Assembly (NCBI RefSeq): GCF_001183985.1
Contig: NZ_LFZW01000001.1
Coordinates: forward strand, 4,155,431 to 4,219,430
DNA: 64,000 bases
Direction of reading: 5' to 3'
Source: Peribacillus loiseleuriae
GTDB lineage: Bacteria > Bacillota > Bacilli > Bacillales > DSM-1321
This document shows positions 1 to 64,000 of the stretch, in pieces (position 1 is the first letter of the stretch; every line of letters starts with the position of its first letter). The position numbers and the translations under genes are program-made. Below the pieces are notes generated by a model, which made no database searches, was not told where the DNA came from, and worked only from the letters and a program-made list of their open reading frames with translations.

Positions 1-1
1 T

Positions 2-283
2 TGTGGTACGAAACATGCGGTAAGAGCCATTTCTGAAGGATTACGTCAAGAAGAAGCGATGAGTGGTACAAATATCCGTGTAACAAATATTTCGCCAGGG
101 GCTATTAGCAGTGAATTATTAGACACTACTTCAGAGGCAGAAATGAGAGCAGGCTTAGATGATTTCTACCAAGTAGCGATTGAAGCTGACAATATTGCCC
201 ATACAATCGCATTTGCTATCGAGCAACCAGCAGAGATAGGCATCAATGAAATAATTGTTCGTCCAACAGTACAAGTCGGTTAA
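2..283 (+). CDS. Short-chain dehydrogenase/reductase, C-terminal part (gene enters from the left edge)
   Basis: The frame is open from the first bases and begins inside the protein. The first residues, C-G-T-K-H-A-V-R, match the region around the catalytic YxxxK of NAD(P)-dependent short-chain dehydrogenases, with the Tyr just outside the window. The following S-P-G-A-I segment is the usual post-catalytic PG motif of this family. The C-terminus (IEQP-x-IGINEIIVRPT) is typical of the YdfG-like 'clan C' SDRs. The substrate cannot be told from this fragment. An in-frame ATG at 59 is internal and is not the start. The next gene, a broken DHFR-family gene, follows 27 bases later with its own ribosome site, so the two were probably co-transcribed. 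Confidence 0.85.
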   Translation, partial: CGTKHAVRAISEGLRQEEAMSGTNIRVTNISPGAISSELLDTTSEAEMRAGLDDFYQVAIEADNIAHTIAFAIEQPAEIGINEIIVRPTVQVG

Positions 284-310
284 TGTAATTTTAATAATGG
301 AGGTTTTAAA

Positions 311-1050
311 ATGGGCACACAATATGATTTAAAAAGTGCTAATCGTCCTTACATCGTTTGTCATATGATGACATCATTGAACGGTAAAATTACAGGTCCA
401 TTTATGAAATTACCTGAAATAAGGTTAGCAGATCAAGAATATGAACGTACAAATGCTACGTATCAACCACATGCATGACTTTGCGGACGTGTCACAATGG
501 AGGAGAATTTCACGAAGGGGCATCAACCAGAGCTTGATGAAAACGCTCCTGTTTATCCCGGACAGATTATGTCGCAAAGCCAAATACTGAAATGTATATT
601 GTCTCTGTTGACCCTTCTGACAAGCTAGGTTGGACACAAAATTATGTTGATTACATGAAAAGACCGAGAGCGCACATTATTGAGGTACTGACAAATAAGG
701 TGTCTGATGCCTATATCGCGTATTTACGAAAGTATGAAATCTCCTATATTTTTGCTGGTGACGATCGCTTAAACTGTACGTTAGCTGTTGAAAAACTAAA
801 ATCGTTATTTGAGATTGAGGTACTCATGCTATCTGGCGGTGGCTTTATCAACTGGTCATTTTTACAGGAAGAATTAATAGATGAATTAAGCATCGTGATG
901 GCACCAGTGACTGATGGCGAAACGAGTACTGTGACACTCTTTGAAAAGGCAGACTATTTACCACCAAAAGCGCCTGTAGCATTTTCGCTTAAAAGTGTCG
1001 AGCCTGTTTGTGGTGATAGTATCTGGCTTCGATATACTGCGAAAAAGTAG
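311..1050 (+). pseudogene. DHFR/RibD C-terminal-domain family reductase, broken by a nonsense codon and a frameshift
   Basis: A good ribosome site (GGAGG, 300-304) precedes ATG 311, and the protein opens MGTQYDLKSANRPYIVCHMM, continuing S-L-N-G-K-I-T-G as in RibD-C/DHFR-like reductases. A TGA at 476-478 interrupts where Trp is expected (HA*LCGRVTMEE). After PVYPG, near 560, the frame must shift by one base to continue as TDYVAKPNTEMYIVSVDPSD, which stays open to 1050. The C-terminal part contains the family's GGG-F-I-N-W-S-F-L-QEELIDELS segment. With both lesions repaired the protein would be about 245 residues. The substrate is unknown. The two lesions argue for a pseudogene, although sequencing error cannot be excluded. 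Confidence 0.8.
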
Positions 1051-1142
1051 ATTTGTTATGGCTTTGAAGAAGCTAGGCTATGGATGAAGTATGAATAATC
1101 ATTTTTTTATTAGAAAAAGTTAAAGAAAGTAGGAATTTAAAA

Positions 1143-1538
1143 ATGACAAACGAACAATTAAGCAATAGCACAATTTTCCCATTAGGACAAAAGATGGAAG
1201 CAAACTTTATCGGTGATGCATACTTACAAATGGTGTTTACCGATCCGACGCCCCTCAATACATCAATCGGGAATGTAACCTTTGCTCCAGGAGCTCGCAA
1301 TAACTGGCACACTCATAAAATTGGGCAAGTTTTGTTAGTTACAGGTGGTGAGGGTTGGTATCAAGAAGAAGGAAAACCAGCTCAATTACTCAAAATGGGG
1401 GGTGTGGTGAATATTCCACCACATGTAAAACATTGGCATGGTGCGACAAAAGACAGTTGGTTTGTGCACTTAGCAATGACACCAGGAGAAACGGATTGGT
1501 TAGAACCTGTTGATGATGGATGGTTTAATAAATTATAA
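1143..1538 (+). CDS. Cupin-domain protein
   Basis: A 131-residue single-domain cupin. Motif 1 is visible as PGARNNWHTHKIGQVLLVTGG, where the HTH histidines would bind a metal, and motif 2 as NIPPHVKHWHGA. This is the layout of the small RmlC-like cupins often annotated as carboxymuconolactone-decarboxylase-associated or YdbB-like proteins, which commonly sit beside SDR genes. Here the SDR fragment and the broken DHFR-like gene lie just upstream on the same strand. The start ATG at 1143 has a modest ribosome site (AGTAGGAA). The precise reaction is unknown. A strong bidirectional terminator follows 70 bases downstream. Confidence 0.85.
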   Translation: MTNEQLSNSTIFPLGQKMEANFIGDAYLQMVFTDPTPLNTSIGNVTFAPGARNNWHTHKIGQVLLVTGGEGWYQEEGKPAQLLKMGGVVNIPPHVKHWHGATKDSWFVHLAMTPGETDWLEPVDDGWFNKL

Positions 1539-1610
1539 AATTAACGCATCGAGTTATTTGATTCGATTCGTTATTCCTTTTAGCGGATATGACTTTCATC
1601 TAAATAAAAA

Positions 1611-1644
1611 AGCCCTACAAGATCATGTTCTTGTAGGGCTAAAA
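1611..1644. terminator. Bidirectional intrinsic terminator
   Basis: A perfect 10-bp stem, AGCCCTACAA / TTGTAGGGCT, is flanked by A-runs on the left and AAAA on the right. It can end the cupin transcript on the plus strand and, with a T-run in that direction, the RND remnant on the minus strand. The same hairpin recurs at 3014-3043 beside the intact RND gene. Confidence 0.8.
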
Positions 1645-1647
1645 CCA

Positions 1648-1807
1648 TTAGTTCTCTTCTACTTCTTTACGGTTTTTCTTGAGTAGCTTAGATATTATTT
1701 CATAAACGATTGGGACAACAATTAATGTTAATAACGTCGAATTGGTTAAACCACCGATTACTGTAATACCAAGACCTTTGGAAATTAACTCGCCGTAGCC
1801 TGAGCCG
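1648..1807 (-). pseudogene. Duplicated 3' end of the RND efflux gene
   Basis: About 160 bases match the 3' end of the RND pump gene at 3051-3210 in register. Both encode the C-terminus KGLGITVIGGLT-S-TLLTLIVVP ending in KNRKEVEEN, and both have the same terminator hairpin downstream. Homology fades near 1808, where the copy is truncated inside the GSGGGG-like segment. The many mismatches show that the copy is not recent. It has no start and is not a gene. Confidence 0.85.
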
Positions 1808-1958
1808 TAGCTACTGATTGAAGTTAAGGTTTTTAGATATTAATTTTAAAAAGGCGGAATCCAATCTTTCAATCTAGAATCCCTTTTAAAAACTTTTTTT
1901 ACCCATGCTACTTTTTTCGTTTTAGCACTTATAAAGAAAGTGAAAGGAGGTGAGCAAC

Positions 1959-2177
1959 GTGGCAATTGAAATTCTTGAAGCTGTAACGATCCGCTTAGAG
2001 TTTGAAACAGGCATGAACGAAAAAGGCATACCGATTGTGAAGCGTAAATCATTTTCCAATGTAAAAACAGATGCTGCGTCAGATGATATTTTAGCGGCAA
2101 CTGAAGCGATCGCAGGATTACAACTGCATCCTCTCTCAAAAGTCTCTCAAATTGGGACAACTGTTCTATCCAATTAA
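1959..2177 (+). CDS. DUF1659 family small protein
   Basis: A 72-residue protein of the Bacillus DUF1659 family: short, soluble, with the pattern RLEFETGMNEKGIPIVKRKSF followed by N-V-K and a C-terminal A-G-L-Q-x-x-x-L. An AAAGGAGG ribosome site at 1943-1950 sits 8 bases before GTG 1959, which favours this start over the GTG at 1950 that overlaps it. It forms a two-gene unit with the DUF2922 gene 29 bases downstream, an arrangement common in Bacillaceae. The function of both families is unknown. Confidence 0.85.
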   Translation: MAIEILEAVTIRLEFETGMNEKGIPIVKRKSFSNVKTDAASDDILAATEAIAGLQLHPLSKVSQIGTTVLSN

Positions 2178-2206
2178 CTTTTAAAAAAATGAAAGGGGTG
2201 AAGAAA

Positions 2207-2425
2207 ATGGCAAAAACACTGGAATTATTGTTTCTAACCGAAGGCGGTAAATCAGCAACACTTTCCGTTGCCGATCCAATTGAACCGGTTGACGTAGAAA
2301 TTGTGAAAACCGCTATGGATGCAGTCATATCAAGCAATGTGTTCACGACAGCGTCCGGATCATTCATTAGCGCAAAAGGAGCAAGAGTTGTCGAGCGCAA
2401 TGTGAGTGAATATGAAGTGAATTAA
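2207..2425 (+). CDS. DUF2922 family small protein
   Basis: A 72-residue protein (MAKTLELLFLTEGGKS...) with the DUF2922 signature: an N-terminal LELLF-x-T-x-x-G-K beta strand, D-P-x-E-P-V, and a C-terminal G-A-R-V-V-E-R. Start ATG 2207 has AAAGGGGTG 6 bases upstream. An in-frame ATG at 2189 is upstream of that site and less likely. The gene is the second of the DUF1659-DUF2922 pair and is followed at once by a strong terminator, so the pair is a self-contained transcription unit. Function unknown. Confidence 0.85.
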   Translation: MAKTLELLFLTEGGKSATLSVADPIEPVDVEIVKTAMDAVISSNVFTTASGSFISAKGARVVERNVSEYEVN

Positions 2426-2431
2426 TCAGAT

Positions 2432-2477
2432 GAGACCGAGGCTGTCCTGTATTTAGGATAAGCCTCGGTCTCTTTTC
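2432..2477 (+). terminator. Intrinsic terminator of the DUF1659-DUF2922 unit
   Basis: A perfect 12-bp stem, GAGACCGAGGCT / AGCCTCGGTCTC, is followed by TTTTC. It starts 6 bases after the DUF2922 stop codon. Confidence 0.9.
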
Positions 2478-2538
2478 AATAAAAATAGCGCCAACTTCTA
2501 TTTAATAGAAATCGGCACTTCGTTTATTCGCTATACGT

Positions 2539-2748
2539 TTAGCGTGACACTTTTGTCGGTTGGCACACTTCACATTTACGTTGGTTATTATTTTTAAACT
2601 TCGTAAATGTTTTTTCAAAATTGCTACCACACGCACATTTAAATAGTAACTTTTGCGAAAAACCGTGATATTCCGTCGATAGTAACTTACTTTCCGAATT
2701 GTTCGCAACAAATTCTTTAATCTTACTGATCGTCCATCGTTTATTCAT
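2539..2748 (-). CDS. Small four-cysteine zinc-ribbon-like protein
   Basis: A 69-residue basic protein beginning MNKRWTISKIKEFVANNSES. It holds a CxC (FKCACG) and a CxxC (RKCEVCQ) separated by about 18 residues, a probable single zinc site. The N-terminal K/RWTxxKIKEFV helix plus CxC resembles the small zinc-binding domain found at the start of some phage or homing-endonuclease-type proteins. That similarity is from memory and is weak evidence. On the minus strand GGAGGTG lies 6 bases before the ATG. It stands alone between the terminator of the DUF2922 unit and the RND pump. Function unknown. Confidence 0.65.
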   Translation of the reverse strand: MNKRWTISKIKEFVANNSESKLLSTEYHGFSQKLLFKCACGSNFEKTFTKFKNNNQRKCEVCQPTKVSR

Positions 2749-3013
2749 TCTCTTACACCTCCATATTTACGCTTTAGCGGAGGATTTTCTTAGCATCCGT
2801 TCAATTATGAGCAAAGGTCGTAATTATCCTAAGTGTCTCATTATAGCATGAGCTGACACACAATTAAACAGATCGTTATTTTGAACGCATACTAGGTCAT
2901 TCCAAACTGACGTAGCATGTTTGATCTACCTGTTCGTATTAAAAATATACAAGGCTTTAGTAACCTCCCTCAATTTATCTTTGTATTTCATAGATAAATT
3001 ATTTTTTTTTAAA

Positions 3014-3043
3014 AGCCCTACAAGACCATGTTCTTGTAGGGCT
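3014..3043 (-). terminator. Intrinsic terminator of the RND pump gene
   Basis: A 10-bp stem, AGCCCTACAA / TTGTAGGGCT, lies just past the pump's stop codon. On the minus strand it is followed by TTTTAAAAAAAAA. It is a paralogue of the hairpin at 1611-1640. Confidence 0.85.
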
Positions 3044-3050
3044 AAAACCA

Positions 3051-6000
3051 TTAGTTCTCTTCTACTTCTTTACGATTTTTCTTGAATAGCTTCGATAAGA
3101 TTTCATAAACGATTGGTACAACAATTAAGGTTAATAATGTCGAACTTGTTAGACCACCGATTACGGTAATACCAAGGCCTTTGGAGATTAATCCGCCGCC
3201 GCCTGAGCCAATTGCTAATGGGATTAATGCACCGATCGTTGCAATTGCTGTCATGAGAATTGGACGTAGACGCGTTGCTCCAGCTTCAAGAATCGCTTCA
3301 CGCATATTCATACCATCACGTTCCATATGAATGATCCGGTCCACAAGGACGATGGCGTTCGTGACTACGATACCGATTAACATTAATAGACCCATCATAA
3401 CAGAGACAGAGATGGTTTCACGACCGATTAATAACCCAACAAATGAACCGATCACCGCAAATGGTAACGAGAATAGAATCGCAAATGGCGCGACACCTTC
3501 ACGGAATGTGACAACAAGGATGAAGTACACAATCGCAATTGCTGCAGCCATGGCTACACCAAGTTGTGTAAATGTTTCAGTCATGTCTGCTGTTACACCT
3601 GCAACGTCTACTGTAACACCTTTAGGTAAATCTAATTGATCAATCTCTTTATCTACTTTAGAGGTTACTTTGGAAATATCATCACCAATGATCGTTCCTG
3701 AAACCGTTGCGTAGTATTCCCCCTTACTACGTGCAAGAGTATTTAAAGTCGTTCCTTTTTTAACTGTTACAAGCTCAGAAAGTGGCATTGTATTGCCTTG
3801 TGCTGTTGGTACTGGTGTTGCTAGAATATCATCGATTGATTTTGGTTGTGCAGCTTGTTCTTGCTGAACGATAACATCTAATGTGTCACCATTTTTTTCA
3901 ACCGTTGTTAATACATCTTGTGTTTTTGCTGGGCTTAACATCATGACGAGTTGCCCTGTTGTTAAACCATATTTCAGCAATTCATCTTGCGCTACTTTGA
4001 AAGTATATTCAACGTAAGCATCTTCTGCACTTGAAGAAATATCTTTTAAGCCGTCAGCTTTCTTCATAACGCCTTCTACCATTTTTACAGTTTTATTTAG
4101 TTTATCTAAATTTTCACTGTAGAATGAGTAGCTCACTTCATTGGTAGATGCCGATGCAGCCGCGAAGTTCTGGCTCTTCCACTCACCTGTTTGACCAATG
4201 TTTTTCACATACTTTTCAATTTCCGTGCGCACTTCTGGGAAATTATCTATTTTTGGGTCAAAGATTAGGTACATTAATCCGCCGCCTGCTCCGCCACCCA
4301 TCATCGCTGACATCTGATCGCCATTCTCCGTTACAGATACTTGAACGATATCAATATCATCACGCTTAAGTAACTTTTCTTCAACTACTTGAATATTTGC
4401 TAATGTATCTCCCTTAAGCTCGCCCGCTTTTGGTGTGTACGTTAAGTACATCACTTTATCTTCTTCACTACCCATGAAGCTAAATCCGATAAGTGGCGTT
4501 AATGCCAAGCTACCAGCTAATAAAACAATCGCAATTACAGAAGTAATCACTTTATGATTCAGTGCCCGATTAAGGACCCCTTTGTACCATTTCGCTAATT
4601 TACCAGCCTCTTGATGGCTACTTTCTGTTTTTTCACCATATAACTTCTTCTTAAATAAGAAGTGAGATAAGGCTGGAACAATTGTAATCGCAACAATTAA
4701 TGAAGCAAATAGTGCAAACGCCATTGTTAATGCGAACGGCATGAATAGCTCTCCGACCATACCACCAACGAAGATAAGTGGTGCGAATACCGCAACCGTT
4801 ACTAAAGTTGATGACATGATTGGTTTAAACATTTCAATTGTCGCCTCACGCACAAGTGCGCGACCTGTTAATTTCTCTTCTTTTAAATGTAAACGACGAT
4901 AAATATTTTCAACGACTACGATGGAGTCATCAATGACACGACCGATGGCAACCGTAATTGCACCAAGTGTCATAATATTTAGCGTAATATCCATCCAGTT
5001 TAGGATCAGTAAAGCCATGAAAATTGAAACTGGGATCGATACGATTGAAATAATCGTTGATTTAAAATCACGTAGGAATAGAAGAATAATTAATACCGCA
5101 ATTAAACCACCAAATAACGCTTTTTCAATCATCGTTGCAACGGATTGTTCAATTGGCTTCCCTTGGTCAAGGGTGACATCGATTGTAAGACCATCGATTT
5201 TTGCCTTTTCTTCTTTCACTAACTTCTTCACACTGTTTACTACATCTACCGTGTTAGCTTGTTGCCCTTTGACAATTTGAATCGCAATAGCCTCTTTACC
5301 ATTTGTACGTGAAACAGATTGTACTTTACCAACTACGTCAATTGTAGCGATGTCTTTAAGTTTCACAAATGGCGACGGATGTGCAGCAGATGGTGTGACC
5401 GGAATAAGCATATTCTTTAATTCATCAGCTGTCATAAACTTACCGTCGATCGCTACTGCTTGTTCACCTGCTTTAAACTCGTAAAGCCCTAATGAAACAG
5501 CTACGTTACTCGCTTGAATCATTTGCTTTACTTGATCTTCTGTTAAGCCGAATTCAGCCATTTTTGCTTTGTTGTAAGTAAGGTCTACTTCTTCAATATG
5601 CTGACCTGTAATCGTTGCAGATGCAACACCATCGATTTTCTCGATTTTTGGCAGTAAGCTTTCCTCTACTGTTGACGTTAATCCAACAATATCCTCTTTT
5701 GAACTACTTACACTTAGAGCAACAACTGGCATCATGTTCATACTAATCGCTGTAGTTGTCGGCTCTTGTGCTCCTTCTGGTAATTTCACTGCCTCTAGTG
5801 CAGATTTCAAGGCACGTTTCGCCTCGTCCATATCCACACCGTATTCATATTCCACCTGAAGACTTGCCATGTTAGAATAGGAATTGGAATAAACGGATTT
5901 TACGTGTTCCAATCCTTCTACCGCTTTTTCAATCGGTATGGACACATCTTCCATTACTTTTTTAGGAGTTGCTCCCGGGTATACGTCCATGACCATTAAG

Positions 6001-6134
6001 TATGGAATCGAAATATTAGGAATCGTCTCCATATTCATTCGTGTACCTGAATAAATACCAGATACCGTAATGATAATAGTAAGCAGCCATACTGCTAATT
6101 TATTCTTCAAGACAAAGTTGACTAAACCTTTCAC
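3051..6134 (-). CDS. swrC: RND-superfamily multidrug/lipopeptide efflux permease (SwrC/AcrB-like)
   Basis: An inner-membrane proton-driven exporter of the AcrB/SwrC (YerP) family. B. subtilis SwrC is of similar length (about 1,060 residues) and exports surfactin. The protein starts with a transmembrane helix (NKLAVWLLTIIITVSG), then the porter domain with VYPGATPKKV. The central helices carry AIGRVIDDSIVVVENIYRR (TM4 Asp pair), a second porter half and a final five-helix bundle. Start: GTG 6134 has AAGGTGGG upstream and matches where SwrC begins. The upstream in-frame ATG at 6170 lies inside the promoter leader and is less likely. It is transcribed divergently from a TetR gene, whose operator-like palindrome lies between the pump promoter's -35 and -10. 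No membrane-fusion protein gene is adjacent. Confidence 0.9.
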   Translation of the reverse strand: MKGLVNFVLKNKLAVWLLTIIITVSGIYSGTRMNMETIPNISIPYLMVMDVYPGATPKKVMEDVSIPIEKAVEGLEHVKSVYSNSYSNMASLQVEYEYGVDMDEAKRALKSALEAVKLPEGAQEPTTTAISMNMMPVVALSVSSSKEDIVGLTSTVEESLLPKIEKIDGVASATITGQHIEEVDLTYNKAKMAEFGLTEDQVKQMIQASNVAVSLGLYEFKAGEQAVAIDGKFMTADELKNMLIPVTPSAAHPSPFVKLKDIATIDVVGKVQSVSRTNGKEAIAIQIVKGQQANTVDVVNSVKKLVKEEKAKIDGLTIDVTLDQGKPIEQSVATMIEKALFGGLIAVLIILLFLRDFKSTIISIVSIPVSIFMALLILNWMDITLNIMTLGAITVAIGRVIDDSIVVVENIYRRLHLKEEKLTGRALVREATIEMFKPIMSSTLVTVAVFAPLIFVGGMVGELFMPFALTMAFALFASLIVAITIVPALSHFLFKKKLYGEKTESSHQEAGKLAKWYKGVLNRALNHKVITSVIAIVLLAGSLALTPLIGFSFMGSEEDKVMYLTYTPKAGELKGDTLANIQVVEEKLLKRDDIDIVQVSVTENGDQMSAMMGGGAGGGLMYLIFDPKIDNFPEVRTEIEKYVKNIGQTGEWKSQNFAAASASTNEVSYSFYSENLDKLNKTVKMVEGVMKKADGLKDISSSAEDAYVEYTFKVAQDELLKYGLTTGQLVMMLSPAKTQDVLTTVEKNGDTLDVIVQQEQAAQPKSIDDILATPVPTAQGNTMPLSELVTVKKGTTLNTLARSKGEYYATVSGTIIGDDISKVTSKVDKEIDQLDLPKGVTVDVAGVTADMTETFTQLGVAMAAAIAIVYFILVVTFREGVAPFAILFSLPFAVIGSFVGLLIGRETISVSVMMGLLMLIGIVVTNAIVLVDRIIHMERDGMNMREAILEAGATRLRPILMTAIATIGALIPLAIGSGGGGLISKGLGITVIGGLTSSTLLTLIVVPIVYEILSKLFKKNRKEVEEN

Positions 6135-6176
6135 TATTACACCCACCTTAAATTGACTTATCATTCTCATTTACAT

Positions 6177-6205
6177 ATAATAATGACTAGTGGGTCACTT
6201 GTCAA
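6177..6205 (-). promoter_or_regulatory. Pump promoter with embedded TetR-type operator
   Basis: Read on the minus strand, TTGACA (6200-6205), a 17-base spacer and TATTAT (6177-6182) form a near-consensus sigma-A promoter facing the RND pump gene. Inside the spacer (6184-6197) is TGACCCACTAGTCA, with inverted TGAC/GTCA arms. This is the right place and shape for a TetR-family operator, so the divergent regulator probably represses by blocking RNA polymerase. The operator role is inferred from position and symmetry. Confidence 0.75.
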
Positions 6206-6232
6206 CAAAGGGCTATAGGAGCGAAATAAAAA

Positions 6233-7066
6233 ATGATTAAAAAGCAATTAATTATGGAAAAGGCGTTAGAACTTTTTGCGAAGCAAGGTTTCGAAGCCAC
6301 TTCTATTCAACAAATAACAGAACATTGCGGTATTTCCAAAGGTTCTTTTTACTTATCTTTCAAATCAAAGGATGAATTAATCTTAGCACTAATTGATCAT
6401 TTCATGATGCAAATCATTTCCGATATTGACTATACGGTCAAACATACAAATGATGATAAAAAACTTCTATACGAATTTTATTACACCATGTTTCATTCTT
6501 TTTATAAGCATTCTGATTTCGCCAAAATTCTCATCAAAGAGCAAATACAATCATTTAATAAAGAACTCCTTGTAAGAATGCATTACTATAACAGGTTAAA
6601 CGAAGAGATTATCTTATCAATGATTGAACGTTTATATGGTGAAGAGGTCAAACTTACAAAATATGATTTAATTTATAGCATTAAAGGTTTTATGAGTACG
6701 TATTTAGAGCTATTCTTATTCTATAATGTACCGTTAGATTTTACCTTACTGTCTCAATCACTTGTGGAAAAAACAAATTTACTAGCAAGACATGCTACCG
6801 TTCCATTTATTTCACAAGAACTTATTGAAATGATCAAGCAACCCATTCATAAAGAAGTCTCGAAGGAACATATGTTTGATATCATCGAACAAAATATTGC
6901 AGGAATTGAAGAGTCCATTGAAAAAGAATCGTTAATCCTACTAAAGCAACAACTAACGGAACCAACATTTGTTCCTGCTATTGTAAAAGGTTTACTAGAA
7001 AATATTCGAAATCATCCTCATTGTAAATGGATTTCTTATTTACTTCGTCGTTATTATAAGTTTTAA
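6233..7066 (+). CDS. TetR/AcrR-family repressor, divergent from the RND pump
   Basis: A 277-residue TetR-family protein. The N-terminal HTH spans about residues 1-50 (MEKALELFAKQGFEATSIQQ, then ISKGSFYLSFKSKDELILAL). The rest is an all-helical ligand-binding and dimer domain, longer than the usual ~200 residues and comparable in size to B. subtilis YerO, the regulator next to SwrC. Its ATG has TAGGAG about 12 bases upstream. The shared 62-98 base intergenic region holds the pump promoter and a palindrome, so it very likely controls the pump and possibly itself. The inducer is unknown. Confidence 0.88.
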   Translation: MIKKQLIMEKALELFAKQGFEATSIQQITEHCGISKGSFYLSFKSKDELILALIDHFMMQIISDIDYTVKHTNDDKKLLYEFYYTMFHSFYKHSDFAKILIKEQIQSFNKELLVRMHYYNRLNEEIILSMIERLYGEEVKLTKYDLIYSIKGFMSTYLELFLFYNVPLDFTLLSQSLVEKTNLLARHATVPFISQELIEMIKQPIHKEVSKEHMFDIIEQNIAGIEESIEKESLILLKQQLTEPTFVPAIVKGLLENIRNHPHCKWISYLLRRYYKF

Positions 7067-7070
7067 AAGC

Positions 7071-7116
7071 TAAGACAGGCAGAACGCTTTCACTTGTAAG
7101 CATTCTGCCTGTCTTA
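7071..7116. terminator. Terminator after the TetR gene
   Basis: A 14-bp inverted repeat, TAAGACAGGCAGAA / TTCTGCCTGTCTTA, starts 5 bases after the TetR stop codon. The T-run is weak on the plus strand, and a TTTT follows shortly on the minus strand. Confidence 0.75.
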
Positions 7117-7482
7117 TAACTTATTAATTAGGGAGGTTACTGGACAGCGCTTTACACCATATAGGATGAATTTCCAACCCTTTGATAGGTGATCTCCTCG
7201 TCCTTCTGAAAGTCCAATATGTTTTTGTTAAACATTTGCGTTGAAAGACATTTTCATTGTTGGAACAATCTTTCCACGTAGTTTACGTATAGATATTTAC
7301 AATAGCTTCTAAACTTCACCAATTTTCGTTAATGGTGCTGTTCTTCAATATGGCTCAGATTGCGGAATAAGAAAAAATCCTGCATTATCATTACAGGATT
7401 GTGATCAAATTTTATTTTAAAGCCATCCTTACACTGCTTTAGCTAACTAGGCTTTAAAACTACATCAATTCGTTTTTGATAT
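7117..7482. other. Intergenic stretch, nothing recognised
   Basis: About 370 bases between the TetR terminator and the DUF1761 gene. No credible ORF, ribosome site or strong hairpin was found on either strand. Confidence 0.5.
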
Positions 7483-7863
7483 TTATAATAGAAGACCGTG
7501 CAATGCTCCTAACAATGTAAAAATGGTAAGGTGATCGCCTATAACAATATAAAAAGCTTTTTTCGTTACAAGACCAAATAATGAATTTTTCAAATAAACA
7601 ATCGTAATTAATATCCCTATTATCATTCCAACAGCTGCACCTTCTAGCAATCCTTCAGCGCCAGAGGTTTGGACTAGTATGGCGACAAACAACGAACTAA
7701 CAAATGCAACGATAACTGAAACAATATATTTCGAGGGACCTTCACTTTGCCCCTCTTTTTTCTTCCCTAGTAAGATCGAATAATAGATAGTTCCATATAT
7801 CATGTACAAGAATCCACCAGCGATAATTGCCAGATAATGAAGTTCACTCAAATTAAATAACAT
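7483..7863 (-). CDS. DUF1761-family small membrane protein
   Basis: A 126-residue protein with four probable transmembrane helices: residues 8-28, a second after the short KKKEGQSEGPSKY loop, a third with EGAAVGMIIGILITIVYL, and a C-terminal helix ending in H-G-L-L-L. The N-terminal aromatic-rich helix, a small loop, and a final 'LLGALHGLLL' fit DUF1761. The ribosome site AGGAGG precedes the ATG. The gene follows the broken AraC/GyrI gene by 14 bases on the same strand, so the two may once have been co-expressed. Function unknown. Confidence 0.7.
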   Translation of the reverse strand: MLFNLSELHYLAIIAGGFLYMIYGTIYYSILLGKKKEGQSEGPSKYIVSVIVAFVSSLFVAILVQTSGAEGLLEGAAVGMIIGILITIVYLKNSLFGLVTKKAFYIVIGDHLTIFTLLGALHGLLL

Positions 7864-7877
7864 AAAATTCCTCCGGT

Positions 7878-8806
7878 CTATTTTGGTTCAATGGCTAAAG
7901 CTATTGCACTGATTTTGCAAGTAAGAGTTAATCTGTCCCTTACTTCTTCTATTAAAACAATTTCTATCGTATTACTTAAATACTTATAGCCACTCTTCGA
8001 CAGCCCAAAGCTATATAACTCTGAGTAACATTCGATCAGTTTATTTCGTTCACGATAACTTACAGGTTCGCCAAACTCATACACCACATATTTTCCACCA
8101 CTAAATGGATATACCTCTTCGTCATCATGGCTTAAATCTTCACCAAGAGGAATGGCTACGCGACAATCGTAACGACTTTTTTCTGGCGGTGTAATCTTGG
8201 GACGCCGAAGAACATTGTGTTTTGGTCGATTAACCCTCTCACATTTGACCATCGATAAATATCTTCCCATGCATCTGGTATTCCATTCAAGTAAGAGCCG
8301 ATATTATGTCTGTTAACAGTTGTACACTCTGGAAAATGTACAATTTTCACTTTTGATAAGTCTAACCATTTAAATTCAGTATAAAGATTTTGATCATTTT
8401 CTACTTTCGTATTTGTGCTTAAAAGTTTAGATTTCTTGCTATCATACTCTCGAGGAAACCGTTCCAAATAAGCACCATCTCGCCACTTTTTAGGACTCAT
8501 ATTAAAATATGCTTTAAATGATAAGTGAAGCATGCCAAAGATGAAAAACCGCATATGTATGCAATTTGAGTAATGGGGATTTCCTGTTCATATATCAACA
8601 TATGTGCAACGTTCTCAAGGCGAAGACGTTTCACATAGCCAGCTGGTGTTTCGCCAATGATTCCCTTTAATTAATCGTTGAAAATGAAAGGGAGAATACG
8701 TAGATACTTTAGCTAACTGCTCTAGTGAAAGATTTTCATGAATATGATTTTCAATAAACTCCACTTCTTTATTTATTTGCTTTCGCTGTGCTTCTTCATA
8801 ATTCAT
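7878..8806 (-). pseudogene. AraC-family regulator with GyrI-like ligand domain, at least three frameshifts
   Basis: Read from 8806 downward the protein starts MNYEEAQRKQINKEVEFIEN with an AraC HTH (LSLEQLAKVSTYSPFHFQRL). It then jumps frame near 8675 to GIIGETPAGYVKRLRLENVA and IPITQIAYICGFSSLACF. It jumps again near 8540 to FKAYFNMSPKKWRDGAYLER and the start of a GyrI-like domain (VKIVHFPECTTVNRHNIGSY). A third shift near 8200 leads to ITPPEKSRYDCRVAIP and the domain's end. With all repairs it is a typical ~290-residue AraC-GyrI regulator. Its target may have been the adjoining DUF1761 gene. Three independent shifts make a genuine pseudogene more likely than a single base-calling error. Confidence 0.85.
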
Positions 8807-9097
8807 TGTGGTTCCCCCATTAATTTTCTATATGAACCTTAGTACAGTTTGTAAACCATATCTTGTTGCACAATCCTTCGTTCCAAATTTGATAAAAAAA
8901 TCTAAGAAGAGATTTAAAGAGTATCTACCCTAATTCATGGGTTAGTCCGATTCTTCTACAATAAAAAACACAATTCCTATAATAGGTTTGCGCCTTATTG
9001 TTGACGAACTAATACAGTAGAGGTAACTAATGTTTCTCTATCAGATGTTTATATCCACTACGTATCAGCTAAAAAATGTCGTTAGATTTGAAATAAT

Positions 9098-9512
9098 TTA
9101 TATTTTATCAAGGATTCCCTTAATTTTTTTCAAGTCTTTCATGTTTGCTCTTTTCATCATCTGAGACATAAACGGAGCAAATACTTTTGAAAACCCTGTC
9201 GGGATCTCCTTATTTCGTAAAGTCATTCGTGTCATATTGTCGTCAATTGCATTCCAAGTATATGGTCCGTCTGCAGTTCGCATGACAAGTTTTTGACCTG
9301 CTATAAATTCTACAATTTCGTAAACATATGCAAGTTGTTGTCCTAGGAATTTTAAATGCGATACGAGGCCCTATTGTCAACGTTTTTTGAGTTTGCGATT
9401 CTACTGAATGAATATTTACATACCATTTAGATACGTTGTCGGGATTTGATGCATGCTCTGAAACTTTTTCAAGTGAACATCGAATTTTTATTTCTGTACA
9501 AACATCTACCAT
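9098..9512 (-). pseudogene. SRPBCC/polyketide-cyclase-like protein, one frameshift
   Basis: The first half reads MVDVCTEIKIRCSLEKVSEH and a W-Y-V-N-I-H-S-V strand of the START-like SRPBCC fold. After TIGPRIAFK the frame shifts by one base near 9350 (a T/A-rich stretch), and the fold continues as FLGQQLAYVYEIVEF, GQKLVMRTADGPYTW and a C-terminal helix ending LKKIKGILDKI. Repaired length is about 138 residues, normal for the family. The ligand is unknown. The single homopolymer-adjacent shift could be a sequencing error. Confidence 0.75.
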
Positions 9513-10080
9513 TGTTTATGACCTTCGAATTGTTCAGCTATTGTTTGAACAACTTTTTATCCCGCTTTAACTTGACTTATATATGAACGAATTCGACTGT
9601 GCCATGTAAGCAGTAGTTCCTCGACTACTAATAACTTCATAACCATTTCGCTCTCATGTTTACACTAACTCAACACCATGCTTTAACTTTCAAGTGTATA
9701 CAACGATATTTTCCCATTTATTCCTTCATAAGGTACAATCACGAATCTTTTACTCATCAGACCATCTGCATCCACACTTCACTTTTTTCAATATTATAAC
9801 ACGCTCGTTATTTTAATCAGAACTCTCGCTTGTTCATTTCGTTGAACTAAAAGCTAATGTGTTTGTCACGAACAAATATAGGGTATTACTTTTATTAGGA
9901 TTGAATGGAGATTACAGGTGTCCCGCATCCTTTACCCCTTGCACTTATTTCCTAATGATTCATTATTCATAATCTCCCCAAATAAAGTCACATCCTTCAT
10001 TGCCACATACTGTTTCTTTTGCTAGAATCATGTATCATTCATACCTTTAGTAAAATCATGAACCGAGAGGATGACCTACA
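9513..10080. other. Intergenic stretch, nothing recognised
   Basis: About 570 bases with no ORF supported by a ribosome site. Only the GAGAGGATG ribosome site of the PHP gene stands out near 10065. Confidence 0.5.
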
Positions 10081-10875
10081 ATGCATTTAATCGATTATCA
10101 TCACCATACAAATCATTCGTTTGACTCTACCGCTTCCATGAAAGAGGTGTGTAAAACCGCCATAGATAAAGGAATCAAAGAGATTTGTTTTACGGAGCAT
10201 TTTTCTGTTAATCTCCTCGCTCCCACTTATGGTCATATGAATTTCACTCGTTATTTTAACGAGATCAAGGAATGTCAAAAAATGTACGGCAACCACTTGG
10301 TTATCAAAGCCGGAATTGAATTATGTGAGCCACACCTGCTTAGAGACGAATATGAAATGGCACTGTCACCATTGAATTTAGATTTCATTTTAGGATCTGT
10401 ACATAATGTGAACAACCTTAAATTACGTAAATTCTTGGAGAACAAGGATGCCTACTCAGCATATCAAAGCTATTTTGACGAAGTGTACAAAATGGTTTGT
10501 TCAGCAGATATCGATGTGATTGCACATTTAGACTTACTCAAACGTTACGCCGTCAAAACGATTGGAATGTATCATTTTGAAAATCACAAAGAGGTATTAG
10601 AAGCGATTTTAAAGAAGGCAATCGAGCGAAACATTGGCATCGAAATCAATACCTCAGGACTTAGAGGAAACTTACAGCAAGCCCTTCCTTCTATTGAAAT
10701 CGTACAACTGTATAAAGAATTAGGTGGCGAAATTCTAACAATCGGTTCTGATTCTCATTTCGCGGACGCCGTTGGTTCGAATATCAAAGATGCTGTTGAA
10801 ATGGCGATACAATGTGGTTTTACATCGATATTTACTTTTGAGCGTCGAAAGCCGATCGCTCTAAATCTCGGATAA
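10081..10875 (+). CDS. PHP-domain phosphoesterase, histidinol-phosphatase (HisJ/HisK)-like
   Basis: A 264-residue single-domain PHP protein. The metal-binding motifs are visible: YHHHTNHSFDS near the N-terminus, E-I-C-F-T-E-H-F, a central AGIELCEPH, DFILGSVHN, DVIAHLDLLKR and a C-terminal TIGSDSHFADAVG. This is the architecture of HisK-type histidinol phosphatases and relatives, which hydrolyse phosphomonoesters with a trinuclear metal site. No histidine-biosynthesis gene is nearby, so the real substrate is open. It is monocistronic: a ribosome site (GAGAGGATG) lies upstream and a terminator directly downstream. Confidence 0.85.
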   Translation: MHLIDYHHHTNHSFDSTASMKEVCKTAIDKGIKEICFTEHFSVNLLAPTYGHMNFTRYFNEIKECQKMYGNHLVIKAGIELCEPHLLRDEYEMALSPLNLDFILGSVHNVNNLKLRKFLENKDAYSAYQSYFDEVYKMVCSADIDVIAHLDLLKRYAVKTIGMYHFENHKEVLEAILKKAIERNIGIEINTSGLRGNLQQALPSIEIVQLYKELGGEILTIGSDSHFADAVGSNIKDAVEMAIQCGFTSIFTFERRKPIALNLG

Positions 10876-10883
10876 ATGAAAAA

Positions 10884-10909
10884 GAGTTGCCCATGTGAGC
10901 AACTCCTTT
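10884..10909 (+). terminator. Terminator after the PHP gene
   Basis: The stem GAGTTGC / GCAACTC is followed by CTTTT, 8 bases past the stop codon. Confidence 0.8.
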
Positions 10910-11004
10910 TCACTTATTCACTTTCGGTTTCTAAAAGCCTGACTGACAAGTTGCTAGGAGCGAACTGTCACTTACAGTTGATGTTTCGCGTAATTAAGCT
11001 GCAA

Positions 11005-13311
11005 TTATAACTTTGTAATTTGTGTTAGTTCTTTATTAAGTCGATACATCAATTTTTCATTGAACATGTCTTCGTCCATGGACGCGATGAAATCCAACTG
11101 CATTCCCTGTGCCATACCAAACATTGGATGTTCTGAGAAATTACCTAAATATTTTTCAAGCACAGCTTTCGCTTCTTCATTTTCCATAAGATCTTTAAAT
11201 GTGTCAGCAGTTGAATAAACATCATCAGTGATGTGAATTTCTTCAACTTCCCCTTCATCATCACCTAGATCAGGCATTTGGAACCAGTTTGCTACTAGTC
11301 CACCTGTTTCCGCTTCAGGAGCGTTATAACTTGGGTTAGGTTCAGCCACTTTATTAAACTTAGCGACATCTTGTAATGTAGCACCATCTTGATTAGCAAT
11401 CACTTTAATCTCATTCATACCATCTTGTAATTCAATTTGTTCAAAAATAAAGATTTTATGACCTGACTTCGTTTCGAATTCTTTGCCATTTACATAAAGC
11501 GTTAGCTCTTCACAATTCGAATATACTTTAACAGAAATTGTGCGATCAGCACGATCGATATAACGTTTGCTGGTAATATGTACGAATTTTTCATCTGACC
11601 AATATGCTTTATACATATAAAACGCGTCTTTTTTAATCTTCCGATCGTATGTCATCAAACCTTTGTTATTTCTTCCTTTAACTCCGCCTTCATCTCTTAT
11701 ATTGGCACCGAAATCAAACATATTCCATACGTATGTTGACCAGAGGTAAGGGCGTTCCGAGAAAATTTTCCAAACTTTTTCATGATAGAGCGCATGGTAT
11801 TCTTCCGTATAGTCTTTTACTTTTGGATCATGGCTATGATATTGTAAAATACCCTCTGCCCCATATTCTGAAATCCCTAATTTCACAGTAGGATTCGCCT
11901 TATGGAATCCATCAAGCCAGCCTGCAAAATCTTCTGCTTTCCCTTGATACCAACCATAATATTTATTATAGCCAACGATATCTGTCATATAGTTATATTC
12001 ATCTTTATCCGGCACGAACATCACATTCGCCATTGTCGTTAATCTTGTTGGATCTTCTTCTTTCGTTAACTCATTTAATTCTTTCACCAATTTTCTGAGT
12101 TCTGGTCTTTCGCCACTAATTTGGATTTCATTTTGAATCCCCCAGAACATAATCGATGGATGGTTAAAGTTTTGTCTGATTAATTCAATCATTTGTTGTT
12201 TAGCATTGATTCCTTCTAATTCTGTTTTTGACATCACAGAAATAAACGGAATTTCAGCCCAAATAACCATTCCTTCTTGATTACATAGATCATAGAAATA
12301 TTGGTCATGTTGATAGTGAGCCAATCTAATAGAAGTAGCTCCCACTTCTTTAATGAATTCCATATCTTCTTTATGTTCTTTTTCCGTAATAGCCCAACCC
12401 ATATCTTTGCGATCTTGATGTCTGGAAACGCCATTTAAAGCAAGATGTTCACCGTTTAAGAAGAATCCTTTCTCAGCGTCTACTTCAAAGTATCTTACTC
12501 CGAAAGGAATCGATAGCTCATCTACAGTATCATTAAAGCTCTGTAAAGACACGTTCGCTTCATACATATAGGCATTTTTTCTACCATTCCATAAGGTTGG
12601 CTGGTCGATTACAACTGGCATTTCAACTTCTTTTGTTTCACCTGCAGCTAGTACGATTTCTTTTGCTGCATAGGCTACATGACTACCTTCTGCATCGAGA
12701 ATATCTGCCCAAAGTCTTACTTTCGTATCCTCATCAAGGTCATTGACCACCTTAGATTTAATCGTTAAGGACGCTTTCTCTTCACTTACTTCCTCTTGAA
12801 TGACATAGATTCCTTGTGAACCATAGTCCATCAAATCAAAGTGAACAGGATTAGCAATCACAAGATTAACATCACGATAAATCCCACCGTAAAAAGTAAA
12901 ATCAGCCATTTGCGGATAGACATCGTCCACAACCGTATTATCTACTTTAACAGCTAATGTGTTTGCAGCTCCAAATTCAATCACATCACTAATATCAAAT
13001 CTAAAAGTAGAATAGCCCCCTCTATGTTGTCCCATATGTTGACCATTCACATAGACATCCGTAACACTGTTAGAACCGTTAAACTCAATAAATACTTTGT
13101 TTCCTTGATTCAAAGGATCCATTACGAATTCTTTTCGATACCAACAAGCTCCTTTATAGAAATCAAAACCATTTGCTCCGTCAATGGCGTTCCATGTGTG
13201 GGGTACATGAACAACTTCCCAGTTCTCATCTTGATAAACTCGGTCCATTGCTTGTCCTTCATCTTGCTTTATAAATTTCCATTCCTGATTTATATTCATG
13301 ATATTTCTCAT
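11005..13311 (-). CDS. Glycoside hydrolase family 2 (beta-galactosidase/beta-glucuronidase type)
   Basis: A 768-residue cytoplasmic enzyme with no signal peptide. It has an N-terminal jelly-roll sugar-binding domain (WEVVHVPHTWNAIDG, then YRKEFVMD; VYVNGQHMGQHRGGYSTF), an immunoglobulin-like domain, and a TIM barrel starting around LNGVSRHQDRKDMG. The acid/base Glu is seen in WGIQNE (E395) and the nucleophile in GISEYGAEG (E482). A C-terminal extension follows, with another Ig-like part and a helical tail with many acidic residues. It probably cleaves a beta-galactoside or beta-glucuronide, but the specificity cannot be read from sequence. GAGGAGG sits 7 bases before the ATG. An AraC regulator is divergent, and a cre-like site lies just upstream, suggesting induction plus carbon catabolite repression. 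Confidence 0.9.
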   Translation of the reverse strand: MRNIMNINQEWKFIKQDEGQAMDRVYQDENWEVVHVPHTWNAIDGANGFDFYKGACWYRKEFVMDPLNQGNKVFIEFNGSNSVTDVYVNGQHMGQHRGGYSTFRFDISDVIEFGAANTLAVKVDNTVVDDVYPQMADFTFYGGIYRDVNLVIANPVHFDLMDYGSQGIYVIQEEVSEEKASLTIKSKVVNDLDEDTKVRLWADILDAEGSHVAYAAKEIVLAAGETKEVEMPVVIDQPTLWNGRKNAYMYEANVSLQSFNDTVDELSIPFGVRYFEVDAEKGFFLNGEHLALNGVSRHQDRKDMGWAITEKEHKEDMEFIKEVGATSIRLAHYQHDQYFYDLCNQEGMVIWAEIPFISVMSKTELEGINAKQQMIELIRQNFNHPSIMFWGIQNEIQISGERPELRKLVKELNELTKEEDPTRLTTMANVMFVPDKDEYNYMTDIVGYNKYYGWYQGKAEDFAGWLDGFHKANPTVKLGISEYGAEGILQYHSHDPKVKDYTEEYHALYHEKVWKIFSERPYLWSTYVWNMFDFGANIRDEGGVKGRNNKGLMTYDRKIKKDAFYMYKAYWSDEKFVHITSKRYIDRADRTISVKVYSNCEELTLYVNGKEFETKSGHKIFIFEQIELQDGMNEIKVIANQDGATLQDVAKFNKVAEPNPSYNAPEAETGGLVANWFQMPDLGDDEGEVEEIHITDDVYSTADTFKDLMENEEAKAVLEKYLGNFSEHPMFGMAQGMQLDFIASMDEDMFNEKLMYRLNKELTQITKL

Positions 13312-13343
13312 TTTTCTTCCTCCTCGTTTTTACTACACGATTT

Positions 13344-13357
13344 CGGTAACGGTTCCA
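13344..13357 (-). promoter_or_regulatory. cre-like site (CcpA) upstream of the GH2 gene
   Basis: On the minus strand TGGAACCGTTACCG matches the Bacillus cre consensus TGWAANCGNTNWCA except at the last base and the W before the C. It lies 33 bases upstream of the glycosidase start, suitable for CcpA repression. It is a pattern match only. Confidence 0.5.
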
Positions 13358-13514
13358 CTAAAAATAAAACGACTTACTCCGAATACATACATTCATTATA
13401 AAATAAGGCGATTGTTTGTTATCGTATTATTTTGACTAAATTAGCACATATATGATCTTATTTTTAGCGTTTAGATGTATAATAGTAGACATCATGATAC
13501 GAAAAGGTGATTAG

Positions 13515-14747
13515 ATGTTGAAGGAATCAGCACTCCATATGACTGATTTCAAGAAAAAATGCACGATTTTGAATGCGGTAACTAAAATGGATGTTCGGTT
13601 AATCAATCAGGATGGAAAAGCTACATTTCAGCTCATTCACCACCACATTCCCGCTGTCTTACAAAACTTCGACAATGAGTATCTTTCAATTAATGAGACA
13701 CTAAGAAAGAATGAAGCAAATAGCTACTATTATTATGAAAATTCCTTTGGTCTTGAGTATATTGCAGCTGGTATTTGGAGAAATCGCATATTTCACGGTT
13801 CCGTTATAATAGGTCCTTTTATTTCGAGTATTCCTAACATTGGGTTTATCAGTGATATCTTATCGAAAAACAAGCTACCAGTTAGTGAACGAAAACAGCT
13901 CGACGAATTCTATCCAGCATTATCCGTTATAAGTAGTATGGATTCTAATAGTATCGGCGATTTACTTGTTAATATGTGTATCCATACACATATTGACTCA
14001 CAACTCCTAACCTCTGATATCATCACTCCAGCACAAAACAAGGAGCACCTAAAAACCAATATTGCTGAAAGTAAAACGATGATCGAAACAAGATATCAAT
14101 TTGAGAAAAAATTAGTGGCTGCGATTGCCAAAGGAGATAAAGAGGAAATCATACGCATTGCCAATGAAAGTAATAGTCTCTTGCATATTTCTGATCGAAT
14201 CCCTGAAAGTCCAATACGATCTGCCAAAAATATCACATTGGTTATGAATACAGTGTGTCGAACAGCTGCTGAAAGAGGGGGTGTTCATCCCATTTATATT
14301 CACACGATTTCAGAAAAGTTTGCCATTTTGATTGAAAGAGCTCCAAATCTCCCTCACTTAAAAAAATTGGGTATCGTGATGTTCCATGAATATTGTGATC
14401 TTGTCCAAATATTCTCAACACGTCATTATAGTTCCATTGTCAAAAAGGCTATTGATTATATTCATTTACATTTAGAGAACTCACTAACACTTCATGAGAT
14501 TGCTTCTACTCTTTATGTGAATCCTTCTCATCTTTCTCGCAAATTTAAGGCTGAGACCAAGGTGAGTATCATCGATTATATCAATCAAAAAAGAGTGGAA
14601 GAAGCAAAATTACATCTGCAAAGAGGAAATGTATCGATTACAGAAATTGCTTTTATGGTCGGATTCAATGATCTCAATTATTTTAGTAGAGTTTTCAAAA
14701 AGATGACATCACTCACACCATCGCAATATACAAAACAATTCCTGTGA
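13515..14747 (+). CDS. AraC-family transcriptional regulator, divergent from the GH2 gene
   Basis: A 410-residue regulator. The C-terminal ~100 residues hold two AraC HTH motifs: LTLHEIASTLYVNPSHLSRK and VSITEIAFMVGFNDLNYFSR, followed by VFKKMTSLTPSQYTK. The N-terminal ~300 residues form a sensor region without transmembrane helices or a cupin motif. They include an aromatic-rich segment (ANSYYYYENSFGLEYIAAGI) like the domain of streptococcal/bacillary surface- or sugar-responsive AraC proteins. The ribosome site AAAGGTGATT is upstream. A TATAAT at 13478-13483 is a possible -10 for this gene. Position suggests it activates the glycosidase. The ligand is unknown. Confidence 0.88.
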   Translation: MLKESALHMTDFKKKCTILNAVTKMDVRLINQDGKATFQLIHHHIPAVLQNFDNEYLSINETLRKNEANSYYYYENSFGLEYIAAGIWRNRIFHGSVIIGPFISSIPNIGFISDILSKNKLPVSERKQLDEFYPALSVISSMDSNSIGDLLVNMCIHTHIDSQLLTSDIITPAQNKEHLKTNIAESKTMIETRYQFEKKLVAAIAKGDKEEIIRIANESNSLLHISDRIPESPIRSAKNITLVMNTVCRTAAERGGVHPIYIHTISEKFAILIERAPNLPHLKKLGIVMFHEYCDLVQIFSTRHYSSIVKKAIDYIHLHLENSLTLHEIASTLYVNPSHLSRKFKAETKVSIIDYINQKRVEEAKLHLQRGNVSITEIAFMVGFNDLNYFSRVFKKMTSLTPSQYTKQFL

Positions 14748-14826
14748 AAGATGATGAATAATCCACCGTTTCTTTAGAATAAGCATTGATCAAATGAATC
14801 CTTATAACCTTGATAATCAAAAAAGA

Positions 14827-14866
14827 AAGAGCGTGTTTTGAATAGAGATCAAAACACGCTCTTAAA
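14827..14866 (+). terminator. Terminator after the AraC gene
   Basis: A perfect 14-bp stem, AAGAGCGTGTTTTG / CAAAACACGCTCTT, lies 80 bases beyond the AraC stop codon. Confidence 0.8.
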
Positions 14867-14883
14867 ATATTCAAATGGATCAT

Positions 14884-15100
14884 TTGTATGAAGGACATGG
14901 GGACTTAGGCTTCGCGACTTACTCATAAGCCCGCTACTTAGCAGGTATACTATTTTCACCTTAGAAAGCATCCAAAATTCCAGCTCCGCACCGCCACCAT
15001 TGTGATTAGGCGAATGTAGCTTGCTTAATGATAGATCCTTCATAATAACTGGTGGCATTTTAACGCCATTCAGATTTTCTGTGATCTTGTTCCGCAATGC
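14884..15100 (-). repeat. Dispersed repeat family A, copy 1
   Basis: About 200 bases beginning TGTATGAAGGACATGGGG align with 20338-20540, and partly with 52326-52397 in inverse orientation. On the minus strand the alignable part keeps a reading frame with similar peptides in both long copies (GVKMPPVIMKDLS... then LHSPNHNGGGAELEF), so it may derive from a coding sequence. No start codon or ribosome site is convincing: an in-frame stop lies just upstream, near 15147. Confidence 0.7.
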
Positions 15101-15159
15101 GTCCGTTACTTCAATAAGGGTTCCTACTAGGATGTTTGTTTCTTCTTACATTATATGAT

Positions 15160-15540
15160 TCACTTTTTTTCCATGATGGCAAAGTAATTATTTTCATTAT
15201 CAGCAAAGTTGAATACCCTACCCGAAGGCATATTTACAATTTCTCCAACTGTAATATTTTTATCCGAAAAGTCTTTATATAATTGTTCAAGATTTTCTGA
15301 GTAAAACATTAACGAAGGTGTACCAAGGTTTAGTTCAGGTTGCATTTTAGCAATGAATTCCTTATTGTGAAGAACGAAACTCGTTTCAGCCTCTTTTGTT
15401 GGAGCAATTTCAATCCATCTTAGCCCTTGCCCGTTATCTTCTTCAGAAATAACGCTAAATCCTACTTTTTCTGTCCAAAATTTCACTGATTCATCTTGAT
15501 TATTTACATACAGCATGATTTGTCCGAGTTTATTAATCAT
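15160..15540 (-). CDS. VOC-superfamily protein (glyoxalase/dioxygenase/bleomycin-resistance fold)
   Basis: A 126-residue protein with the two beta-alpha-beta-beta-beta modules of VOC proteins: MINKLGQIMLYVNNQDESVK, then FWTEKVGFSV, and a second half with L-M-F-Y-S-E-N-L-E and the terminal NFADNENNYFAIMEK. Such proteins bind a divalent metal or sequester a drug. Catalytic metal ligands are not clearly complete here. The ATG has GGAGGAAG upstream. It stands alone, with nothing informative beside it. Confidence 0.85.
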   Translation of the reverse strand: MINKLGQIMLYVNNQDESVKFWTEKVGFSVISEEDNGQGLRWIEIAPTKEAETSFVLHNKEFIAKMQPELNLGTPSLMFYSENLEQLYKDFSDKNITVGEIVNMPSGRVFNFADNENNYFAIMEKK

Positions 15541-16040
15541 TTTCTTCCTCCATTTCGACTAGTTCAGTCCATATTGATATTTTATTCTTTTTTAGCATTC
15601 CACTATACTTTGGCATTTAAATCATATAACTACTTAATGATTGTGCCAGATACATGTAGAGCAAGAAAAACTTTAATAGCAATCAGTTCCTACTCAATGA
15701 AACGGTTCCCGTAAAAGGACTACCATACCATTTCAAAGGATTGTCGAGTAAGCTGAAAATCCAAAAAAGTTTAAGGTAAGGAAATGAACAGAAGAATACA
15801 TTACGCTTGGATCATCCTATTGCCAAAAACATCTGAAAGTTTGTATGCATGCTTTTTAGTTGCGTAACAATAAGGACTCGCATTTTATTAAAGCAATTTG
15901 TACAAACATACAATAGCACAAATGTTCGTATCGTTCAATAGTTTAGGCTAACGTCTATCAAAATTCATCTCCCACCTACTCATTGGGCTATGCCCTTCAC
16001 ATTCGTTGAGGAAGGAGTCTTCTTTCGGGAAATGATAAAA
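15541..16040. other. Intergenic stretch, nothing recognised
   Basis: About 500 AT-rich bases upstream of the VOC gene. No ORF with ribosome site and no strong hairpin was seen. Confidence 0.5.
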
Positions 16041-16042
16041 AT

Positions 16043-16083
16043 AAAGCAGTCAAGGGATTCATTTATAATCCCTGAACTGCTTT
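16043..16083 (-). terminator. Terminator of the amino-acid permease gene
   Basis: A stem of about 17 bp, AAAGCAGTTCAGGGATT paired with AATCCCTTGACTGCTTT with one mismatch, overlaps the permease stop codon. It is followed on the minus strand by TATTTTT. Confidence 0.85.
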
Positions 16084-17488
16084 ACTTTTTTAGTTTCTTT
16101 ATAAATGAAAGGATCGCAAGTAATCCTACAATTATAAGACATACGGTCGTACCAATCATATTTTGTTTATTAAAAATAAAGGCAAAAAAGATTAAAGTTA
16201 AAGCCAAAATTGCAAAAATCGTTGTATACGGGTACCATTTCACACGGAAAACTGGCGTGTCAGCGTATTGAGTACGAAGCTTCAATTGTGCACAACAAAT
16301 ACTCACCCATAATAATAAAACGGTAAATCCAGGAATCGACATTAGATAGCTTATTACCTGATCAGGAGTCATGTAGGATAAAAACACACCAACTAATATG
16401 CATAAGGTAGTTAATATGATTCCATTAAGCGGAACTCCATTTTTAGTTGTTTTTACGAATGCCTTAGGGGCCTCCCCAGTTTGAGACATAGAAAACAATG
16501 TTCTAGAAGTCGCATATATCCCTGAATTGGCAGCAGATAGTACAGCTGTTAAAAGAACAAAATTCATAACATGAGCAGCTCCAGGAAGTCCTGTTAGGCT
16601 GAAGACTTGTACGAAAGGACTTTCTTCTGTTGATACTTTATTCCAAGGGATTATGCCACAAATAATAAGAATAGGTAAGATGTAAAAAAGGAGTACTCGC
16701 CATACGGTTCCTTTAATTATTTTCGGCAAAACCTTCTTCGTATCTTTTGTTTCTGTGACAGCTATACCAATTAATTCAGCGCCTCCATATGAAAACATGA
16801 CAACTAAAAATGCGCTTAAAGTTCCGCCCATTCCATGGGGGAAAAATCCGCCATGTGCCGTATAATTAGAAAATGAACCTGGATTTGTACTGGGGAAAAC
16901 CCCTAATAGAATAAGAGAGCCTAAAATAATAAAAGCAATTAAAGCGATTATTTTAACACCTGCAAACCAAAACTCGAGCTCTCCGTAGTATTTTACTTGA
17001 AACAAGTTTATTCCTACTATTAGAATTGTACAAATTAAACTTAAAAGCCATAATGGGATATTCGGAAACCAATATTGCAAAAAGCTCCCAGAGGCTATCA
17101 ATTCGACAACCGTCACAATTACCCAGTTAATCCAATAGAGCCAGCCTACAATAAAGGATATTCGAAATCCAAATGCTTTATTTATAAGATGTTGCACATT
17201 TAAATTTGGATAAACAGTAGCCATCTCTCCTAAAGCTGCCATTACGATAAATAATAAGAGTCCACCTATTAAATAAGCAATGACTACACTTGGACCTGCC
17301 AAATTTAAAGTATCTGAACTCCCCTTAAATATACCAGTACCTATCATTCCTGCTAATGCAATAAACTGGACGTGTCTCGGCAATAAGCCTCTTCTTAAAT
17401 CATGATGATTTTCTTCCACGATGTTCATACCTTTCGTTCTTTTGTTATATTTCCCATTGATATAATTGAATATCTGTTTCATATTCAA
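16082..17488 (-). CDS. APC-superfamily amino-acid permease (AAT family)
   Basis: A 468-residue inner-membrane transporter with 12 probable helices. The cytoplasmic N-terminus is followed by the family's first motif, HVQFIALAGMIGTGIFKGSS, then AGPSVVIAYLIGG and E-M-A-T-V-Y-P. The central FSYGGAELIGIAVTETKD matches the conserved 'GxExxGxxAxExxxP'-like region of amino-acid/proton symporters (LysP, AnsP, AapA type). The exact substrate is not evident. Starts at codons 1, 3 and 21 are all possible. An AAAGG just before Met21 and the alignment of family N-termini make the later start conceivable. It is monocistronic with its own promoter and terminator. Confidence 0.88.
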   Translation of the reverse strand: MNMKQIFNYINGKYNKRTKGMNIVEENHHDLRRGLLPRHVQFIALAGMIGTGIFKGSSDTLNLAGPSVVIAYLIGGLLLFIVMAALGEMATVYPNLNVQHLINKAFGFRISFIVGWLYWINWVIVTVVELIASGSFLQYWFPNIPLWLLSLICTILIVGINLFQVKYYGELEFWFAGVKIIALIAFIILGSLILLGVFPSTNPGSFSNYTAHGGFFPHGMGGTLSAFLVVMFSYGGAELIGIAVTETKDTKKVLPKIIKGTVWRVLLFYILPILIICGIIPWNKVSTEESPFVQVFSLTGLPGAAHVMNFVLLTAVLSAANSGIYATSRTLFSMSQTGEAPKAFVKTTKNGVPLNGIILTTLCILVGVFLSYMTPDQVISYLMSIPGFTVLLLWVSICCAQLKLRTQYADTPVFRVKWYPYTTIFAILALTLIFFAFIFNKQNMIGTTVCLIIVGLLAILSFIKKLKK

Positions 17489-17553
17489 TTACATCAAAAT
17501 CAGATCACTTTCTTTTATTTTAACGCTTTTATGTGTTAAAGTAATTTTATATT

Positions 17554-17581
17554 AATATATCATAATGTAGTAAAAAGTCAA
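17554..17581 (-). promoter_or_regulatory. Sigma-A-type promoter of the permease
   Basis: On the minus strand TTGACT (17576-17581), a 16-base spacer and TATATT (17554-17559) lie about 65 bases upstream of the permease start. Confidence 0.55.
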
Positions 17582-17861
17582 TTTCCGTCGTGTAAGAAAA
17601 TATGAATTAAAGAAGATTTGGTTCCCTTAATTATTAATCAAAAAGTATCCTATTATATCTTTCCTGCCATTCCAAGATGAATTAATAATGATAAATGGTC
17701 ACGCACATCCAAATTAGATACACTTAAATAAACTTTGTAAAGCCGCTTTTTTAAAGAATGAAACACCTAAGAGATCACAAAGGAAATTGTAGCTGTTTAT
17801 GCGTGCTTCGGGGTATATTTGTCAATCAAGTACCGCGGTATTCAGGTGCTTTTGGCACCTC

Positions 17862-18008
17862 CTAATCTTCCACCACCTTATTATTCAAATCGTTCGTTAT
17901 CAAATCCTCATTTTGCTCCGGTATGGGGCCTCCAAATTGTCGGTTAATCACTCTCACCACTTCCTTTAAAAACTCATCTGATAATAAGGGATTATTTTCT
18001 TTAAACAT
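17862..18008 (-). CDS. 48-residue hypothetical protein
   Basis: A short ORF read on the minus strand: MFKENNPLLSDEFLKEVVRV, then INRQFGGPIPEQNEDLITND and a short tail ending VVED. GTAGGAGGAATTCC places a near-perfect ribosome site 6 bases before the ATG. Composition is that of a soluble acidic helical peptide with no membrane segment or cysteine. A small hairpin (GGTGC/GCACC) follows the stop but has no T-run. It is divergent from the c-di-AMP riboswitch/kimA unit, about 170 bases away. No family is recognised. The ribosome site and codon pattern are the evidence for a real gene. Confidence 0.6.
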   Translation of the reverse strand: MFKENNPLLSDEFLKEVVRVINRQFGGPIPEQNEDLITNDLNNKVVED

Positions 18009-18174
18009 GGAATTCCTCCTACACTATCTCGATATATGTATTGTTCACACAGGGAGTAAAATCATTCATTATGAACACATCTCAATCCTTAAATTGTCAT
18101 TTTTTGTTTACATTTTTTTATTTACTTTTGCTTTTCACAGGAGTATGATCATCAACAGTTTCATATTTCTAAAT

Positions 18175-18320
18175 TGCTGAAACCATATGGTATGGGGGAA
18201 CCATTTTCGTGGGTTGATATACAATCCAAGGGGTGAATCCTTTAGAAGGTAGGGCTATTAAAAAGGGCCGAATCCGACAGCTAACCTAAGTAAGTGTATA
18301 TGAAAAAGAAGGTGAAGCTT
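18175..18320 (+). promoter_or_regulatory. ydaO/kimA-type cyclic di-AMP riboswitch
   Basis: The leader of kimA carries the conserved ydaO-class blocks in order: TATGGGGGAACCA (18191-18203), AAGGGGTGAATCCTTT (18228-18243), AGGGCTATTAAAAAGGGCC, GAATCCGACAGCTAACCT (18270-18287) and GTAAGTGTAT. These match the known aptamer consensus (GGGGGA-CCA, GGGGTGAATC, GGGC...GCC, CCGTCAGCTAACCTCG). The gene behind it is the expected potassium importer. In B. subtilis c-di-AMP binding turns expression off. Confidence 0.95.
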
Positions 18321-18337
18321 GTGAGACAAATAAATTG

Positions 18338-18381
18338 ATGTCTACAGATCTATTCAACTGTGACTTTTAGACATTTTCTAT
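18338..18381 (+). terminator. Possible expression-platform terminator of the riboswitch
   Basis: ATGTCTA (18338-18344) can pair with TAGACAT (18368-18374), followed by TTTCTATTT, between the aptamer and kimA. The stem is weak, so the call is tentative. Confidence 0.4.
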
Positions 18382-18461
18382 TTATGTAAACGTTGTCATT
18401 CGCCGAGATAATTATTTCAATTACAGAGAAATATATATTAACTATTTGGTGGTGAATATCA

Positions 18462-20288
18462 ATGATTTCTTCTATAAAGAGGTTTTTAATTGGACGGCCG
18501 CTAAAATCAACTGAATTAGGGGAACAGAAACTTAGCAAAACGAAAGCATTAGCCATCCTTTCTTCCGACGCATTATCATCGGTTGCATACGGTCCAGAAC
18601 AGATATTGATTGTCCTAATTACAGTCGGTGCTGCAGCGTTTTGGTATTCGATCCCTATCGCCATAGGGGTATTAATTCTATTAACGGCTTTGATTTTGTC
18701 TTATCGACAAATCATCTTTTCTTATCCCCACGGTGGAGGAGCTTATGTCGTATCAAAGGAAAATCTTGGTGTAATTCCAGGGTTAGTAGCGGGCGGCTCA
18801 TTGTTAGTGGACTACATTTTAACTGTGGCAGTAAGTGTGTCTGCTGGTACGGATGCTCTTACATCTGCTTTTCCCTTGTTACATTCTTATAATGTAGTCA
18901 TTGCTATTGTATTTGTGGTACTTATCACCATTTTAAACTTAAGAGGGGTAACCGAATCTGCTTCTATCTTAGCTTATCCAGTCTATTTATTTGTTTTAGC
19001 GTTATTTATATTAATTGGTGTAGGGATTTACCACATTGTTTCGGAGCAAGTTTCTCCTGGACTACACACACCAATTGGTACACCAGTAGCAGGAATCAGT
19101 TTATTTATCCTCTTGAAAGCATTCGCATCAGGTAGCTCTGCTTTAACAGGGGTTGAAGCTATTTCCAACGCTATTCCAAACTTTAAAAATCCAGCCCCTA
19201 ATAATGCTGCGAAAACACTCATTGCGATGGGGGCCTTTCTTGCTGTTTTATTTAGTGGAATCATATTTTTAGCCTATTATTATGGAATTGCTCCTAGCGA
19301 GAAAGTAACTGTTGTGTCTCAAATTGCTGAAGATACATTTGGGCGAAATTTTATGTATTACTTTATTCAAGGTACAACTGCTTTGATATTAATCCTTGCA
19401 GCTAACACGGGATATTCTGCTTTCCCTTTATTAGCGGTTAACCTTGCCAAAGACAAATTTATCCCAAGAATGTTTACAATTCGAGGAGACCGTTTAGGAT
19501 ACTCTAATGGAATTATGATACTTGGAATTGCTTCTGTCATCTTAATTATCGCTTTTAAAGGACGAACAGAACATCTTATCCCACTTTATGCTGTCGGAGT
19601 ATTTATCCCATTTACTTTGTCCCAAACAGGCATGATTATTAAATGGATACGCGAAAAGCCTAAAGGATGGATCCCTAAGCTAACGATTAATACAATTGGT
19701 GCCCTGATTAGCTTTATCGTTATGCTTATGTTCTTTTTAACTAAATTCACACAGGTTTGGCCAGTCTTAATTTTTTTACCTATTATCATTTTTGTCTTTT
19801 ACCAAATTAAAAAGCATTATGAAGCAGTAGGTGACCAACTAAGGGTTTCAACTTCAGAGCTTTCGATACCGATTGAAGGCAATGTAATGATTGTACCTGT
19901 TGCTGGTATCACTCAAGTAGTAGAGAACTCATTAAACTACGCTAAATCTCTCTCGCCAGAACAGATTATTGCCGTTTATGTTGCTTTTGAAAGAGAAGAT
20001 GAGAAGAAATTTGAAGAAAAGTGGAAAAAATGGCAACCTGATATTAGACTTGTGACACTACATTCTTATTACAGAAGTATCATTCAGCCACTGACCAAAT
20101 TTATTGATATAGTAGAACATAAAGCGAGTGAATCGAATTATCAGGTTACTGTCATTATTCCACAATTTATCCCTAAGAAAGGCTGGCACAATATTCTTCA
20201 TAACCAATCAAGTATACTGATTCGTACAATTTTGCTTTATCGCAGAAACGTGGTTATCACGACTGTCCCTTATCATTTAAAAAAGTAA
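18462..20288 (+). CDS. kimA: High-affinity potassium importer KimA (formerly YdaO)
   Basis: A 608-residue APC-type transporter. The N-terminus SIKRFLIGRPLKS...GEQKLSKTKALA, LSSDALSSVAYGPEQIL and SYPHGGGAYVVSKENLG match B. subtilis KimA nearly residue by residue as I recall it, including length (607). About 12 helices are followed by a C-terminal cytoplasmic domain of ~150 residues (from about VGDQLRVSTSELSIP). KimA imports K+ with protons and is inhibited by c-di-AMP both at the protein and through its riboswitch, which is present upstream. GGTGGTG precedes the ATG by 7 bases. It is monocistronic, ending at a strong terminator. Confidence 0.95.
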   Translation: MISSIKRFLIGRPLKSTELGEQKLSKTKALAILSSDALSSVAYGPEQILIVLITVGAAAFWYSIPIAIGVLILLTALILSYRQIIFSYPHGGGAYVVSKENLGVIPGLVAGGSLLVDYILTVAVSVSAGTDALTSAFPLLHSYNVVIAIVFVVLITILNLRGVTESASILAYPVYLFVLALFILIGVGIYHIVSEQVSPGLHTPIGTPVAGISLFILLKAFASGSSALTGVEAISNAIPNFKNPAPNNAAKTLIAMGAFLAVLFSGIIFLAYYYGIAPSEKVTVVSQIAEDTFGRNFMYYFIQGTTALILILAANTGYSAFPLLAVNLAKDKFIPRMFTIRGDRLGYSNGIMILGIASVILIIAFKGRTEHLIPLYAVGVFIPFTLSQTGMIIKWIREKPKGWIPKLTINTIGALISFIVMLMFFLTKFTQVWPVLIFLPIIIFVFYQIKKHYEAVGDQLRVSTSELSIPIEGNVMIVPVAGITQVVENSLNYAKSLSPEQIIAVYVAFEREDEKKFEEKWKKWQPDIRLVTLHSYYRSIIQPLTKFIDIVEHKASESNYQVTVIIPQFIPKKGWHNILHNQSSILIRTILLYRRNVVITTVPYHLKK

Positions 20289-20302
20289 ACACGCCCAAAT
20301 AC

Positions 20303-20339
20303 AAGGTGGCTTCCCTTTATAGAAAAAGCCACCTTTTTT
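20303..20339 (+). terminator. Terminator of kimA
   Basis: A 10-bp stem, AAGGTGGCTT / AAGCCACCTT, is followed by TTTTTG. The repeat A copy begins exactly at this T-run. Confidence 0.9.
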
Positions 20340-20540
20340 GTATGAAGGACATGGGACGGGGCTTCGTGACTTACTCATATAGCCACCCTACTTAGCAGGT
20401 ATACTTATATGATCGAGAAAGCATCCGAAATTCCGGCTTCGCACCGCCACCATTGTAATTAGGTGAGTGTAGCGTGCTACAGGATGGATCCTTCATAGTA
20501 AATGGTGACATTTTAACGCCGTAGGAGTTTTGTATCTCAA
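20338..20540 (-). repeat. Dispersed repeat family A, copy 2
   Basis: It aligns with 14884-15085 from TGTATGAAGGACATGG through ACTTAGCAGGTATAC, CACCGCCACCATTGT and CATTTTAACGCC. The minus-strand frame is also kept here (GVKMSPFTMKD ... LHSPNYNGGGAKPEF), in an ORF reaching upstream to about 20733. No function is assigned. Confidence 0.7.
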
Positions 20541-20734
20541 ATTGTACGGTATTTAAATCATATTCATCCATTATAGCACCACTAATACTTATAGAGGCTT
20601 TCAATCTCCTCCATCTCAATATGTACATTATATCATCCACCTGAATCATCCATGTTAGACAATCCTTTCTAATTGACAACGATCCACAAAAAAATATAAG
20701 ATAGGGAGCGTGCCTAAAAATGAACCATGCCAAT

Positions 20735-20786
20735 AAAGTGGGACTTCAATCAATGAGGGCTCACTACCCGTTAATGTGGGGTTAAA
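20735..20786 (+). repeat. Dispersed repeat family B, short copy
   Basis: AAAGTGGGACTTCAATCA followed by CTACCCGTTAATGTGGGG matches the two ends of the long copies at 35769-35884 and 62431-62584, with the internal hairpins missing. It lies in the leader of the MFS gene. Confidence 0.7.
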
Positions 20787-20823
20787 TGGTTGGTGTGAGT
20801 AACTATAGAAAGTGAGGCTTTAT

Positions 20824-22029
20824 ATGTCAGCAGAACAACGTAAAAAAATGATCGTTCTTATGATCAATATGTTTATCGCAATAGGAAGTTTTGGAATTAT
20901 TATTCCCATTTTACCAGCATACTTAGCATCCATTAATCAAGGTGGAACCGCGGCTGGACTTATGATTGCCATTTTCGCGGGAGCACAGCTTATCTTTTCC
21001 CCGATTGCAGGAAAATGGACAGATCAATATGGCCGTAGAAAGATGATTATTTACGGACTAGTTGGCTTGACGCTGTCCATGTTTATCTTCTATGCCGTTA
21101 ATTCCATTTGGCTGCTGTATGCTTCTCGTGTTGTCGGCGGAATTGGTGCTGCATTACTTGTGCCAGCTATATTTGCTTATGTAGCTGATATTACGACATT
21201 CGATCAGCGAGCAAAGGGCAATAGTTTAGTATCTGCGGCCATGTCACTTGGAATTGTCGTTGGACCAGGGATTGGTGGATTTTTAGCTGACTTTGGTTTA
21301 AAGGTTCCGTTTTTAATTTCTGCACTTGTGTCACTTGCTGCTGTCGTGTTTTCAATTTTTGTTTTAAAGGAAAGTGAAACGAAAGAAGTAGCACAAGCTA
21401 CGGAAATGGCAGAAGAAGAATCAATGCTTCGCCAAATTGCCACGTCTGTTAAGAAGCCATATTTTATTCCGCTTATTATTACCCTCGTACTGAGCTTTGG
21501 GTTAATGGCCTATGAATCCATAATTGGTCTTTATCTCGACAATCAATTTAGTGCGACACCTCAGGAAATTGCCACGATGATTACAGCTACTGGGATCGTT
21601 AGCGTAATCGTTCAGCTCTTTGTCGTGGATCGGGTAGTTCGTCGTTTTGGAGAAGTTTCTGTATTAAATATTTTTATCGGCATCGCAGCCATCGGATTTC
21701 TACTTTCACTCTTTGCTTCTAGTTATGCGCTTTTCTTTGGAATTTCTCTCATCATCTTCCTTTCTACCTCCATCCTCAGACCAGTCCTAAACACACTGAT
21801 TTCTAAGATGGCAGGGAACGAACAAGGCTTTGCGATGGGAATGAATAACGCATATATGAGCATTGGGAATGTGCTTGGACCAACTCTTGCCGGATTGATG
21901 TATGATGTGCGCATTACGTATCCGTTCATTTTAGGGCTTGTTCTCTTGGTCATTACATTATTCATTACGATGGCTTGGCAAAAGCGGTCTCTTCACGCGA
22001 AAGCATTGTCGAAACAGCCGTTAAGCTAA
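20824..22029 (+). CDS. MFS multidrug efflux transporter (NorA/Bmr/TetA-like)
   Basis: A 401-residue, 12-helix drug:H+ antiporter-type protein. Motif A is seen as GKWTDQYGRRKMII and motif C of the 12/14-TMS drug exporters as LGIVVGPGIGGFLADFG. This is the pattern of NorA/Blt/Bmr relatives in the plasma membrane. ATG 20824 is chosen over the upstream in-frame GTG (20812) because AAAGTGAGG sits 7 bases before it. A family B repeat lies in the leader. It is monocistronic with a strong terminator. The drug spectrum is unknown. Confidence 0.9.
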   Translation: MSAEQRKKMIVLMINMFIAIGSFGIIIPILPAYLASINQGGTAAGLMIAIFAGAQLIFSPIAGKWTDQYGRRKMIIYGLVGLTLSMFIFYAVNSIWLLYASRVVGGIGAALLVPAIFAYVADITTFDQRAKGNSLVSAAMSLGIVVGPGIGGFLADFGLKVPFLISALVSLAAVVFSIFVLKESETKEVAQATEMAEEESMLRQIATSVKKPYFIPLIITLVLSFGLMAYESIIGLYLDNQFSATPQEIATMITATGIVSVIVQLFVVDRVVRRFGEVSVLNIFIGIAAIGFLLSLFASSYALFFGISLIIFLSTSILRPVLNTLISKMAGNEQGFAMGMNNAYMSIGNVLGPTLAGLMYDVRITYPFILGLVLLVITLFITMAWQKRSLHAKALSKQPLS

Positions 22030-22041
22030 AGTTCACCAAAA

Positions 22042-22084
22042 ATAAAAGGTCCAAATCGCATTTCGATTTGGACCTTTTATTTTT
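22042..22084 (+). terminator. Terminator of the MFS gene
   Basis: A 15-bp stem, AAAAGGTCCAAATCG / CGATTTGGACCTTTT, is followed by ATTTTT. Confidence 0.92.
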
Positions 22085-22162
22085 CTGGCCTATCAATATT
22101 TAAATCATTATGTAAATGAACAACAAATATTCTGTTTATCAAAATGCTAATTAATTCAAGTA

Positions 22163-22198
22163 AGGGGGAAGTCCAATTACAATTGACTTCCCTTTTTG
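22163..22198 (+). terminator. Orphan terminator-like hairpin
   Basis: GGGAAGTCcAATT / AATTGACTTCCC (one unpaired base) is followed by TTTTT. No gene ends directly upstream, so it is a second terminator of the MFS unit or marks an unseen short transcript. Confidence 0.5.
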
Positions 22199-22353
22199 CT
22201 AACTCATCTATCTATTTAATTGAGAGTATCATTCCGAGCTTTTTATCGTATCTTAGTGAATAACCTTCTGCCCCATTTACACAAACAGAAAAAAGAGCTG
22301 CCGCAGCAACCCTTGAACTTTCATGCATCACTTTATTGAAAATGAATACTATA

Positions 22354-22938
22354 TTATTCTACAAGTATCGATATGGCGCTATACACTAATAACAAAGCCA
22401 TAACTAGGTTAAACGGAGTTCTATACTTTGTTAGGAATATTTGAAAGAGGGAACCAAACGTACTCCAAGTCATCGTACTAAGAAAACCAACAAAAGCTAG
22501 AAATATTGAAAAAGCTAGTAGACTAAGATTTGAACTGTAATAAGGCAGGATAAAAGTTGATATGGCCGTTATACCGTATAAAATACCTTTCGGGTTGACG
22601 AATTGTAAAACCATACCTGAGAAAAAACTGTTATGCTTATCGTCTTCATCGTTCTTATCTTGATTTTTACTCATGACAATTTTTATAGCCAGATATACCA
22701 TATAAATTGCAGCTAGGATTGTCATCGCAAATTCAATTTTCGGAATGAAATTTTTTAGCAAAAGATTAAAATAACTACTTAATATCATGATGACAAAGAA
22801 GCCTGCACCGACTCCTAAACAAAACCTCAGTGTCTTTTTAAACCCGGATTTATTAGCAAATAACATGGCCATAATATTATTAGGACCTGGAGTAAAGCTT
22901 GTAATAAAAACATAAAGCAAAAACGATAATAACGGCAT
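22354..22938 (-). CDS. LysE/RhtB-family amino-acid exporter
   Basis: A 194-residue protein with six probable helices. The N-terminal SFTPGPNNIMAM is the RhtB/LysE signature (TPGPNN), and FVNPKGILYGITAI is the conserved mid-protein NPK motif. It exports a neutral or basic amino acid or related metabolite. The start ATG has GGAGGG upstream. An XRE-cupin regulator gene starts 112 bases away in the opposite direction, an arrangement that usually means the regulator controls the exporter. Confidence 0.9.
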   Translation of the reverse strand: MPLLSFLLYVFITSFTPGPNNIMAMLFANKSGFKKTLRFCLGVGAGFFVIMILSSYFNLLLKNFIPKIEFAMTILAAIYMVYLAIKIVMSKNQDKNDEDDKHNSFFSGMVLQFVNPKGILYGITAISTFILPYYSSNLSLLAFSIFLAFVGFLSTMTWSTFGSLFQIFLTKYRTPFNLVMALLLVYSAISILVE

Positions 22939-23050
22939 AATTTTGTCCCCTCCAAAACGTATGTTATAATGACTGAAATAGACACTATAAAGATTTACTT
23001 TTTATTGTACATCACGGTCGTTATATTGTAAATATAGAGAGGGGTATTTC

Positions 23051-23605
23051 ATGGAGGAAATAAATCTTATTGTTGCAAAAAATTTAAAATCTTTAAGAGA
23101 AGGGAAAAAATTGAGTCTTGAGAAAGTCGCAGAGTTAACAGGAGTAAGTAAAACAATGATTGGTCAAATTGAGAGAGGTGAGTCAAGTCCGACGATAACA
23201 ACGATCTGGAAAATTGCAAATGGTTTAAAAATCTCTTTTACTTCTTTAATCAATAATCCGCAGCCAGAAACAAAAGTTATTTTAAAAAGTGAGGTTCAAA
23301 CATTATCAGAAGATAACGGGAAGTATCGAATTTATTCCTATTTTCCATTTCAAGAAGATAGACGCTTCGAAGTTTATTCAGTCGAGATCGAAAAAGGTGG
23401 GTTCCTAAGTGCGGATTCGCACGGAGAGGGAACTGAGGAATTTTTAACGGTCTTTGATGGAGAATTAACTGTCAATGTCAATAATATTGAATATACAGTA
23501 AAAAGTGGTGACTCTATCCGATTCAAAGCTGACAGACCTCATAGCTACCACAATTCAGGGGAAGTATTAACTCGATTAAGTATGACCATCTATTATCCAG
23601 CTTAA
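23051..23605 (+). CDS. XRE-family regulator with C-terminal cupin domain
   Basis: A 184-residue two-domain regulator. The HTH spans about residues 6-62 (LSLEKVAELTGVSKTMIGQI, then ERGESSPTITTIWKIANGLK). A cupin fills residues 100-184 with SADSHGEGTEEFLTVFDGEL and FKADRPHSYHN, which has the histidines for metal or ligand binding. Such proteins sense small metabolites, often amino acids or polyamines. It is divergent from the LysE exporter, its likely target. The ribosome site GAGAGGGG precedes the ATG. Confidence 0.9.
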   Translation: MEEINLIVAKNLKSLREGKKLSLEKVAELTGVSKTMIGQIERGESSPTITTIWKIANGLKISFTSLINNPQPETKVILKSEVQTLSEDNGKYRIYSYFPFQEDRRFEVYSVEIEKGGFLSADSHGEGTEEFLTVFDGELTVNVNNIEYTVKSGDSIRFKADRPHSYHNSGEVLTRLSMTIYYPA

Positions 23606-23610
23606 AAATA

Positions 23611-23655
23611 GGTTGTCGCAAAAGGAATGGATCCTTTCTCGACAGCCTACGCTTT
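23611..23655 (+). terminator. Terminator of the XRE-cupin gene
   Basis: AGGTTGTCG pairs with CGACAGCCT around an inner AAGGA/TCCTT stem, followed shortly by CTTTTT. Confidence 0.75.
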
Positions 23656-23666
23656 TTATCCAGGAT

Positions 23667-24153
23667 TTACACGTGTAAGACCATTCTAACTGTTTTTAAA
23701 ATATGTCCATCAAAGTCATCATCAAATTCAGAGACCATTTTAAACCCTTTTGACTTGTAAAAGGTTGCTCCAATTTTATTCTCTTTTTCAACGTTTATTA
23801 AAATGGCTTGGACGCCTTCTAAGTTTTTAATGCCCTCTCTTAATAAAGCAGTGCCTATCCCTTCTCCTTGATACTCGGGGTATAAATAAAATCGCCTCAA
23901 GCCCCGCTTCTCCACTCGCATTTACCGGAGAGAAGTTTGCAAAGCCTACGATTTTTCCTTCAACTTCTGAAACAAAAATAATAGTATGCTCTAAACGTCT
24001 TTGCATCATCTCATCATTATAAGCGGAGTTTAAGAAACTTTCCCGAATTTCAAGTGGAATGATGCCTTCATAGGTCGTATGCCAACTTATTTTTGCGACT
24101 TGTTGAACCTCTTTTATATCTTCCTTTTGCATTGGACGAATTGCACATTCCAT
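23667..24153 (-). pseudogene. GNAT acetyltransferase, one frameshift
   Basis: The first part (MECAIRPMQKEDIKEVQQVA, ending FSPVNASGEAGLEAI) and the second part (LYPEYQGEGIGTALLREGIK, ending with a C-terminal helix) join into one GNAT protein of about 160 residues after a one-base shift near 23890, inside a T-rich run. The acetyl-CoA loop Q-G-E-G-I-G-T-A is intact. GAAAGG lies 9 bases before ATG 24153. The substrate is unknown. One homopolymer shift could be a sequencing error. Confidence 0.8.
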
Positions 24154-24221
24154 ATACATCAACCTTTCTATAACCAATTACAGTAAATAGTCTTATAATT
24201 AAATTACAGGTGATGAGGTCT

Positions 24222-24626
24222 TTATTTTTTGGTTTGAAGATATTTATCAAATAAGCCTAACAGCGTTCCAATGAAAGGAATGGTAAGTATGGCAGTCTCA
24301 ACATGAAGTCCAAATCCCTTAACGAATCGTTCATCGCAGTATTGGAAATAATAATATCCACAAATACCACCTACCACTGCAAACCATTTGACGTAAAAAT
24401 TATTTTTTAAATATTTTTCCACGAGCACACTTAACAAGAAAAAGGACACGTAATAAAAAGGAATGTGAGAAAACTGCCGAAGATTACAAGAAAATGCCCC
24501 ATATCTACATATTGTGAGGTTGTTATCTTATTACCTTCCAAAAAATCTATAAACGATAACCCTATACCTGAAAAAATTAAAAAAACAAACTACTAAAAAA
24601 TTTCTTAAGTTTGTATGCAAAGTCAT
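24222..24626 (-). pseudogene. Small multi-pass membrane protein, two apparent frameshifts
   Basis: The last 75 residues (SFFLLSVLVEKYLKNNFYVK, ending FDKYLQTKK) are open, but hydrophobic sequence continues upstream in two other frames: FLIFSGIGLSFIDFLEG ... YVDMGHFLVIFGSFLTF, and before that MTLHTNLRNFLVV. The shifts fall near 24466 and in a run of T near 24580. Joined, they would form a protein of about 130 residues with four helices. No family is recognised. Only the C-terminal ORF with a GTG at 24449 remains readable. Confidence 0.5.
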
Positions 24627-24739
24627 CCCCCTTATATTTATTCAATCTTTTCTTTCCTGATATTTGAATATCTTCCCACCAAAATAGCACTTCTTAAAAT
24701 TATTCCATTCTGAACACTCGATATTCTTTTACTTTTGTG

Positions 24740-24832
24740 TGGAAAAGGTTCGCAAAATCAGCACCGTACCGCCATCTTCATAAGGTTATACAATTTAAGA
24801 GCCTAAGCAGACGCTGGTGGATGTTTTCTAAG
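24740..24832 (-). repeat. Dispersed repeat family D, copy 1 (diverged)
   Basis: In reverse complement it reads AAACATCCACCAGCGTCTG ... ACCTTATGAAGATGGCGG, matching the ordered blocks of the better copies at 34483-34599 and 36558-36672. Confidence 0.5.
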
Positions 24833-24916
24833 TAAATTTTTAAGGTTCTTCTTCTTTTTCTTTAAACTCAATTGGGTATGATACAAACATAAACAATTAC
24901 GAGGCGGCTATCAAGA

Positions 24917-25243
24917 ATGAACGTACTGAAAATACTAATAAAAGGTGCTTTGATCGCAGTTGGTCTAGGAGCTCATACAATGATGGATACCCAACCAGTC
25001 ACAACAAAACCAACACATGCACCATCACAAACGATAAATGAGCTAGAAGCAAAAATGATTGCCTTAGACACGTCAAAAGGGGGTCTTGTAACAAAAACTC
25101 AAACCATTGAAGTTCATGGAAATAAAAAATACGAAATCTCTATTGCGCACCAAGATACAGAATATAACGTGGATATTGATGCTTCAACCGGTCAAATTTT
25201 AAAATTTGATCAAGGCAGTAAAGTTTGTAATATCCACAATTAA
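24917..25243 (+). CDS. PepSY-domain protein with N-terminal signal anchor
   Basis: A 108-residue protein. Residues 1-20 (MNVLKILIKGALIAVGLGAH) form a hydrophobic signal or anchor, followed by a Thr/Pro-rich linker. A single PepSY domain runs from ~40 to 103: A-K-M-I-A-L-D, GGLVTKTQTIEVHGNKKYEI, then VDIDASTGQILKFDQ. PepSY domains are often inhibitors or modulators of extracellular proteases. A ribosome site is weak (GAGGCGG). It is followed 94 bases later by the 69-residue-repeat protein. The same two-gene order, with the PepSY gene broken, recurs at 50405-51175, and the upstream regions of the two loci are similar too. Confidence 0.85.
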   Translation: MNVLKILIKGALIAVGLGAHTMMDTQPVTTKPTHAPSQTINELEAKMIALDTSKGGLVTKTQTIEVHGNKKYEISIAHQDTEYNVDIDASTGQILKFDQGSKVCNIHN

Positions 25244-25336
25244 TCACCTTAGGTATTGTAACAAAATAAAATATTGATTAATTTAAAACCAATTAGGAAA
25301 AAATAGTATAAGCAACTATCTCAGGAGGTTTTGATA

Positions 25337-26005
25337 ATGATTCAAGATTTTAATGTAAAAACATTGTTTGAAGATCAATTTCATGAACGTCAACAGTTTA
25401 CGCTAACTTTTGCTGGGGATACTTATCAAGGGATTTTCCATAATGAAGACATTCATTGGTTACATCCTCAACCTCATACTAAGTTAGTGGAAGGTGACAT
25501 TCAAGATTTGGAATCCAAAGTGTATGACTTGTTAACAAACCACGTCGATCAAGATTTTACTGTAAAACCATTATTCGAAGATCAAGTTCCTGAACGTCAT
25601 CAGTTTGCCCTAAATTTTGATGGAGCGAATTATCAAGGGATTTTCCATAACGAAGAAATTCAATGGTTACATCCTCAACCTAAACATCAGCTTGAAAAAG
25701 TGGACCTCGTTGATTTGGAATCCAAAGTACATGACTTGATGACACACCATGTATATCAAGATTTTAAAGTGAAACCTTTATTTGAAGATCAATTTCATGA
25801 GCGTCATCAGTTTGAACTAAACCATGAAGGCGATAGTTATCAAGGGATTTTCCACAATGAAGAAATTCATTGGTTACATCCTCAACCTAAACATCAGCTT
25901 GAAGAAGACGACCTTCAAGATTTGGAATCTAAAGTGTATGACTTGATGACAAACCACATAAATCAAGACTTTCAAGTAAAACCATTATTTGAAGATCAGC
26001 AGTAA
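25337..26005 (+). CDS. Tandem-repeat protein of three 69-residue units (DUF5342-like)
   Basis: A 222-residue soluble protein made of three units of 69 residues plus a partial fourth (DFQVKPLFEDQQ). Each unit runs DFxVKxLFEDQ-x-x-ER-x-QF, then YQGIFHNEEIxWLHPQPKH, then LESKVYDLMTNH. From memory the unit resembles single-domain DUF5342 proteins of Bacillus, about 75 residues long. AGGAGG lies 8 bases before ATG 25337. There is no signal peptide or cysteine, and His and acidic residues are frequent. Function unknown. A second paralogue with two units plus a partial lies at 50687-51175. A terminator follows at once. Confidence 0.85.
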   Translation: MIQDFNVKTLFEDQFHERQQFTLTFAGDTYQGIFHNEDIHWLHPQPHTKLVEGDIQDLESKVYDLLTNHVDQDFTVKPLFEDQVPERHQFALNFDGANYQGIFHNEEIQWLHPQPKHQLEKVDLVDLESKVHDLMTHHVYQDFKVKPLFEDQFHERHQFELNHEGDSYQGIFHNEEIHWLHPQPKHQLEEDDLQDLESKVYDLMTNHINQDFQVKPLFEDQQ

Positions 26006-26043
26006 TCTATATATTGAATACATTTTAAACGCAATAAATCAGC

Positions 26044-26080
26044 AAAGGATGGATTTCTAATCGATCCATCCTTTTTAATA
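26044..26080 (+). terminator. Terminator of the repeat-protein gene
   Basis: AAAGGATGGA / TCCATCCTTT stem followed by TTAAT, about 40 bases after the stop codon. Confidence 0.85.
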
Positions 26081-26174
26081 GTTGATTTAAAATATCCCTT
26101 GGATTTTTTTGCAACTACTTTTCTTTGTAATATGTGGTTTAACTACAATCTAACATGAATCATCTCGATCTGAA

Positions 26175-26378
26175 TTAGCCTGCTACCTGTTCTTTTTTAC
26201 ACTTTTCGACATTCTCTTGTTTACTAACTTTAAGAAAATTAGTTAAGAACGCACTAACAAAGTATAAAATAGCGAAAATCCAGATAACTCCCCCCACTCC
26301 AATGCTTCCAATAAATCAGCCTACAATAGCTGGTCCTACAAATGTACTTAAACCTGCTCCTAAATTTAAAATAGACTA
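26175..26378 (-). pseudogene. C-terminal remnant of an MFS transporter
   Basis: On the minus strand SILNLGAGLSTFVGPAIVG is followed by a stop (TGA, 26316-26318) where Trp is expected, then FIGSIGVGGVIWIFAILYFV and a charged tail. This is the last helix pair of a sugar/acid MFS permease. It has no N-terminal part: the upstream side abuts a dehydrogenase fragment at about 26379. Confidence 0.65.
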
Positions 26379-26531
26379 GGGAGAAATGAACTCCTCTTTG
26401 AAAATATGAATATCTGTTCCACAAATCCCAACATTCTCAACCTTAATTATCACATCATTCGGACCTGGTTTTGGCTAAGGAACCTCTTTGATTACTGCTT
26501 CACAAGGCTTTTCGATCACTAATGCCTTCAT
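26379..26531 (-). pseudogene. N-terminal remnant of a zinc-dependent alcohol/polyol dehydrogenase
   Basis: After GGGGGAATACAGA, ATG 26531 opens MKALVIEKPCEAVIKEVP, a stop (TAG, 26475-26477), then [20 protein letters not shown] and DIHIFK, the classic start of threonine/sorbitol-type medium-chain dehydrogenases with the zinc-binding Cys. It breaks off after about 50 residues and joins the MFS remnant, so a deletion removed the rest of both genes. Confidence 0.75.
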
Positions 26532-26870
26532 TCTGTATTCCCCCAACTTTAGTAATTTATTAGTTTACGACTAATGTCTTTTTGTGTATGTAAATCCTTT
26601 TTTATCTTACTGAATAATGATTAAGTTATCATTGAATACAACTAAAACTTCGCATTGGTCTCGCTTACAAACATTACTCTACCATTGTAAAATAGCATTT
26701 ACACTCTCTAGTTCTCAAAGTTTTGTCGTTATAGAAATGCGACAAATCCTTGAGTAGTAGGTCCCAGTACATATAATATCTAGACGTTATCCCTTAAAAA
26801 GGGTTTATTGTAATTATTCCCTCATCGTCATCTTGTTTAGCTTTTGCTTCTTGTCATTGTTTTTGTGCAC
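26532..26870. other. Intergenic stretch, nothing recognised
   Basis: About 340 bases between the dehydrogenase remnant and the hairpin at 26871. No coding sequence is supported. Confidence 0.45.
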
Positions 26871-26904
26871 AAAAAAAGAGTCTCAATTTTATTATTGAGA
26901 ATCT
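26871..26904 (-). terminator. Minus-strand terminator
   Basis: GATTCTCAAT / ATTGAGACTC with one mismatch, followed on the minus strand by TTTTTTT. It is well placed to end the transcript of the 36-residue ORF. Confidence 0.7.
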
Positions 26905-26997
26905 GTTAATCAAATGAGGTAGTTTGATAATTTGGGCCAGATAATTTCACTATATCCATCCTTACTTTTTATTAAAGAAGTATTTCTAATTACGTTT

Positions 26998-27108
26998 TTA
27001 CTTCTTTTTCTTCCCTTCTTCCATTTCTATTCCATAATTCCAAACTTTAGTATGTTTTTCCCCGAAAAACTTCATTGCATTTTTTACTGATTTTACATAT
27101 TTCTTCAT
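26998..27108 (-). CDS. 36-residue basic hypothetical peptide
   Basis: Read on the minus strand: MKKYVKSVKNAMKFFGEKHT, then KVWNYGIEMEEGKKKK. AAAGGGGATC stands 6-7 bases before the ATG, and a terminator with seven Ts lies about 95 bases downstream, so a small transcription unit is plausible. The peptide is strongly basic and amphipathic with a Lys-rich end. No family is recognised. The overlapping longer ORF in another frame (27047-27235) lacks a ribosome site. Confidence 0.5.
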   Translation of the reverse strand: MKKYVKSVKNAMKFFGEKHTKVWNYGIEMEEGKKKK

Positions 27109-27318
27109 TTAAATGATCCCCTTTCTTATATGGTATGATTGTATTATCGTGTATGGAAGCCTTTTCGACAAAATCGTCGAAAACGGAAACAATGCCTATG
27201 TAAACGAAAACAACATGAATGATAGCGTGCATCATTACTAATTATCTTATTATTTCGTTGTTTTTGAATCATTTGTAAATTAAGATTGTTGTAATAACCA
27301 TATTAGGGGGTACAATCC

Positions 27319-27756
27319 ATGTGCATTAAAAAAGCAACATTAAATGAGCTTGATTCGCTTACAGAACTTTTTGATTTATACAGAATGTTCTATGAACAAA
27401 AGTCTAATCTTTTCGAGGCAAAGGAGTTTTTAAAAGCAAGATTAATGAATGAAGAATCCGTCGTTTTTATAGCTTATGATGAGAATAATCCGATTGGTTT
27501 TGTTCAGCTATATCCATCATTTTCATCATTAAGTATGCAGAAGTCATGGGTATTAAATGATCTATATGTGAAAAAAATTGCGCGTAAAAAAGGGGTTGGT
27601 GAGAAATTATTAAAAGAAGCCATTCACTTTGCTGAGGAAACAGGTTCAAAAGGAGTTTTACTTGAAACGAATGTGGAGAATATTCCCGCACAAAGTCTGT
27701 ACGAAAAAATCGGTTTTAAAAGAGAAGCAAATTATTTTTATTATTTTTCAGTTTAA
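27319..27756 (+). CDS. GNAT-family N-acetyltransferase
   Basis: A 145-residue single-domain GNAT. The fold is seen as MCIKKATLNELDSLTELFDL, VVFIAYDENNPIGFVQLYPS, WVLNDLYVKKIARKKGVGEK (motif A with the R/Q-x-x-G-x-G/A acetyl-CoA loop as RKKGVG) and SLYEKIGFKRE near the end. It transfers acetyl from acetyl-CoA to an unidentified amine. The ribosome site TAGGGGGT precedes the ATG. It stands alone beside a second, broken GNAT. Confidence 0.88.
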   Translation: MCIKKATLNELDSLTELFDLYRMFYEQKSNLFEAKEFLKARLMNEESVVFIAYDENNPIGFVQLYPSFSSLSMQKSWVLNDLYVKKIARKKGVGEKLLKEAIHFAEETGSKGVLLETNVENIPAQSLYEKIGFKREANYFYYFSV

Positions 27757-27959
27757 TAGCCGGGAATAAAACTCGAATAGGTTTATTTTAGACGACATTA
27801 TTGTTGACTTATAAAGCTGATTCAATTGCGGAATATGTAAGGTTGTGCCAAAGGTATGACTATTAAATGAACATCATCGGAAGATTTAACATAGATTAAT
27901 AACCCGTATAAAGTAGCTGGTTTTGTTCCAAGTCAGTTAAAAAATGAAAGAATCGCCAT

Positions 27960-28247
27960 TATCATTTCAATGGAGAATACGCGGGAATAGGTCGTTTAGT
28001 TCAGATAGATGAGGAAAACATAGAAATGGGCGGTATTTACGTACTTCCAAAGTATAGAGGCCTAAAATTGGCTGGAGAGTTAGTGTCGTTTTTAGTTCAA
28101 GAAGCAAAAAAAACAAACGTAGCTCATATTTATTGTATACCATTTGCAGAACTTGACGTTTTTTACAAGATATATGGGTTTACAGAAGCTTATCCAGAAA
28201 AAGATTATATTCATGATACGATTTTACAAAGTATAAGTGATGCTTAA
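27960..28247 (+). pseudogene. GNAT acetyltransferase remnant
   Basis: An open frame from about 27960 reads YHFNGEYAGIGRLVQIDEEN, then MGGIYVLPKYRGLKLAGELV (GNAT motif A) and AELDVFYKIYGFTEAYPEKD. The N-terminal third upstream is degraded and cannot be joined in one frame. The ATG at 28026 is internal to the domain. Confidence 0.6.
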
Positions 28248-28317
28248 ACAAATACGAAAAGAAGGTCTCGTTGTTTAAGCTCTGATCTCGGCTGTTTTCT
28301 TAAACATAGTTATATTT

Positions 28318-28395
28318 TGAAAAAGGCTAACTCAATGTGAAGTTGTCCCATTAAGACCCTATGAGTCACTCACATTTTGAACTAGCCTTTTGCTC
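28318..28395. terminator. Long hairpin, possible bidirectional terminator
   Basis: AAAAGGCTA ... AATGTGA pairs with TCACATT ... TAGCCTTTT around a loop of about 30 bases. A/T runs on both sides would allow use in both directions. Confidence 0.5.
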
Positions 28396-28630
28396 TTGAT
28401 AAAGAACAATCATGTTTTGGTGGCCACTACAATAATCCTTCCACGTTACCACAATAAGAAAAATCATAAATCCCACAAAGACAGCATGATTTCCCCCTAA
28501 TTTATCTTTGTTTGCTCCGTCTTAGAAGACTTGCGCCGTAGCTGATTGTACAGAGAACGTATAGAGTTATTACCAAAGGATTTATAGGACTTCCCACTAT
28601 TCTCTGTGATCTCCCCCTTATTTCTATATA

Positions 28631-28746
28631 AAGTGCGTGTTCAAAAAGGAGGATAAAAAGAGACGTGAAGTTCGTGAAGCGATCATCTTTAGACCTGCGC
28701 AGATACAATAATACGTGAGGATCGGACTTTTTGAACAACCTCTTAA
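28631..28746 (+). repeat. MITE-like repeat family C, copy 1
   Basis: It begins AAGTGCGTGTTCAAAAAGG and ends GGACTTTTTGAACAACCTCT, with GTTCAAAAAG / CTTTTTGAAC as terminal inverted repeats. It is related to the two copies at 59643-59830 and 59956-60107. There is no transposase inside. Confidence 0.7.
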
Positions 28747-28905
28747 ACAACCAACTTTAGAGTATTATAGAATTGACGAACACCAACTAACCACTCTTTT
28801 TCATGACTATTGCTTTATTTTCTACTATATATTCGAATTGTTATTTATAGCGTTGTATAATAAGACAATGCAAAAAAATAGATGCACGTTAAGGAGTGTT
28901 ATAAA

Positions 28906-29292
28906 ATGATGGAATGGACGTTAGCCCTTTTATTTGGAGCAGCAGTTGTTCTACTTATATTGTCGTTTATTAAATCAAAGCAAGTGAAACAAGAGAAAGA
29001 ACAACAAATGGAACAATTTACGATTTCTTTTTTGAAAGAATTGAATCAGCTGCAACAGAAAATTCAAGACGTCGAGATAGATACTGAAATAATAGCTCAA
29101 AAAACAGGATTATCCAAACAGCGACTTTTGCTGCGTGAGGTGATCGATTTACATAGGCGCGGATACTCATTGGAAAGCATTACCGCAAAAAGCCAAATGA
29201 CGGAGGATGAGATTAAAAGACTACTTGCTCCTTACATAAAATCAAAGGTTGAGAGGAGCGATGTTACCAATGAAAGCTCAAATAATGCGTAG
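28906..29292 (+). CDS. Membrane-anchored coiled-coil hypothetical protein
   Basis: A 128-residue protein. One N-terminal helix (residues 4-22, WTLALLFGAAVVLLILSF) anchors it. A Gln/Lys-rich coiled coil follows (about 25-65), then a small helical domain with two HTH-like stretches, AQKTGLSKQRLLLREVIDLH and YSLESITAKSQMTEDEIKRL. AAGGAGTG lies before ATG-ATG at 28906. Its end overlaps the next gene, so the two are translationally coupled. No named family is certain. A role at the membrane, perhaps with the MltG-like partner, is an inference. Confidence 0.75.
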   Translation: MMEWTLALLFGAAVVLLILSFIKSKQVKQEKEQQMEQFTISFLKELNQLQQKIQDVEIDTEIIAQKTGLSKQRLLLREVIDLHRRGYSLESITAKSQMTEDEIKRLLAPYIKSKVERSDVTNESSNNA

Positions 29293-29740
29293 CTTTGCCG
29301 GTGGACTACTTTTGGCAACAAGTATATGTGGTGCCGTTTACCTCCTTGGTTCAAGTAAAACGACGCAAACCGCTGTAAAACCATCAGAAGACGAGATGGT
29401 TCACTTATTAACCTCTGAAGGCTATATCATACATACCGAAGACGAGTGGAATGAGGCTGTTGCTGCCAATACAGCACCTAAAGAGAATACAAAAAAAGAA
29501 ACGTCTGAAGACGTTCCCCAAAAGGAAAAGGTCGTATACCGTACGATCCTGTCAGTATCTTCAGGTATGACAAGCATTGATATTGAGAAGATCCTTAAGT
29601 CAACAAAAAGCATTGATCCTACAGTTCATTTCTCAAAAGAAGTCGAAAAGCGTGGCTTATCTAACAAGTTACGTCCAGGTATTTATCAAATAGATAGTGG
29701 AATGACGATGGAAGAAATAATTGCTGTCATCTTTAAATAA
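29270..29740 (+). CDS. Short MltG/YceG-like membrane protein without catalytic domain
   Basis: About 156 residues: an N-terminal anchor (MRSFAGGLLLATSICGAVYL), a Lys/Glu/Thr-rich linker, then a LysM-like domain VSSGMTSIDIEKILKSTKSI, ending RPGIYQIDSGMTMEEIIAVI. That domain is the N-terminal part of endolytic transglycosylase MltG (YceG), but the lytic-transglycosylase domain is absent, so it probably binds peptidoglycan or a partner and does not cut. GAGAGGAGCG precedes ATG 29270; ATG 29261 is an alternative. It overlaps the end of the upstream gene. Confidence 0.75.
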   Translation: MKAQIMRSFAGGLLLATSICGAVYLLGSSKTTQTAVKPSEDEMVHLLTSEGYIIHTEDEWNEAVAANTAPKENTKKETSEDVPQKEKVVYRTILSVSSGMTSIDIEKILKSTKSIDPTVHFSKEVEKRGLSNKLRPGIYQIDSGMTMEEIIAVIFK

Positions 29741-29837
29741 ACATTAGATCGTATAAGGGATGCCACTGTCACTCCCCACTAGATGTAAATATTTGTAGAA
29801 GTAGAGAGTTCTAGTTTACTTATATGTCTTGACCTTT

Positions 29838-29875
29838 GGAAAGCTCTGTTGATCTCACTACAGGGCTTTTCTTTA
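29838..29875 (+). terminator. Terminator of the two-gene unit
   Basis: AAAGCTCTGT / ACAGGGCTTT stem (one mismatch) followed by TCTTT, about 100 bases past the stop codon. Confidence 0.75.
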
Positions 29876-29962
29876 TCGCGATTTACAATATTAAGTGTTT
29901 CCCATCATGAAAATCCCTACTCATCTTTGAAATAAAGAGATAAAGTCAGAATTTGTTCTTTC

Positions 29963-29982
29963 CACCGGTTAGCTAACCGGTG
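29963..29982. repeat. Perfect 20-bp palindrome
   Basis: CACCGGTTAGCTAACCGGTG is fully self-complementary with no loop. It sits between convergent genes (the MltG-like unit and asnO). It lacks a following T-run on either strand, so it is not a standard terminator. Confidence 0.8.
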
Positions 29983-30023
29983 AAAAAAACAAAAAGGTAC
30001 TCAAGCCAATTAGTTACCGTTGC

Positions 30024-31919
30024 TTAATTGATCCCAATTTTCTCTACTCTTTGTTGCGTGTACCCAAATTCATATACCTTTTCTACATAGATTTGATGCC
30101 ATATCATAAAAATTAATATAGTCCATATTTTTCGACTATTATCCGACTCATCCTGCACATGACCATCCAGTAATTTCAAGATTTCTTGTTTGTTAAAAAG
30201 ATAGTCAGTGGGACTATTATGAATCAGTTCAACGGCCCATTCGTATAGTTCTTCTTTCAACCAATGGCGAATAGGGACTGGGAAACCAAGTTTTTTTCTG
30301 CTCCATACATGCTCTGGAACTATACCTTCTGCGGCTTTCCTGAGTATATATTTAGTCGTTCCGTTTCGTACCTTTTGGTTACCGCTTATTTTTGATGCGA
30401 TATTAAAGACCTGCTTGTCCAGAAAAGGAACTCTCACTTCTAAAGAGTTTGCCATCGACATTTTATCGGCTTTTAATAAGATATCTCCTCTTAACCAGGT
30501 ATGTATATCGACATTCTGCATTTTTGTAATAGCATCATACCCTAATGAATTGGAGTAGATAGAATCTGTTACTTTTCCATTTTCTAAATGGTCTAGATAA
30601 TTCATCAGCAAACGTTTTTTCCCATTTTCATTAAATATGTTTGCGTTTCCGATATACCGCTCTTGTAAAGGTGTAACCCCCCTCTCTATAAAGCTCTTTC
30701 CTTTTACTCCTTCTGGGAGCGCAGAGGAGAAGGCTTTTAAAACGTGCTTTAATGGCGACGGAATATAGGAAAACACACTAAGCGAGTGGGGTTCTCTGTA
30801 TATGTTATAACCGCCGAACAATTCGTCTGCACCTTCTCCGGACAAAGCAACTTTGACTTGCTTCCTAGCTTCCCTTGCAACAAAATACAAAGGAATAGCT
30901 GCTGGGTCTGCTAAAGGATCATCCATATGCCAAATGATTTTGGGTAGCTCAGCAAGAAACTCTTCAGGACTTATAATATAGCTACTATTTTCTACATTCA
31001 AAGCATGTGCTGTTTCTTCAGCTACGTTGATTTCACTATACCCGTGTCTTTCAAAACCTACAGAAAAAGTTTTAATCTTTGGATTAATCTGTTTTGCAAT
31101 TGAAACGATAAAAGAAGAATCAATTCCTCCAGATAGAAAGGATCCAACAGGAACATCACTCCTCATATGTACGTTAACTGAGTCTATCAATGTATCCTGA
31201 ATTTCTTTGATTAACTTAGAATCTTCTGTATTTGAAGGCTGGAAATTAGGTTTCCAATACTTTTCTATTTTCATTTTTTCGCCTAATTTTTTAGTGAAGT
31301 AATGGCCAGGTAACAGCTTCTTAATCGATTTAGTAAGAGTTGCAGGCTCAGGAACGTATTGAAAGCTGAGGTAATGTTGTAAAGATTGTTCATCTAGCTC
31401 TTCATTAATTACGGTAAGAATGCTTTTTTTCTCAGAGGCAAAGTAGGTAATTTCATCTTGTTCACAAAAGAAAAACGGTTTAATCCCAAAATGATCTCTT
31501 GCGCCAAAAAGTTGTTTTTTCACTTTATCCCAAATGACAAAGGCAAACATACCTCTCAGCTTCCTAACGGCTTGCTCTTTTATCTTACTATAGAGAGCAA
31601 TGATAACTTCTGTATCAGAGTCTGTTTTAAATGGATACCCTTGCTCCATTAATTCTTTCTTTAGCTCAAGATAATTATAAATTTCACCATTAAAAATAAT
31701 CCAATATCTCTCATTTTCATAAGAGAGAGGCTGGTTCCCATTATCTATATCGATAATGCTTAATCGCCTAAACCCAAAATTGACAAATTCATCGAAGAAA
31801 TATCCTTCATCATCCGGGCCTCTATGTGTAATCATCTTATTCATTTTGATTATATTTTCTCTAATATCTGAATGTAAGGCTTTTGGCGCCTTATGCATAC
31901 ATCCGACAAAACCGCACAT
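30024..31919 (-). CDS. asnO: Asparagine synthetase, glutamine-hydrolysing (AsnO/YisO-like)
   Basis: A 631-residue AsnB-type enzyme that makes Asn from Asp, Gln and ATP. The start is set at MCGFVGC so that Cys2 is the glutaminase nucleophile, with GGTGG upstream; the ATG three codons earlier would bury it. The N-terminal class II amidotransferase domain shows THRGPDDEGYF, RRLSIIDI and FNGEIYNY. The synthetase domain shows the PP-loop SGGIDSS and ALSGEGADELFGGY. Length and order match Bacillus AsnO, the sporulation-linked paralogue (AsnB and AsnH are the others). It is monocistronic, and no asparagine or surface-polymer genes adjoin. Confidence 0.9.
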   Translation of the reverse strand: MCGFVGCMHKAPKALHSDIRENIIKMNKMITHRGPDDEGYFFDEFVNFGFRRLSIIDIDNGNQPLSYENERYWIIFNGEIYNYLELKKELMEQGYPFKTDSDTEVIIALYSKIKEQAVRKLRGMFAFVIWDKVKKQLFGARDHFGIKPFFFCEQDEITYFASEKKSILTVINEELDEQSLQHYLSFQYVPEPATLTKSIKKLLPGHYFTKKLGEKMKIEKYWKPNFQPSNTEDSKLIKEIQDTLIDSVNVHMRSDVPVGSFLSGGIDSSFIVSIAKQINPKIKTFSVGFERHGYSEINVAEETAHALNVENSSYIISPEEFLAELPKIIWHMDDPLADPAAIPLYFVAREARKQVKVALSGEGADELFGGYNIYREPHSLSVFSYIPSPLKHVLKAFSSALPEGVKGKSFIERGVTPLQERYIGNANIFNENGKKRLLMNYLDHLENGKVTDSIYSNSLGYDAITKMQNVDIHTWLRGDILLKADKMSMANSLEVRVPFLDKQVFNIASKISGNQKVRNGTTKYILRKAAEGIVPEHVWSRKKLGFPVPIRHWLKEELYEWAVELIHNSPTDYLFNKQEILKLLDGHVQDESDNSRKIWTILIFMIWHQIYVEKVYEFGYTQQRVEKIGIN

Positions 31920-32232
31920 GAATTCCACCTACCAGTTGTAATTTTTTCTTTATATGAGTAAACTTCAACATTTTAAATGATCAATATGACTATTTGGGAA
32001 GACATAAAAAAAGATGTATCTCCCGAAATTACGAAATGTATAGTTAGACACTCCACAAAGAGACGAAAGGAATGCACTATATTAGGAATTTTCCTGCCTA
32101 TGCATCAGAGACACCGATTATTTGGGTACTCCAAATTTTGTTCTGGTGTTGCTGATATAAGTTTACTTATTCAAAAGATTAAACATAAAGTAACACCCCT
32201 TGTTGCTATTAAGGTTTTCATCTTTTCTCACC
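31920..32232. other. Upstream region of asnO, no gene
   Basis: About 310 bases holding the asnO leader. An open frame from 31977 has no ribosome site and no protein-like composition. Confidence 0.45.
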
Positions 32233-32395
32233 TCAAAGAGTTAAAAAGACTACTATTAACTTCCCCCTAAGGTATGAGGATGATTCTTTGATTTTTGCTT
32301 GTTCTTGCACCTCTACTCTGTATACAACCGTTCCATCTTCATCTTCTAATTCAACTTCCTTAACAGTGCCAGGTACTTTTCAAGTGCATTTTTTT
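32233..32395 (-). pseudogene. Degenerate PepSY-domain remnant
   Basis: On the minus strand KVPGTVKEVELEDEDGTVVY, then RVEVQEQAKIKES, is a clear half PepSY domain. It is cut at both ends, with a stop a few codons before the recognisable start and no ribosome site. It is the third PepSY-type sequence in the window. Confidence 0.6.
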
Positions 32396-32653
32396 AAAGT
32401 TCCACTTCAGGTTAACTTTAATTCGCCAAAACGAAATGCACTTGTTCAGCACTTACTGTACCACAGGCTTGTCATTTATTGAATATGTTGGGTTTAATAA
32501 TCTTAAGTTTTCCTTGGCGGAAGAAATTTGAATCAGGAACCCATATTATTCCTAATATACAAAAGTCTGTTCCTCGATTCCTTAGCAACCTAACGCAATG
32601 AGACTAGACAAACTTACTATTTTTTTCTCTTCTTTATCATTTTAGGCGAGAAG

Positions 32654-32685
32654 ACCCCCACTTCAAGCGTTAGCTAAGTGGGGGT
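32654..32685 (-). terminator. Terminator of the LCP gene
   Basis: A 10-bp stem, ACCCCCACTT / AAGTGGGGGT, starts 4 bases beyond the LCP stop codon on the minus strand. The T-run is weak. Confidence 0.65.
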
Positions 32686-32688
32686 AGT

Positions 32689-33633
32689 TCAATTTTGACT
32701 AGTACTCCTTACATTGTCCTGTGATAAAAACTCTTTTAAAGCTTGCTTGTTTTTCTCATAATCAATTCTCAAGACTGACCCAACGTCAACACGTTCATTT
32801 ACATAAGAATCTTTAATAGGTATTCTTAAACTCTCCACTTGTTTAGATTTTCTAGAAATTACACCTTTTCCAATAGCAAGAATGGTTCCTGTATCTACAT
32901 TTGTATCAATGTATGGATCCGCAACTCCAAGTAACTTTGGAAGGTTAACAATACTTTGTATGGAGGCAGCTTCTTCCTTAACCTTAGAGATCACTTCTTG
33001 TTGCCGTTCCACACGTCCAAAATCACTTAAGCGATCTTGGCGAAAACGAACATAACCTAACAATTGCTTCCCTTGCAAAATTTGTTTACCTGGATGTAAC
33101 GTCATATCAATTCCATAAGACATTTCATACGGAATCTCAACCTCTATCCCATTAGGGGCTATAATATCTACAATTTTCGAAAATCCGTCAAAATCAACAA
33201 CAGCATAATAATTAATATCAACATCCAAATTTTGTTTAATTGTTTTTCTTAAAAGTTCCGGCCCTCCATAAGCAAAAGCGGCATTTATTTTTTGCTTTCC
33301 GTGATCCGGAATATCAACATACGTGTCTCTCATAATAGAAACAATTTTCATTCTATGAGATTCTTGATTATAGTGAGCAATCATTAGCGCATCAGAACGT
33401 GCTTGTTCTTCACCTCTAGAGTCACTTCCAATTAGCAGAATATTAATTTCTCCAAATTGAGGCTCCGCGCCTTGGAACGGATCGAACGTTGTTTCGTCAT
33501 CCTTATACATCCCATCGCTCGCCTCAGATAATCCTTTATTATACTGATATACACAATAAAGGATTACAATTAATAATAGGGTAACCAAGAGAATAAGGTT
33601 TCTTTTCCATTTACGTTTAGTTCTTTTCTTCAT
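32689..33633 (-). CDS. LytR-CpsA-Psr (LCP) family cell-wall polymer ligase
   Basis: A 314-residue extracytoplasmic enzyme. A short basic N-terminus and one helix (LILLVTLLLIVILYCVYQY) anchor it. The LCP domain shows INILLIGSDSR, RSDALMIAHYN, VSIMRDTYVDIPDHGKQKIN, AFAYGG and FRQDRLSDFGRVERQQ, which include the conserved Arg/Asp residues that bind the polyprenyl-pyrophosphate substrate. LCP proteins (TagT/U/V) attach teichoic acids or capsule to peptidoglycan. Met at 33633 is preferred (TAGGTGATG upstream). The gene sits in a block of envelope genes. Confidence 0.9.
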   Translation of the reverse strand: MKKRTKRKWKRNLILLVTLLLIVILYCVYQYNKGLSEASDGMYKDDETTFDPFQGAEPQFGEINILLIGSDSRGEEQARSDALMIAHYNQESHRMKIVSIMRDTYVDIPDHGKQKINAAFAYGGPELLRKTIKQNLDVDINYYAVVDFDGFSKIVDIIAPNGIEVEIPYEMSYGIDMTLHPGKQILQGKQLLGYVRFRQDRLSDFGRVERQQEVISKVKEEAASIQSIVNLPKLLGVADPYIDTNVDTGTILAIGKGVISRKSKQVESLRIPIKDSYVNERVDVGSVLRIDYEKNKQALKEFLSQDNVRSTSQN

Positions 33634-33707
33634 ATGTAACATCACCTATCACTTAAATTAAAATCTTACCGAATCATCTTGTTAAAAAAATTAGAGATGT
33701 TTTAGAC

Positions 33708-34361
33708 TCATTCTTTTATTGATAGTGCATGTGTTACAAGTTGTACAGCAATCGCGTCATCTAAATAACCAATCGGAAATAGGTAATCTGGAATAACATC
33801 TACTGATAAAATGAAATATAGAAGTGCACTTCCAATTAAGAATAGTTCACCCGGAGTCCCCTTCATCAGACGAAACTTCTCAAACATATCCTTCAAATGA
33901 TTAATAAACGGACCTATGCTTCCTACTCTCTGAAGCTTCTCTCCAAAGCTAGTAAGAATTGTTTCCTTCCCTTCTTCTGTTTGTACATATTGTTCATAAT
34001 TAGCTAATTTCTGTTCCACACTTGTTATCGTAAAATTTTCAATATTTATATTCGAGGACTCAAGAAAGTTTTGTATGCTGTCAACGGATATATGAATATC
34101 TGAATGTAGCTTTTCCTGCTTCGGCTTCTGTTCAATATCATAACCAGCAGCTACAAATAACTCTGCGGTAGGTACACCAAGACTTTTAGCAAATTTTTGT
34201 AAGTGCTCGGGATTTGCTTTTCTTTTCCCATTTATGATCCGCGAGATTGTAGCTGTATCGATTTCAGTGAGTTCACTAAGCTTCCGCATTGATAATGATT
34301 GTTCCTTCAAGATTTCTTTTAACACCGAACCAAGATTACTTTTTTTTATTTCTTCAGACAT
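33708..34361 (-). CDS. XRE-type HTH protein with C-terminal DUF1232 (YkvA-like) domain, paralogue 1
   Basis: A 217-residue protein. Residues 20-70 are an XRE HTH (LSMRKLSELTEIDTATISRI, then INGKRKANPEHLQKFAKSLG). The middle is helical and unassigned. The C-terminal ~40 residues (IGSALLYFILSVDVIPDYLF, then PIGYLDDAIAVQLV) match DUF1232, a short hydrophobic domain. The combination suggests a DNA-binding protein with a membrane-touching tail. A paralogue with the same plan lies on the opposite strand at 35907-36569, with ytaF between them. Start ATG has AAGGAAGG upstream. Function unknown. Confidence 0.85.
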   Translation of the reverse strand: MSEEIKKSNLGSVLKEILKEQSLSMRKLSELTEIDTATISRIINGKRKANPEHLQKFAKSLGVPTAELFVAAGYDIEQKPKQEKLHSDIHISVDSIQNFLESSNINIENFTITSVEQKLANYEQYVQTEEGKETILTSFGEKLQRVGSIGPFINHLKDMFEKFRLMKGTPGELFLIGSALLYFILSVDVIPDYLFPIGYLDDAIAVQLVTHALSIKE

Positions 34362-34482
34362 ACTAACCTTCCTTTCTATTATTTATTAATCAACGAGAAT
34401 TGCTATAGTTGAAATGAACACACTCCCTAGTACCATTCATAATATATATAGGGCTTTTGAACTTATATTTTTCTAGGGAATA
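34362..34482. other. Leader of the HTH-DUF1232 gene
   Basis: A short AT-rich upstream region that ends at the family D repeat. No separate signal is recognised. Confidence 0.4.
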
Positions 34483-34599
34483 GGTGCGAGGCTTCTAAAA
34501 AATCAGCTCAGCTCCGCCACCTTCATAAGGTGATGTAATTTTTAGAACCTGAACCTTTTTCATCGTTTTAATTGCGATCAGATGCTCATGGATGTTTTT
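34483..34599 (-). repeat. Dispersed repeat family D, copy 2
   Basis: In reverse complement it runs AAACATCCATGAGCATCTGAT ... AAGGTTCAGGTTCTAAAAAT ... CACCTTATGAAGGTGGCGG ... TTTTTTAGAAGCC. It is an inverted relative of 36558-36672. Bases 34600-35033 that follow hold nothing recognisable. Confidence 0.75.
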
Positions 34600-35033
34600 T
34601 ATGAACCATAGCGGGCGGGTCCGTATATGTAGAATAACGATATTGTATGAGAAGTATGTACAACCTCTCTATTTCGTTGCCTATGTTATCGAACTCTGTT
34701 TAACATAGCCATTTAGTTAGAAAAGTAAGTGCTATTAGGAAATATACACGCGTGTTGTTTTTTTGTCAACAGCGGGTCATTATATTGTAGAATATCGCCA
34801 TATTCAGTTCCGTTTATTGAATCATTACGCTATTTTCCCAACTTATTTTAGAAGACAGCTGCGAGAAAAAACCGCTTTGTATCTCCACTTAGAATACTAC
34901 GCATCTATTGATCGTACTATATAGAAACATCCATTTGTGCAGGGGAGCATCTAAGTTTGTTGATTACTCTGTCTTTTCTTTCACTAAGACATTTTTCTAA
35001 AACTTCACAGCTCCTGTTGAACACCTGCCCACT

Positions 35034-35666
35034 CTAAAAGAATGCTGTAAAAGCAAGCACTAAAATAATGACTCCACTCAAGATTGTTCCAAATTGGCCT
35101 AATGTAAATGAACCAATTCGGACATCTGCCAATTTGTACCCTAACTTAACACCTATCCAAACGCTTATGAAGCTCCCAAGTGCAGCTGTTAAGGAAATAG
35201 CAAGTGGTGAAAATCCAAGTAACCCAGCACCTAATCCATTCGTCAGTGCATTGGCTGATAATGCAATACCTAAAATCACTGCTTCCCCCCAACCAATTTC
35301 ACCAGAATGATCGCAATCGGCAACTTCAGGTTTTTTTAGAATCCCTTTAATACTTTGGGACTGTATATTTGGCTCAGTAACTACCGCTGATGTACCTTTA
35401 TTACGCGGTGCCGCCAATAGAATGATTCGAATCCCAATAATGACTAATAAAAGAGCTCCGATGATAACAGGGAACATACCTGGAAGGATCTTGGAGAGCC
35501 ACATTCCAAATGTAATTCCCACTATACTCATGAGAAAACAAATCACAGCTATTAATAGGTTTGCACCTAGCCCAACACGAATCTTGCGAATGCCATAAGA
35601 AATTCCTACTCCTAAATTATCTATACTTGATGAAACGGCAAAAGCCAAAATGATTAGCCAAGACAA
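35034..35666 (-). CDS. ytaF: Sporulation membrane protein YtaF (MntP/YtaF family)
   Basis: A 210-residue, six-helix membrane protein of the MntP/YtaF family. Two related halves are visible: SSSIDNLGVGISYGIRKIRV near the N-terminus and ALSANALTNGLGAGLLG in the second half, each with the conserved Asp/Asn-containing helix, separated by a cytoplasmic loop. The length equals that of Bacillus YtaF, expressed in sporulation. MntP proper exports Mn2+ and is shorter. Start TTG 35666 has AAGGAGTG 8 bases upstream. It is flanked by the two HTH-DUF1232 paralogues. Confidence 0.85.
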   Translation of the reverse strand: MSWLIILAFAVSSSIDNLGVGISYGIRKIRVGLGANLLIAVICFLMSIVGITFGMWLSKILPGMFPVIIGALLLVIIGIRIILLAAPRNKGTSAVVTEPNIQSQSIKGILKKPEVADCDHSGEIGWGEAVILGIALSANALTNGLGAGLLGFSPLAISLTAALGSFISVWIGVKLGYKLADVRIGSFTLGQFGTILSGVIILVLAFTAFF

Positions 35667-35768
35667 TGTAAAAACACTCCTTATACTTTTTTACATTATA
35701 TTGTTCCAATTGACAAAAATTGCTTGTTCATCTCAAAACTGTTGAGAAAAAATCAACCAACACTTCAT

Positions 35769-35884
35769 AAAGTGAAACTTCAATTTAGTGGGGGTTTTCT
35801 TCATCCTCCACCTAGGGGTTTCTCTCGTTTGGACGAATAACCTCGAGGTTTTGGGTTCTTACTGCCCGTTAATGCGGGATAAAA
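35769..35884 (+). repeat. Dispersed repeat family B, medium copy
   Basis: It begins AAAGTGAAACTTCAAT, includes GTGGGGGTTTTCTTC, and ends TTACTGCCCGTTAATGCGGG. It lies directly upstream of the second HTH-DUF1232 gene, within its likely leader. Confidence 0.75.
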
Positions 35885-35906
35885 ACCCATGAAGGAGTGA
35901 AAAGTG

Positions 35907-36569
35907 ATGTCGATGAAGAAAGACGAAGAGCAAAATCTTGGTTCCTTGATCAAAACATTGTTAAGGACGCGCTCCCTTTCCATGCGAAAGCTAAGTATGC
36001 TAACAAGTATTGATACCACGACAATATCCCGAATAGCCAATAATAAACAAAAAGCAAAACCATCTCATTTACAACTGTTCGCACATCATTTAGGTATTCC
36101 TTTGGTCACATTAATACAGGCGGCTGGATACAATGTTGAACTACAGGAAAAGAACTCTCCTTCTGATTTGTCTATTTCAATCGATACAATCCAAGAAATT
36201 CTTGTCTCTTCTAATCATTTAGATTCTCAATTTAACCTAGATCAAATTCATCATGAATTAGCGAAGTATGAACAATTTGCTCTTACAAAAGAAGGAGAGC
36301 ATAAGATTATCGAGGAGTTTGAACGAAAGGTCGATCAAGTTAGTGGGGCAGGACCATTTATTAATGAATTAAATAATATGTACGCCAGGTATTGTGCAGA
36401 AAACATTTCGTCAAAAGAGCGTACAATCCTCGGTAGTGTTCTGTTATATTTTATTTTATCAACCGATATTATCCCCGATTACGTTTTTCCATTTGGTTAT
36501 TTGGACGATTGCTTAGCCGTTCAAATCGGATTGGATCGACTTTCGAAATTGGATAATAAACATCCATGA
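35907..36569 (+). CDS. XRE-type HTH protein with C-terminal DUF1232 domain, paralogue 2
   Basis: A 220-residue paralogue of the 33708-34361 protein with the same order: HTH (LSMRKLSMLTSIDTTTISRI, then ANNKQKAKPSHLQLFAHHLG), a helical middle, and DUF1232 (LGSVLLYFILSTDIIPDYVF, then PFGYLDDCLAVQI). Identity is high in the HTH and tail and lower in the middle, so the pair is old. ATG 35907 has AAGGAG 9 bases upstream. The last codons and the stop (NKHP) fall inside the start of a family D repeat, so the repeat supplies the C-terminus. Confidence 0.85.
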   Translation: MSMKKDEEQNLGSLIKTLLRTRSLSMRKLSMLTSIDTTTISRIANNKQKAKPSHLQLFAHHLGIPLVTLIQAAGYNVELQEKNSPSDLSISIDTIQEILVSSNHLDSQFNLDQIHHELAKYEQFALTKEGEHKIIEEFERKVDQVSGAGPFINELNNMYARYCAENISSKERTILGSVLLYFILSTDIIPDYVFPFGYLDDCLAVQIGLDRLSKLDNKHP

Positions 36570-36672
36570 GCATCTGATTCTAACTAAAACGATGTAAAAG
36601 GTTCAGGTTCTAAAAATTGCATCACCTTATGAAGGTAGCGATGCGGAGCTGACTTTTTAGAAGTCCCGCCCC
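36558..36672 (+). repeat. Dispersed repeat family D, copy 3
   Basis: It starts AAACATCCATGAGCATCTGAT inside the 3' end of the HTH-DUF1232 gene, continues GGTTCAGGTTCTAAAAATTG and CACCTTATGAAGGTAGCGA, and ends near TTTTTAGAAGTCC. It is inverted relative to 34483-34599. Confidence 0.75.
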
Positions 36673-36696
36673 TTTTCCGCAAAAAAGAATTAGCAC

Positions 36697-36743
36697 TGCC
36701 TGATTCCTATTGCAAGTAAAGTGGGAATCAGGCAATTTTTATT
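36697..36743 (+). terminator. Terminator after the HTH-DUF1232 gene
   Basis: An 11-bp stem, TGCCTGATTCC / GGAATCAGGCA, is followed by ATTTTTATT. Confidence 0.85.
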
Positions 36744-36953
36744 ACATAGCACTTCCCAAACCGCAAGTCGCCGACCTACTCTCATACTGGTTTAGAAGCT
36801 TCTATTTCCAGCCGTCCTCAACATTTTTTTAGCTGCAGCGTTTCCCTATACAGGAGCCTCACCTAACAGACCCCCTAAGAACAAGTAAACTCAAATCGCC
36901 ACATAAAAACTTTGACAAATTGTCAACACCTAATGCAAATTTTTTTACTTGAC

Positions 36954-38114
36954 TCACATATTTTCATCCCTACTGAACATATATCTTTTTGATCGCATAT
37001 TCACACTCAATACTAATCCTAACGCAATCATATTCGTTAATAGCGCACTTCCTCCATAACTCAAAAAAGGCAGAGCGATTCCAGTAACCGGCATTAAGCC
37101 AATTGTCATCGAAATGTTTTGAAAGATTTGAAAGGTGATTAACCCAATAACCCCCGCACAAATATATGTACCAAACATATTATTAGAATTAAAAGCAATA
37201 ACCGTAATTCGGTAAATGAGAATAAAATACAAACTTATTAAAATAGATGAGCCAATAAAACCAAATTCCTCTCCAACGACGGAGAAGATAAAATCCGTAT
37301 GTGCTTCGGGAATTCTTCCGCTCTGGACTTGTGTTCCCTGATTAAATCCACTTCCTCCCATACGTCCTGATCCAATTCCTAATATGGCTTGATTTAATTG
37401 ATAGCCATAGCTTGAAGCATACTCTTGTGGACTTAGCCAGCCATAAATTCTCTCCAATTGATGGGGCTTAATAACTTTTGAAAAAATTTCAAAAAAATGG
37501 TTGTGTAAATAGACGAGAAATCCAATTAAAGCTGTAAAACAAGAAGCTAAGAGAGCAATCATTTTGAATGATATTCCTGAGGTAAGAATTAAACTGAATG
37601 TGATGGCAGCAATGACAAGTGCTGAGCCTAGATCAGGCTGGACCAATATTAAATAGAACGGAATCATCGTGAGCACAACAATTTTTATTGTAGTTAGAAT
37701 ACTCTCTTTGAAGGAAAGCTCTCGTTTTGCTAACCGATGTAAAACAGTTGCTAAATAGATAAGTAAAAACACTTTCATAAACTCTGATGGCTGTAGCTCA
37801 AAAAAGCCAAAGCTAATCCATCTAGTAGCCCCGTTTTTAAACGTTCCGAAAAAATGAACGAGAATTAATAGACCGATCCCTACAGAATACAATGGGGCTG
37901 CCAATCTTTCTAGCAATTCAAAATCAAATTTCGCTACCGCTACCATTACCACAACGCCGATGAAATACCAAATCACCTGTCTTTTCACAAAATAAAAAGG
38001 GTCATGTGTTTCATATTGGCCTGATCCACTGTAAACAGCTAGTAAACTGTAAATAAATATACAGAATAAAGTAAATAACAATATAGAATCGAACTGTTGT
38101 TCCTTTTTGTTCAA
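36954..38114 (-). CDS. SEDS-family peptidoglycan glycosyltransferase (RodA/FtsW/SpoVE type)
   Basis: A 386-residue protein with about ten helices. The family motifs are seen: NGATRWISFGFFELQPSEFM, LVQPDLGSAL with the catalytic-region Asp, GSGRMGGSGFNQGTQVQSGR, then IPEAHTDFIFSVVGEEFGF, and PVTGIALPFLSYGGSALL near the end. SEDS proteins polymerise lipid II in the membrane with a class B PBP partner. It is closer to RodA in length and in the short N-terminus. It is monocistronic here, with no PBP gene beside it. The start is TTG 38114, with AGGAGTGG upstream. Confidence 0.88.
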   Translation of the reverse strand: MNKKEQQFDSILLFTLFCIFIYSLLAVYSGSGQYETHDPFYFVKRQVIWYFIGVVVMVAVAKFDFELLERLAAPLYSVGIGLLILVHFFGTFKNGATRWISFGFFELQPSEFMKVFLLIYLATVLHRLAKRELSFKESILTTIKIVVLTMIPFYLILVQPDLGSALVIAAITFSLILTSGISFKMIALLASCFTALIGFLVYLHNHFFEIFSKVIKPHQLERIYGWLSPQEYASSYGYQLNQAILGIGSGRMGGSGFNQGTQVQSGRIPEAHTDFIFSVVGEEFGFIGSSILISLYFILIYRITVIAFNSNNMFGTYICAGVIGLITFQIFQNISMTIGLMPVTGIALPFLSYGGSALLTNMIALGLVLSVNMRSKRYMFSRDENM

Positions 38115-38704
38115 TGAATTTTCACCACTCCTACAAAATTTTAAATCGACACTTCACAATTTGTTAAAGTGAGCATTGACTCTAGATTGAGGCATAAAAA
38201 AAACACGATCTTATGAAAGATGTGTACACGAATACTAGATCTAGCAATCCACAATGCTAGAGTTAGAGTATATAAACGTCCATACAATTCAGCAATCGTT
38301 GAGCTTTTGCACTATGCGGTTTAGCATGTTCCAGCTACATAAAAAACACCTTATGTCGATGGTTCCTGTTGACCCATTGGCGTCTTTGAACGTTTCTAGG
38401 AGCAGCATATCTCCAGCATAGGAGCCTCATCTAACTAAAATAATCGTCTATTCACTTATCAACTACATCCTAATTGTTACATCTAAGGTTGTCAACATTA
38501 TTTCAGGAAGTTACTCACTACAAAGCAAACATCCTATTTGAAAAGAGGCCGACAATTGCACAATCGATTCATACACCTCATCGTTCAAGTCATGCCAAAC
38601 ATTAATACCAAAACTCATTTCTAATGAGTAAATACCGAAAGTAAAATGCGTGTATCATATTAGGTATGTTTTCAAATAATTGTTGCATCTATAGTATTGA
38701 CCCA
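38115..38704. other. Intergenic stretch, nothing recognised
   Basis: About 590 bases. A weak CACGATCTT/AAAGATGTG hairpin lies near 38200. No ORF with ribosome site was found. Confidence 0.45.
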
Positions 38705-39844
38705 CTATTTATTTCTTAAATATTTTAAAGTATCTAGATGCACTTTTTCCATCAGATTTACAATTGTATCATCAACTGGAACTAGTGGTATCAATCTGTC
38801 GTTAACCGTTTTGTAAATTGGTTGCAAGGATGATTGTTTGTTTGTAACAACCCAGACACCATTCTTTTTTTTCAATGATAAATCAATGATCCCAAGATGA
38901 TTCCCCCAATAACCTGCTTGAACACCAGCTGTTCCATTGATTGTTCCTTTATCTAGATCAACACCTTTTTTAACTGATTTTAGGTCTTTGTCCGGAAATT
39001 GTAAATGACTATGTCCATAAAGAATAGCATCGATTCCTGGCACCGTACTTAAGGAATAAACAGAGTTCCCTGCTTTTTGTCTTAGTCCCTTATCCGCTTC
39101 TAGGGCTACGTGGGCAAGGGTAATAATAATATCTGCTCCCTGCTCTTTCATAATCGGAACAAAATGCTCTGCGGTTTTCTGCATGTTTTTGACCTTCAAT
39201 TCGCCATGGAAATATTCTTTATTCCATTCTGCAACAATCGGAGTTAAAAGACCAATCACACCCACTCTAACCAGATGTTTCTTTCCATTTGTATCGATTA
39301 ACTCTTTATTGATAATTGTATAAGGGATTAAAAAATTAACATCATCATCCTCACAGTCATTATGATCATCTATATAGATATTTGCATTTACATACGGAAA
39401 ATTTGCTCCTTTCAAACTCTCCCTGAGAAATCCAAGACCGTAATTGAACTCGTGGTTACCTAGTGTACCAACATCGTACTGTAACAAATTCATCACTTTA
39501 TAAACTGGATGAATATACATTTGATCAGACTTATAGCTTCTTAAGGCATATTCACCAAGAGCGTTTCCTTCGAGCGCATCACCAATATCAAACAAGAGCG
39601 TATTTGCTCTTTCCATTCTTGAAAACTTAATTAAAGAAGCAACCCTTGCAAGACCAAATTTCACCGTGCCCTTGCCCTTTTTATAGTCATAATCTAACAT
39701 ATTAGCGTGTAAATCAGTCGTTTCCATGACCCTTAATTGGATGGTTGCCTGTGATGATTCTCTTACCTTTGTACTATACAATACAGCAAGTAATAAAAAA
39801 GGTAATAAGAAGAACACTGTCAAAATCACTATCTTTCTCTTCAC
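38705..39844 (-). CDS. Calcineurin-like metallophosphoesterase (2',3'-cyclic-nucleotide phosphodiesterase/5'-nucleotidase type), lacking the C-terminal nucleotidase domain
   Basis: An extracytoplasmic enzyme of about 379 residues. GTG 39844 (GGGGTG upstream) opens a basic tip and a signal or anchor helix (IVILTVFFLLPFLLLAVLYS). The metallophosphatase motifs follow: METTDLHANM, FDIGDALEGN, TLGNHEFNYG, ITLAHVALE and ILYGHSHLQF. This is the N-terminal half of CpdB/YfkN-type enzymes. They normally continue into a 5'-nucleotidase C-terminal domain, but here the protein ends at LDTLKYLRNK, exactly where that domain would begin. It may be naturally short or truncated. It is divergent from tatC, but its signal has no twin-arginine. 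Confidence 0.85.
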   Translation of the reverse strand: MKRKIVILTVFFLLPFLLLAVLYSTKVRESSQATIQLRVMETTDLHANMLDYDYKKGKGTVKFGLARVASLIKFSRMERANTLLFDIGDALEGNALGEYALRSYKSDQMYIHPVYKVMNLLQYDVGTLGNHEFNYGLGFLRESLKGANFPYVNANIYIDDHNDCEDDDVNFLIPYTIINKELIDTNGKKHLVRVGVIGLLTPIVAEWNKEYFHGELKVKNMQKTAEHFVPIMKEQGADIIITLAHVALEADKGLRQKAGNSVYSLSTVPGIDAILYGHSHLQFPDKDLKSVKKGVDLDKGTINGTAGVQAGYWGNHLGIIDLSLKKKNGVWVVTNKQSSLQPIYKTVNDRLIPLVPVDDTIVNLMEKVHLDTLKYLRNK

Positions 39845-39880
39845 CAGTACCGCACCCCATTTTTGATAAATACGAGACAA

Positions 39881-40341
39881 TAATTTGAAATAGTTATCTT
39901 ATTGTCCCTAAATTTATCAAAAATAAAACCACCATTTCGATCTTAATTGTTCTTTGCCCTTCTTTCTATCACAAATGCTAATATATGTGCATTCGAAATC
40001 ATCAAAAAACCGGGAGAGGTTGGGGTGAAAAAAGTATTCAACGTAGCCAAAATAGTATTTTATCTTCTAGAGAATATATAAAATCCAAGAAAAAAGATAG
40101 TCAATAACTTGCTTTGATTTTATATTATGAACGTCTGATTTTGGTTATATTCGTACATTTAAAAGAACTCTTATATTTACATATCGTTCAAACAAGTCAG
40201 AACCATTACTTACCATTAAAAGACAATATTTTGAGCAATAGATAGCAATCAAATATAAAATTTGAAGCAATGAAATTAGTGGGCTATTATTCAATAAGGA
40301 AAAGACAATTATCTTTTAATAGGAAGGTGTGGCGGATTACT
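39881..40341. other. Region upstream of tatC, no TatA gene
   Basis: About 460 bases. GTG 40026 after GGGAGAGGTTGG could encode an 18-residue peptide (MKKVFNVAKIVFYLLENI), which does not look like TatA. Nothing else is seen. Confidence 0.45.
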
Positions 40342-41082
40342 TTGGTTGAAAAAAAATTTGATGTAATAGAACATCTAGATGAATTACGTAAAAGATTGAT
40401 CATTTCTGCTTTAGCTTTCTTAGTATTTCTAATTATAGGGTTTATGTATGTAAAAAATATTTATCTCTTTTTAATGGGAAATCTTGATTACAAATTGCTT
40501 ATTCTAGGACCTAGTGATATTATGTGGATCTATTTTCACATCGCATCCTTAGTAGCAATTGCAGGAACGATACCAGTTACAGCCTGGCAAGTTTGGTTGT
40601 TTGTAAGACCTGCTTTAAAATCACATGAAAGAAAAGCAGTTTTAGCCTATATACCGGGGGTATTTATTCTTTTTATTTGCGGATTGGCATTTGGCTATTA
40701 CTTCATATTCCCAAACATCCTAAGTTTTCTTATCAATCTAGGAAGCGACTTAATGACAACATCCTTCACAGCTGACAAATACTTCAGCTTTTTAATAAAT
40801 ATTACTTTGCCATTTGGTATCGCTTTCGAACTACCTCTCGTAATGATGTTTTTAACTACACTAGGAATTGTAAATCCTTATACAGTAGCTAAGTTAAGAA
40901 AATATGCCTATTTCATTTTGGTGATTATTGCTTCTATGATCTCGCCACCTGAATTTATTTCCCATATTTCAGTAGCTGTTCCATTAATTCTTATATATGA
41001 AATAAGTGTTTTCCTATCTAAGTTCGTTTATAAACAAAAGCAAAAAAGGTATAAAGTTGACAAATGCAAAAGCATTGACTAA
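40342..41082 (+). CDS. tatC: Twin-arginine translocase subunit TatC
   Basis: A 246-residue six-helix protein. The N-terminal EHLDELRKRLIIS is the TatC signal-recognition motif. Conserved P-x-x-x-W-Q-V-W-L-F-V-R-P-A-L and F-E-L-P-L-V segments follow. TatC binds twin-arginine signal peptides and, with TatA, exports folded proteins. TTG 40342 fits the family start and has AGGAAGGTG upstream. The longer frame from ATG 40270 would add an unusual 24-residue tail. No tatA is adjacent, unlike the Bacillus tatAd-Cd and tatAy-Cy pairs. No twin-arginine substrate gene is visible nearby. Confidence 0.92.
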   Translation: MVEKKFDVIEHLDELRKRLIISALAFLVFLIIGFMYVKNIYLFLMGNLDYKLLILGPSDIMWIYFHIASLVAIAGTIPVTAWQVWLFVRPALKSHERKAVLAYIPGVFILFICGLAFGYYFIFPNILSFLINLGSDLMTTSFTADKYFSFLINITLPFGIAFELPLVMMFLTTLGIVNPYTVAKLRKYAYFILVIIASMISPPEFISHISVAVPLILIYEISVFLSKFVYKQKQKRYKVDKCKSID

Positions 41083-41331
41083 TAATATAAGCTTATAATA
41101 AGTCCACAAAATAAACATTGAGTTGATTGTAGATATGATTTTAGATATATTGAAAAAACATCAACTAGGTGGTTTTTTATTATATTCAGAACAATTTCTG
41201 GATTTTTTTCCAATTTTGTGGTTTTTGATGCCATGACCACAGAATAACAAATTTCCCGTTTTTCACAACTGTAATAATAATTTAATCATTGTGTAGATCT
41301 ATTCAAGGAAATTGAAGCAAAGGATGATTGT

Positions 41332-41913
41332 ATGAATTACGAATTATTTAAAAGCATCCATAATCTATCTGGCCATAGTCAGGTATTAGATAACTTTATG
41401 GTATTTATTACGAATAATGCTATTTACATGTTTGCGTTGGCACTTTTAATTCTTTGGATATTTGGTGGTAAAACCATAAAACGTGCTGTATTATATGCCG
41501 GAGGAACAGGACTTATTGCGTTAGTCGTAAATGTTCTTATTGCTCAAATTTACTATGAGCCACGTCCATTTGTCACCCATCACGTCCAAACCTTGATTCC
41601 TCATGTTGCGGATTCTTCATTTCCTAGTGATCATTCGACAGGCGCTTTTACGATTGCAATCGCCATGTGGTTTCGTTGTAAAAACATCGGTATCCCAATG
41701 TTTATTTTAGCCCTATTAACAGGTTTTTCTCGCATCTGGGCGGGACTTCATTATCCGTTTGACGTAGTAGGCAGTTTAATTGTCGCAGTTGTCGTATCTT
41801 ATGTGATTGTAAAATTATCAAGATTATTCGATCCACTTATCAACTGGATTATTTCTACCTATGACTCGATTTTTGGCAAAAAAAACAGATCTAATAAATC
41901 TTCTCGAACTTAA
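41332..41913 (+). CDS. bcrC: Undecaprenyl-diphosphatase BcrC (PAP2 family)
   Basis: A 193-residue six-helix PAP2 phosphatase. The catalytic signature appears as YEPRPF, then SSFPSDHSTGAF, and SRIWAGLHYPFDVVGS. Length and sequence resemble B. subtilis BcrC (YwoA), which recycles undecaprenyl pyrophosphate at the outer membrane face and confers bacitracin resistance. AAAGGATG precedes the ATG, and a strong terminator follows. I could not find a clear ECF-sigma promoter in the leader. It neighbours mprF, another antimicrobial-peptide defence gene. Confidence 0.92.
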   Translation: MNYELFKSIHNLSGHSQVLDNFMVFITNNAIYMFALALLILWIFGGKTIKRAVLYAGGTGLIALVVNVLIAQIYYEPRPFVTHHVQTLIPHVADSSFPSDHSTGAFTIAIAMWFRCKNIGIPMFILALLTGFSRIWAGLHYPFDVVGSLIVAVVVSYVIVKLSRLFDPLINWIISTYDSIFGKKNRSNKSSRT

Positions 41914-41923
41914 AACTTTAAAA

Positions 41924-41964
41924 AAAGAAGGAAACGATGTAACAAGCCGTTTCCTTCTTTTTTT
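41924..41964 (+). terminator. Terminator of bcrC
   Basis: A 12-bp stem, AAGAAGGAAACG / CGTTTCCTTCTT, is followed by TTTTT. Confidence 0.92.
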
Positions 41965-42140
41965 AATTTAAGGAATATTGATAGTTAAAACCGGATAGCC
42001 TTTTTCGAATATCTAGCACCTTAATAAAGACTTACTCATTAATGCTAACTTTACGATTGAGCGGAACAAGTAAGTTTTTTGTTAATTGATAGTATGATTT
42101 TAGATATTTTCTCACTTTCACGGAAATTAAAGAAGCATGA

Positions 42141-44684
42141 CTAATGTCTCAATTTTTTCCTTTTCTTTCCAATCAATAAGGTGATTTGTGTCATAGTAAA
42201 AGGCAATGACGTTTTTTTGCGGTACGCTAAATATTTAGGTTGCCATGTATCAGCATATTTTTCTTTAAATTTTCTTAAACCGTGAAAAGAATAGAGAAAT
42301 TGCCCATGCATAAATATTTGGGAAGCTATTTTTTCACTTAAAAATGAATACTTTGAAAGCCCAACATTCGATAAAGGTGCCATCCCGATATTAAAGGATT
42401 TATATCCTTGTTCTTTTGCCCATTCAAATAATGTTAGAAAAACAAAGTCCATCGTTCCAGATGGCGCATCCTTACCAAATCGCATCAAGTCCAAAGAGAT
42501 TGTTTGTTTTTTATCATAAACCGGCATAATGTTTACAAATCCAAGAATCCTCTTTCCTTCATCTTTAACAACAGCAATCTCAGCTTTATTAAGGTAATCC
42601 TCATCAAAAAAACCGAGGGAAAAACCTTTTTCCGTTCTTCCTTGAAGCCATTCATTGGATATTCCCCTAAGTTCCTTCATTATATCTTCATCAAAAGGAG
42701 GAGCTACAATCCCAAAATGATAATTCTCTCGTTCAAACTTGTTTTTTACTGCCCTGGCTCCTTTCATTTTTTTCCCACTATATGAAAAACTGTCTAAATC
42801 AACGTAAGCTTCCTCGCCGAGCTTAAAAAAGTCATACCCGTTTTCATGAAGATAAGGAAGCATCGTGTTGCTAACCTCATAAAAAACAGGTGTAAATCCA
42901 TAAAGATCAGACGTCTCTCGGAATTCTTCTATTGCGAGAAGCATTTCATCACGTTCACCAATAGGATCTCCAAGGACCACAAGCTTGTCAGAATATATCT
43001 GATAAGAAAACATGACGTTGTTCTTTTTATTCCAATAAATATATTTATCATGTAAAAAAATTAAATGCGTTAGAACCGTTCCATTAAATTTATCTAAATG
43101 CTCCATAATTTTCCCTTCCTGAACAAGGGATGCTTCCATACTCCATTTTTTATCCCGACTTAACAAATAACCCACAATAAATAGAGACAAAGCAATAAGC
43201 AAGCCAATTAAAGCGCTATTAAATAAATCATGATAATCTTGAATCACAAAAGGCGATAATTTTGAGTTCACTTTCAATTTCGAGGAAGGTAAATTTAGAT
43301 ATCCAATTAAAACATACATGAAGGTAATCATGACGAACACCGCTATATCGAAAATCGTTTTGCCCCAGCTTAATATAAAATTTTCTCTGTAAAAACGTTT
43401 TTTGGACATTCTCAGGAGTACGATAACAATCAGAAGATACAATGCCTCTTCATAATCAAGTCCTTTAAAGAAAGAAAATAAGGCAGCCAAAAATAATACA
43501 CCCATAGTTAGCGGATACGACCGTTTCACCTTGTACTGAATACTTCGGGATAAACCGAGCAGGATAAAACCTGTTGCAACGGAGAGCTGATGCGATATAT
43601 TCATGATCGGCAAGGATAAAAATTCCTGGGCAATTTGTAACCTTCCAATAATTCCCGGTACCGCTGCTGAAAGAAGTAAAATAATGCCTGAAAAAAAGAC
43701 CAAACAGGTTAATATTACATGGCTTATTCTCACTATGACCACATTGGGAACATTGTTCCATGATTTATTCCACTTGTTCCAAAAATCTTTGATAAAGAGA
43801 AAAACTCCTACGAAAAACGGCAGGATAAAATAGCCTATACGATAAAATAGCAGTAGGACTAGCACCTTCTCATCCGGAACACCCAATGCATGGGTTCCCC
43901 AAATAAAGACTAAGTCAAAGGATCCAAAGCCCCCAGGAATCATACTGATAATACCAGCACATGAAGCAACGATAAAAATAGGGACAAGATCGTTAAAATA
44001 AATGGGGAGATTCAACATAAAACTTAATAACCAAATAACAAAGAATGCGCCTATCCATTCAAGCAAAGAAACCATGAGTAGTTTTATCACAATTCCTAAA
44101 TCAATAACTGAACCAGTTGCTTTTTTGCGTTGGATAATATGAACAATGATAAAAATCGGCCAATACATACCTACGGCTACAACGGCCCAAAAAAGCCATC
44201 TTGTATCTTGAATAAGAGGGGAATTCCTATAAGCGACAAGTACAATCCAGGAAAGCAAAGAGATACCTGTAAGTGTAAAAAGTGAAACAAAAGCAATTTT
44301 CTTCACCAGTCTTTTCCTGTCATCTTCATATTCATTATAGAAATAGGTTCTCAACGCAACTCCAACAAGACCTCCAAAACCAATTAAGTTTGAAAAGGTA
44401 TTTGCAACAAGAGACTTTTTTACCAACTCTTTTAAAGAAACTCTAATCCCTAATATTTTCACTAAAAATACATCATAAAAAACCATAGGAAATATGGAGC
44501 AAAAGGTAAGTAAAAGAACAAAGAGCGTCTTAGCAAAATGCAACTGACTTACTTCATGACGAAGTAATTGAACGTCTACGTTTCCTGTGAACTTTTTCAT
44601 TTCAAAGACGGCCAGGACTAATAAAATCAATGGAAAAATAATTTTTACAATCCTAAATATCTTTGCTTTATTAAAACGTTTCAT
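42141..44684 (-). CDS. mprF: Bifunctional lysylphosphatidylglycerol synthase/flippase MprF
   Basis: An 847-residue protein, the usual MprF size. About 500 residues form the multi-helix flippase half (from FRIVKIIFPLILLVLAVFEM through NLIGFGGLVGVALRTYFY and IPGGFGSFDLVFIWGTHALG). The cytoplasmic-face synthase half carries F-S-Y-Q-I-Y-S-D-K-L-V-V-L-G-D-P-I-G-E, RFGKDAPSGTMDFVFLTLFE and GYKSFNIGMAPLSNVGLSKY, which bind lysyl-tRNA and phosphatidylglycerol. Adding Lys to the lipid reduces binding of cationic peptides and daptomycin. It is monocistronic and convergent with bcrC. AGGTG lies near the ATG. Confidence 0.95.
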   Translation of the reverse strand: MKRFNKAKIFRIVKIIFPLILLVLAVFEMKKFTGNVDVQLLRHEVSQLHFAKTLFVLLLTFCSIFPMVFYDVFLVKILGIRVSLKELVKKSLVANTFSNLIGFGGLVGVALRTYFYNEYEDDRKRLVKKIAFVSLFTLTGISLLSWIVLVAYRNSPLIQDTRWLFWAVVAVGMYWPIFIIVHIIQRKKATGSVIDLGIVIKLLMVSLLEWIGAFFVIWLLSFMLNLPIYFNDLVPIFIVASCAGIISMIPGGFGSFDLVFIWGTHALGVPDEKVLVLLLFYRIGYFILPFFVGVFLFIKDFWNKWNKSWNNVPNVVIVRISHVILTCLVFFSGIILLLSAAVPGIIGRLQIAQEFLSLPIMNISHQLSVATGFILLGLSRSIQYKVKRSYPLTMGVLFLAALFSFFKGLDYEEALYLLIVIVLLRMSKKRFYRENFILSWGKTIFDIAVFVMITFMYVLIGYLNLPSSKLKVNSKLSPFVIQDYHDLFNSALIGLLIALSLFIVGYLLSRDKKWSMEASLVQEGKIMEHLDKFNGTVLTHLIFLHDKYIYWNKKNNVMFSYQIYSDKLVVLGDPIGERDEMLLAIEEFRETSDLYGFTPVFYEVSNTMLPYLHENGYDFFKLGEEAYVDLDSFSYSGKKMKGARAVKNKFERENYHFGIVAPPFDEDIMKELRGISNEWLQGRTEKGFSLGFFDEDYLNKAEIAVVKDEGKRILGFVNIMPVYDKKQTISLDLMRFGKDAPSGTMDFVFLTLFEWAKEQGYKSFNIGMAPLSNVGLSKYSFLSEKIASQIFMHGQFLYSFHGLRKFKEKYADTWQPKYLAYRKKTSLPFTMTQITLLIGKKRKKLRH

Positions 44685-45126
44685 ACTTATTCACCTCATA
44701 TATTTCTCCTTGCTTGCCTTCTATGGATAGCTGCATCTTATGTACGTAAAAGAAATGCTACTATTTTCAGATGTAAAAATAGTAATATAAGCTACACTTT
44801 GTATCGATGCGTGCACAAATATTCGTGTAGGAATAGACTTGTTCTATTACGGAGACCAAAATCCCAATATAAGAACGACGGTTATGTAACTAATATTTAG
44901 TCTAATAAATAGCCGTTACAAAGTGCCTATTTATAAGTTATTAGCTAATAGGTTAGGAAGTATACCAGAAACTAATTGACAGAGTCATCCATTTTACTTT
45001 AAAAGCCTTGTTCCACATAATGCCCCTTAACGGAACAAGATAATGTGTTCATTAGATTGAATAAAATTGCTTATTCCTGGATAATTATTTATATTTTTAT
45101 GCTACTATACATATATAAACGGACGT
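44685..45126. other. Divergent intergenic region between mprF and a LysE-type gene
   Basis: About 440 AT-rich bases, which must hold both promoters. No palindrome or riboswitch-like structure was recognised. Confidence 0.45.
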
Positions 45127-45792
45127 ATGAAGGGATCAAATTTGAAAGATGTGTTTTTTTTGAGTTTATTTTTTACGTATCTTCTAGCAGGTCTTGCCAT
45201 TGCCATGCCTGTAGGAGCCATGACTGTTGAAATGACGAAGCAAGGTCTAAAAAAAGGTTTTTTACATGGATGGGCTGTAGGTTTAGGTGGAATGACAGTC
45301 GATCTCTTATTAATTATTGCCTTATATATGGGATTGGCTTCTATCCTTTCAATCCCATACATTCAATTACCGATGTGGCTTATTGGTGCCTGTTTCTTAG
45401 CCTTTTTAGGGTATGATTCAATCAAAAACTCGAATCAAGATATTACACTAGCTGGCGATAAGCCAAACAAATCCTTTATGAACTCCTATCGTAATGGTTT
45501 ACTCGTAGCTATTTCACCAGGTAATCTCGTGTTTTGGATTTCCGTTTTTGGAGCTGTACTTTCCGATTCCTATGATATGACACACCCTAATAAATTTTTA
45601 ATCGTTGGAGCAGGTATATTAACTGGTATCCTAGTCCATGATGTTGGTCTACTTTCGATTGTTGCGATAACAAGGAAAGTGATGAATCAAACAATGATAA
45701 AATGGGTATCCATCATCGCTGGATTTATTTTAATAGGCTTTGCGGGGTACTTCTTATATGAATTTATTATCACAATTAAAGGAGTACTATAA
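45127..45792 (+). CDS. LysE-family exporter
   Basis: A 221-residue, six-helix transporter. The first helix has AIAMPVGAMTVEMTKQGLKK, a LysE-superfamily variant in which the TPGPN motif reads MPVGAM. The middle holds LLVAISPGNLVFWISVFGAV, the equivalent of the NPK/NPG region. It is the most diverged of the three exporters in the window and has no regulator next to it. The ATG has weak ribosome-site support. The substrate is unknown. Confidence 0.82.
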   Translation: MKGSNLKDVFFLSLFFTYLLAGLAIAMPVGAMTVEMTKQGLKKGFLHGWAVGLGGMTVDLLLIIALYMGLASILSIPYIQLPMWLIGACFLAFLGYDSIKNSNQDITLAGDKPNKSFMNSYRNGLLVAISPGNLVFWISVFGAVLSDSYDMTHPNKFLIVGAGILTGILVHDVGLLSIVAITRKVMNQTMIKWVSIIAGFILIGFAGYFLYEFIITIKGVL

Positions 45793-45805
45793 ATCATGTT
45801 GATAA

Positions 45806-45877
45806 AAGACCAATGATGTTATTCCATTAAAGGGTTCATCTTTGATGAAATAATATCACTGGTCTTCTTATTTTTTA
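45806..45877 (+). terminator. Terminator of the LysE-type gene
   Basis: AAGACCAATGATGTTATT pairs with AATAATATCACTGGTCTT (two mismatches) and is followed by CTTATTTTTT. Confidence 0.75.
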
Positions 45878-46048
45878 TAATTTGATCATACTATTTCTTT
45901 CTACGTTCTTTGGAATGAAACATCTTAATTGGAATTAGTTCATGAAAGTTCCTTATTCTATACAATACTGACCCACACTTGAAGCTGGTAGCTTTAAATA
46001 AAGTTTGATTAAAAATATCTTACAAACCAGTATTTTACGATACATAAA

Positions 46049-46092
46049 AAGAATCCATTTTGAAAAAAGATTGATCAAAGTGGATTCTTATC
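46049..46092 (-). terminator. Terminator of the LysE-AraC operon
   Basis: On the minus strand AAGAATCCACTTTG pairs with CAAAATGGATTCTT (one mismatch), followed by TTTATG. Confidence 0.75.
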
Positions 46093-46188
46093 CAACAGAT
46101 TTACGTTTTGGTTTTATAAAAAGTTTGAGCATTTTCTACCTGTGTTTCTCTACAAACGCGCCCAATTGCTGAAGATCGATTATATTCT

Positions 46189-46965
46189 TTAATTTAAATG
46201 TGATATATATTCAAATGCTGTTGTTCCATATACGCTTTTAAAGTGTTTATTTAAATGGGTTAAATCAACAAAACCACATTCAGCTACTGCTGAATAAATA
46301 TCTCCATTTTTTTCTATTAACTGCTTTGCACGTTCTATCTTGCAGTTAAGAAAATATTGGTATGGTGTAATTCCAGTATGAGCCTTGTACAATCTGATAA
46401 ACTGAAATTTTGATAAATCAAGCTCTTTACATATCTCGTCAAGCTTAAGTACATTTCCTAAGTTGGCATGAAGCATATCCTTTGCTTTTCTAATTAGAGC
46501 GTTATCTTTCTTATAGTCTGTAGAAAGATTCGTTTGAATAAGGCTATCTGTGAGGGATAAGAATAATTCACTGCACAAAGCCTCATCTTTTTCGCTTAAT
46601 ATGGCATTAGAAAGACTTAATATTCTTTGTTCAAGTCTATAATCATACACAATAGGGGTTGAAAAACGTACGATATCCTTTTTCCGAGTAGCCTCTAAAA
46701 GCAATTGTGGCTCAATATATAGCATCACATAATCAAGGCCTGCCTCATCATGTGCCATTCCGTCATGTACCTGTTCTGGATTAAAATGCATAACACCATT
46801 TTGATAGGATAATTGTAAATTGCCATCCAAGTTATAATGTTGAATACCACGCAATGTTACACCTATTGCATACTCCTTATGAGCATGATTTTTATATGTG
46901 AAATCAGTAATACTTGCGGACAACGCAGTAATACCTGCCGATTTTTTATAGATAAATTTATCCAT
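46189..46965 (-). CDS. AraC-family regulator co-transcribed with a LysE exporter
   Basis: A 258-residue AraC protein. The N-terminal half is an AraC-binding cupin (FTYKNHAHKEYAIGVTLRGI, with the NHAHxEY histidines). The C-terminal half carries two HTHs (LKLDEICKELDLSKFQFIRL; GDIYSAVAECGFVDLTHLNK). GAGGTG precedes the ATG. It begins 26 bases after the LysE-type gene, so one operon encodes exporter and probable regulator. This family often senses an amino acid exported by its partner. Confidence 0.9.
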   Translation of the reverse strand: MDKFIYKKSAGITALSASITDFTYKNHAHKEYAIGVTLRGIQHYNLDGNLQLSYQNGVMHFNPEQVHDGMAHDEAGLDYVMLYIEPQLLLEATRKKDIVRFSTPIVYDYRLEQRILSLSNAILSEKDEALCSELFLSLTDSLIQTNLSTDYKKDNALIRKAKDMLHANLGNVLKLDEICKELDLSKFQFIRLYKAHTGITPYQYFLNCKIERAKQLIEKNGDIYSAVAECGFVDLTHLNKHFKSVYGTTAFEYISHLN

Positions 46966-46991
46966 ATAAATTCACCTCTTATTTAGCTTCC

Positions 46992-47567
46992 CTACAACCA
47001 TATCATTATTCCAGAATAAGCTAATAATAATGCCATTACTACATTAACTATTCTTTTATGCTTCTGTAAAAACTCCTTGAAGATAGTACCGAAAAGGACC
47101 CATGTAATAAATGCTAAAAATCCAATAAGAGTTATAACTACAACACTTATTAACACCGCAGGCATTGAAGTATAATAGGGCATAATAAAGCTAGGAATGA
47201 CAGTCATTGTAAATAGGACCACTTTTGGATTTAAAAACTGCATAAGGAAGCCTGACATAAAGGTACCTGTTTGGTTTACAGTTGGTTTTGATGTATCTGT
47301 TTTGAATATTTGAAAAGCGAGATAGAGCATATACAAGCTTCCGATGATCTGCATAATGATTATAATTTTTGGTATGATCGTTACAAACATCGTATTCAAC
47401 GTAGCAAAAATAACAAGTAATAAACCAAAGGCAACAGACGCTCCATATGTATATTGCATGGCCTTTTTTGTCCCCCAATTATGCACTGTAGATAATATGA
47501 CGATATTTGTAGGTCCCGGTGTAAAAGTAGCAATAATACAGTATATTAAAAAAGATGTAATACTCAT
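46992..47567 (-). CDS. LysE/RhtB-family amino-acid exporter (operon with AraC)
   Basis: A 191-residue six-helix exporter. It has CIIATFTPGPTNIVILSTVH (TPGPTN signature) and FLMQFLNPKVVLFTMTVIPS (NPK motif), closely paralleling the exporter at 22354-22938 in length and ending (NVVMALLLAYSG versus NLVMALLLVYSA). ATG 47567 is chosen because AAAGGAG lies 9 bases upstream. An in-frame ATG at 47585 overlaps it. The AraC gene follows directly. Confidence 0.9.
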   Translation of the reverse strand: MSITSFLIYCIIATFTPGPTNIVILSTVHNWGTKKAMQYTYGASVAFGLLLVIFATLNTMFVTIIPKIIIIMQIIGSLYMLYLAFQIFKTDTSKPTVNQTGTFMSGFLMQFLNPKVVLFTMTVIPSFIMPYYTSMPAVLISVVVITLIGFLAFITWVLFGTIFKEFLQKHKRIVNVVMALLLAYSGIMIWL

Positions 47568-48047
47568 GATGAAAACTCCTTTCAAGATATTCTCATCAAA
47601 ATATACATCTTATAATTAAATGGCTATAGTATATTATTGCAGGAATATATAGAGCTTCTGGAAAGTTAACTCTACAAATTTAGGGTGCTGATACGTTACA
47701 TTTCATTCTGTAACACAAAATAAAAGAAGGGTTTTATTAGTTTTTGTGTAATACTATGACCGTTAGTTTATGTGTAATGCTTCACATTTAAACAAAAATC
47801 TCACTATCACCTTTAACTTCGATCTTCAACCATCTGGCCCTATTCATAAAGAAGGAAGCTTTTCTTATTAAAGAAGCGCACGCGATTATAGAACAAGATA
47901 AACCTTATTTCTCTTTCTGCCTTTTTAACATAAGTAAAGAAGAAGTCCGAGACTTTTTATACAACAAAACATCTTTTTTTATATTCAATATTACTCTTTC
48001 TAACATTTAAAGAAATTCATACAACTGGAAATAATCTCGTTTTTTTC
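47568..48047. other. Intergenic stretch, nothing recognised
   Basis: About 480 bases between the exporter's start and the end of the HxlR gene. A partly self-complementary AAGAAGGAAGCTTTTCTTATT segment lies near 47850 but is not a clear terminator. Confidence 0.4.
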
Positions 48048-48428
48048 TTATTCAAAATAATTGTTTTCTTGTTTAATTTGATCTATTCGTTTTTTTCCCC
48101 ATTCATACATCATCTCAACGATTGGTAATAACGTCATCCCAAGTTCAGTCATTGAATATTCGACTTTCGGAGGAATTTCTGGAAACACTTCTCTATGAAC
48201 AATTCCATCCTCTATCAGTTCACGTAATTGGTTTGTTAACATCTTATGGGATATTTTTGGGAAAAGTCTTTGGAGTTCGCTAAAGCGATGTGGCCCTTCT
48301 ACACCTAAATGCCACAAAATAACAACTTTCCATTTTCCACTAATAATCGATAAGGTAAGTTCTTTTTCACAATGATAATCATGAATTAATATTCTCTCTT
48401 TAATCTCTTTTCTTAATGTATCTGCCAT
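48048..48428 (-). CDS. HxlR-family winged-helix regulator
   Basis: A 126-residue single-domain HxlR protein: [20 protein letters not shown], then [20 protein letters not shown], followed by [20 protein letters not shown] and [15 protein letters not shown]. Several family members (YodB, HypR) sense electrophiles or oxidants through the conserved Cys near the N-terminus, seen here in YHCEKE. It is divergent from an SDR gene, its probable target. The start ATG has AAGGAG upstream. Confidence 0.9.
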
Positions 48429-48452
48429 GGGAGCTAACTCCTTTTCTTATAA

Positions 48453-48472
48453 TAGTAACCGTTTGGTAACCT
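48453..48472. promoter_or_regulatory. Candidate HxlR operator
   Basis: TAGTAACCGTTTGGTAACCT holds the repeat GTAACC-N5-GTAACC, which also reads as an imperfect palindrome. It lies 25 bases upstream of the HxlR start in the region shared with the SDR gene. Pattern only. Confidence 0.4.
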
Positions 48473-48693
48473 CCGCACCAAAAAGTGCATTCTTCACAAT
48501 GTAGAAAACCGGAAGTAGAATGAAGTTAGTCTTAAAGACAAATCTTTATCTATTTAAGGAGGAAAACAGCGTTATTAATTATATCACCAAAACAATTTTA
48601 TCAAACTCACCTTACTTAATTATTAAAACGTTTTAGTTTAATACACTTTATTTCGTCTAAAATAAAACTATCTCATCTAAAGGAGCGAAAAAC

Positions 48694-49410
48694 ATGCAAA
48701 CAATCGCAGGAAAAGTGGCGTTAATTACAGGAGCAGGGCGTGGAATTGGACGTGCAACAGCGATAGCTTTTGCCAAAGAAGGAATACATGTAGGCCTAGT
48801 TGGGCGTACACTTGAAAATTTACAACAAGTAGCAGAGGAACTTAAACAGTATGATGTAAAGGTAGCATACGCTTGCGCAAATGTAGCGGATTTAGACTCG
48901 ATCACCACAGCAGTTGAATCCATTCGTGGCGAACTGGGTGCAATCGATATTTTAGTAAACAATGCCGGCATTTCAAAATTCGGTAACTTCATGGACTTAA
49001 CACCTGAAGAATGGACAAATATTATCGATGTCAACGTAAAAGGTGTGTACTACACAACACGTGCGGTATTACCGGAAATGATCGAGCGTAACACAGGCGA
49101 CATCATTAATATCTCATCAACAGCTGGTCAAAAAGGTGCACCAATTACAAGTGCATACTCGGCTTCAAAAGCTGCAGTGATCGGACTAAGTGAGTCATTA
49201 ATGCTTGAAGTGCGTAAGAAAAATATTCGTGTGACAACGTTAACGCCAAGTACGGTTGCAACAGATATGGCTGTTGAGCTAAACTTAACAGACGGCAATC
49301 CAGAAAAAGTGATGCAAGCAGAAGATTTAGCAGACTTAATGGTTGCACAGCTAAAACTTCATCCGCGTGTTGTATTAAAACATGCTGGACTTTGGTCGAC
49401 GAATCCTTAA
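48694..49410 (+). CDS. Short-chain dehydrogenase/reductase (FabG-like)
   Basis: A 238-residue classical SDR. The cofactor loop is [13 protein letters not shown], then the NNAG motif (LVNNAGIS), the catalytic Ser in [10 protein letters not shown], and the Y-S-A-S-K catalytic motif. R38 in VGRTLENL suggests NADPH preference. It resembles 3-oxoacyl-ACP reductase-type SDRs, but no fatty-acid genes adjoin, so it is more likely an accessory carbonyl reductase under the divergent HxlR protein. AAAGGAGCG precedes the ATG. Confidence 0.9.
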
Positions 49411-49429
49411 TAGAGCTATTCGAAATATC

Positions 49430-49467
49430 AAGACGCTATCCGATGTATTTTGGATGGCGTCTTTTTA
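49430..49467 (+). terminator. Terminator of the SDR gene
   Basis: AAGACGCTATCC / GGATGGCGTCTT (one mismatch) followed by TTTAG. Confidence 0.88.
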
Positions 49468-49730
49468 GAATAAGAAGCTCTAATAGGGGTACTGCCAACC
49501 CGTTTATCACATGAACGGCATCACGAGGAGCATTGGTATTAATGACATTTGTGTAGTAAGAAGAAAATTATAAAAAAAGTGGGTGTTTTGCAGCTTATTA
49601 CTCAATAAAATGGCCCGTTTGCTTAATAAGCAAACATCCACATATAAATTTTTCAAAACGGAAAACTTGATTACAAACAGTCAAGCTTTGTTTTAAATCC
49701 ACAGTAAAGTTCACTGTTAGTGAAAGTTAG

Positions 49731-50186
49731 TTAAGTCATATTCTCGGCAATCTTTTTCAGTGCCTTTGCACGAGATATGATAAATGATCTCATATACTTT
49801 TCCAAAAACAACGTATCGGCTAGTACACCCATTGGACCGAATGGAGATTTATATTGAAATGTATCGATCATTAAAGTTCCACCCGATTCTTCGACGAACT
49901 GATGGGTGTGAACAAAGGAATGGAAAGCGCCCTTCACCATAATATCTACAAACTTATTTGGTTTTTCCATTACTGTCACTTTCGCTGTCAATCTTTGTTT
50001 AATACCAAGGTGAATGGCTTCCCAAGTAACGATATCTCCCTCCTCTAATAACCCTTCGGTCACACCACCAACTGCTCTCTCCTTTGTTTTCGATGTTGTT
50101 TCGGTATGAATATCCACGTTCCTCGCTAAGTCAAAACATACTTCGATTGGTGCTTTAATCAATTGTTGATACCCAATAACCGGCAT
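49731..50186 (-). CDS. SRPBCC-family protein (START-like/coenzyme Q-binding type)
   Basis: A 151-residue protein: MPVIGYQQLIKAPIEVCFDL, then ARNVDIHTETTSKTKERAVG, then W-E-A-I-H-L-G-I-K-Q-R-L, VDIMVKGAFHSFVHTHQF and DTFQYKSPFGPMG. This is the helix-grip lipid/ligand-binding fold. ATG 50186 is used because AAAAGGAGAAGGAG lies just upstream. The longer frame from 50249 lacks a site. Genes of this type are often called cell-division inhibitors, without strong support. A family B repeat sits in its leader. Confidence 0.85.
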   Translation of the reverse strand: MPVIGYQQLIKAPIEVCFDLARNVDIHTETTSKTKERAVGGVTEGLLEEGDIVTWEAIHLGIKQRLTAKVTVMEKPNKFVDIMVKGAFHSFVHTHQFVEESGGTLMIDTFQYKSPFGPMGVLADTLFLEKYMRSFIISRAKALKKIAENMT

Positions 50187-50230
50187 ATCTCCTTCTCCTT
50201 TTACATATTCTCTAACACTACCATTATTAT

Positions 50231-50280
50231 AAAGTGAAACTTCTATCAACGGGAGTCTTACTAACCGTTAATGTGAGATA
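50231..50280 (+). repeat. Dispersed repeat family B, short copy
   Basis: AAAGTGAAACTTCTATCA ... CTTACTAACCGTTAATGTGA: the two ends of the family with no internal hairpins. It lies 45 bases upstream of the SRPBCC start. Confidence 0.7.
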
Positions 50281-50404
50281 GATCACATGATTGGACGTTT
50301 CACTTTCTTCTACGATTCTAAGGAAACTTTAAGATAACTCTTCTATTTCTTTAAGCTCAAGCCGGTATGATTCAACTATAGACAAAACGAGGAGGTTATC
50401 ACGC

Positions 50405-50586
50405 TTGAACATTATAACAATTCTATTATCAAGCGCTGTACTCGCAGGTGCTCTAGGAGCTCATTCAATGATTGATAACCAACCAGAAATTGAATAAACA
50501 AATGAACCATTACAAACCATTAATGAATCAAAAGCAAAGACGATTGCCTTAAACACAAAAAAAGGCGGTTTAGTAACAAAACTTAC
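50405..50586 (+). pseudogene. Broken paralogue of the PepSY protein
   Basis: TTG 50405, with GAGGAGG upstream, opens LNIITILLSSAVLAGALGAH and S-M-I-D-N-Q-P. A TAA (50495-50497) interrupts, then PLQTINESKAKTIALNTKKG and G-L-V-T-K follow before homology is lost. Each block matches the intact protein at 24917-25243 in order. The second half of the PepSY domain is missing. Confidence 0.8.
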
Positions 50587-50686
50587 CTTTTTCTCCTACC
50601 CACATTGTATCGTGTCAAACGAAATATGAATGGTTCCAATTAAGCTAACGAAACATCATGGAGTAAACTTTTTAGGAGGTTTTATT

Positions 50687-51175
50687 ATGATTCAAAATTT
50701 TAAAGTGAAAACATTGTTTAAAGATCAAATTCATGAACGTCAGCAATTTACACTTAGCTTTGAAGGGGCTACTTACCAAGGAATTTTCCACAATGAAGAC
50801 ATTCAGTGGTTTTATCCTCAACCTCATACTAAGTTTGAGGATAGAGACATTAAAGCTTTGGAATCTAAAGTGTATGAATTGATGCAAAACTACATCCATC
50901 AAAAATTTAAAGTAAAGCCGTTGTTTGAAGATCAAGTTCATGAACGTCAGCAGTTTACACTAAGCTTTGAAGGCGAACATTATCATGGGATTTTCCACGA
51001 TGAAGAAATTCAGTGGTTTCATCCTCAACCTAAACATAATCTTGAAGAAGAAGACCTTCAAGATTTGGAATCTAAAGTGTATAAATTGATGCAGAACCAC
51101 ATCTATCAAGACTTTAAAGTAAAACCATTTTTTGAAGATCAGCTTCATGAAAGTCAGCAGCAGATCACATATTGA
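50687..51175 (+). CDS. Tandem-repeat protein of two 69-residue units (DUF5342-like), paralogue 2
   Basis: A 162-residue paralogue of the protein at 25337-26005. It holds two complete 69-residue units (FKVKxLFxDQxHERQQFTLS, then FEG-x-x-Y-x-GIFHxEEIQW and F-x-PQPKH) and a partial third ending ESQQQITY. ATG 50687 has TAGGAGG 8 bases upstream. The ATG at 50630 adds a tail without a ribosome site. The protein has no signal peptide. Its PepSY partner upstream is broken, so this gene may now stand alone. Function unknown. Confidence 0.82.
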   Translation: MIQNFKVKTLFKDQIHERQQFTLSFEGATYQGIFHNEDIQWFYPQPHTKFEDRDIKALESKVYELMQNYIHQKFKVKPLFEDQVHERQQFTLSFEGEHYHGIFHDEEIQWFHPQPKHNLEEEDLQDLESKVYKLMQNHIYQDFKVKPFFEDQLHESQQQITY

Positions 51176-51699
51176 AAAAATTTGTAAAAAGGGTCTGACC
51201 TCGCACTCTAAATCAGTAGGTAGTGTTTCATACACTTATCTTATACTGTATTAGTTGTTGCGGGGTCTGGCCCTTTGCTTTTCCCCCCTCTTATTTGTTT
51301 CCGAGACCTATTATTGTCAAAATACTAGAGATATTTTTCTGTTACTCTATATCCATCGTTCATGTAATAACTAATGGGATTTTTCAATTATATGAATGTG
51401 TATAAATCATTCCATTCATTTTTCCTAATTACTGAACATACTGAGGAATCATGCTATACTTAGGTTAAATAAGGTTCGTTCAACCCGTTGATTTCACTAG
51501 TCTGAAGACAAGTACTATCATAACAGGTAAGCATAGTAAAAAAGAAACCATGATAGACGTGTAGCCAATCCATTCATTAGAAAAATTCGTGGATATGAAC
51601 TGACGATTAAAATGTTCCGGATTATGCGATTGTGTTAGAGATCAGCGATATTAAAGAGCATTAGAAAAGAAATATGAGATTCAATGAGCGACTATCTAT
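51176..51699. other. Intergenic stretch, nothing recognised
   Basis: About 520 bases. Two GGGTCTG(A/G)CC words (near 51190 and 51263) stand out but form no clear element. Confidence 0.4.
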
Positions 51700-51832
51700 G
51701 ATGAATGAAACACTTATATAAGGACATTAGAGGGCACTGAATGTCTGATTCCTAGCTATACAGGTAACGTTAACATACACCGGAGAAACGGATGAAGAAA
51801 TAAAAGACGACTTAAATCACTTTGCACTTTAA
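51700..51832 (+). pseudogene. C-terminal remnant of an unidentified gene
   Basis: LEGTECLIPSYTGNV shifts frame near 51775 to LTYTGETDEEIKDDLNHFAL and a stop at 51832. The short tail looks coding but cannot be extended. Its stop overlaps the ribosome site of the next gene, as expected for a former operon. Confidence 0.4.
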
Positions 51833-51846
51833 GGAGGACTTATAAA

Positions 51847-52041
51847 ATGACACTAGCTGAATACAATGAAAAGTACGAATCGATTATTCGCAACAGTTAT
51901 ATTTCGGACAGACAAAAAGCACTAAAATTAGCTGATTTACTGACCGATATGGAAGGGCAAATCAATGAGGCTGGGGAACCGTACAATAAAGAGGTTTTAA
52001 CGTTATATAAAAAAGTATCTCTTCTATCCACCTTGTTATAA
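51847..52041 (+). CDS. 64-residue helical hypothetical protein
   Basis: MTLAEYNEKYESIIRNSYIS, then DRQKALKLADLLTDMEGQIN and a final helix. It is acidic, soluble and probably all-helical. AAGGAGGACT precedes the ATG at ideal spacing, which is the main evidence for a real gene. It follows a degraded gene end by 14 bases. No family is recognised. Confidence 0.65.
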   Translation: MTLAEYNEKYESIIRNSYISDRQKALKLADLLTDMEGQINEAGEPYNKEVLTLYKKVSLLSTLL

Positions 52042-52257
52042 TCTCTTGTTTACCATTCGACCTTACTTACTAGTGAGGTTCTTTTTTGGGAACATGTATT
52101 ATCCGATTACGGCATTTCTGTTCTCCCTTTCCTCTTATCACCTCAAATATCTTATCACCCAAGACACATAGTTAATAGGTGGCAGCTTTCGCAAGATATG
52201 GACAGACAAATTAAGTAAACCATTTAAATGAAGGCATATTGTCCGCCAATAATTAAA

Positions 52258-52298
52258 AAGCCCTAAAACGAATAGATTATCCTAAACGTTTTAGAGCT
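52258..52298 (+). terminator. Hairpin, possible terminator of the 64-residue gene
   Basis: AAGCCCTAAAACG pairs with CGTTTTAGAGCTT (one mismatch). No T-run follows on the plus strand. An A-run precedes, giving TTTTTAATT on the minus strand. Confidence 0.5.
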
Positions 52299-52325
52299 TA
52301 CATAACATTTAGTATAGAACCAAAA

Positions 52326-52397
52326 TAAGTATACTCGCTAAGTAGATTGGCTATATTAGATGGTTGCGAAGCCCTGTCCCCATTTCCTTCGCACAAA
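52326..52397 (+). repeat. Dispersed repeat family A, partial copy 3
   Basis: GTATACTCGCTAAGTAGATT ... GCGAAGCCCTGTCCCCAT ... CCTTCGCACAAAA is the inverse of the first ~70 bases of the copies at 14884 and 20338. Like copy 2, it ends at a terminator T/A-run. Confidence 0.65.
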
Positions 52398-52428
52398 AAA
52401 CGGCTTCCAACTGGAAAGCCGTTTTTTG
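52395..52428. terminator. Bidirectional terminator of the LarA-type gene
   Basis: AAAAAACGGCTTCCA / TGGAAAGCCGTTTTTT with one extra base in the right arm. T-runs occur in both directions, about 45 bases beyond the minus-strand stop codon. Confidence 0.88.
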
Positions 52429-52473
52429 ATGTTTGCTATCTCTTAAAGCCTACATCCTCACAAAAGATGCCTG

Positions 52474-53724
52474 TTACATCGGCAAGAAATAACCGTCATC
52501 ATCAAATTTCATTTCATGCAGATCCTCTAAGACTTCGATATTTTCTTTATCTTTCAACTCATTAAAAATGACTTCAGATACAAATAACTCTCCAATATGA
52601 AGCGTATTTGGGATTCTTACAATTCTTGCCTCAACTGACGCAACACCCCAGTTAGCGCGTAGAGCTGCTTTTAGTGCTTCTTGGTCATTATCAAGAACAA
52701 TCGGAATTTTAGCTCGATCTAAAAATGTACTTGTGACAACATTTTCATTCATTGCTTTATAATCAATTTTTTCAAAGAGACGCTTAGTTGTTAAATCAGA
52801 TAAGCCAATCCCAAGCGCATTACCATGGCAAGCTTCACTTAAATTCGATGCGATAACATATTTTATATTAGGTTTTGCCGGCTCTTTTACTCCTAATACA
52901 CGAATACGGCCAATAATATTCGTATCCATACCCGTACCACTGTAATTTTTCCCGATTTCATCCACTACTAAAATATCCATTTCATCTACTGGTAAGCTAG
53001 GCATTAATTTAAAGGCTTCCACCAATAATTCCTTTTCACGTTCCTCAACTCGATCTGGCTTGATAGCTTCAATGATTGCAGTTTCCTCATGTGCGTTTTC
53101 AACAATGGCTACTCCAAACAATGTATTTGGTTGTTTAAACACTACTTTTCCAACTTCAGGCATCATATCACGGATTCCTTCAATACCGTATGTGTGTAAT
53201 GCAAGTGCTTGTTTGTGCTTCCCGATTCCAATGGATGCCATTTTCAAGACACCGCTTTCGATTTCCTTCTTAAAATCAGTATGCGGCTTAACACGGCCCA
53301 TGATGATAATTCCATCTGCATGATAAGCATGTTTATCAAGATATACAGGGATGCCAGCTGATGTTACATCAATTTCAACAACTTCCATAGATGAACGAAT
53401 TTCACATCCTGTTGACTTTTCGGTAACCCCTAATCCTTCCAGTACCTCAATTTGCCCTTCAGCTGTCGCTCCACCGTGACTTCCCATTGCAGGAATAATA
53501 AACGGAGTTGCACCTAATTTTTTAATTTCATCAGCAACACTTTTCACGATTAATGGTATATTTGCAATCCCACGACTTCCAACTGTAATCGCAACTTCCA
53601 TTCCAGGCTTAATCTTATCCAATGCTTTCACTTGCTGAAATTGCTCTGTAATCGTTGCAGGGATATTCTCTAAACTTTTCGCTTGGAACTTTTGTCTTAT
53701 TTTTGCAACCTTCGGAAAAGACAT
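52474..53724 (-). CDS. LarA-superfamily (DUF2088) nickel-pincer hydroxyacid racemase/epimerase
   Basis: A 416-residue homologue of lactate racemase LarA. Candidate active-site residues sit in the expected order: Arg51 in VGSRGI, His83 in AMGSHGGAT, His148 in RVKPHTDF, Lys161/Lys169 in KMASIGIGKHK (candidates for the lysine that binds the nickel-pincer cofactor) and His177 soon after. LarA-type enzymes invert an alpha-hydroxyacid by hydride transfer to the pincer nucleotide. The gene lies downstream of a tetronate kinase and a PdxA2-type enzyme, so its substrate is more likely a four-carbon sugar acid than lactate. AAGGAGTG precedes the ATG. larE, whose product helps make the cofactor, is in the same cluster. 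Confidence 0.88.
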   Translation of the reverse strand: MSFPKVAKIRQKFQAKSLENIPATITEQFQQVKALDKIKPGMEVAITVGSRGIANIPLIVKSVADEIKKLGATPFIIPAMGSHGGATAEGQIEVLEGLGVTEKSTGCEIRSSMEVVEIDVTSAGIPVYLDKHAYHADGIIIMGRVKPHTDFKKEIESGVLKMASIGIGKHKQALALHTYGIEGIRDMMPEVGKVVFKQPNTLFGVAIVENAHEETAIIEAIKPDRVEEREKELLVEAFKLMPSLPVDEMDILVVDEIGKNYSGTGMDTNIIGRIRVLGVKEPAKPNIKYVIASNLSEACHGNALGIGLSDLTTKRLFEKIDYKAMNENVVTSTFLDRAKIPIVLDNDQEALKAALRANWGVASVEARIVRIPNTLHIGELFVSEVIFNELKDKENIEVLEDLHEMKFDDDGYFLPM

Positions 53725-53769
53725 TATTCTACACTCCTTTTTAAACTAAATAGTTCAAATACTAAAGTG

Positions 53770-53798
53770 AGCAAGAGATCCATAATTGATCCCTTGCT
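53770..53798 (-). terminator. Intercistronic hairpin between pdxA2-type and larA-type genes
   Basis: AGCAAGGGATC / GATCTCTTGCT (one mismatch) with a 7-base loop. No T-run follows, so it may tune downstream expression or mRNA stability and not stop transcription. Confidence 0.5.
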
Positions 53799-53818
53799 TT
53801 CAAATCATTCTCTTTAAA

Positions 53819-54817
53819 TTATTTCTCAGGAGCTAATTCAATCGCCATACGAATAGCTTCTTTTAACGATAGCTCATCCGCAATGTTTTTCCCAGCGATA
53901 TCAAAAGCTGTTCCATGGTCAACACTTGTACGAATCGTTGGAAGACCGACAGTAATATTTACTCCAGCTTCTAGACCTAATACTTTAATTGGACCATGCC
54001 CTTGATCATGATATTGTGCAACAACAATGTCAAAATCGCCACGTTTTGCTCTAAAGAATAATGTATCTGCTGGAAGTGGTCCTTGTACATTTATTCCTTC
54101 TGCTTGAGCTTTTTCTATAGCTGGAATAATTTTTTCTTCTTCTTCACCATTTCCAAAAAGTCCATTTTCTCCAGCATGAGGGTTAATGCCACAAACTGCG
54201 ATTCGAGGAGATTTAATCCCTGCTTTTTGTAATGTTTCATGTGCAAGTTTAATAACTGTATATTGACGATCAACGTTTATTTTATTAATGGCATCGATAA
54301 TCCCTACATGTGTTGTCACATGAATAACTCTTAAGCCAGGAGCAGATAGCATCATTGCGAAATCTTTTGTATTTGTTAATTCTGCTAATATTTCAGTGTG
54401 ACCTGGATAAATATGACCAGCTTTATGAAGCGCTTCTTTATTTAAAGGTGCTGTACAAATTCCTTGAATTTTTCCTTCGTTCGCATAAGCAATTGCCTTT
54501 TCTAAATAGCGGAATGCAGCATTTCCAGCCTCAGGAGAAACTTGTCCCCATGGTAAATCTTCAGAAACTAAATCTAAATCAATAATATCTATTGTGCCAT
54601 ATTGGCACTTTGCATCTTCAGGATTCAAAATGACATTTAATTGAAGATCTACATTTGTTACATCTAAAGCTCTTTTTAGAATTTTAAGGTCGCCAATTAC
54701 AAATGGACGGCAATTTTCATATATGTTTTTATCATTTAAAGATTTGACGATAATTTCAGGTCCGACTCCTGAGGGATCCCCCATTGTAATCGCGATATTT
54801 GGTTTATTCGTAGTCAT
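53819..54817 (-). CDS. PdxA2-type 4-phospho-tetronate dehydrogenase (PdxA family)
   Basis: A 332-residue PdxA-family enzyme. It shows MGDPSGVGPEIIVKSL, the metal-binding histidines in GHTEILAEL, INPHAGENGLFGNGEE and AQYHDQGHGPIKVLG, and VGLPTIRTSVDHGTAFDIAG. True PdxA acts in pyridoxal phosphate synthesis. The paralogues called PdxA2 sit beside DUF1537 kinases and oxidatively decarboxylate D-threonate- or D-erythronate-4-phosphate to dihydroxyacetone phosphate. The kinase directly upstream makes PdxA2 the better call. AGGAGG precedes the ATG. Confidence 0.9.
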   Translation of the reverse strand: MTTNKPNIAITMGDPSGVGPEIIVKSLNDKNIYENCRPFVIGDLKILKRALDVTNVDLQLNVILNPEDAKCQYGTIDIIDLDLVSEDLPWGQVSPEAGNAAFRYLEKAIAYANEGKIQGICTAPLNKEALHKAGHIYPGHTEILAELTNTKDFAMMLSAPGLRVIHVTTHVGIIDAINKINVDRQYTVIKLAHETLQKAGIKSPRIAVCGINPHAGENGLFGNGEEEEKIIPAIEKAQAEGINVQGPLPADTLFFRAKRGDFDIVVAQYHDQGHGPIKVLGLEAGVNITVGLPTIRTSVDHGTAFDIAGKNIADELSLKEAIRMAIELAPEK

Positions 54818-54848
54818 AATCTTTTCCTCCTGTTATCACATCATATTT

Positions 54849-54900
54849 CGCCAAGCATATGTCGAATGGCAGTTATTTGTAATTCGACATATGCTTGGCG
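54849..54900 (-). promoter_or_regulatory. Perfect 19-bp intercistronic hairpin
   Basis: CGCCAAGCATATGTCGAAT pairs perfectly with ATTCGACATATGCTTGGCG across a 14-base loop (54868-54881), midway between the kinase and PdxA2-type genes. There is no T-run, so it is more likely an mRNA-processing or stability element, or a large operator, than a terminator. Confidence 0.75.
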
Positions 54901-54954
54901 TTGTTCCTGCTCATTTAAAACCTGATCTGTAAAAGCTTTCAATTTTAGTTCATT

Positions 54955-56292
54955 TTATGAATGATTAGTATGTCGCCAATCACTGTTTTTAACATGTGCA
55001 TTTACTTCAGTAATTGTTTGAAGCGCCTTTGCAAGTGCTTGTTCTGTTCCAAATGCACCAGCTTTTGTAACAAGTGGCATACCGTCAAATGAACCACCGA
55101 ACAATTTCCCGTAAGGTATACCAGCCTCTACTTCACCAATTACCCGAATTCCTTCGCCATTTAATACTTGACATGTGGCGCCTGCAATATCCCCACCTGT
55201 TAAAACAGCACCACAAATGTTCTTGCTTTCAATTAATTGACCAGCGATTTCTCCCATAGATTGGGCAATTGTATTACCTACATCAAAGTTCGATAAACCG
55301 AGTTTACGTTGAAGATCCTTTACTCGATTTATCGTCTCTCTCTCACGATTGGTAGTTACGACTAAATCGCCTTTTTCTAGTAATGCTTGACCCGCTTTAA
55401 CAATACGTTCAATTTCAAATTTTCTCCTATCTTCGTAAAAGAATTCTTCAGGAGAAATCACAATTTCTTCAACATTATTTTTCTCTTTTAGATCTTGAAT
55501 TTGTCGATGAGTAATAGAATTTACACTACCAGCTACTACTAACACTGGAAGTCGTTCACCATCCTGTGTCTTACGCAATGGCTCTTCATACTGATCTACG
55601 TTGGAAAGATGATAAGCAATACCAGCTGATCCAACCCAAAGGAAATTCTCATGTAACATTTCAGCAGCTTCGACAATCGTCTTTAATTCTTCATCAGTTG
55701 TTGCATCAACGATGATCATTTTTGACGTTTCACCTGAGGACAACGCATTCATTTTTTCTGATAAATGACTTCTTCCTTTTCGTACATCAGAAATTGAAAT
55801 TAATTCGACTTCCCGCTTACTTTGCTCCTGTAACAATTTTGGTAGGTAACTTTCATTTACTGGGCAGGCGGGATCATTTGCAATTTCGGTTTCCTCTAAT
55901 AGCACACCATTGACATAATGTTTGCCATTTATTGTAATTCTATTACTTTTCGGAAATGCCGGCACTACAAACGAAGTCTTATACTTAAACACATCCATTA
56001 CTGCATCAATTTCTGGGCCAATATTCCCCCTCATGGTTGAATCTACCTTCTTAAAGACTTTTGAAACATCTAATTTGTTCAATTGCGTTGATATATTAAA
56101 AACTACATCATAAGCTTTTCCAGAATTTAATGCACGGCTATCTGAATTTAATACAATGACATCTTCACTTAAATGTGTTGGTTGTAATTGTGTATCTGAA
56201 AATAGTACTGTCGTATTTAAACCTTGTTTTGCAAATTGGACACCAGTATCATTAGCGCCTGTTAAATCATCTGCTATAACAGCTAGTCTCAC
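54955..56292 (-). CDS. Four-carbon acid-sugar kinase (DUF1537 family)
   Basis: A 445-residue kinase. The N-terminal domain opens MRLAVIADDLTGANDTGVQF and includes FKKVDSTMRGNIGPE. The C-terminal nucleotide-binding domain shows AVLTGGDIAGATCQVLNGEG, then EAGIPYGKLFGG and LVTKAGAFG. DUF1537 proteins phosphorylate D-threonate, L-threonate, D-erythronate or 3-oxo-tetronates at C4. Start GTG 56292 has AAAGGGGGT upstream. It heads the kinase-pdxA2-larA operon. A cre-like site lies in the ~325-base leader. Confidence 0.92.
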   Translation of the reverse strand: MRLAVIADDLTGANDTGVQFAKQGLNTTVLFSDTQLQPTHLSEDVIVLNSDSRALNSGKAYDVVFNISTQLNKLDVSKVFKKVDSTMRGNIGPEIDAVMDVFKYKTSFVVPAFPKSNRITINGKHYVNGVLLEETEIANDPACPVNESYLPKLLQEQSKREVELISISDVRKGRSHLSEKMNALSSGETSKMIIVDATTDEELKTIVEAAEMLHENFLWVGSAGIAYHLSNVDQYEEPLRKTQDGERLPVLVVAGSVNSITHRQIQDLKEKNNVEEIVISPEEFFYEDRRKFEIERIVKAGQALLEKGDLVVTTNRERETINRVKDLQRKLGLSNFDVGNTIAQSMGEIAGQLIESKNICGAVLTGGDIAGATCQVLNGEGIRVIGEVEAGIPYGKLFGGSFDGMPLVTKAGAFGTEQALAKALQTITEVNAHVKNSDWRHTNHS

Positions 56293-56478
56293 CTACATCC
56301 CGACCCCCTTTATACGCATTATCAGTTTGTATTGTTTGCGTTTTTTTATTTTATTCCAGTTCATATCGCCTATTTATTATTACATTATAAGTTTTTCTAT
56401 TTGTTTCTCATTTAATTCTGCAACATGCCGATTGTTTTTTTCTTAACCGCTTCATACTACAATTTTATTTCCAAACGC

Positions 56479-56492
56479 TAAAAACGTTTACA
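56479..56492 (-). promoter_or_regulatory. cre-like site upstream of the acid-sugar operon
   Basis: TGTAAACGTTTTTA on the minus strand matches the cre consensus TGWAANCGNTNWCA except at position 13. It lies about 190 bases upstream of the kinase start. Pattern match only. Confidence 0.5.
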
Positions 56493-56601
56493 ATAATAAT
56501 AAATCAAGATGTTGCATTTAGCAATAATTTTTTATGATATTTTTCTTTAACTTTTTATTACGTTGCCATTTGCATCAATTTAAACTTTGATTTGTGCACA
56601 C

Positions 56602-56632
56602 AAAAAAACGCAAGCTGTTATTTTAGCTTGCG
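56602..56632 (-). terminator. Terminator overlapping the regulator's stop codon
   Basis: CGCAAGCT / AGCTTGCG stem followed on the minus strand by TTTTTTTG. The stop codon of the regulator lies in the loop. Confidence 0.9.
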
Positions 56633-58387
56633 CCACAATGTAGAACGGTTAATCCCTAAACGTTTAGCTGCTTTTGATTGATTCAACCCTTCCTCTTCAA
56701 GGACTTTAGTTATCACTTGTTTTTCGATTTCTTCTAATGTGCCACTTATATCGATATCTGTTAACGCACCATTCTTCTCTTGCTGCTCTAATCGTTTAAA
56801 AACTGTTTCAACTTCTTCCTTCTCGATATAATAAGAATGTGATTGTAAAAATAATTGTTCGATTACTTGCTTAAGTTGTTCTACATTTCCTGGCCAATTA
56901 TAGTTGGTAATCTCTTCTAAAGCATCCGGTCGAATCCCGATTACTCGGTTTCCATATTTCGGATGTAATTCAGAAATAAATACATGAACTAAATCCTCAA
57001 TATCTTTTCTGCGTTCTCGGAGTGGTGGTATATGAATTTTTAATTGTGACAATGCATTATACAAATCACGATGAAATGTGCCGTTTTTGACCTTTTCTTC
57101 CATATTATCCTCAGAAGACGCTAGCCATTGCAGCTTTTTATCTTGTTCATTCTTGAATATATGATATAACTCCTTTTGCATATAAGAGTTCAATTTATCG
57201 ATGTTTTTTAAGTAAATGACTCCGTTAACGTATTTTTGAAAAAAGTCTTCGTTCATTAGATCTTTCAGTTGTTCTACACTTAATAAGTCACAATGTAATG
57301 TGATAAATGGTTCATTCATTGTTTTCCTTTTTAAATAAATGGAGTGGGCAGTTAATTCTTTTCCATTTCCCTCTTCCCCCGAAATCCACACAGATTCTTC
57401 ACTTTTACTGTATTGATCTATTTGTTTTAACACCTTCTGAATCAGTTCGCTTTTCCCCGAAAGCGGGATATAAGAAGCGAATGTATGAAATTCTATTGCA
57501 TCCAGGTTCACGTCCCCACCCTGTACAATAGCTTGATTAGGAAGGGGTTTTTCAAAATATAATACAATAGCATCTTCTTTAGGACATGTCGTTATTGTCC
57601 AAAATGAATGATTGATGTGAACTGTTTTTGTTTGCTTTTCACGTGTTAAGGCAGTTTCTTGTATCAATCTTCTTATATCTATCGAATTCTCTAATGTCAT
57701 CCAATGAAATTCTTTATTGAAACGTTCATTCCCATAAACAATTTTCTCTTCTCTATTAAAAACCCCTATTGCCTGTTCGTTACAATCGAGAATAGATTGA
57801 AATAAAGAGACATCCTGTTGCAGCCGCGAGAATAAGCGATATGACCTTCTTGTTTCTTCTAATGCATCAAGAATAGCTTCCTTTCCGGATGTGATGAGAA
57901 CTCCTGTCAGACCTAATTGCTTAGCAGCTTGAACCGTAACCACATCTCCGATTATCACCTCATAGCCATTTTCTTTAAAACTCATTAATTTTTCTTTAAC
58001 CTCGATATCTTTTGTAATCGTTAATGTTTTAATGTCTAAATCAAGAAGCTTACATATCGTAGCAGCACCTTGTGTAATATTCGAGAATCCAACGATTGCA
58101 GCTTTACCTGAAAATCCTTTTACAAGTGTTAAAATGCGTAATACATCATAGCCAGACACCTGAATGTCAATCACTGGTATAGATACAGCCTCCTGAATAA
58201 TTGAAGCTGTACCGCCACGGCTGATTATGACATGATAGCCATTTTTTTCAGCATCCTTTGCAATAGCCACTCCTTCATATAAATTACCTAACTCGATTTG
58301 TAATTGGATATCTTCAACTTCTTGATTGATCTCTTTCATCATTTCAAACAGTCCCTCATAAGGGACAATTGCCAATGCTTTAATCAT
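56618..58387 (-). CDS. PrpR_N/AAA+/Fis regulator with a degenerate sigma-54 domain
   Basis: A 589-residue regulator. Residues 1-190 are a PrpR_N-type sensor (GYHVIISRGGTASIIQEAVS, IPVIDIQVSGYDVLRI, KAAIVGFSNITQGA), as in propionate/citrate-type activators. A PAS-like part follows (SILDCNEQAIGVFNREEKIV). The AAA+ region (~305-520) keeps a Walker A relative (GEEGNGKELTA, ~334-344) and IPPLRERRKDIEDLV. However, the GAFTGA sigma-54-contact loop is missing and Walker B reads GVIYLKNID instead of GTLFLDEI. A Fis HTH ends the protein (LNQSKAAKRLGINRSTLWRK). It probably acts with sigma-A on the acid-sugar genes that flank it. Confidence 0.88.
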   Translation of the reverse strand: MIKALAIVPYEGLFEMMKEINQEVEDIQLQIELGNLYEGVAIAKDAEKNGYHVIISRGGTASIIQEAVSIPVIDIQVSGYDVLRILTLVKGFSGKAAIVGFSNITQGAATICKLLDLDIKTLTITKDIEVKEKLMSFKENGYEVIIGDVVTVQAAKQLGLTGVLITSGKEAILDALEETRRSYRLFSRLQQDVSLFQSILDCNEQAIGVFNREEKIVYGNERFNKEFHWMTLENSIDIRRLIQETALTREKQTKTVHINHSFWTITTCPKEDAIVLYFEKPLPNQAIVQGGDVNLDAIEFHTFASYIPLSGKSELIQKVLKQIDQYSKSEESVWISGEEGNGKELTAHSIYLKRKTMNEPFITLHCDLLSVEQLKDLMNEDFFQKYVNGVIYLKNIDKLNSYMQKELYHIFKNEQDKKLQWLASSEDNMEEKVKNGTFHRDLYNALSQLKIHIPPLRERRKDIEDLVHVFISELHPKYGNRVIGIRPDALEEITNYNWPGNVEQLKQVIEQLFLQSHSYYIEKEEVETVFKRLEQQEKNGALTDIDISGTLEEIEKQVITKVLEEEGLNQSKAAKRLGINRSTLWRKLK

Positions 58388-58748
58388 TTTCCTTCACCTT
58401 CACCTTCTGTTACTAAAATCAACATAAATATTTCTTAGTAATTGCTTACCTTTTTTTGAAGAAATATAAAAAAATCCCTTTCAGGCTTAAGTTAGAGAAC
58501 TTCCCTATAGCTATTTACCTCAAAAGGATTTTATTATTTGGCTCTTTCCTAGAAAATTGTCGCTTTTTACTTTTGAACCGCAGGCAAGTAGATGTATGCC
58601 TTGTCAGGCCTTTCAGAAAGATAGAGGCGCTCCTAGACAAATTCATTTGACCATCTGCAGCAATTTTTCTAAAAAAGGCGGTATAAAAGCAACATTATTG
58701 GGAAAACAACCTATTATTTCTAGTGATCCTTTTTTTGATAAACTTCCT
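58388..58748. other. Gap between larE and the regulator gene
   Basis: About 360 bases. An open frame (58557-58769) has two Cys-x-x-Cys-like residues but no ribosome site, and I do not accept it as a gene. Confidence 0.4.
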
Positions 58749-59558
58749 TTAGTTAAGACTTGTTGTTAATACTTTATTCATGCTGCCACTTACATAGCCT
58801 TTAAGATCAAGGGTGACATATTTATATCCGAATCGTTGAAGGTTTTCTATGATATCTTCATGGTTAGTTAAAACTACCTGCATATCTTGAGGTTCTACTT
58901 CAATCCGAGCAATCTCTTGATGAGTTCGAACGCGCACTTGTCTAATCCCTAATCCCTTTATATAAGCCTCCGATTTTTCAACCTTTGTTAATTTTTCTTG
59001 CGTAATTTTTTCACCATATGCAATTCGTGAAGATAAACAGGCAAACGATGGTTTTTCCCAAGTAGGCAAATTTAATTGTTTTGAAAGTTCACGAATTTCT
59101 TCTTTATAAAGATTCGCCTCTTGGAGCGGCCCACGGACACCATGTTCCTTGGCTGCACGGACTCCAGGACGATGTTCACTCATATCATCGGCAATTAAAC
59201 CATATACAACGTTTTTAAAACCCTTCTGATGCATAATCGGAACGATTTGTTCGAACAACCCATTTTTACAAAAATAACAACGGTTTCGGTCATTTTCTGC
59301 GTAGCCCGGTATATTCAGTTCAGAAGTTTCAATAACTTGATGTATTGCACCAATCATTTTGGCTAGCTTCTTAGCCTCTTCTAATTCACTTGAAGGGTAT
59401 GTTTCAGAATCAGCCGTAACAGCCAAGACTTTTTCAACTCCTAAAACATCAACCGCAACTTTTAATAACAACGTACTATCGACTCCACCAGAAAAAGCAA
59501 CAACAACATTGTCCATCTCATTTAAAATTTGTTTCAGTCGTTCATACTTCTCATTCAT
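58749..59558 (-). CDS. larE: LarE, ATP-dependent sulfur transferase for nickel-pincer cofactor synthesis
   Basis: A 269-residue PP-loop enzyme. SGGVDST (residues 23-29) binds ATP. RCYFCK (Cys94, Cys97), R-P-G-V-R-A-A-K-E-H-G and SFACLSSRIAYGEKIT follow. Cys174 corresponds to the cysteine whose sulfur LarE donates to the nicotinate-derived pincer (Cys176 in Lactiplantibacillus). The cofactor serves LarA-type racemases, and one is encoded 5 kb away on the same strand. larB and larC, the other cofactor genes, are not in the window. GGTGGAATTAGG precedes the ATG. Confidence 0.92.
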   Translation of the reverse strand: MNEKYERLKQILNEMDNVVVAFSGGVDSTLLLKVAVDVLGVEKVLAVTADSETYPSSELEEAKKLAKMIGAIHQVIETSELNIPGYAENDRNRCYFCKNGLFEQIVPIMHQKGFKNVVYGLIADDMSEHRPGVRAAKEHGVRGPLQEANLYKEEIRELSKQLNLPTWEKPSFACLSSRIAYGEKITQEKLTKVEKSEAYIKGLGIRQVRVRTHQEIARIEVEPQDMQVVLTNHEDIIENLQRFGYKYVTLDLKGYVSGSMNKVLTTSLN

Positions 59559-59642
59559 CCTAATTCCACCTATCTCTATATTTTCAAACTATTTTTAGTG
59601 TATAATGCGGTAAATCTATTGTCGGCAAAATCAACCTGTTTT

Positions 59643-59830
59643 ATAGAGGTTGTTTATAAAGCCCGGTATAAATAGCTTACGAATTGCAACAAAGCACATT
59701 CGTGACCTTCTGTTAAAATCGCGCACGTCCTGTGCAAATCCACTCTTCACGTTTTACCGCATACGCAAAAGGTTAGAGTCTATCGCTTCTCGGCTCTTTT
59801 CATCCGCCTTTTTGAACATGCACTTATAGG
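59643..59830 (-). repeat. MITE-like repeat family C, copy 2
   Basis: It runs AGAGGTTGTTTATAAAGCCC ... TTTTACCGCATACGCAAAAG ... CTTTTTGAACATGCACTT. It is related to 28631-28746 and 59956-60107, and longer by an inserted stretch near 59700. Confidence 0.7.
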
Positions 59831-59955
59831 GATTTCTTATCGACCCTAAAAAGAATTTGTGCATTTTGCAACACTATTCGATTATAAGCGAATTTCTACC
59901 AAAGTAAAAGTAGTTATTAAAGCGATTCCAAAAGTATTTCTTGTTACATTATGTT

Positions 59956-60107
59956 TTAGAGGATGTTCAAAAAGTCCGGTATAAATAGCTATCGAATTTC
60001 TCCGTCACTTTGGTCCTCACGTATTACCGCATACGCGAAAGGTATAGAGACTATCACTCCTCGAACTTCTCGGCTCTTTTTATCCTCCTTTTTGAACGCG
60101 CACTTCT
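59956..60107 (-). repeat. MITE-like repeat family C, copy 3
   Basis: It runs from AGAGGATGTTCAAAAAG to CTTTTTGAACGCGCACTTCT, with inverted GTTCAAAAAG / CTTTTTGAAC ends and a conserved core (TACCGCATACGCGAAAGG). It lies about 125 bases from copy 2 in the same orientation. Confidence 0.75.
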
Positions 60108-60145
60108 AATATTTTTATAGAATATATAAACTGGTCAGATTGGCG

Positions 60146-60183
60146 AAAAGGGGTTCGGAATGAAACCATTCCAAACCCCTTTT
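60146..60183 (-). terminator. Terminator of the GntP gene
   Basis: AAAAGGGGTTTGGAATG pairs with CATTCCGAACCCCTTTT (one mismatch), about 50 bases beyond the stop codon on the minus strand. Confidence 0.9.
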
Positions 60184-60230
60184 ATCTACAATCTGAGCAA
60201 TGTGACACCATTGCCTTTTCACTTTTATTT

Positions 60231-61577
60231 TTAAAGAACTAAATCTAATAATAAAGTACATACCAATCCTGATACAGCAACAATGGTAGATAGTACAGTA
60301 TACGTTCCAAATGCTTCTTTCAAGGTCATCCCCAATGACTCTTTGACCATCCAGAATCCAGCATCATTAACATGTGACGCAATTGCACTGCCGGCTCCAG
60401 TTGCAAGTGTTACTAATTCTAAGTTAACGCCGGGAATTGTAGCAAGTGATGGAAGAACCAACCCTGCAGTTGTTAAAGTAGCAACCGTTCCAGATCCTAA
60501 GCAGATTCGTAAGATTGCTGCGACAGTCCATGCAAAGAAAATAGGTGACATATGAGAACCTTCAAAGATTTTAGCAACATAATCACCAACGCCGCCATCA
60601 ATAAGTACTTGTTTTAACGCACCGCCACCACCAATAATGAGGAGTAGCATCCCCAAAGAATTAATGGCTGATGAACATGAATTCATTAAATTCTTGATTG
60701 GAACATTTCTACGAAGTCCCATTGTATAGATCGCTAACAATAAAGAAAGCAACATAGCAGTCGAAGAGTTACCGATAAAACGAATAATTTTTACTAATAT
60801 ATTATCGTCAAATCCCAAAGCCGGTTGAATCATATCAATCGCGGCACCTAAAGCCATTAAAATAACAGGGAATAATGCTGTAAAGACACTGATACCAAAA
60901 CCAGGTGTTTCTTCTAGTTTAAATGTTTTTTGAATACCAAAAGACTCACTGCCTTCTCTAGTAAACGCAGTCGGTACAATTTTTTTAGCAAGCTTAGGAT
61001 ACAAAATACCTGCTAAAATAACAGTTGGTATAGCGACAATGATTCCGTAAATTAAAACCAAGCCGATATTTGCACCATATTCTGCCGCTACTGCTGTTGG
61101 ACCTGGATGCGGAGGTAAGAATGCATGTGTTGCTAAGGCAGCAGTAACCATAGGAAGACCTAAACGTACAATAGAAATTTTTAATTCTTTTGCAATTGAG
61201 AAGATAATTGGAACTAGTAACACAATCGTTACTTCAAGAAATAATGCGATACCCACAATAAATGAAGCAAATAAAACAGCCCATTGAATTCTTTTTTCCC
61301 CAAATTTGTTAATTAACGTTGTGGCAATACGATTGGCTCCACCTGCATCTGCAATTAACCTGCCGAGCATTGCACCCATTCCAAAGATTAATGCAATATG
61401 ACCAAGTGTTCCTCCTAAACCGCTTTCAATTGATTTCATAACATCCGCCATAGGCATTCCCAATGCTAACGCTACGATGACTGAAACAATGATTAATGAA
61501 ACAAATGTGTTTAATTTGAAACCCATAATTAAAATAAGTAATAAAAGTACCCCTATTGCTATAATTAATAACGGCAT
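60231..61577 (-). CDS. GntP-family gluconate/acid-sugar:H+ symporter
   Basis: A 448-residue permease with about 12-14 helices: FKLNTFVSLIIVSVIVALAL, GLGGTLGHIALIFGMGAMLG, FLPPHPGPTAVAAEYGANIG (the GntP-family PPHPGP motif), and near the end LGSGTVATLTTAGLV and ASHVNDAGFWMVKE. GntP carriers import gluconate and related sugar acids. Next to a tetronate kinase and a PdxA2-type enzyme it is the likely uptake system for the cluster's substrate. AGGAGG precedes the ATG. A cre-like site lies about 165 bases upstream. Confidence 0.92.
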   Translation of the reverse strand: MPLLIIAIGVLLLLILIMGFKLNTFVSLIIVSVIVALALGMPMADVMKSIESGLGGTLGHIALIFGMGAMLGRLIADAGGANRIATTLINKFGEKRIQWAVLFASFIVGIALFLEVTIVLLVPIIFSIAKELKISIVRLGLPMVTAALATHAFLPPHPGPTAVAAEYGANIGLVLIYGIIVAIPTVILAGILYPKLAKKIVPTAFTREGSESFGIQKTFKLEETPGFGISVFTALFPVILMALGAAIDMIQPALGFDDNILVKIIRFIGNSSTAMLLSLLLAIYTMGLRRNVPIKNLMNSCSSAINSLGMLLLIIGGGGALKQVLIDGGVGDYVAKIFEGSHMSPIFFAWTVAAILRICLGSGTVATLTTAGLVLPSLATIPGVNLELVTLATGAGSAIASHVNDAGFWMVKESLGMTLKEAFGTYTVLSTIVAVSGLVCTLLLDLVL

Positions 61578-61739
61578 AACAATCCTCCTGATGTAATTCT
61601 GGTAGTTTTTATAGAAAAAATGCTACAATTTGTTTCTTTTACACATGACGTATATAGATAAGTTCCTACTTAAAACGTTTCTGACCCTTCACCAAATGAC
61701 TAAAACGGTTCCTCTATATTAACTATCCCTCCCCACACT

Positions 61740-61753
61740 TGAAAGTGTTTACA
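61740..61753 (-). promoter_or_regulatory. cre-like site upstream of gntP
   Basis: TGTAAACACTTTCA on the minus strand differs from the cre consensus at one core position (CG reads CA). A second, symmetric word, TAGAAAGCGTTCTA, occurs near 61845 and could be the regulator's site. Confidence 0.5.
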
Positions 61754-62430
61754 AAAAAATACAGAAATATAACAAACTAAGACCATTCACCCTTTTTTAC
61801 CCAATGATTCATTTAATTTAATACAAAGGTAATTCATTTAAAATAGAAAGCGTTCTATGGAAGTCTGTCATCTTAGCGATAATATGTCCTTGATCATGCT
61901 AAAGAGATAATATCGCAACATATTTTGCATTTAATGCGTAGAAGAATACAACATTTTCCGGAACTGTTGATTATCGCATCACCATGTGAACGTAAAATAT
62001 TTTATACTCTCCGAATAATCTTGTCAAGTGGACAAAATGGATTGTGTTCGTTTATTTTTTTAACAATTATCATTTATTCATTACAAATCATGTAGTTCTA
62101 TTTCACCTCATTTTTCGATAGGTAGGGTTTTGACCACTATTGCCACATAGATTATTGACTTGTGGTTATAAAAAGCCATTCTATTTTTATCCTTCATACA
62201 ATCTATCGTTGGGCTAGTGGGATTGGTAATAGAACTGTTGCATAATTAACCACCAATATTCTAACAAGCCCAAGTCCTCCTAGCTGTAGTTTTTTAAAAC
62301 CTTAATAATAAAAACTTTAAAAAGACTTTTCTACTATACTTTTCTTCCTGAAGTTTTCGGTAATGTTCATATGGCTTAAAAACATAACATAAGATAGCCA
62401 GCATTAGTTAGGGATTCTAGAGTAGAATAA
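61754..62430. other. Long upstream region of gntP, no gene
   Basis: About 680 AT-rich bases. Apart from the cre-like site at its left edge and the symmetric word near 61845, nothing is recognised. Confidence 0.45.
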
Positions 62431-62584
62431 AGTGAAACTTCAATCAGTGGGGGTTTTATTTATCCCCCACTGATTGTTAGTTGAACCAATCGGGCTTTTA
62501 CGGGCAGTTTGTCCCCCACCTACGCTTCTTCGATTCCTCCAGGCCTTGAGGTGGGGGTCTTACTGCCCGTTAATGCGGGATAAA
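62431..62584 (+). repeat. Dispersed repeat family B, longest copy
   Basis: A strongly structured element. Hairpin 1 is AATCAGTGGGGG / CCCCCACTGATT. Then ACGGGCAGT and CCCCCACCT pair in nested order with AGGTGGGGG and ACTGCCCGT. The element ends TTAATGCGGGATAAA. It has the outer ends of the 50-bp copies with two extra hairpin modules. Confidence 0.8.
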
Positions 62585-63052
62585 CGGACTTTTTAATATT
62601 TGGCTACTTTTATTGTTTTTTGCTGTTGAATGAGAAACAAGCCTTCCTGAATTCTGCCCCCCACGACTGAAGCTGATCAGATTCTTTTTCACAAACATCC
62701 CATGAAAGATGCAAAGGGTAATATTTCAACATAATAGGAATACAATCTAATCATTGGACAACTCATTTGAACTAGTCGAATTGATGAACTGGATAAAACG
62801 GTTGCAACAACTAGTTGGGTTATTTGAATTAAGCAGGTATTGTTAGATAGAGGTTATTTTGATGCCTATAAAGGAGATGACATCAAATAATGGGTGCAAG
62901 GAGTTAGTGTTAGATCAAATGACTGACGACATATCAAATATTTCAAGGGAATTTCAAGTAACAATGAACTTTTCCATTCATCGAGCTTTCATTTCCAAGT
63001 TAGAAACTGTGCTTTTATTAAAAACAGAAAGAGAAGAAAAAGTGGAGGGAAG
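62585..63052. other. Region upstream of the TerC-family gene
   Basis: About 470 bases. An open frame from 62859 lacks a matching ribosome site and a recognisable fold, and I leave it out. No yybP-ykoY manganese riboswitch motif is seen. Confidence 0.45.
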
Positions 63053-63733
63053 ATGCAAGAATTTTTCAAAATATTTTTCATAAATTTAATATGCGACATT
63101 GACAATATGCTTATCTTAGGAACCATTTTGCGAAATCATTCTTGCTTACACTTAACCATTCCTGCAGCAATGCTCCTTACATTTACACGAACTATTTATG
63201 TCATTTTAATTGATAGACTTTCATATGTCCCAATGTTACAAATGCTGATGGGTATCATATTGCTTTTTATAGCCTACAAAGTTGTAACCACATTAATATG
63301 GGAGGAAGATCAATATAGCCATTCAACTCGCTCTACTAATTCAAAGGTGAAAGTATTGTTGCTTCTTGCGGCTACAGACTTTTTAATTTCATTAGATAAT
63401 GTAATTGTCATTTCTAGAATTTCACAACACGTGGTGCCAGTTATCATAGGGATATTTTGTGGTCTTCTAATTTCACTCTTTTTTTTGCCACTAATTATCA
63501 AGCTTGTGAAAACTTTTTTTTGGATCAATATCATTGCTGGGGGTTTCATTACTCTAAATGCAATCAATAGTATTGTAAACGACCCAAAATTAGCGAACTG
63601 GATCGATTACATTAATTACTTGTTTCCAAATGCGAATATTGTAAACTTGGTGACTAACGGTGCAGTCATCCTTACTATAATAATAGGTATATTTTCGTAT
63701 ATAAAGCATCACCGTATAACGATACATAGGTAG
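63053..63733 (+). CDS. TerC-family membrane protein (YjbE/MeeF-like)
   Basis: A 226-residue protein with about seven helices. The two inverted-repeat motifs of the TerC family are visible: CDIDNMLILGTIL near the N-terminus and ISLDNVIVISRIS in the middle, each with the conserved Asp of the putative metal path. Members of this family export Mn2+ and metallate secreted enzymes. The shorter YjbE-type members such as this one are less studied. GGAGGG precedes ATG 63053. Confidence 0.85.
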   Translation: MQEFFKIFFINLICDIDNMLILGTILRNHSCLHLTIPAAMLLTFTRTIYVILIDRLSYVPMLQMLMGIILLFIAYKVVTTLIWEEDQYSHSTRSTNSKVKVLLLLAATDFLISLDNVIVISRISQHVVPVIIGIFCGLLISLFFLPLIIKLVKTFFWINIIAGGFITLNAINSIVNDPKLANWIDYINYLFPNANIVNLVTNGAVILTIIIGIFSYIKHHRITIHR

Positions 63734-63898
63734 CATGAAGATGCTTATTTTTTTAGAAATTATACGTACTTTTCTCGTCAAACTAAATTTGCGAATATTT
63801 GATCAATCCCCTACCAATAAACCCTTAAAAAAGTTCTTCCTGAATTTATGCTTTAGGATTTGTAAATAAGTAAGCATAAAATATAAAACTTTTAGTTA

Positions 63899-63923
63899 AA
63901 CCGCTAAATCATTAGTGGTTTTT
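63899..63923 (+). terminator. Terminator downstream of the TerC-family gene
   Basis: AACCGCTAA / TTAGTGGTT stem (one mismatch) with a 4-base loop, followed by TTTCC. Confidence 0.6.
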
Positions 63924-64000
63924 CCTATGTCGCAGTTTGTGAAATATGCTGCAATACCATTTTCAAGATGATAACTAAAAAAGACACAATTTCTTATACA

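Follow-up and report, generated by a model that had tools for sequence, protein, structure and literature searches.

Introduction

A DUF1537/PdxA2 pathway for D-threonate was reportedly described by Zhang et al. in 2016, and the names of PDB entry 6e85 and of NCBIfam models also tie PdxA and DUF1537 types to this acid. According to extracts of PMC10580937, D-erythronate and L-threonate are handled by a route that joins DUF1537 to an aldolase. Substrates are lacking for many groups of the LarA superfamily, and gene context is not always helpful for LarA homologues, as Desguin et al. remark in an extract of PMC7583248. NPN gluconate 2-epimerases have already been published (extracts of PMC7583248 and PMC11770544), and C2-epimerization of 4-deoxy-threonate/erythronate has been measured for other LarA homologues (extracts of PMC11770544); no tetronate epimerase was found in open-licence papers. 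Group 22, for which literature searches returned no substrate, is already modelled in NCBIfam. An earlier note on the locus studied here had suggested a new or rarely described role for the nickel-pincer enzymes; given this model, the other sugar-acid genes that neighbor some of the remaining group-22 members, the known NPN sugar-acid epimerases and the 4-deoxy-tetronate activity, the novelty is narrower.

The window analyzed here, a stretch of 64,000 nucleotides, comes from the soil bacterium Peribacillus loiseleuriae. It carries a cluster that, in our judgment, is fairly likely to serve tetronate import and breakdown, with a group-22 LarA homologue acting as a 2-epimerase that would convert D-erythronate to D-threonate, from which a kinase and a PdxA enzyme would form dihydroxyacetone phosphate.

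Results

Layout, uptake and regulation

Six open reading frames, all on the minus strand, make up the cluster, and their places and families are as the earlier note described them. The GntP-family permease (60231..61577; TIGR00791, 593 bits, cut-off 293), a putative tetronate importer, has upstream of it the degraded remnant of a second gene resembling pdxA (61824..61964, minus strand). At some sister loci a TRAP transporter takes its place, and transporters of one or the other kind are found at 32 of 45 loci. The nearest solved binding proteins to a sister-locus DctP are 4pdd, 4p9k and 4pdh, some of which reportedly have D-erythronate as ligand; papers did not confirm this ligand, and we therefore do not count it as evidence. 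LarE, the predicted sulfur insertase of NPN cofactor synthesis (58749..59558), scores 371 bits on TIGR00268 (cut-off 150) and is one of two proteins over that cut-off in the genome. With larB, larC1, larC2 and larE the cofactor genes are all present, those other than larE lying outside the cluster; LarE would provide a local cofactor step, LarB and LarC being supplied from their genes at C1:2.28 Mb.

The regulator (56618..58387, minus strand) is an AAA+ protein with a Fis-type HTH and belongs to the PrpR_N type, as had been proposed, but the sigma-54 activator motif GAFTGA is absent from it and from the sister regulators adjoining the kinase. Among the 43 regulators listed, the motif occurs only in an extra regulator of locus L009 and in three regulators of the distant loci L071 and L083. 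A scan of the window with the -24/-12 consensus of sigma-54 gave 21 sites against 22.5 expected, no excess over chance, and on these two results sigma-54 control was rejected. Upstream of the kinase gene, the palindrome TTGCTAAATGCAA (56512..56524, minus strand) is a possible regulator site, and the pattern TTGC-N5-GCAA is present in 23 of the 35 kinase upstream regions examined. A terminator-like hairpin of 10 pairs follows the regulator gene (56607..56634, minus strand), in a scan that gave 7 such sites in all against 5.4 expected. Beyond the LarA gene, a hairpin with a T run (52395..52427, minus strand) is a probable terminator, with a folding energy of -21.2 kcal/mol and a z of -4.9 for 52390-52440. 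No RNA family reached its gathering score within 45-64 kb of the window.

Kinase and PdxA

The kinase (54955..56292), a DUF1537 four-carbon acid sugar kinase with SBD_N and NBD_C domains, is the single DUF1537 protein found in the genome. Of three NCBIfam models matched, the best is D-threonate kinase DtnK (NF047819; 357 bits, short of the cut-off of 450) and the second-best 3-oxo-tetronate kinase (192 bits), so that our claim is that it may work like a D-threonate kinase, not that it is one. The PdxA2-type protein (53819..54817), a proposed oxidative decarboxylase acting as D-threonate-4-phosphate dehydrogenase, scores 382 bits on PF04166 and 379 bits on the general model TIGR00557, over the cut-off of 290. 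Its top NCBIfam score, 406 bits, is to the 4-hydroxythreonine-4-phosphate dehydrogenase model NF002992 and falls below the cut-off of 470; the D-threonate-4-phosphate dehydrogenase PdxA2 model NF002891 comes third of seven, at 359 bits with a cut-off of 583. Among solved structures the top chain is 4jqp (448 bits), named 4-hydroxythreonine-4-phosphate dehydrogenase, and the solved D-threonate-4-phosphate dehydrogenase 6e85 gives 314 bits. The window holds the only intact PdxA found in the genome, in which pdxS is present and pdxJ was not found.

The LarA homologue and its residues

The 416-residue LarA-superfamily protein (52474..53724), our proposed tetronate 2-epimerase, matches NF052515 with 544 bits (cut-off 400) over profile positions 1-390 of 392, which by this sequence criterion makes it, by a wide margin, a member of the NCBIfam group 22 of NPN isomerases. 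It also matches Lar_N (34 bits) and, below the cut-off of 24, DUF362 (22 bits). The earlier note had argued from context that its substrate cannot be lactate; indeed, the protein is far from the true lactate racemases of NF033504 (cut-off 460 bits), a model to which it gives no match at E 0.001, and lactate racemase identity is thereby rejected. The canonical LarA of the same genome scores 556 bits on that model.

The Arg, His, His, Lys, His order that had been noticed is correct: R51, H83, H148, K161 and H177 (M = 1) are invariant in 51 of 51 aligned group-22 proteins, the 50 relatives being 49 of the 80 loci plus the genome's own paralogue. Their spacing is 32, 65, 13 and 16, against 32, 66, 10 and 16 in the genome's canonical LarA. 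The NPN-binding R75, K184 and H200 of LarA correspond to R51, K161 and H177, R51 having been matched by hhalign and the other two assigned from spacing; this hhalign match, of group 22 to six canonical LarA proteins, is a weak one that covers the N-terminal part only (probability 18%, E 0.0013). The same weak match aligns H83 and H148, present in 133 of 133 rows, with the catalytic H108 and H174. No counterpart of the catalytic Asp72 was found near R51: the four positions preceding it are T/A, V/A, G and S, and among 133 rows a single one has Asp there. K259, invariant in the 51 rows, is a candidate equivalent of Lys298. The second residue past the catalytic His, which in LarA is a specificity position, is Asp in all 23 rows linked to the kinase and PdxA and in 29 of 110 others, although these rows are related and not independent. 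Neither the protein nor the 51-row profile matched any solved LarA structure, because group 22 is so remote.

Conservation of the gene association

The association of LarA with the kinase and PdxA is kept in many genomes and, in one record, in a second phylum. Both genes lie within 10 kb of LarA in 35 of 45 relatives with at least 55% identity and in none of 35 more distant ones, and of the 36 loci that carry the kinase, the window's among them, 30 have LarA immediately next to PdxA in the same orientation. The link persists across differing gene orders and the exchange of GntP for TRAP. A tree of 176 rows, 43 of them set aside for short flanks or because just one gene of the pair was visible, explains the association with 9 changes, whereas shuffling gives 21.4 on average and none of 500 shufflings was as low; the association exceeds chance. 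Two loci (L172 and L049) were scored as linked by distance with their group-22 genes on the other strand, and one (L047), with a split or fused group-22 gene, as unlinked.

Elsewhere in the family, group 22 exceeded its cut-off at 30 places, of which 20 were fetched; four (L106, L107, L108 and L110) are close relatives whose contigs, judged by equal length, had already contributed loci, and were not recounted, and none of the remaining 16, at less than 48% identity, is linked. The phylum survey took in 120 regions, several ending at contig ends, and leaves out at least G002:C63, which is over the cut-off only together with its neighbors. A few distant genomes within the phylum show the link again, and at one locus outside the window's clade (L120) the three genes are consecutive. 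Among 111 plasmid records with a relative, four were opened and one was linked, a Rubrobacter plasmid (Actinomycetota) with the order kinase-pdxA-LarA, in which the latter two genes overlap by 4 bases. LarA accompanies none of 20 other kinase-PdxA modules and is thus an optional add-on.

Discussion

An epimerase feeding the kinase, as the earlier note envisaged, is the simplest account of the cluster, and the LarA homologue probably inverts one stereocenter and so opens a second form of the acid to catabolism. We infer the substrate, the direction, the cofactor use and the transport specificity in what follows. The earlier note took DUF1537 with PdxA as a route for both D-threonate and D-erythronate; the former stands, and the latter is published, in the extracts of PMC10580937, for DUF1537 with an aldolase, and conversion of D-erythronate to D-threonate is thus the guess that comes most naturally. 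GntP, or TRAP at some sister loci, would import the tetronate; the NPN-loaded group-22 enzyme would invert C2 by passing a hydride to the cofactor and back, so that D-erythronate (2R,3R) and its C2 epimer D-threonate (2S,3R) interconvert; the kinase would phosphorylate D-threonate at C4 and so draw the freely reversible inversion forward; and PdxA2 would oxidize C3, decarboxylation then giving dihydroxyacetone phosphate.

The LarA homologue might act on another hydroxy acid, such as glycerate or a C5/C6 aldonate, and have no more in common with the tetronate genes than their regulation and uptake, which we consider unlikely. Altronate/galactarate-type dehydratases lie near 8 of 35 distant group-22 loci and mandelate-racemase-like enzymes near 6 of 35, some group-22 proteins sit with arabinonate or mannonate dehydratases, and all of these neighbors speak for another acid. 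So do close relatives at L031 and L049 inside a CdaR-glycerate kinase-MFS operon, L031 being one of the 10 of 45 close relatives in which the kinase is missing, and two loci (L007 and L028) where LarA is intact after loss of the kinase and decay of pdxA. Against this stand the 35 of 45 close relatives with both genes in several orders, the second-phylum record, and two further proteins of the same genome, a canonical LarA whose gene lies by glycerate kinase and another group-22 protein near gluconokinase-like genes. Work on the L-threonate/L-erythronate pair, or catalysis of a different hydride reaction in place of C2 inversion, is less probable still. Gene context does not fix the enantiomer, no counterpart of Asp72 was found, and Desguin et al. 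leave room for different hydride reactions in groups without the catalytic residues (extract of PMC7583248), but neither the two histidines nor the three NPN-binding residues vary. PdxA-type chemistry, moreover, requires the C3 configuration of D-threonate, following the stereochemistry of 4-hydroxy-L-threonine phosphate.

It is very improbable that the phosphorylated acid is epimerized, downstream of the kinase. PdxA uses phosphates and the gene order is compatible, and in an extract of PMC12611868 a phosphorylated aldose is modelled in the density of a single-histidine LarA homologue from a different group, an assignment its authors call highly speculative; yet where the extracts of PMC7583248 and PMC11770544 give measured activities for LarA homologues, the substrates are free hydroxy acids. 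Salvage of 4-hydroxythreonine for vitamin B6 by the kinase and PdxA, with LarA incidental, seems the remotest prospect. Some DUF1537 proteins phosphorylate 4-hydroxythreonine (extracts of PMC7954711 and PMC10971088) and the best PdxA scores are to 4-hydroxythreonine-4-phosphate dehydrogenases, but with PdxS present and PdxJ absent the phosphate would be a dead end by the known route, and the GntP or TRAP transporters also speak against salvage. A role of the cluster in vitamin B6 synthesis is therefore unlikely.

If tetronate 2-epimerization is correct, it gives a function to part of the uncharacterized group 22, marks the group as sugar-acid epimerases sorted by their neighboring genes, and offers it a precise reaction and pathway; on balance we lean slightly toward regarding this as the first nickel-pincer tetronate 2-epimerase and as a further D-erythronate route, in which the acid is epimerized, phosphorylated and oxidatively decarboxylated. 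A single nickel enzyme would here let the kinase-PdxA core take in a second stereoisomer, and the group-22 sisters, whose neighbors include gluconokinase-like genes, altronate-type dehydratase genes and others, form a set for mapping changes in substrate choice.

Compared with the DUF1537/PdxA2 pathway for D-threonate, the window has the same kinase and dehydrogenase families and adds a putative epimerase and a cofactor gene. The DUF1537/aldolase route (ltnD, otnK, otnI, denD and otnC; extracts of PMC10580937) shares the DUF1537 kinase for D-erythronate, but its dehydrogenases, isomerase and aldolase would be replaced in the window by a redox-neutral epimerization and PdxA. With lactate racemase LarA (group 1), for which larB, larC and larE are in the genome, the window protein shares the residue order at near-equal spacing; it shows no Asp72 counterpart and has Thr-Asp instead of LarA's Phe-Phe loop. 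GntE, an NPN D-gluconate 2-epimerase (LarA groups 19 and 20), resembles it in joining the LarA superfamily to C2 inversion of a sugar acid, as proposed here, and in having polar residues after the catalytic His (E-V/S in GntE, T-D in the window protein), and differs in LarA group and in its six-carbon substrate.

Genes of the cluster and their arrangement

ORF checks and profile searches bear out all six genes of the cluster at the coordinates, on the minus strand and in the families that the earlier note had assigned to them. In transcription order they encode a GntP permease (60231-61577), LarE (58749-59558), a PrpR_N regulator (56618-58387), a DUF1537 kinase (54955-56292), PdxA (53819-54817) and a LarA homologue (52474-53724). 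A terminator-like hairpin of 10 pairs lies 3' of the regulator gene (7 such sites in the whole scan versus 5.4 expected) and another hairpin (-21.2 kcal/mol, z -4.9) lies 3' of larA, so that the kinase gene, pdxA and larA probably form a single transcript. The palindrome TTGCTAAATGCAA is found ~230 bases 5' of the kinase gene. TTGC-N5-GCAA stands 5' of the kinase in 23 of the 35 genes examined versus 0.03 per 420 bases (five loci), a recurrence partly accounted for by close kinship among the loci, and it may be the site of the PrpR_N regulators. The AAA+ domains of these regulators, in the window and in sister loci, are without GAFTGA, so action through sigma-54 would not be expected.

Directly 5' of gntP is a decayed remnant of another pdxA-like gene (61824-61964). 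In positions 1-46500, profile scans of 10 of the 11 ORFs of at least 300 aa turned up nothing unusual: an AcrB-type pump, a glycoside hydrolase 2, an AraC-type regulator, two amino-acid permeases, an MFS transporter, an asparagine synthase, FtsW/RodA, a metallophosphoesterase and a lysylphosphatidylglycerol synthase.

The LarA homologue

In NCBIfam the LarA homologue matches NF052515, group 22 of the nickel-pincer isomerases, with 544 bits (cut-off 400); it stays below 30 bits on LarAH10 and on two models of malate racemase. In the same search no match came from the lactate racemase model. Residues R51, H83, H148, K161 and H177 correspond by order, and with nearly equal spacing, to LarA R75, H108, H174, K184 and H200; all five are invariant in 51 aligned rows, as is K259, and the LarA-like order of one Arg, three His and one Lys is thereby confirmed. 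Asp72 of LarA, listed as catalytic by Desguin et al. 2020 (PMC7583248), has no counterpart on comparison with canonical LarA or in the aligned rows. In that paper the residue pair that follows the second His is considered to set specificity in LarA; here it is Thr-Asp, and the Asp is found in all 23 rows with a kinase and PdxA nearby (linked rows) versus 29 of 110 unlinked rows. Neither the window sequence nor the 51-row profile reached a solved LarA, and the profile matched canonical LarA weakly (18%, E 0.0013), so the LarA mechanism would be carried over by motif alone.

Association of larA with the kinase and PdxA

The gene-neighbourhood survey proposed in the earlier note drew on the best 80 of 99 loci from one scan. 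Both kinase and PdxA lie within 10 kb in 35 of the 45 loci at 55% identity or more, versus 0 of the 35 below it. Among the 36 kinase-bearing loci, window included, larA abuts pdxA on the same strand in 30, and all three genes share a strand in 35. Transporters that would provide uptake accompany 32 of the 45 close loci (GntP 19, TRAP 13). Group 22 is above cut-off in 85 of 398 genomes sampled evenly across the phylum; in the 120 regions fetched, both genes lie within 9 kb for 2 of the 6 proteins whose identity is 48-55% and for 3 of the 115 with less than 48%. Since 94 of the 398 genomes have DUF1537, few such neighbours would be expected by chance.

In a rapidly built phylogeny of 176 rows, with SH-aLRT as its only support, 23 rows are linked and 110 unlinked, and 43 were set aside; the link takes 9 changes there against a shuffled mean of 21.4, with 0 of 500 shuffles as low. 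The window's enzyme belongs to a starred clade whose 31 rows comprise 20 linked, 6 unlinked and 5 that were set aside. One case lies beyond Bacillota: a plasmid of Rubrobacter indicoceani carries the kinase gene, pdxA and a group-22 larA consecutively, with pdxA and larA overlapping by 4 bases, and its LarA keeps all the residues named above, Thr-Asp included. Of 111 plasmid records with a relative, four were opened, this one and three that proved unlinked. In another locus (L172:323-3918), the gene immediately after DUF1537 and pdxA encodes a LarA homologue from a different group, whose top model is malate racemase, under every cut-off; the pathway may have drawn in LarA from a second lineage.

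Cofactor genes and paralogues

The source genome has three LarA homologues. The canonical LarA at 0.51 Mb (G000:C1:509661-510263; L086:9644-10903) neighbours a CdaR-type regulator, a glycerate kinase and a KdgT-like transporter. Its substrate-loop Trp is followed by Gln, as in the glycerate-preferring LarAH43 (PMC11770544), and it is perhaps a glycerate racemase instead of a lactate racemase. A second group-22 protein at 2.275 Mb (G000:C1:2275245-2276408; L087), 43% identical to the window's, lies among a D-mannonate-oxidoreductase-like SDR, a gluconokinase-like FGGY kinase, a sugar-binding protein, transketolase, larE, larB, larC1 and larC2, and may be an epimerase acting on a longer aldonate. 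A profile search of the genome found the nickel-insertion gene solely there and larE above cut-off just there and in the window. The window's LarA homologue is predicted to bind the cofactor. The window holds the sole DUF1537 gene and sole intact pdxA found in the genome.

Predicted substrate and alternatives

D-erythronate and D-threonate differ solely at C2, the carbon inverted by NPN enzymes, and have in common the C3 centre oxidised by a PdxA-type enzyme; D-threonate also has the same arrangement as 4-hydroxy-L-threonine phosphate, the classic PdxA substrate. A C2 epimerase acting in the predicted direction would open the shorter DUF1537/PdxA route to D-erythronate. The D-threonate route of Zhang et al. 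2016 reportedly runs through DUF1537 and PdxA, which is supported by how PDB 6e85 and NCBIfam models are named. C2 inversion of 4-deoxy analogues by other LarA homologues is described in PMC11770544.

The top kinase model is D-threonate kinase (357 bits, below its cut-off of 450). PdxA scores highest on 4-hydroxythreonine-4-phosphate dehydrogenase (406, below 470); the general PdxA model comes second (379) and D-threonate-4-phosphate dehydrogenase third (359, below 583). Among solved chains, the closest to it are 4jqp (448 bits), whose name refers to 4-hydroxythreonine phosphate, and 6e85 (314 bits), by its PDB name a D-threonate 4-phosphate dehydrogenase. A role for the pair in vitamin B6 synthesis is unlikely, since the source genome has pdxS and a profile search found no pdxJ. 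Several observations count against tetronates as substrates of the LarA homologue. The kinase is out of reach in 10 of the 45 close relatives among the best 80 of 99 loci (L007, L028, L029, L030, L031, L033, L037, L039, L044 and L047), although L039 keeps PdxA. Two same-genus strains (L007 9046-9997, L028 9167-10000) have lost the kinase and retain only a degraded pdxA, yet their larA, larE, gntP and regulator genes are all intact ORFs. Close relatives of the window enzyme also sit within CdaR-glycerate kinase-MFS operons (L031, 5937-11269; L049), with a regulator-kinase-pdxA operon ~7 kb away in the opposite direction in L049, and some other group-22 proteins adjoin genes for longer sugar acids. 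Gene context is not always helpful, according to Desguin et al. (PMC7583248).

Conversely, the 21 top-scoring DUF1537 hits of the phylum sample include the window; in each of the other 20, all fetched, PdxA adjoins the kinase, and 15 of them have a PrpR-type regulator. Group-22 and canonical profiles found LarA in none of the 20 (4 regions being incomplete); regulator, kinase and PdxA thus form a stand-alone module, of which LarA is an occasional extension. An occasional extension fits an enzyme that widens the range of isomers used, but it is a limitation as well, since the module can do without LarA. Four of the LarA-less modules (L238, L240, L242 and L244) have a gene of ~385-396 aa between regulator and kinase that matches the altronate/galactarate dehydratase profile, possibly another add-on enzyme.

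Comparison with known systems

An epimerase feeding the kinase and PdxA, as first proposed, is the best available reading, with the substrate now narrowed to the D-erythronate/D-threonate pair. A D-erythronate route with DUF1537, described in PMC10580937, has an aldolase, whereas the route proposed here would combine an epimerase with the shorter DUF1537/PdxA route. The new role suggested by the earlier note holds as a new predicted role inside a superfamily already known to isomerise sugar acids and hydroxy acids, and not as a new kind of system.
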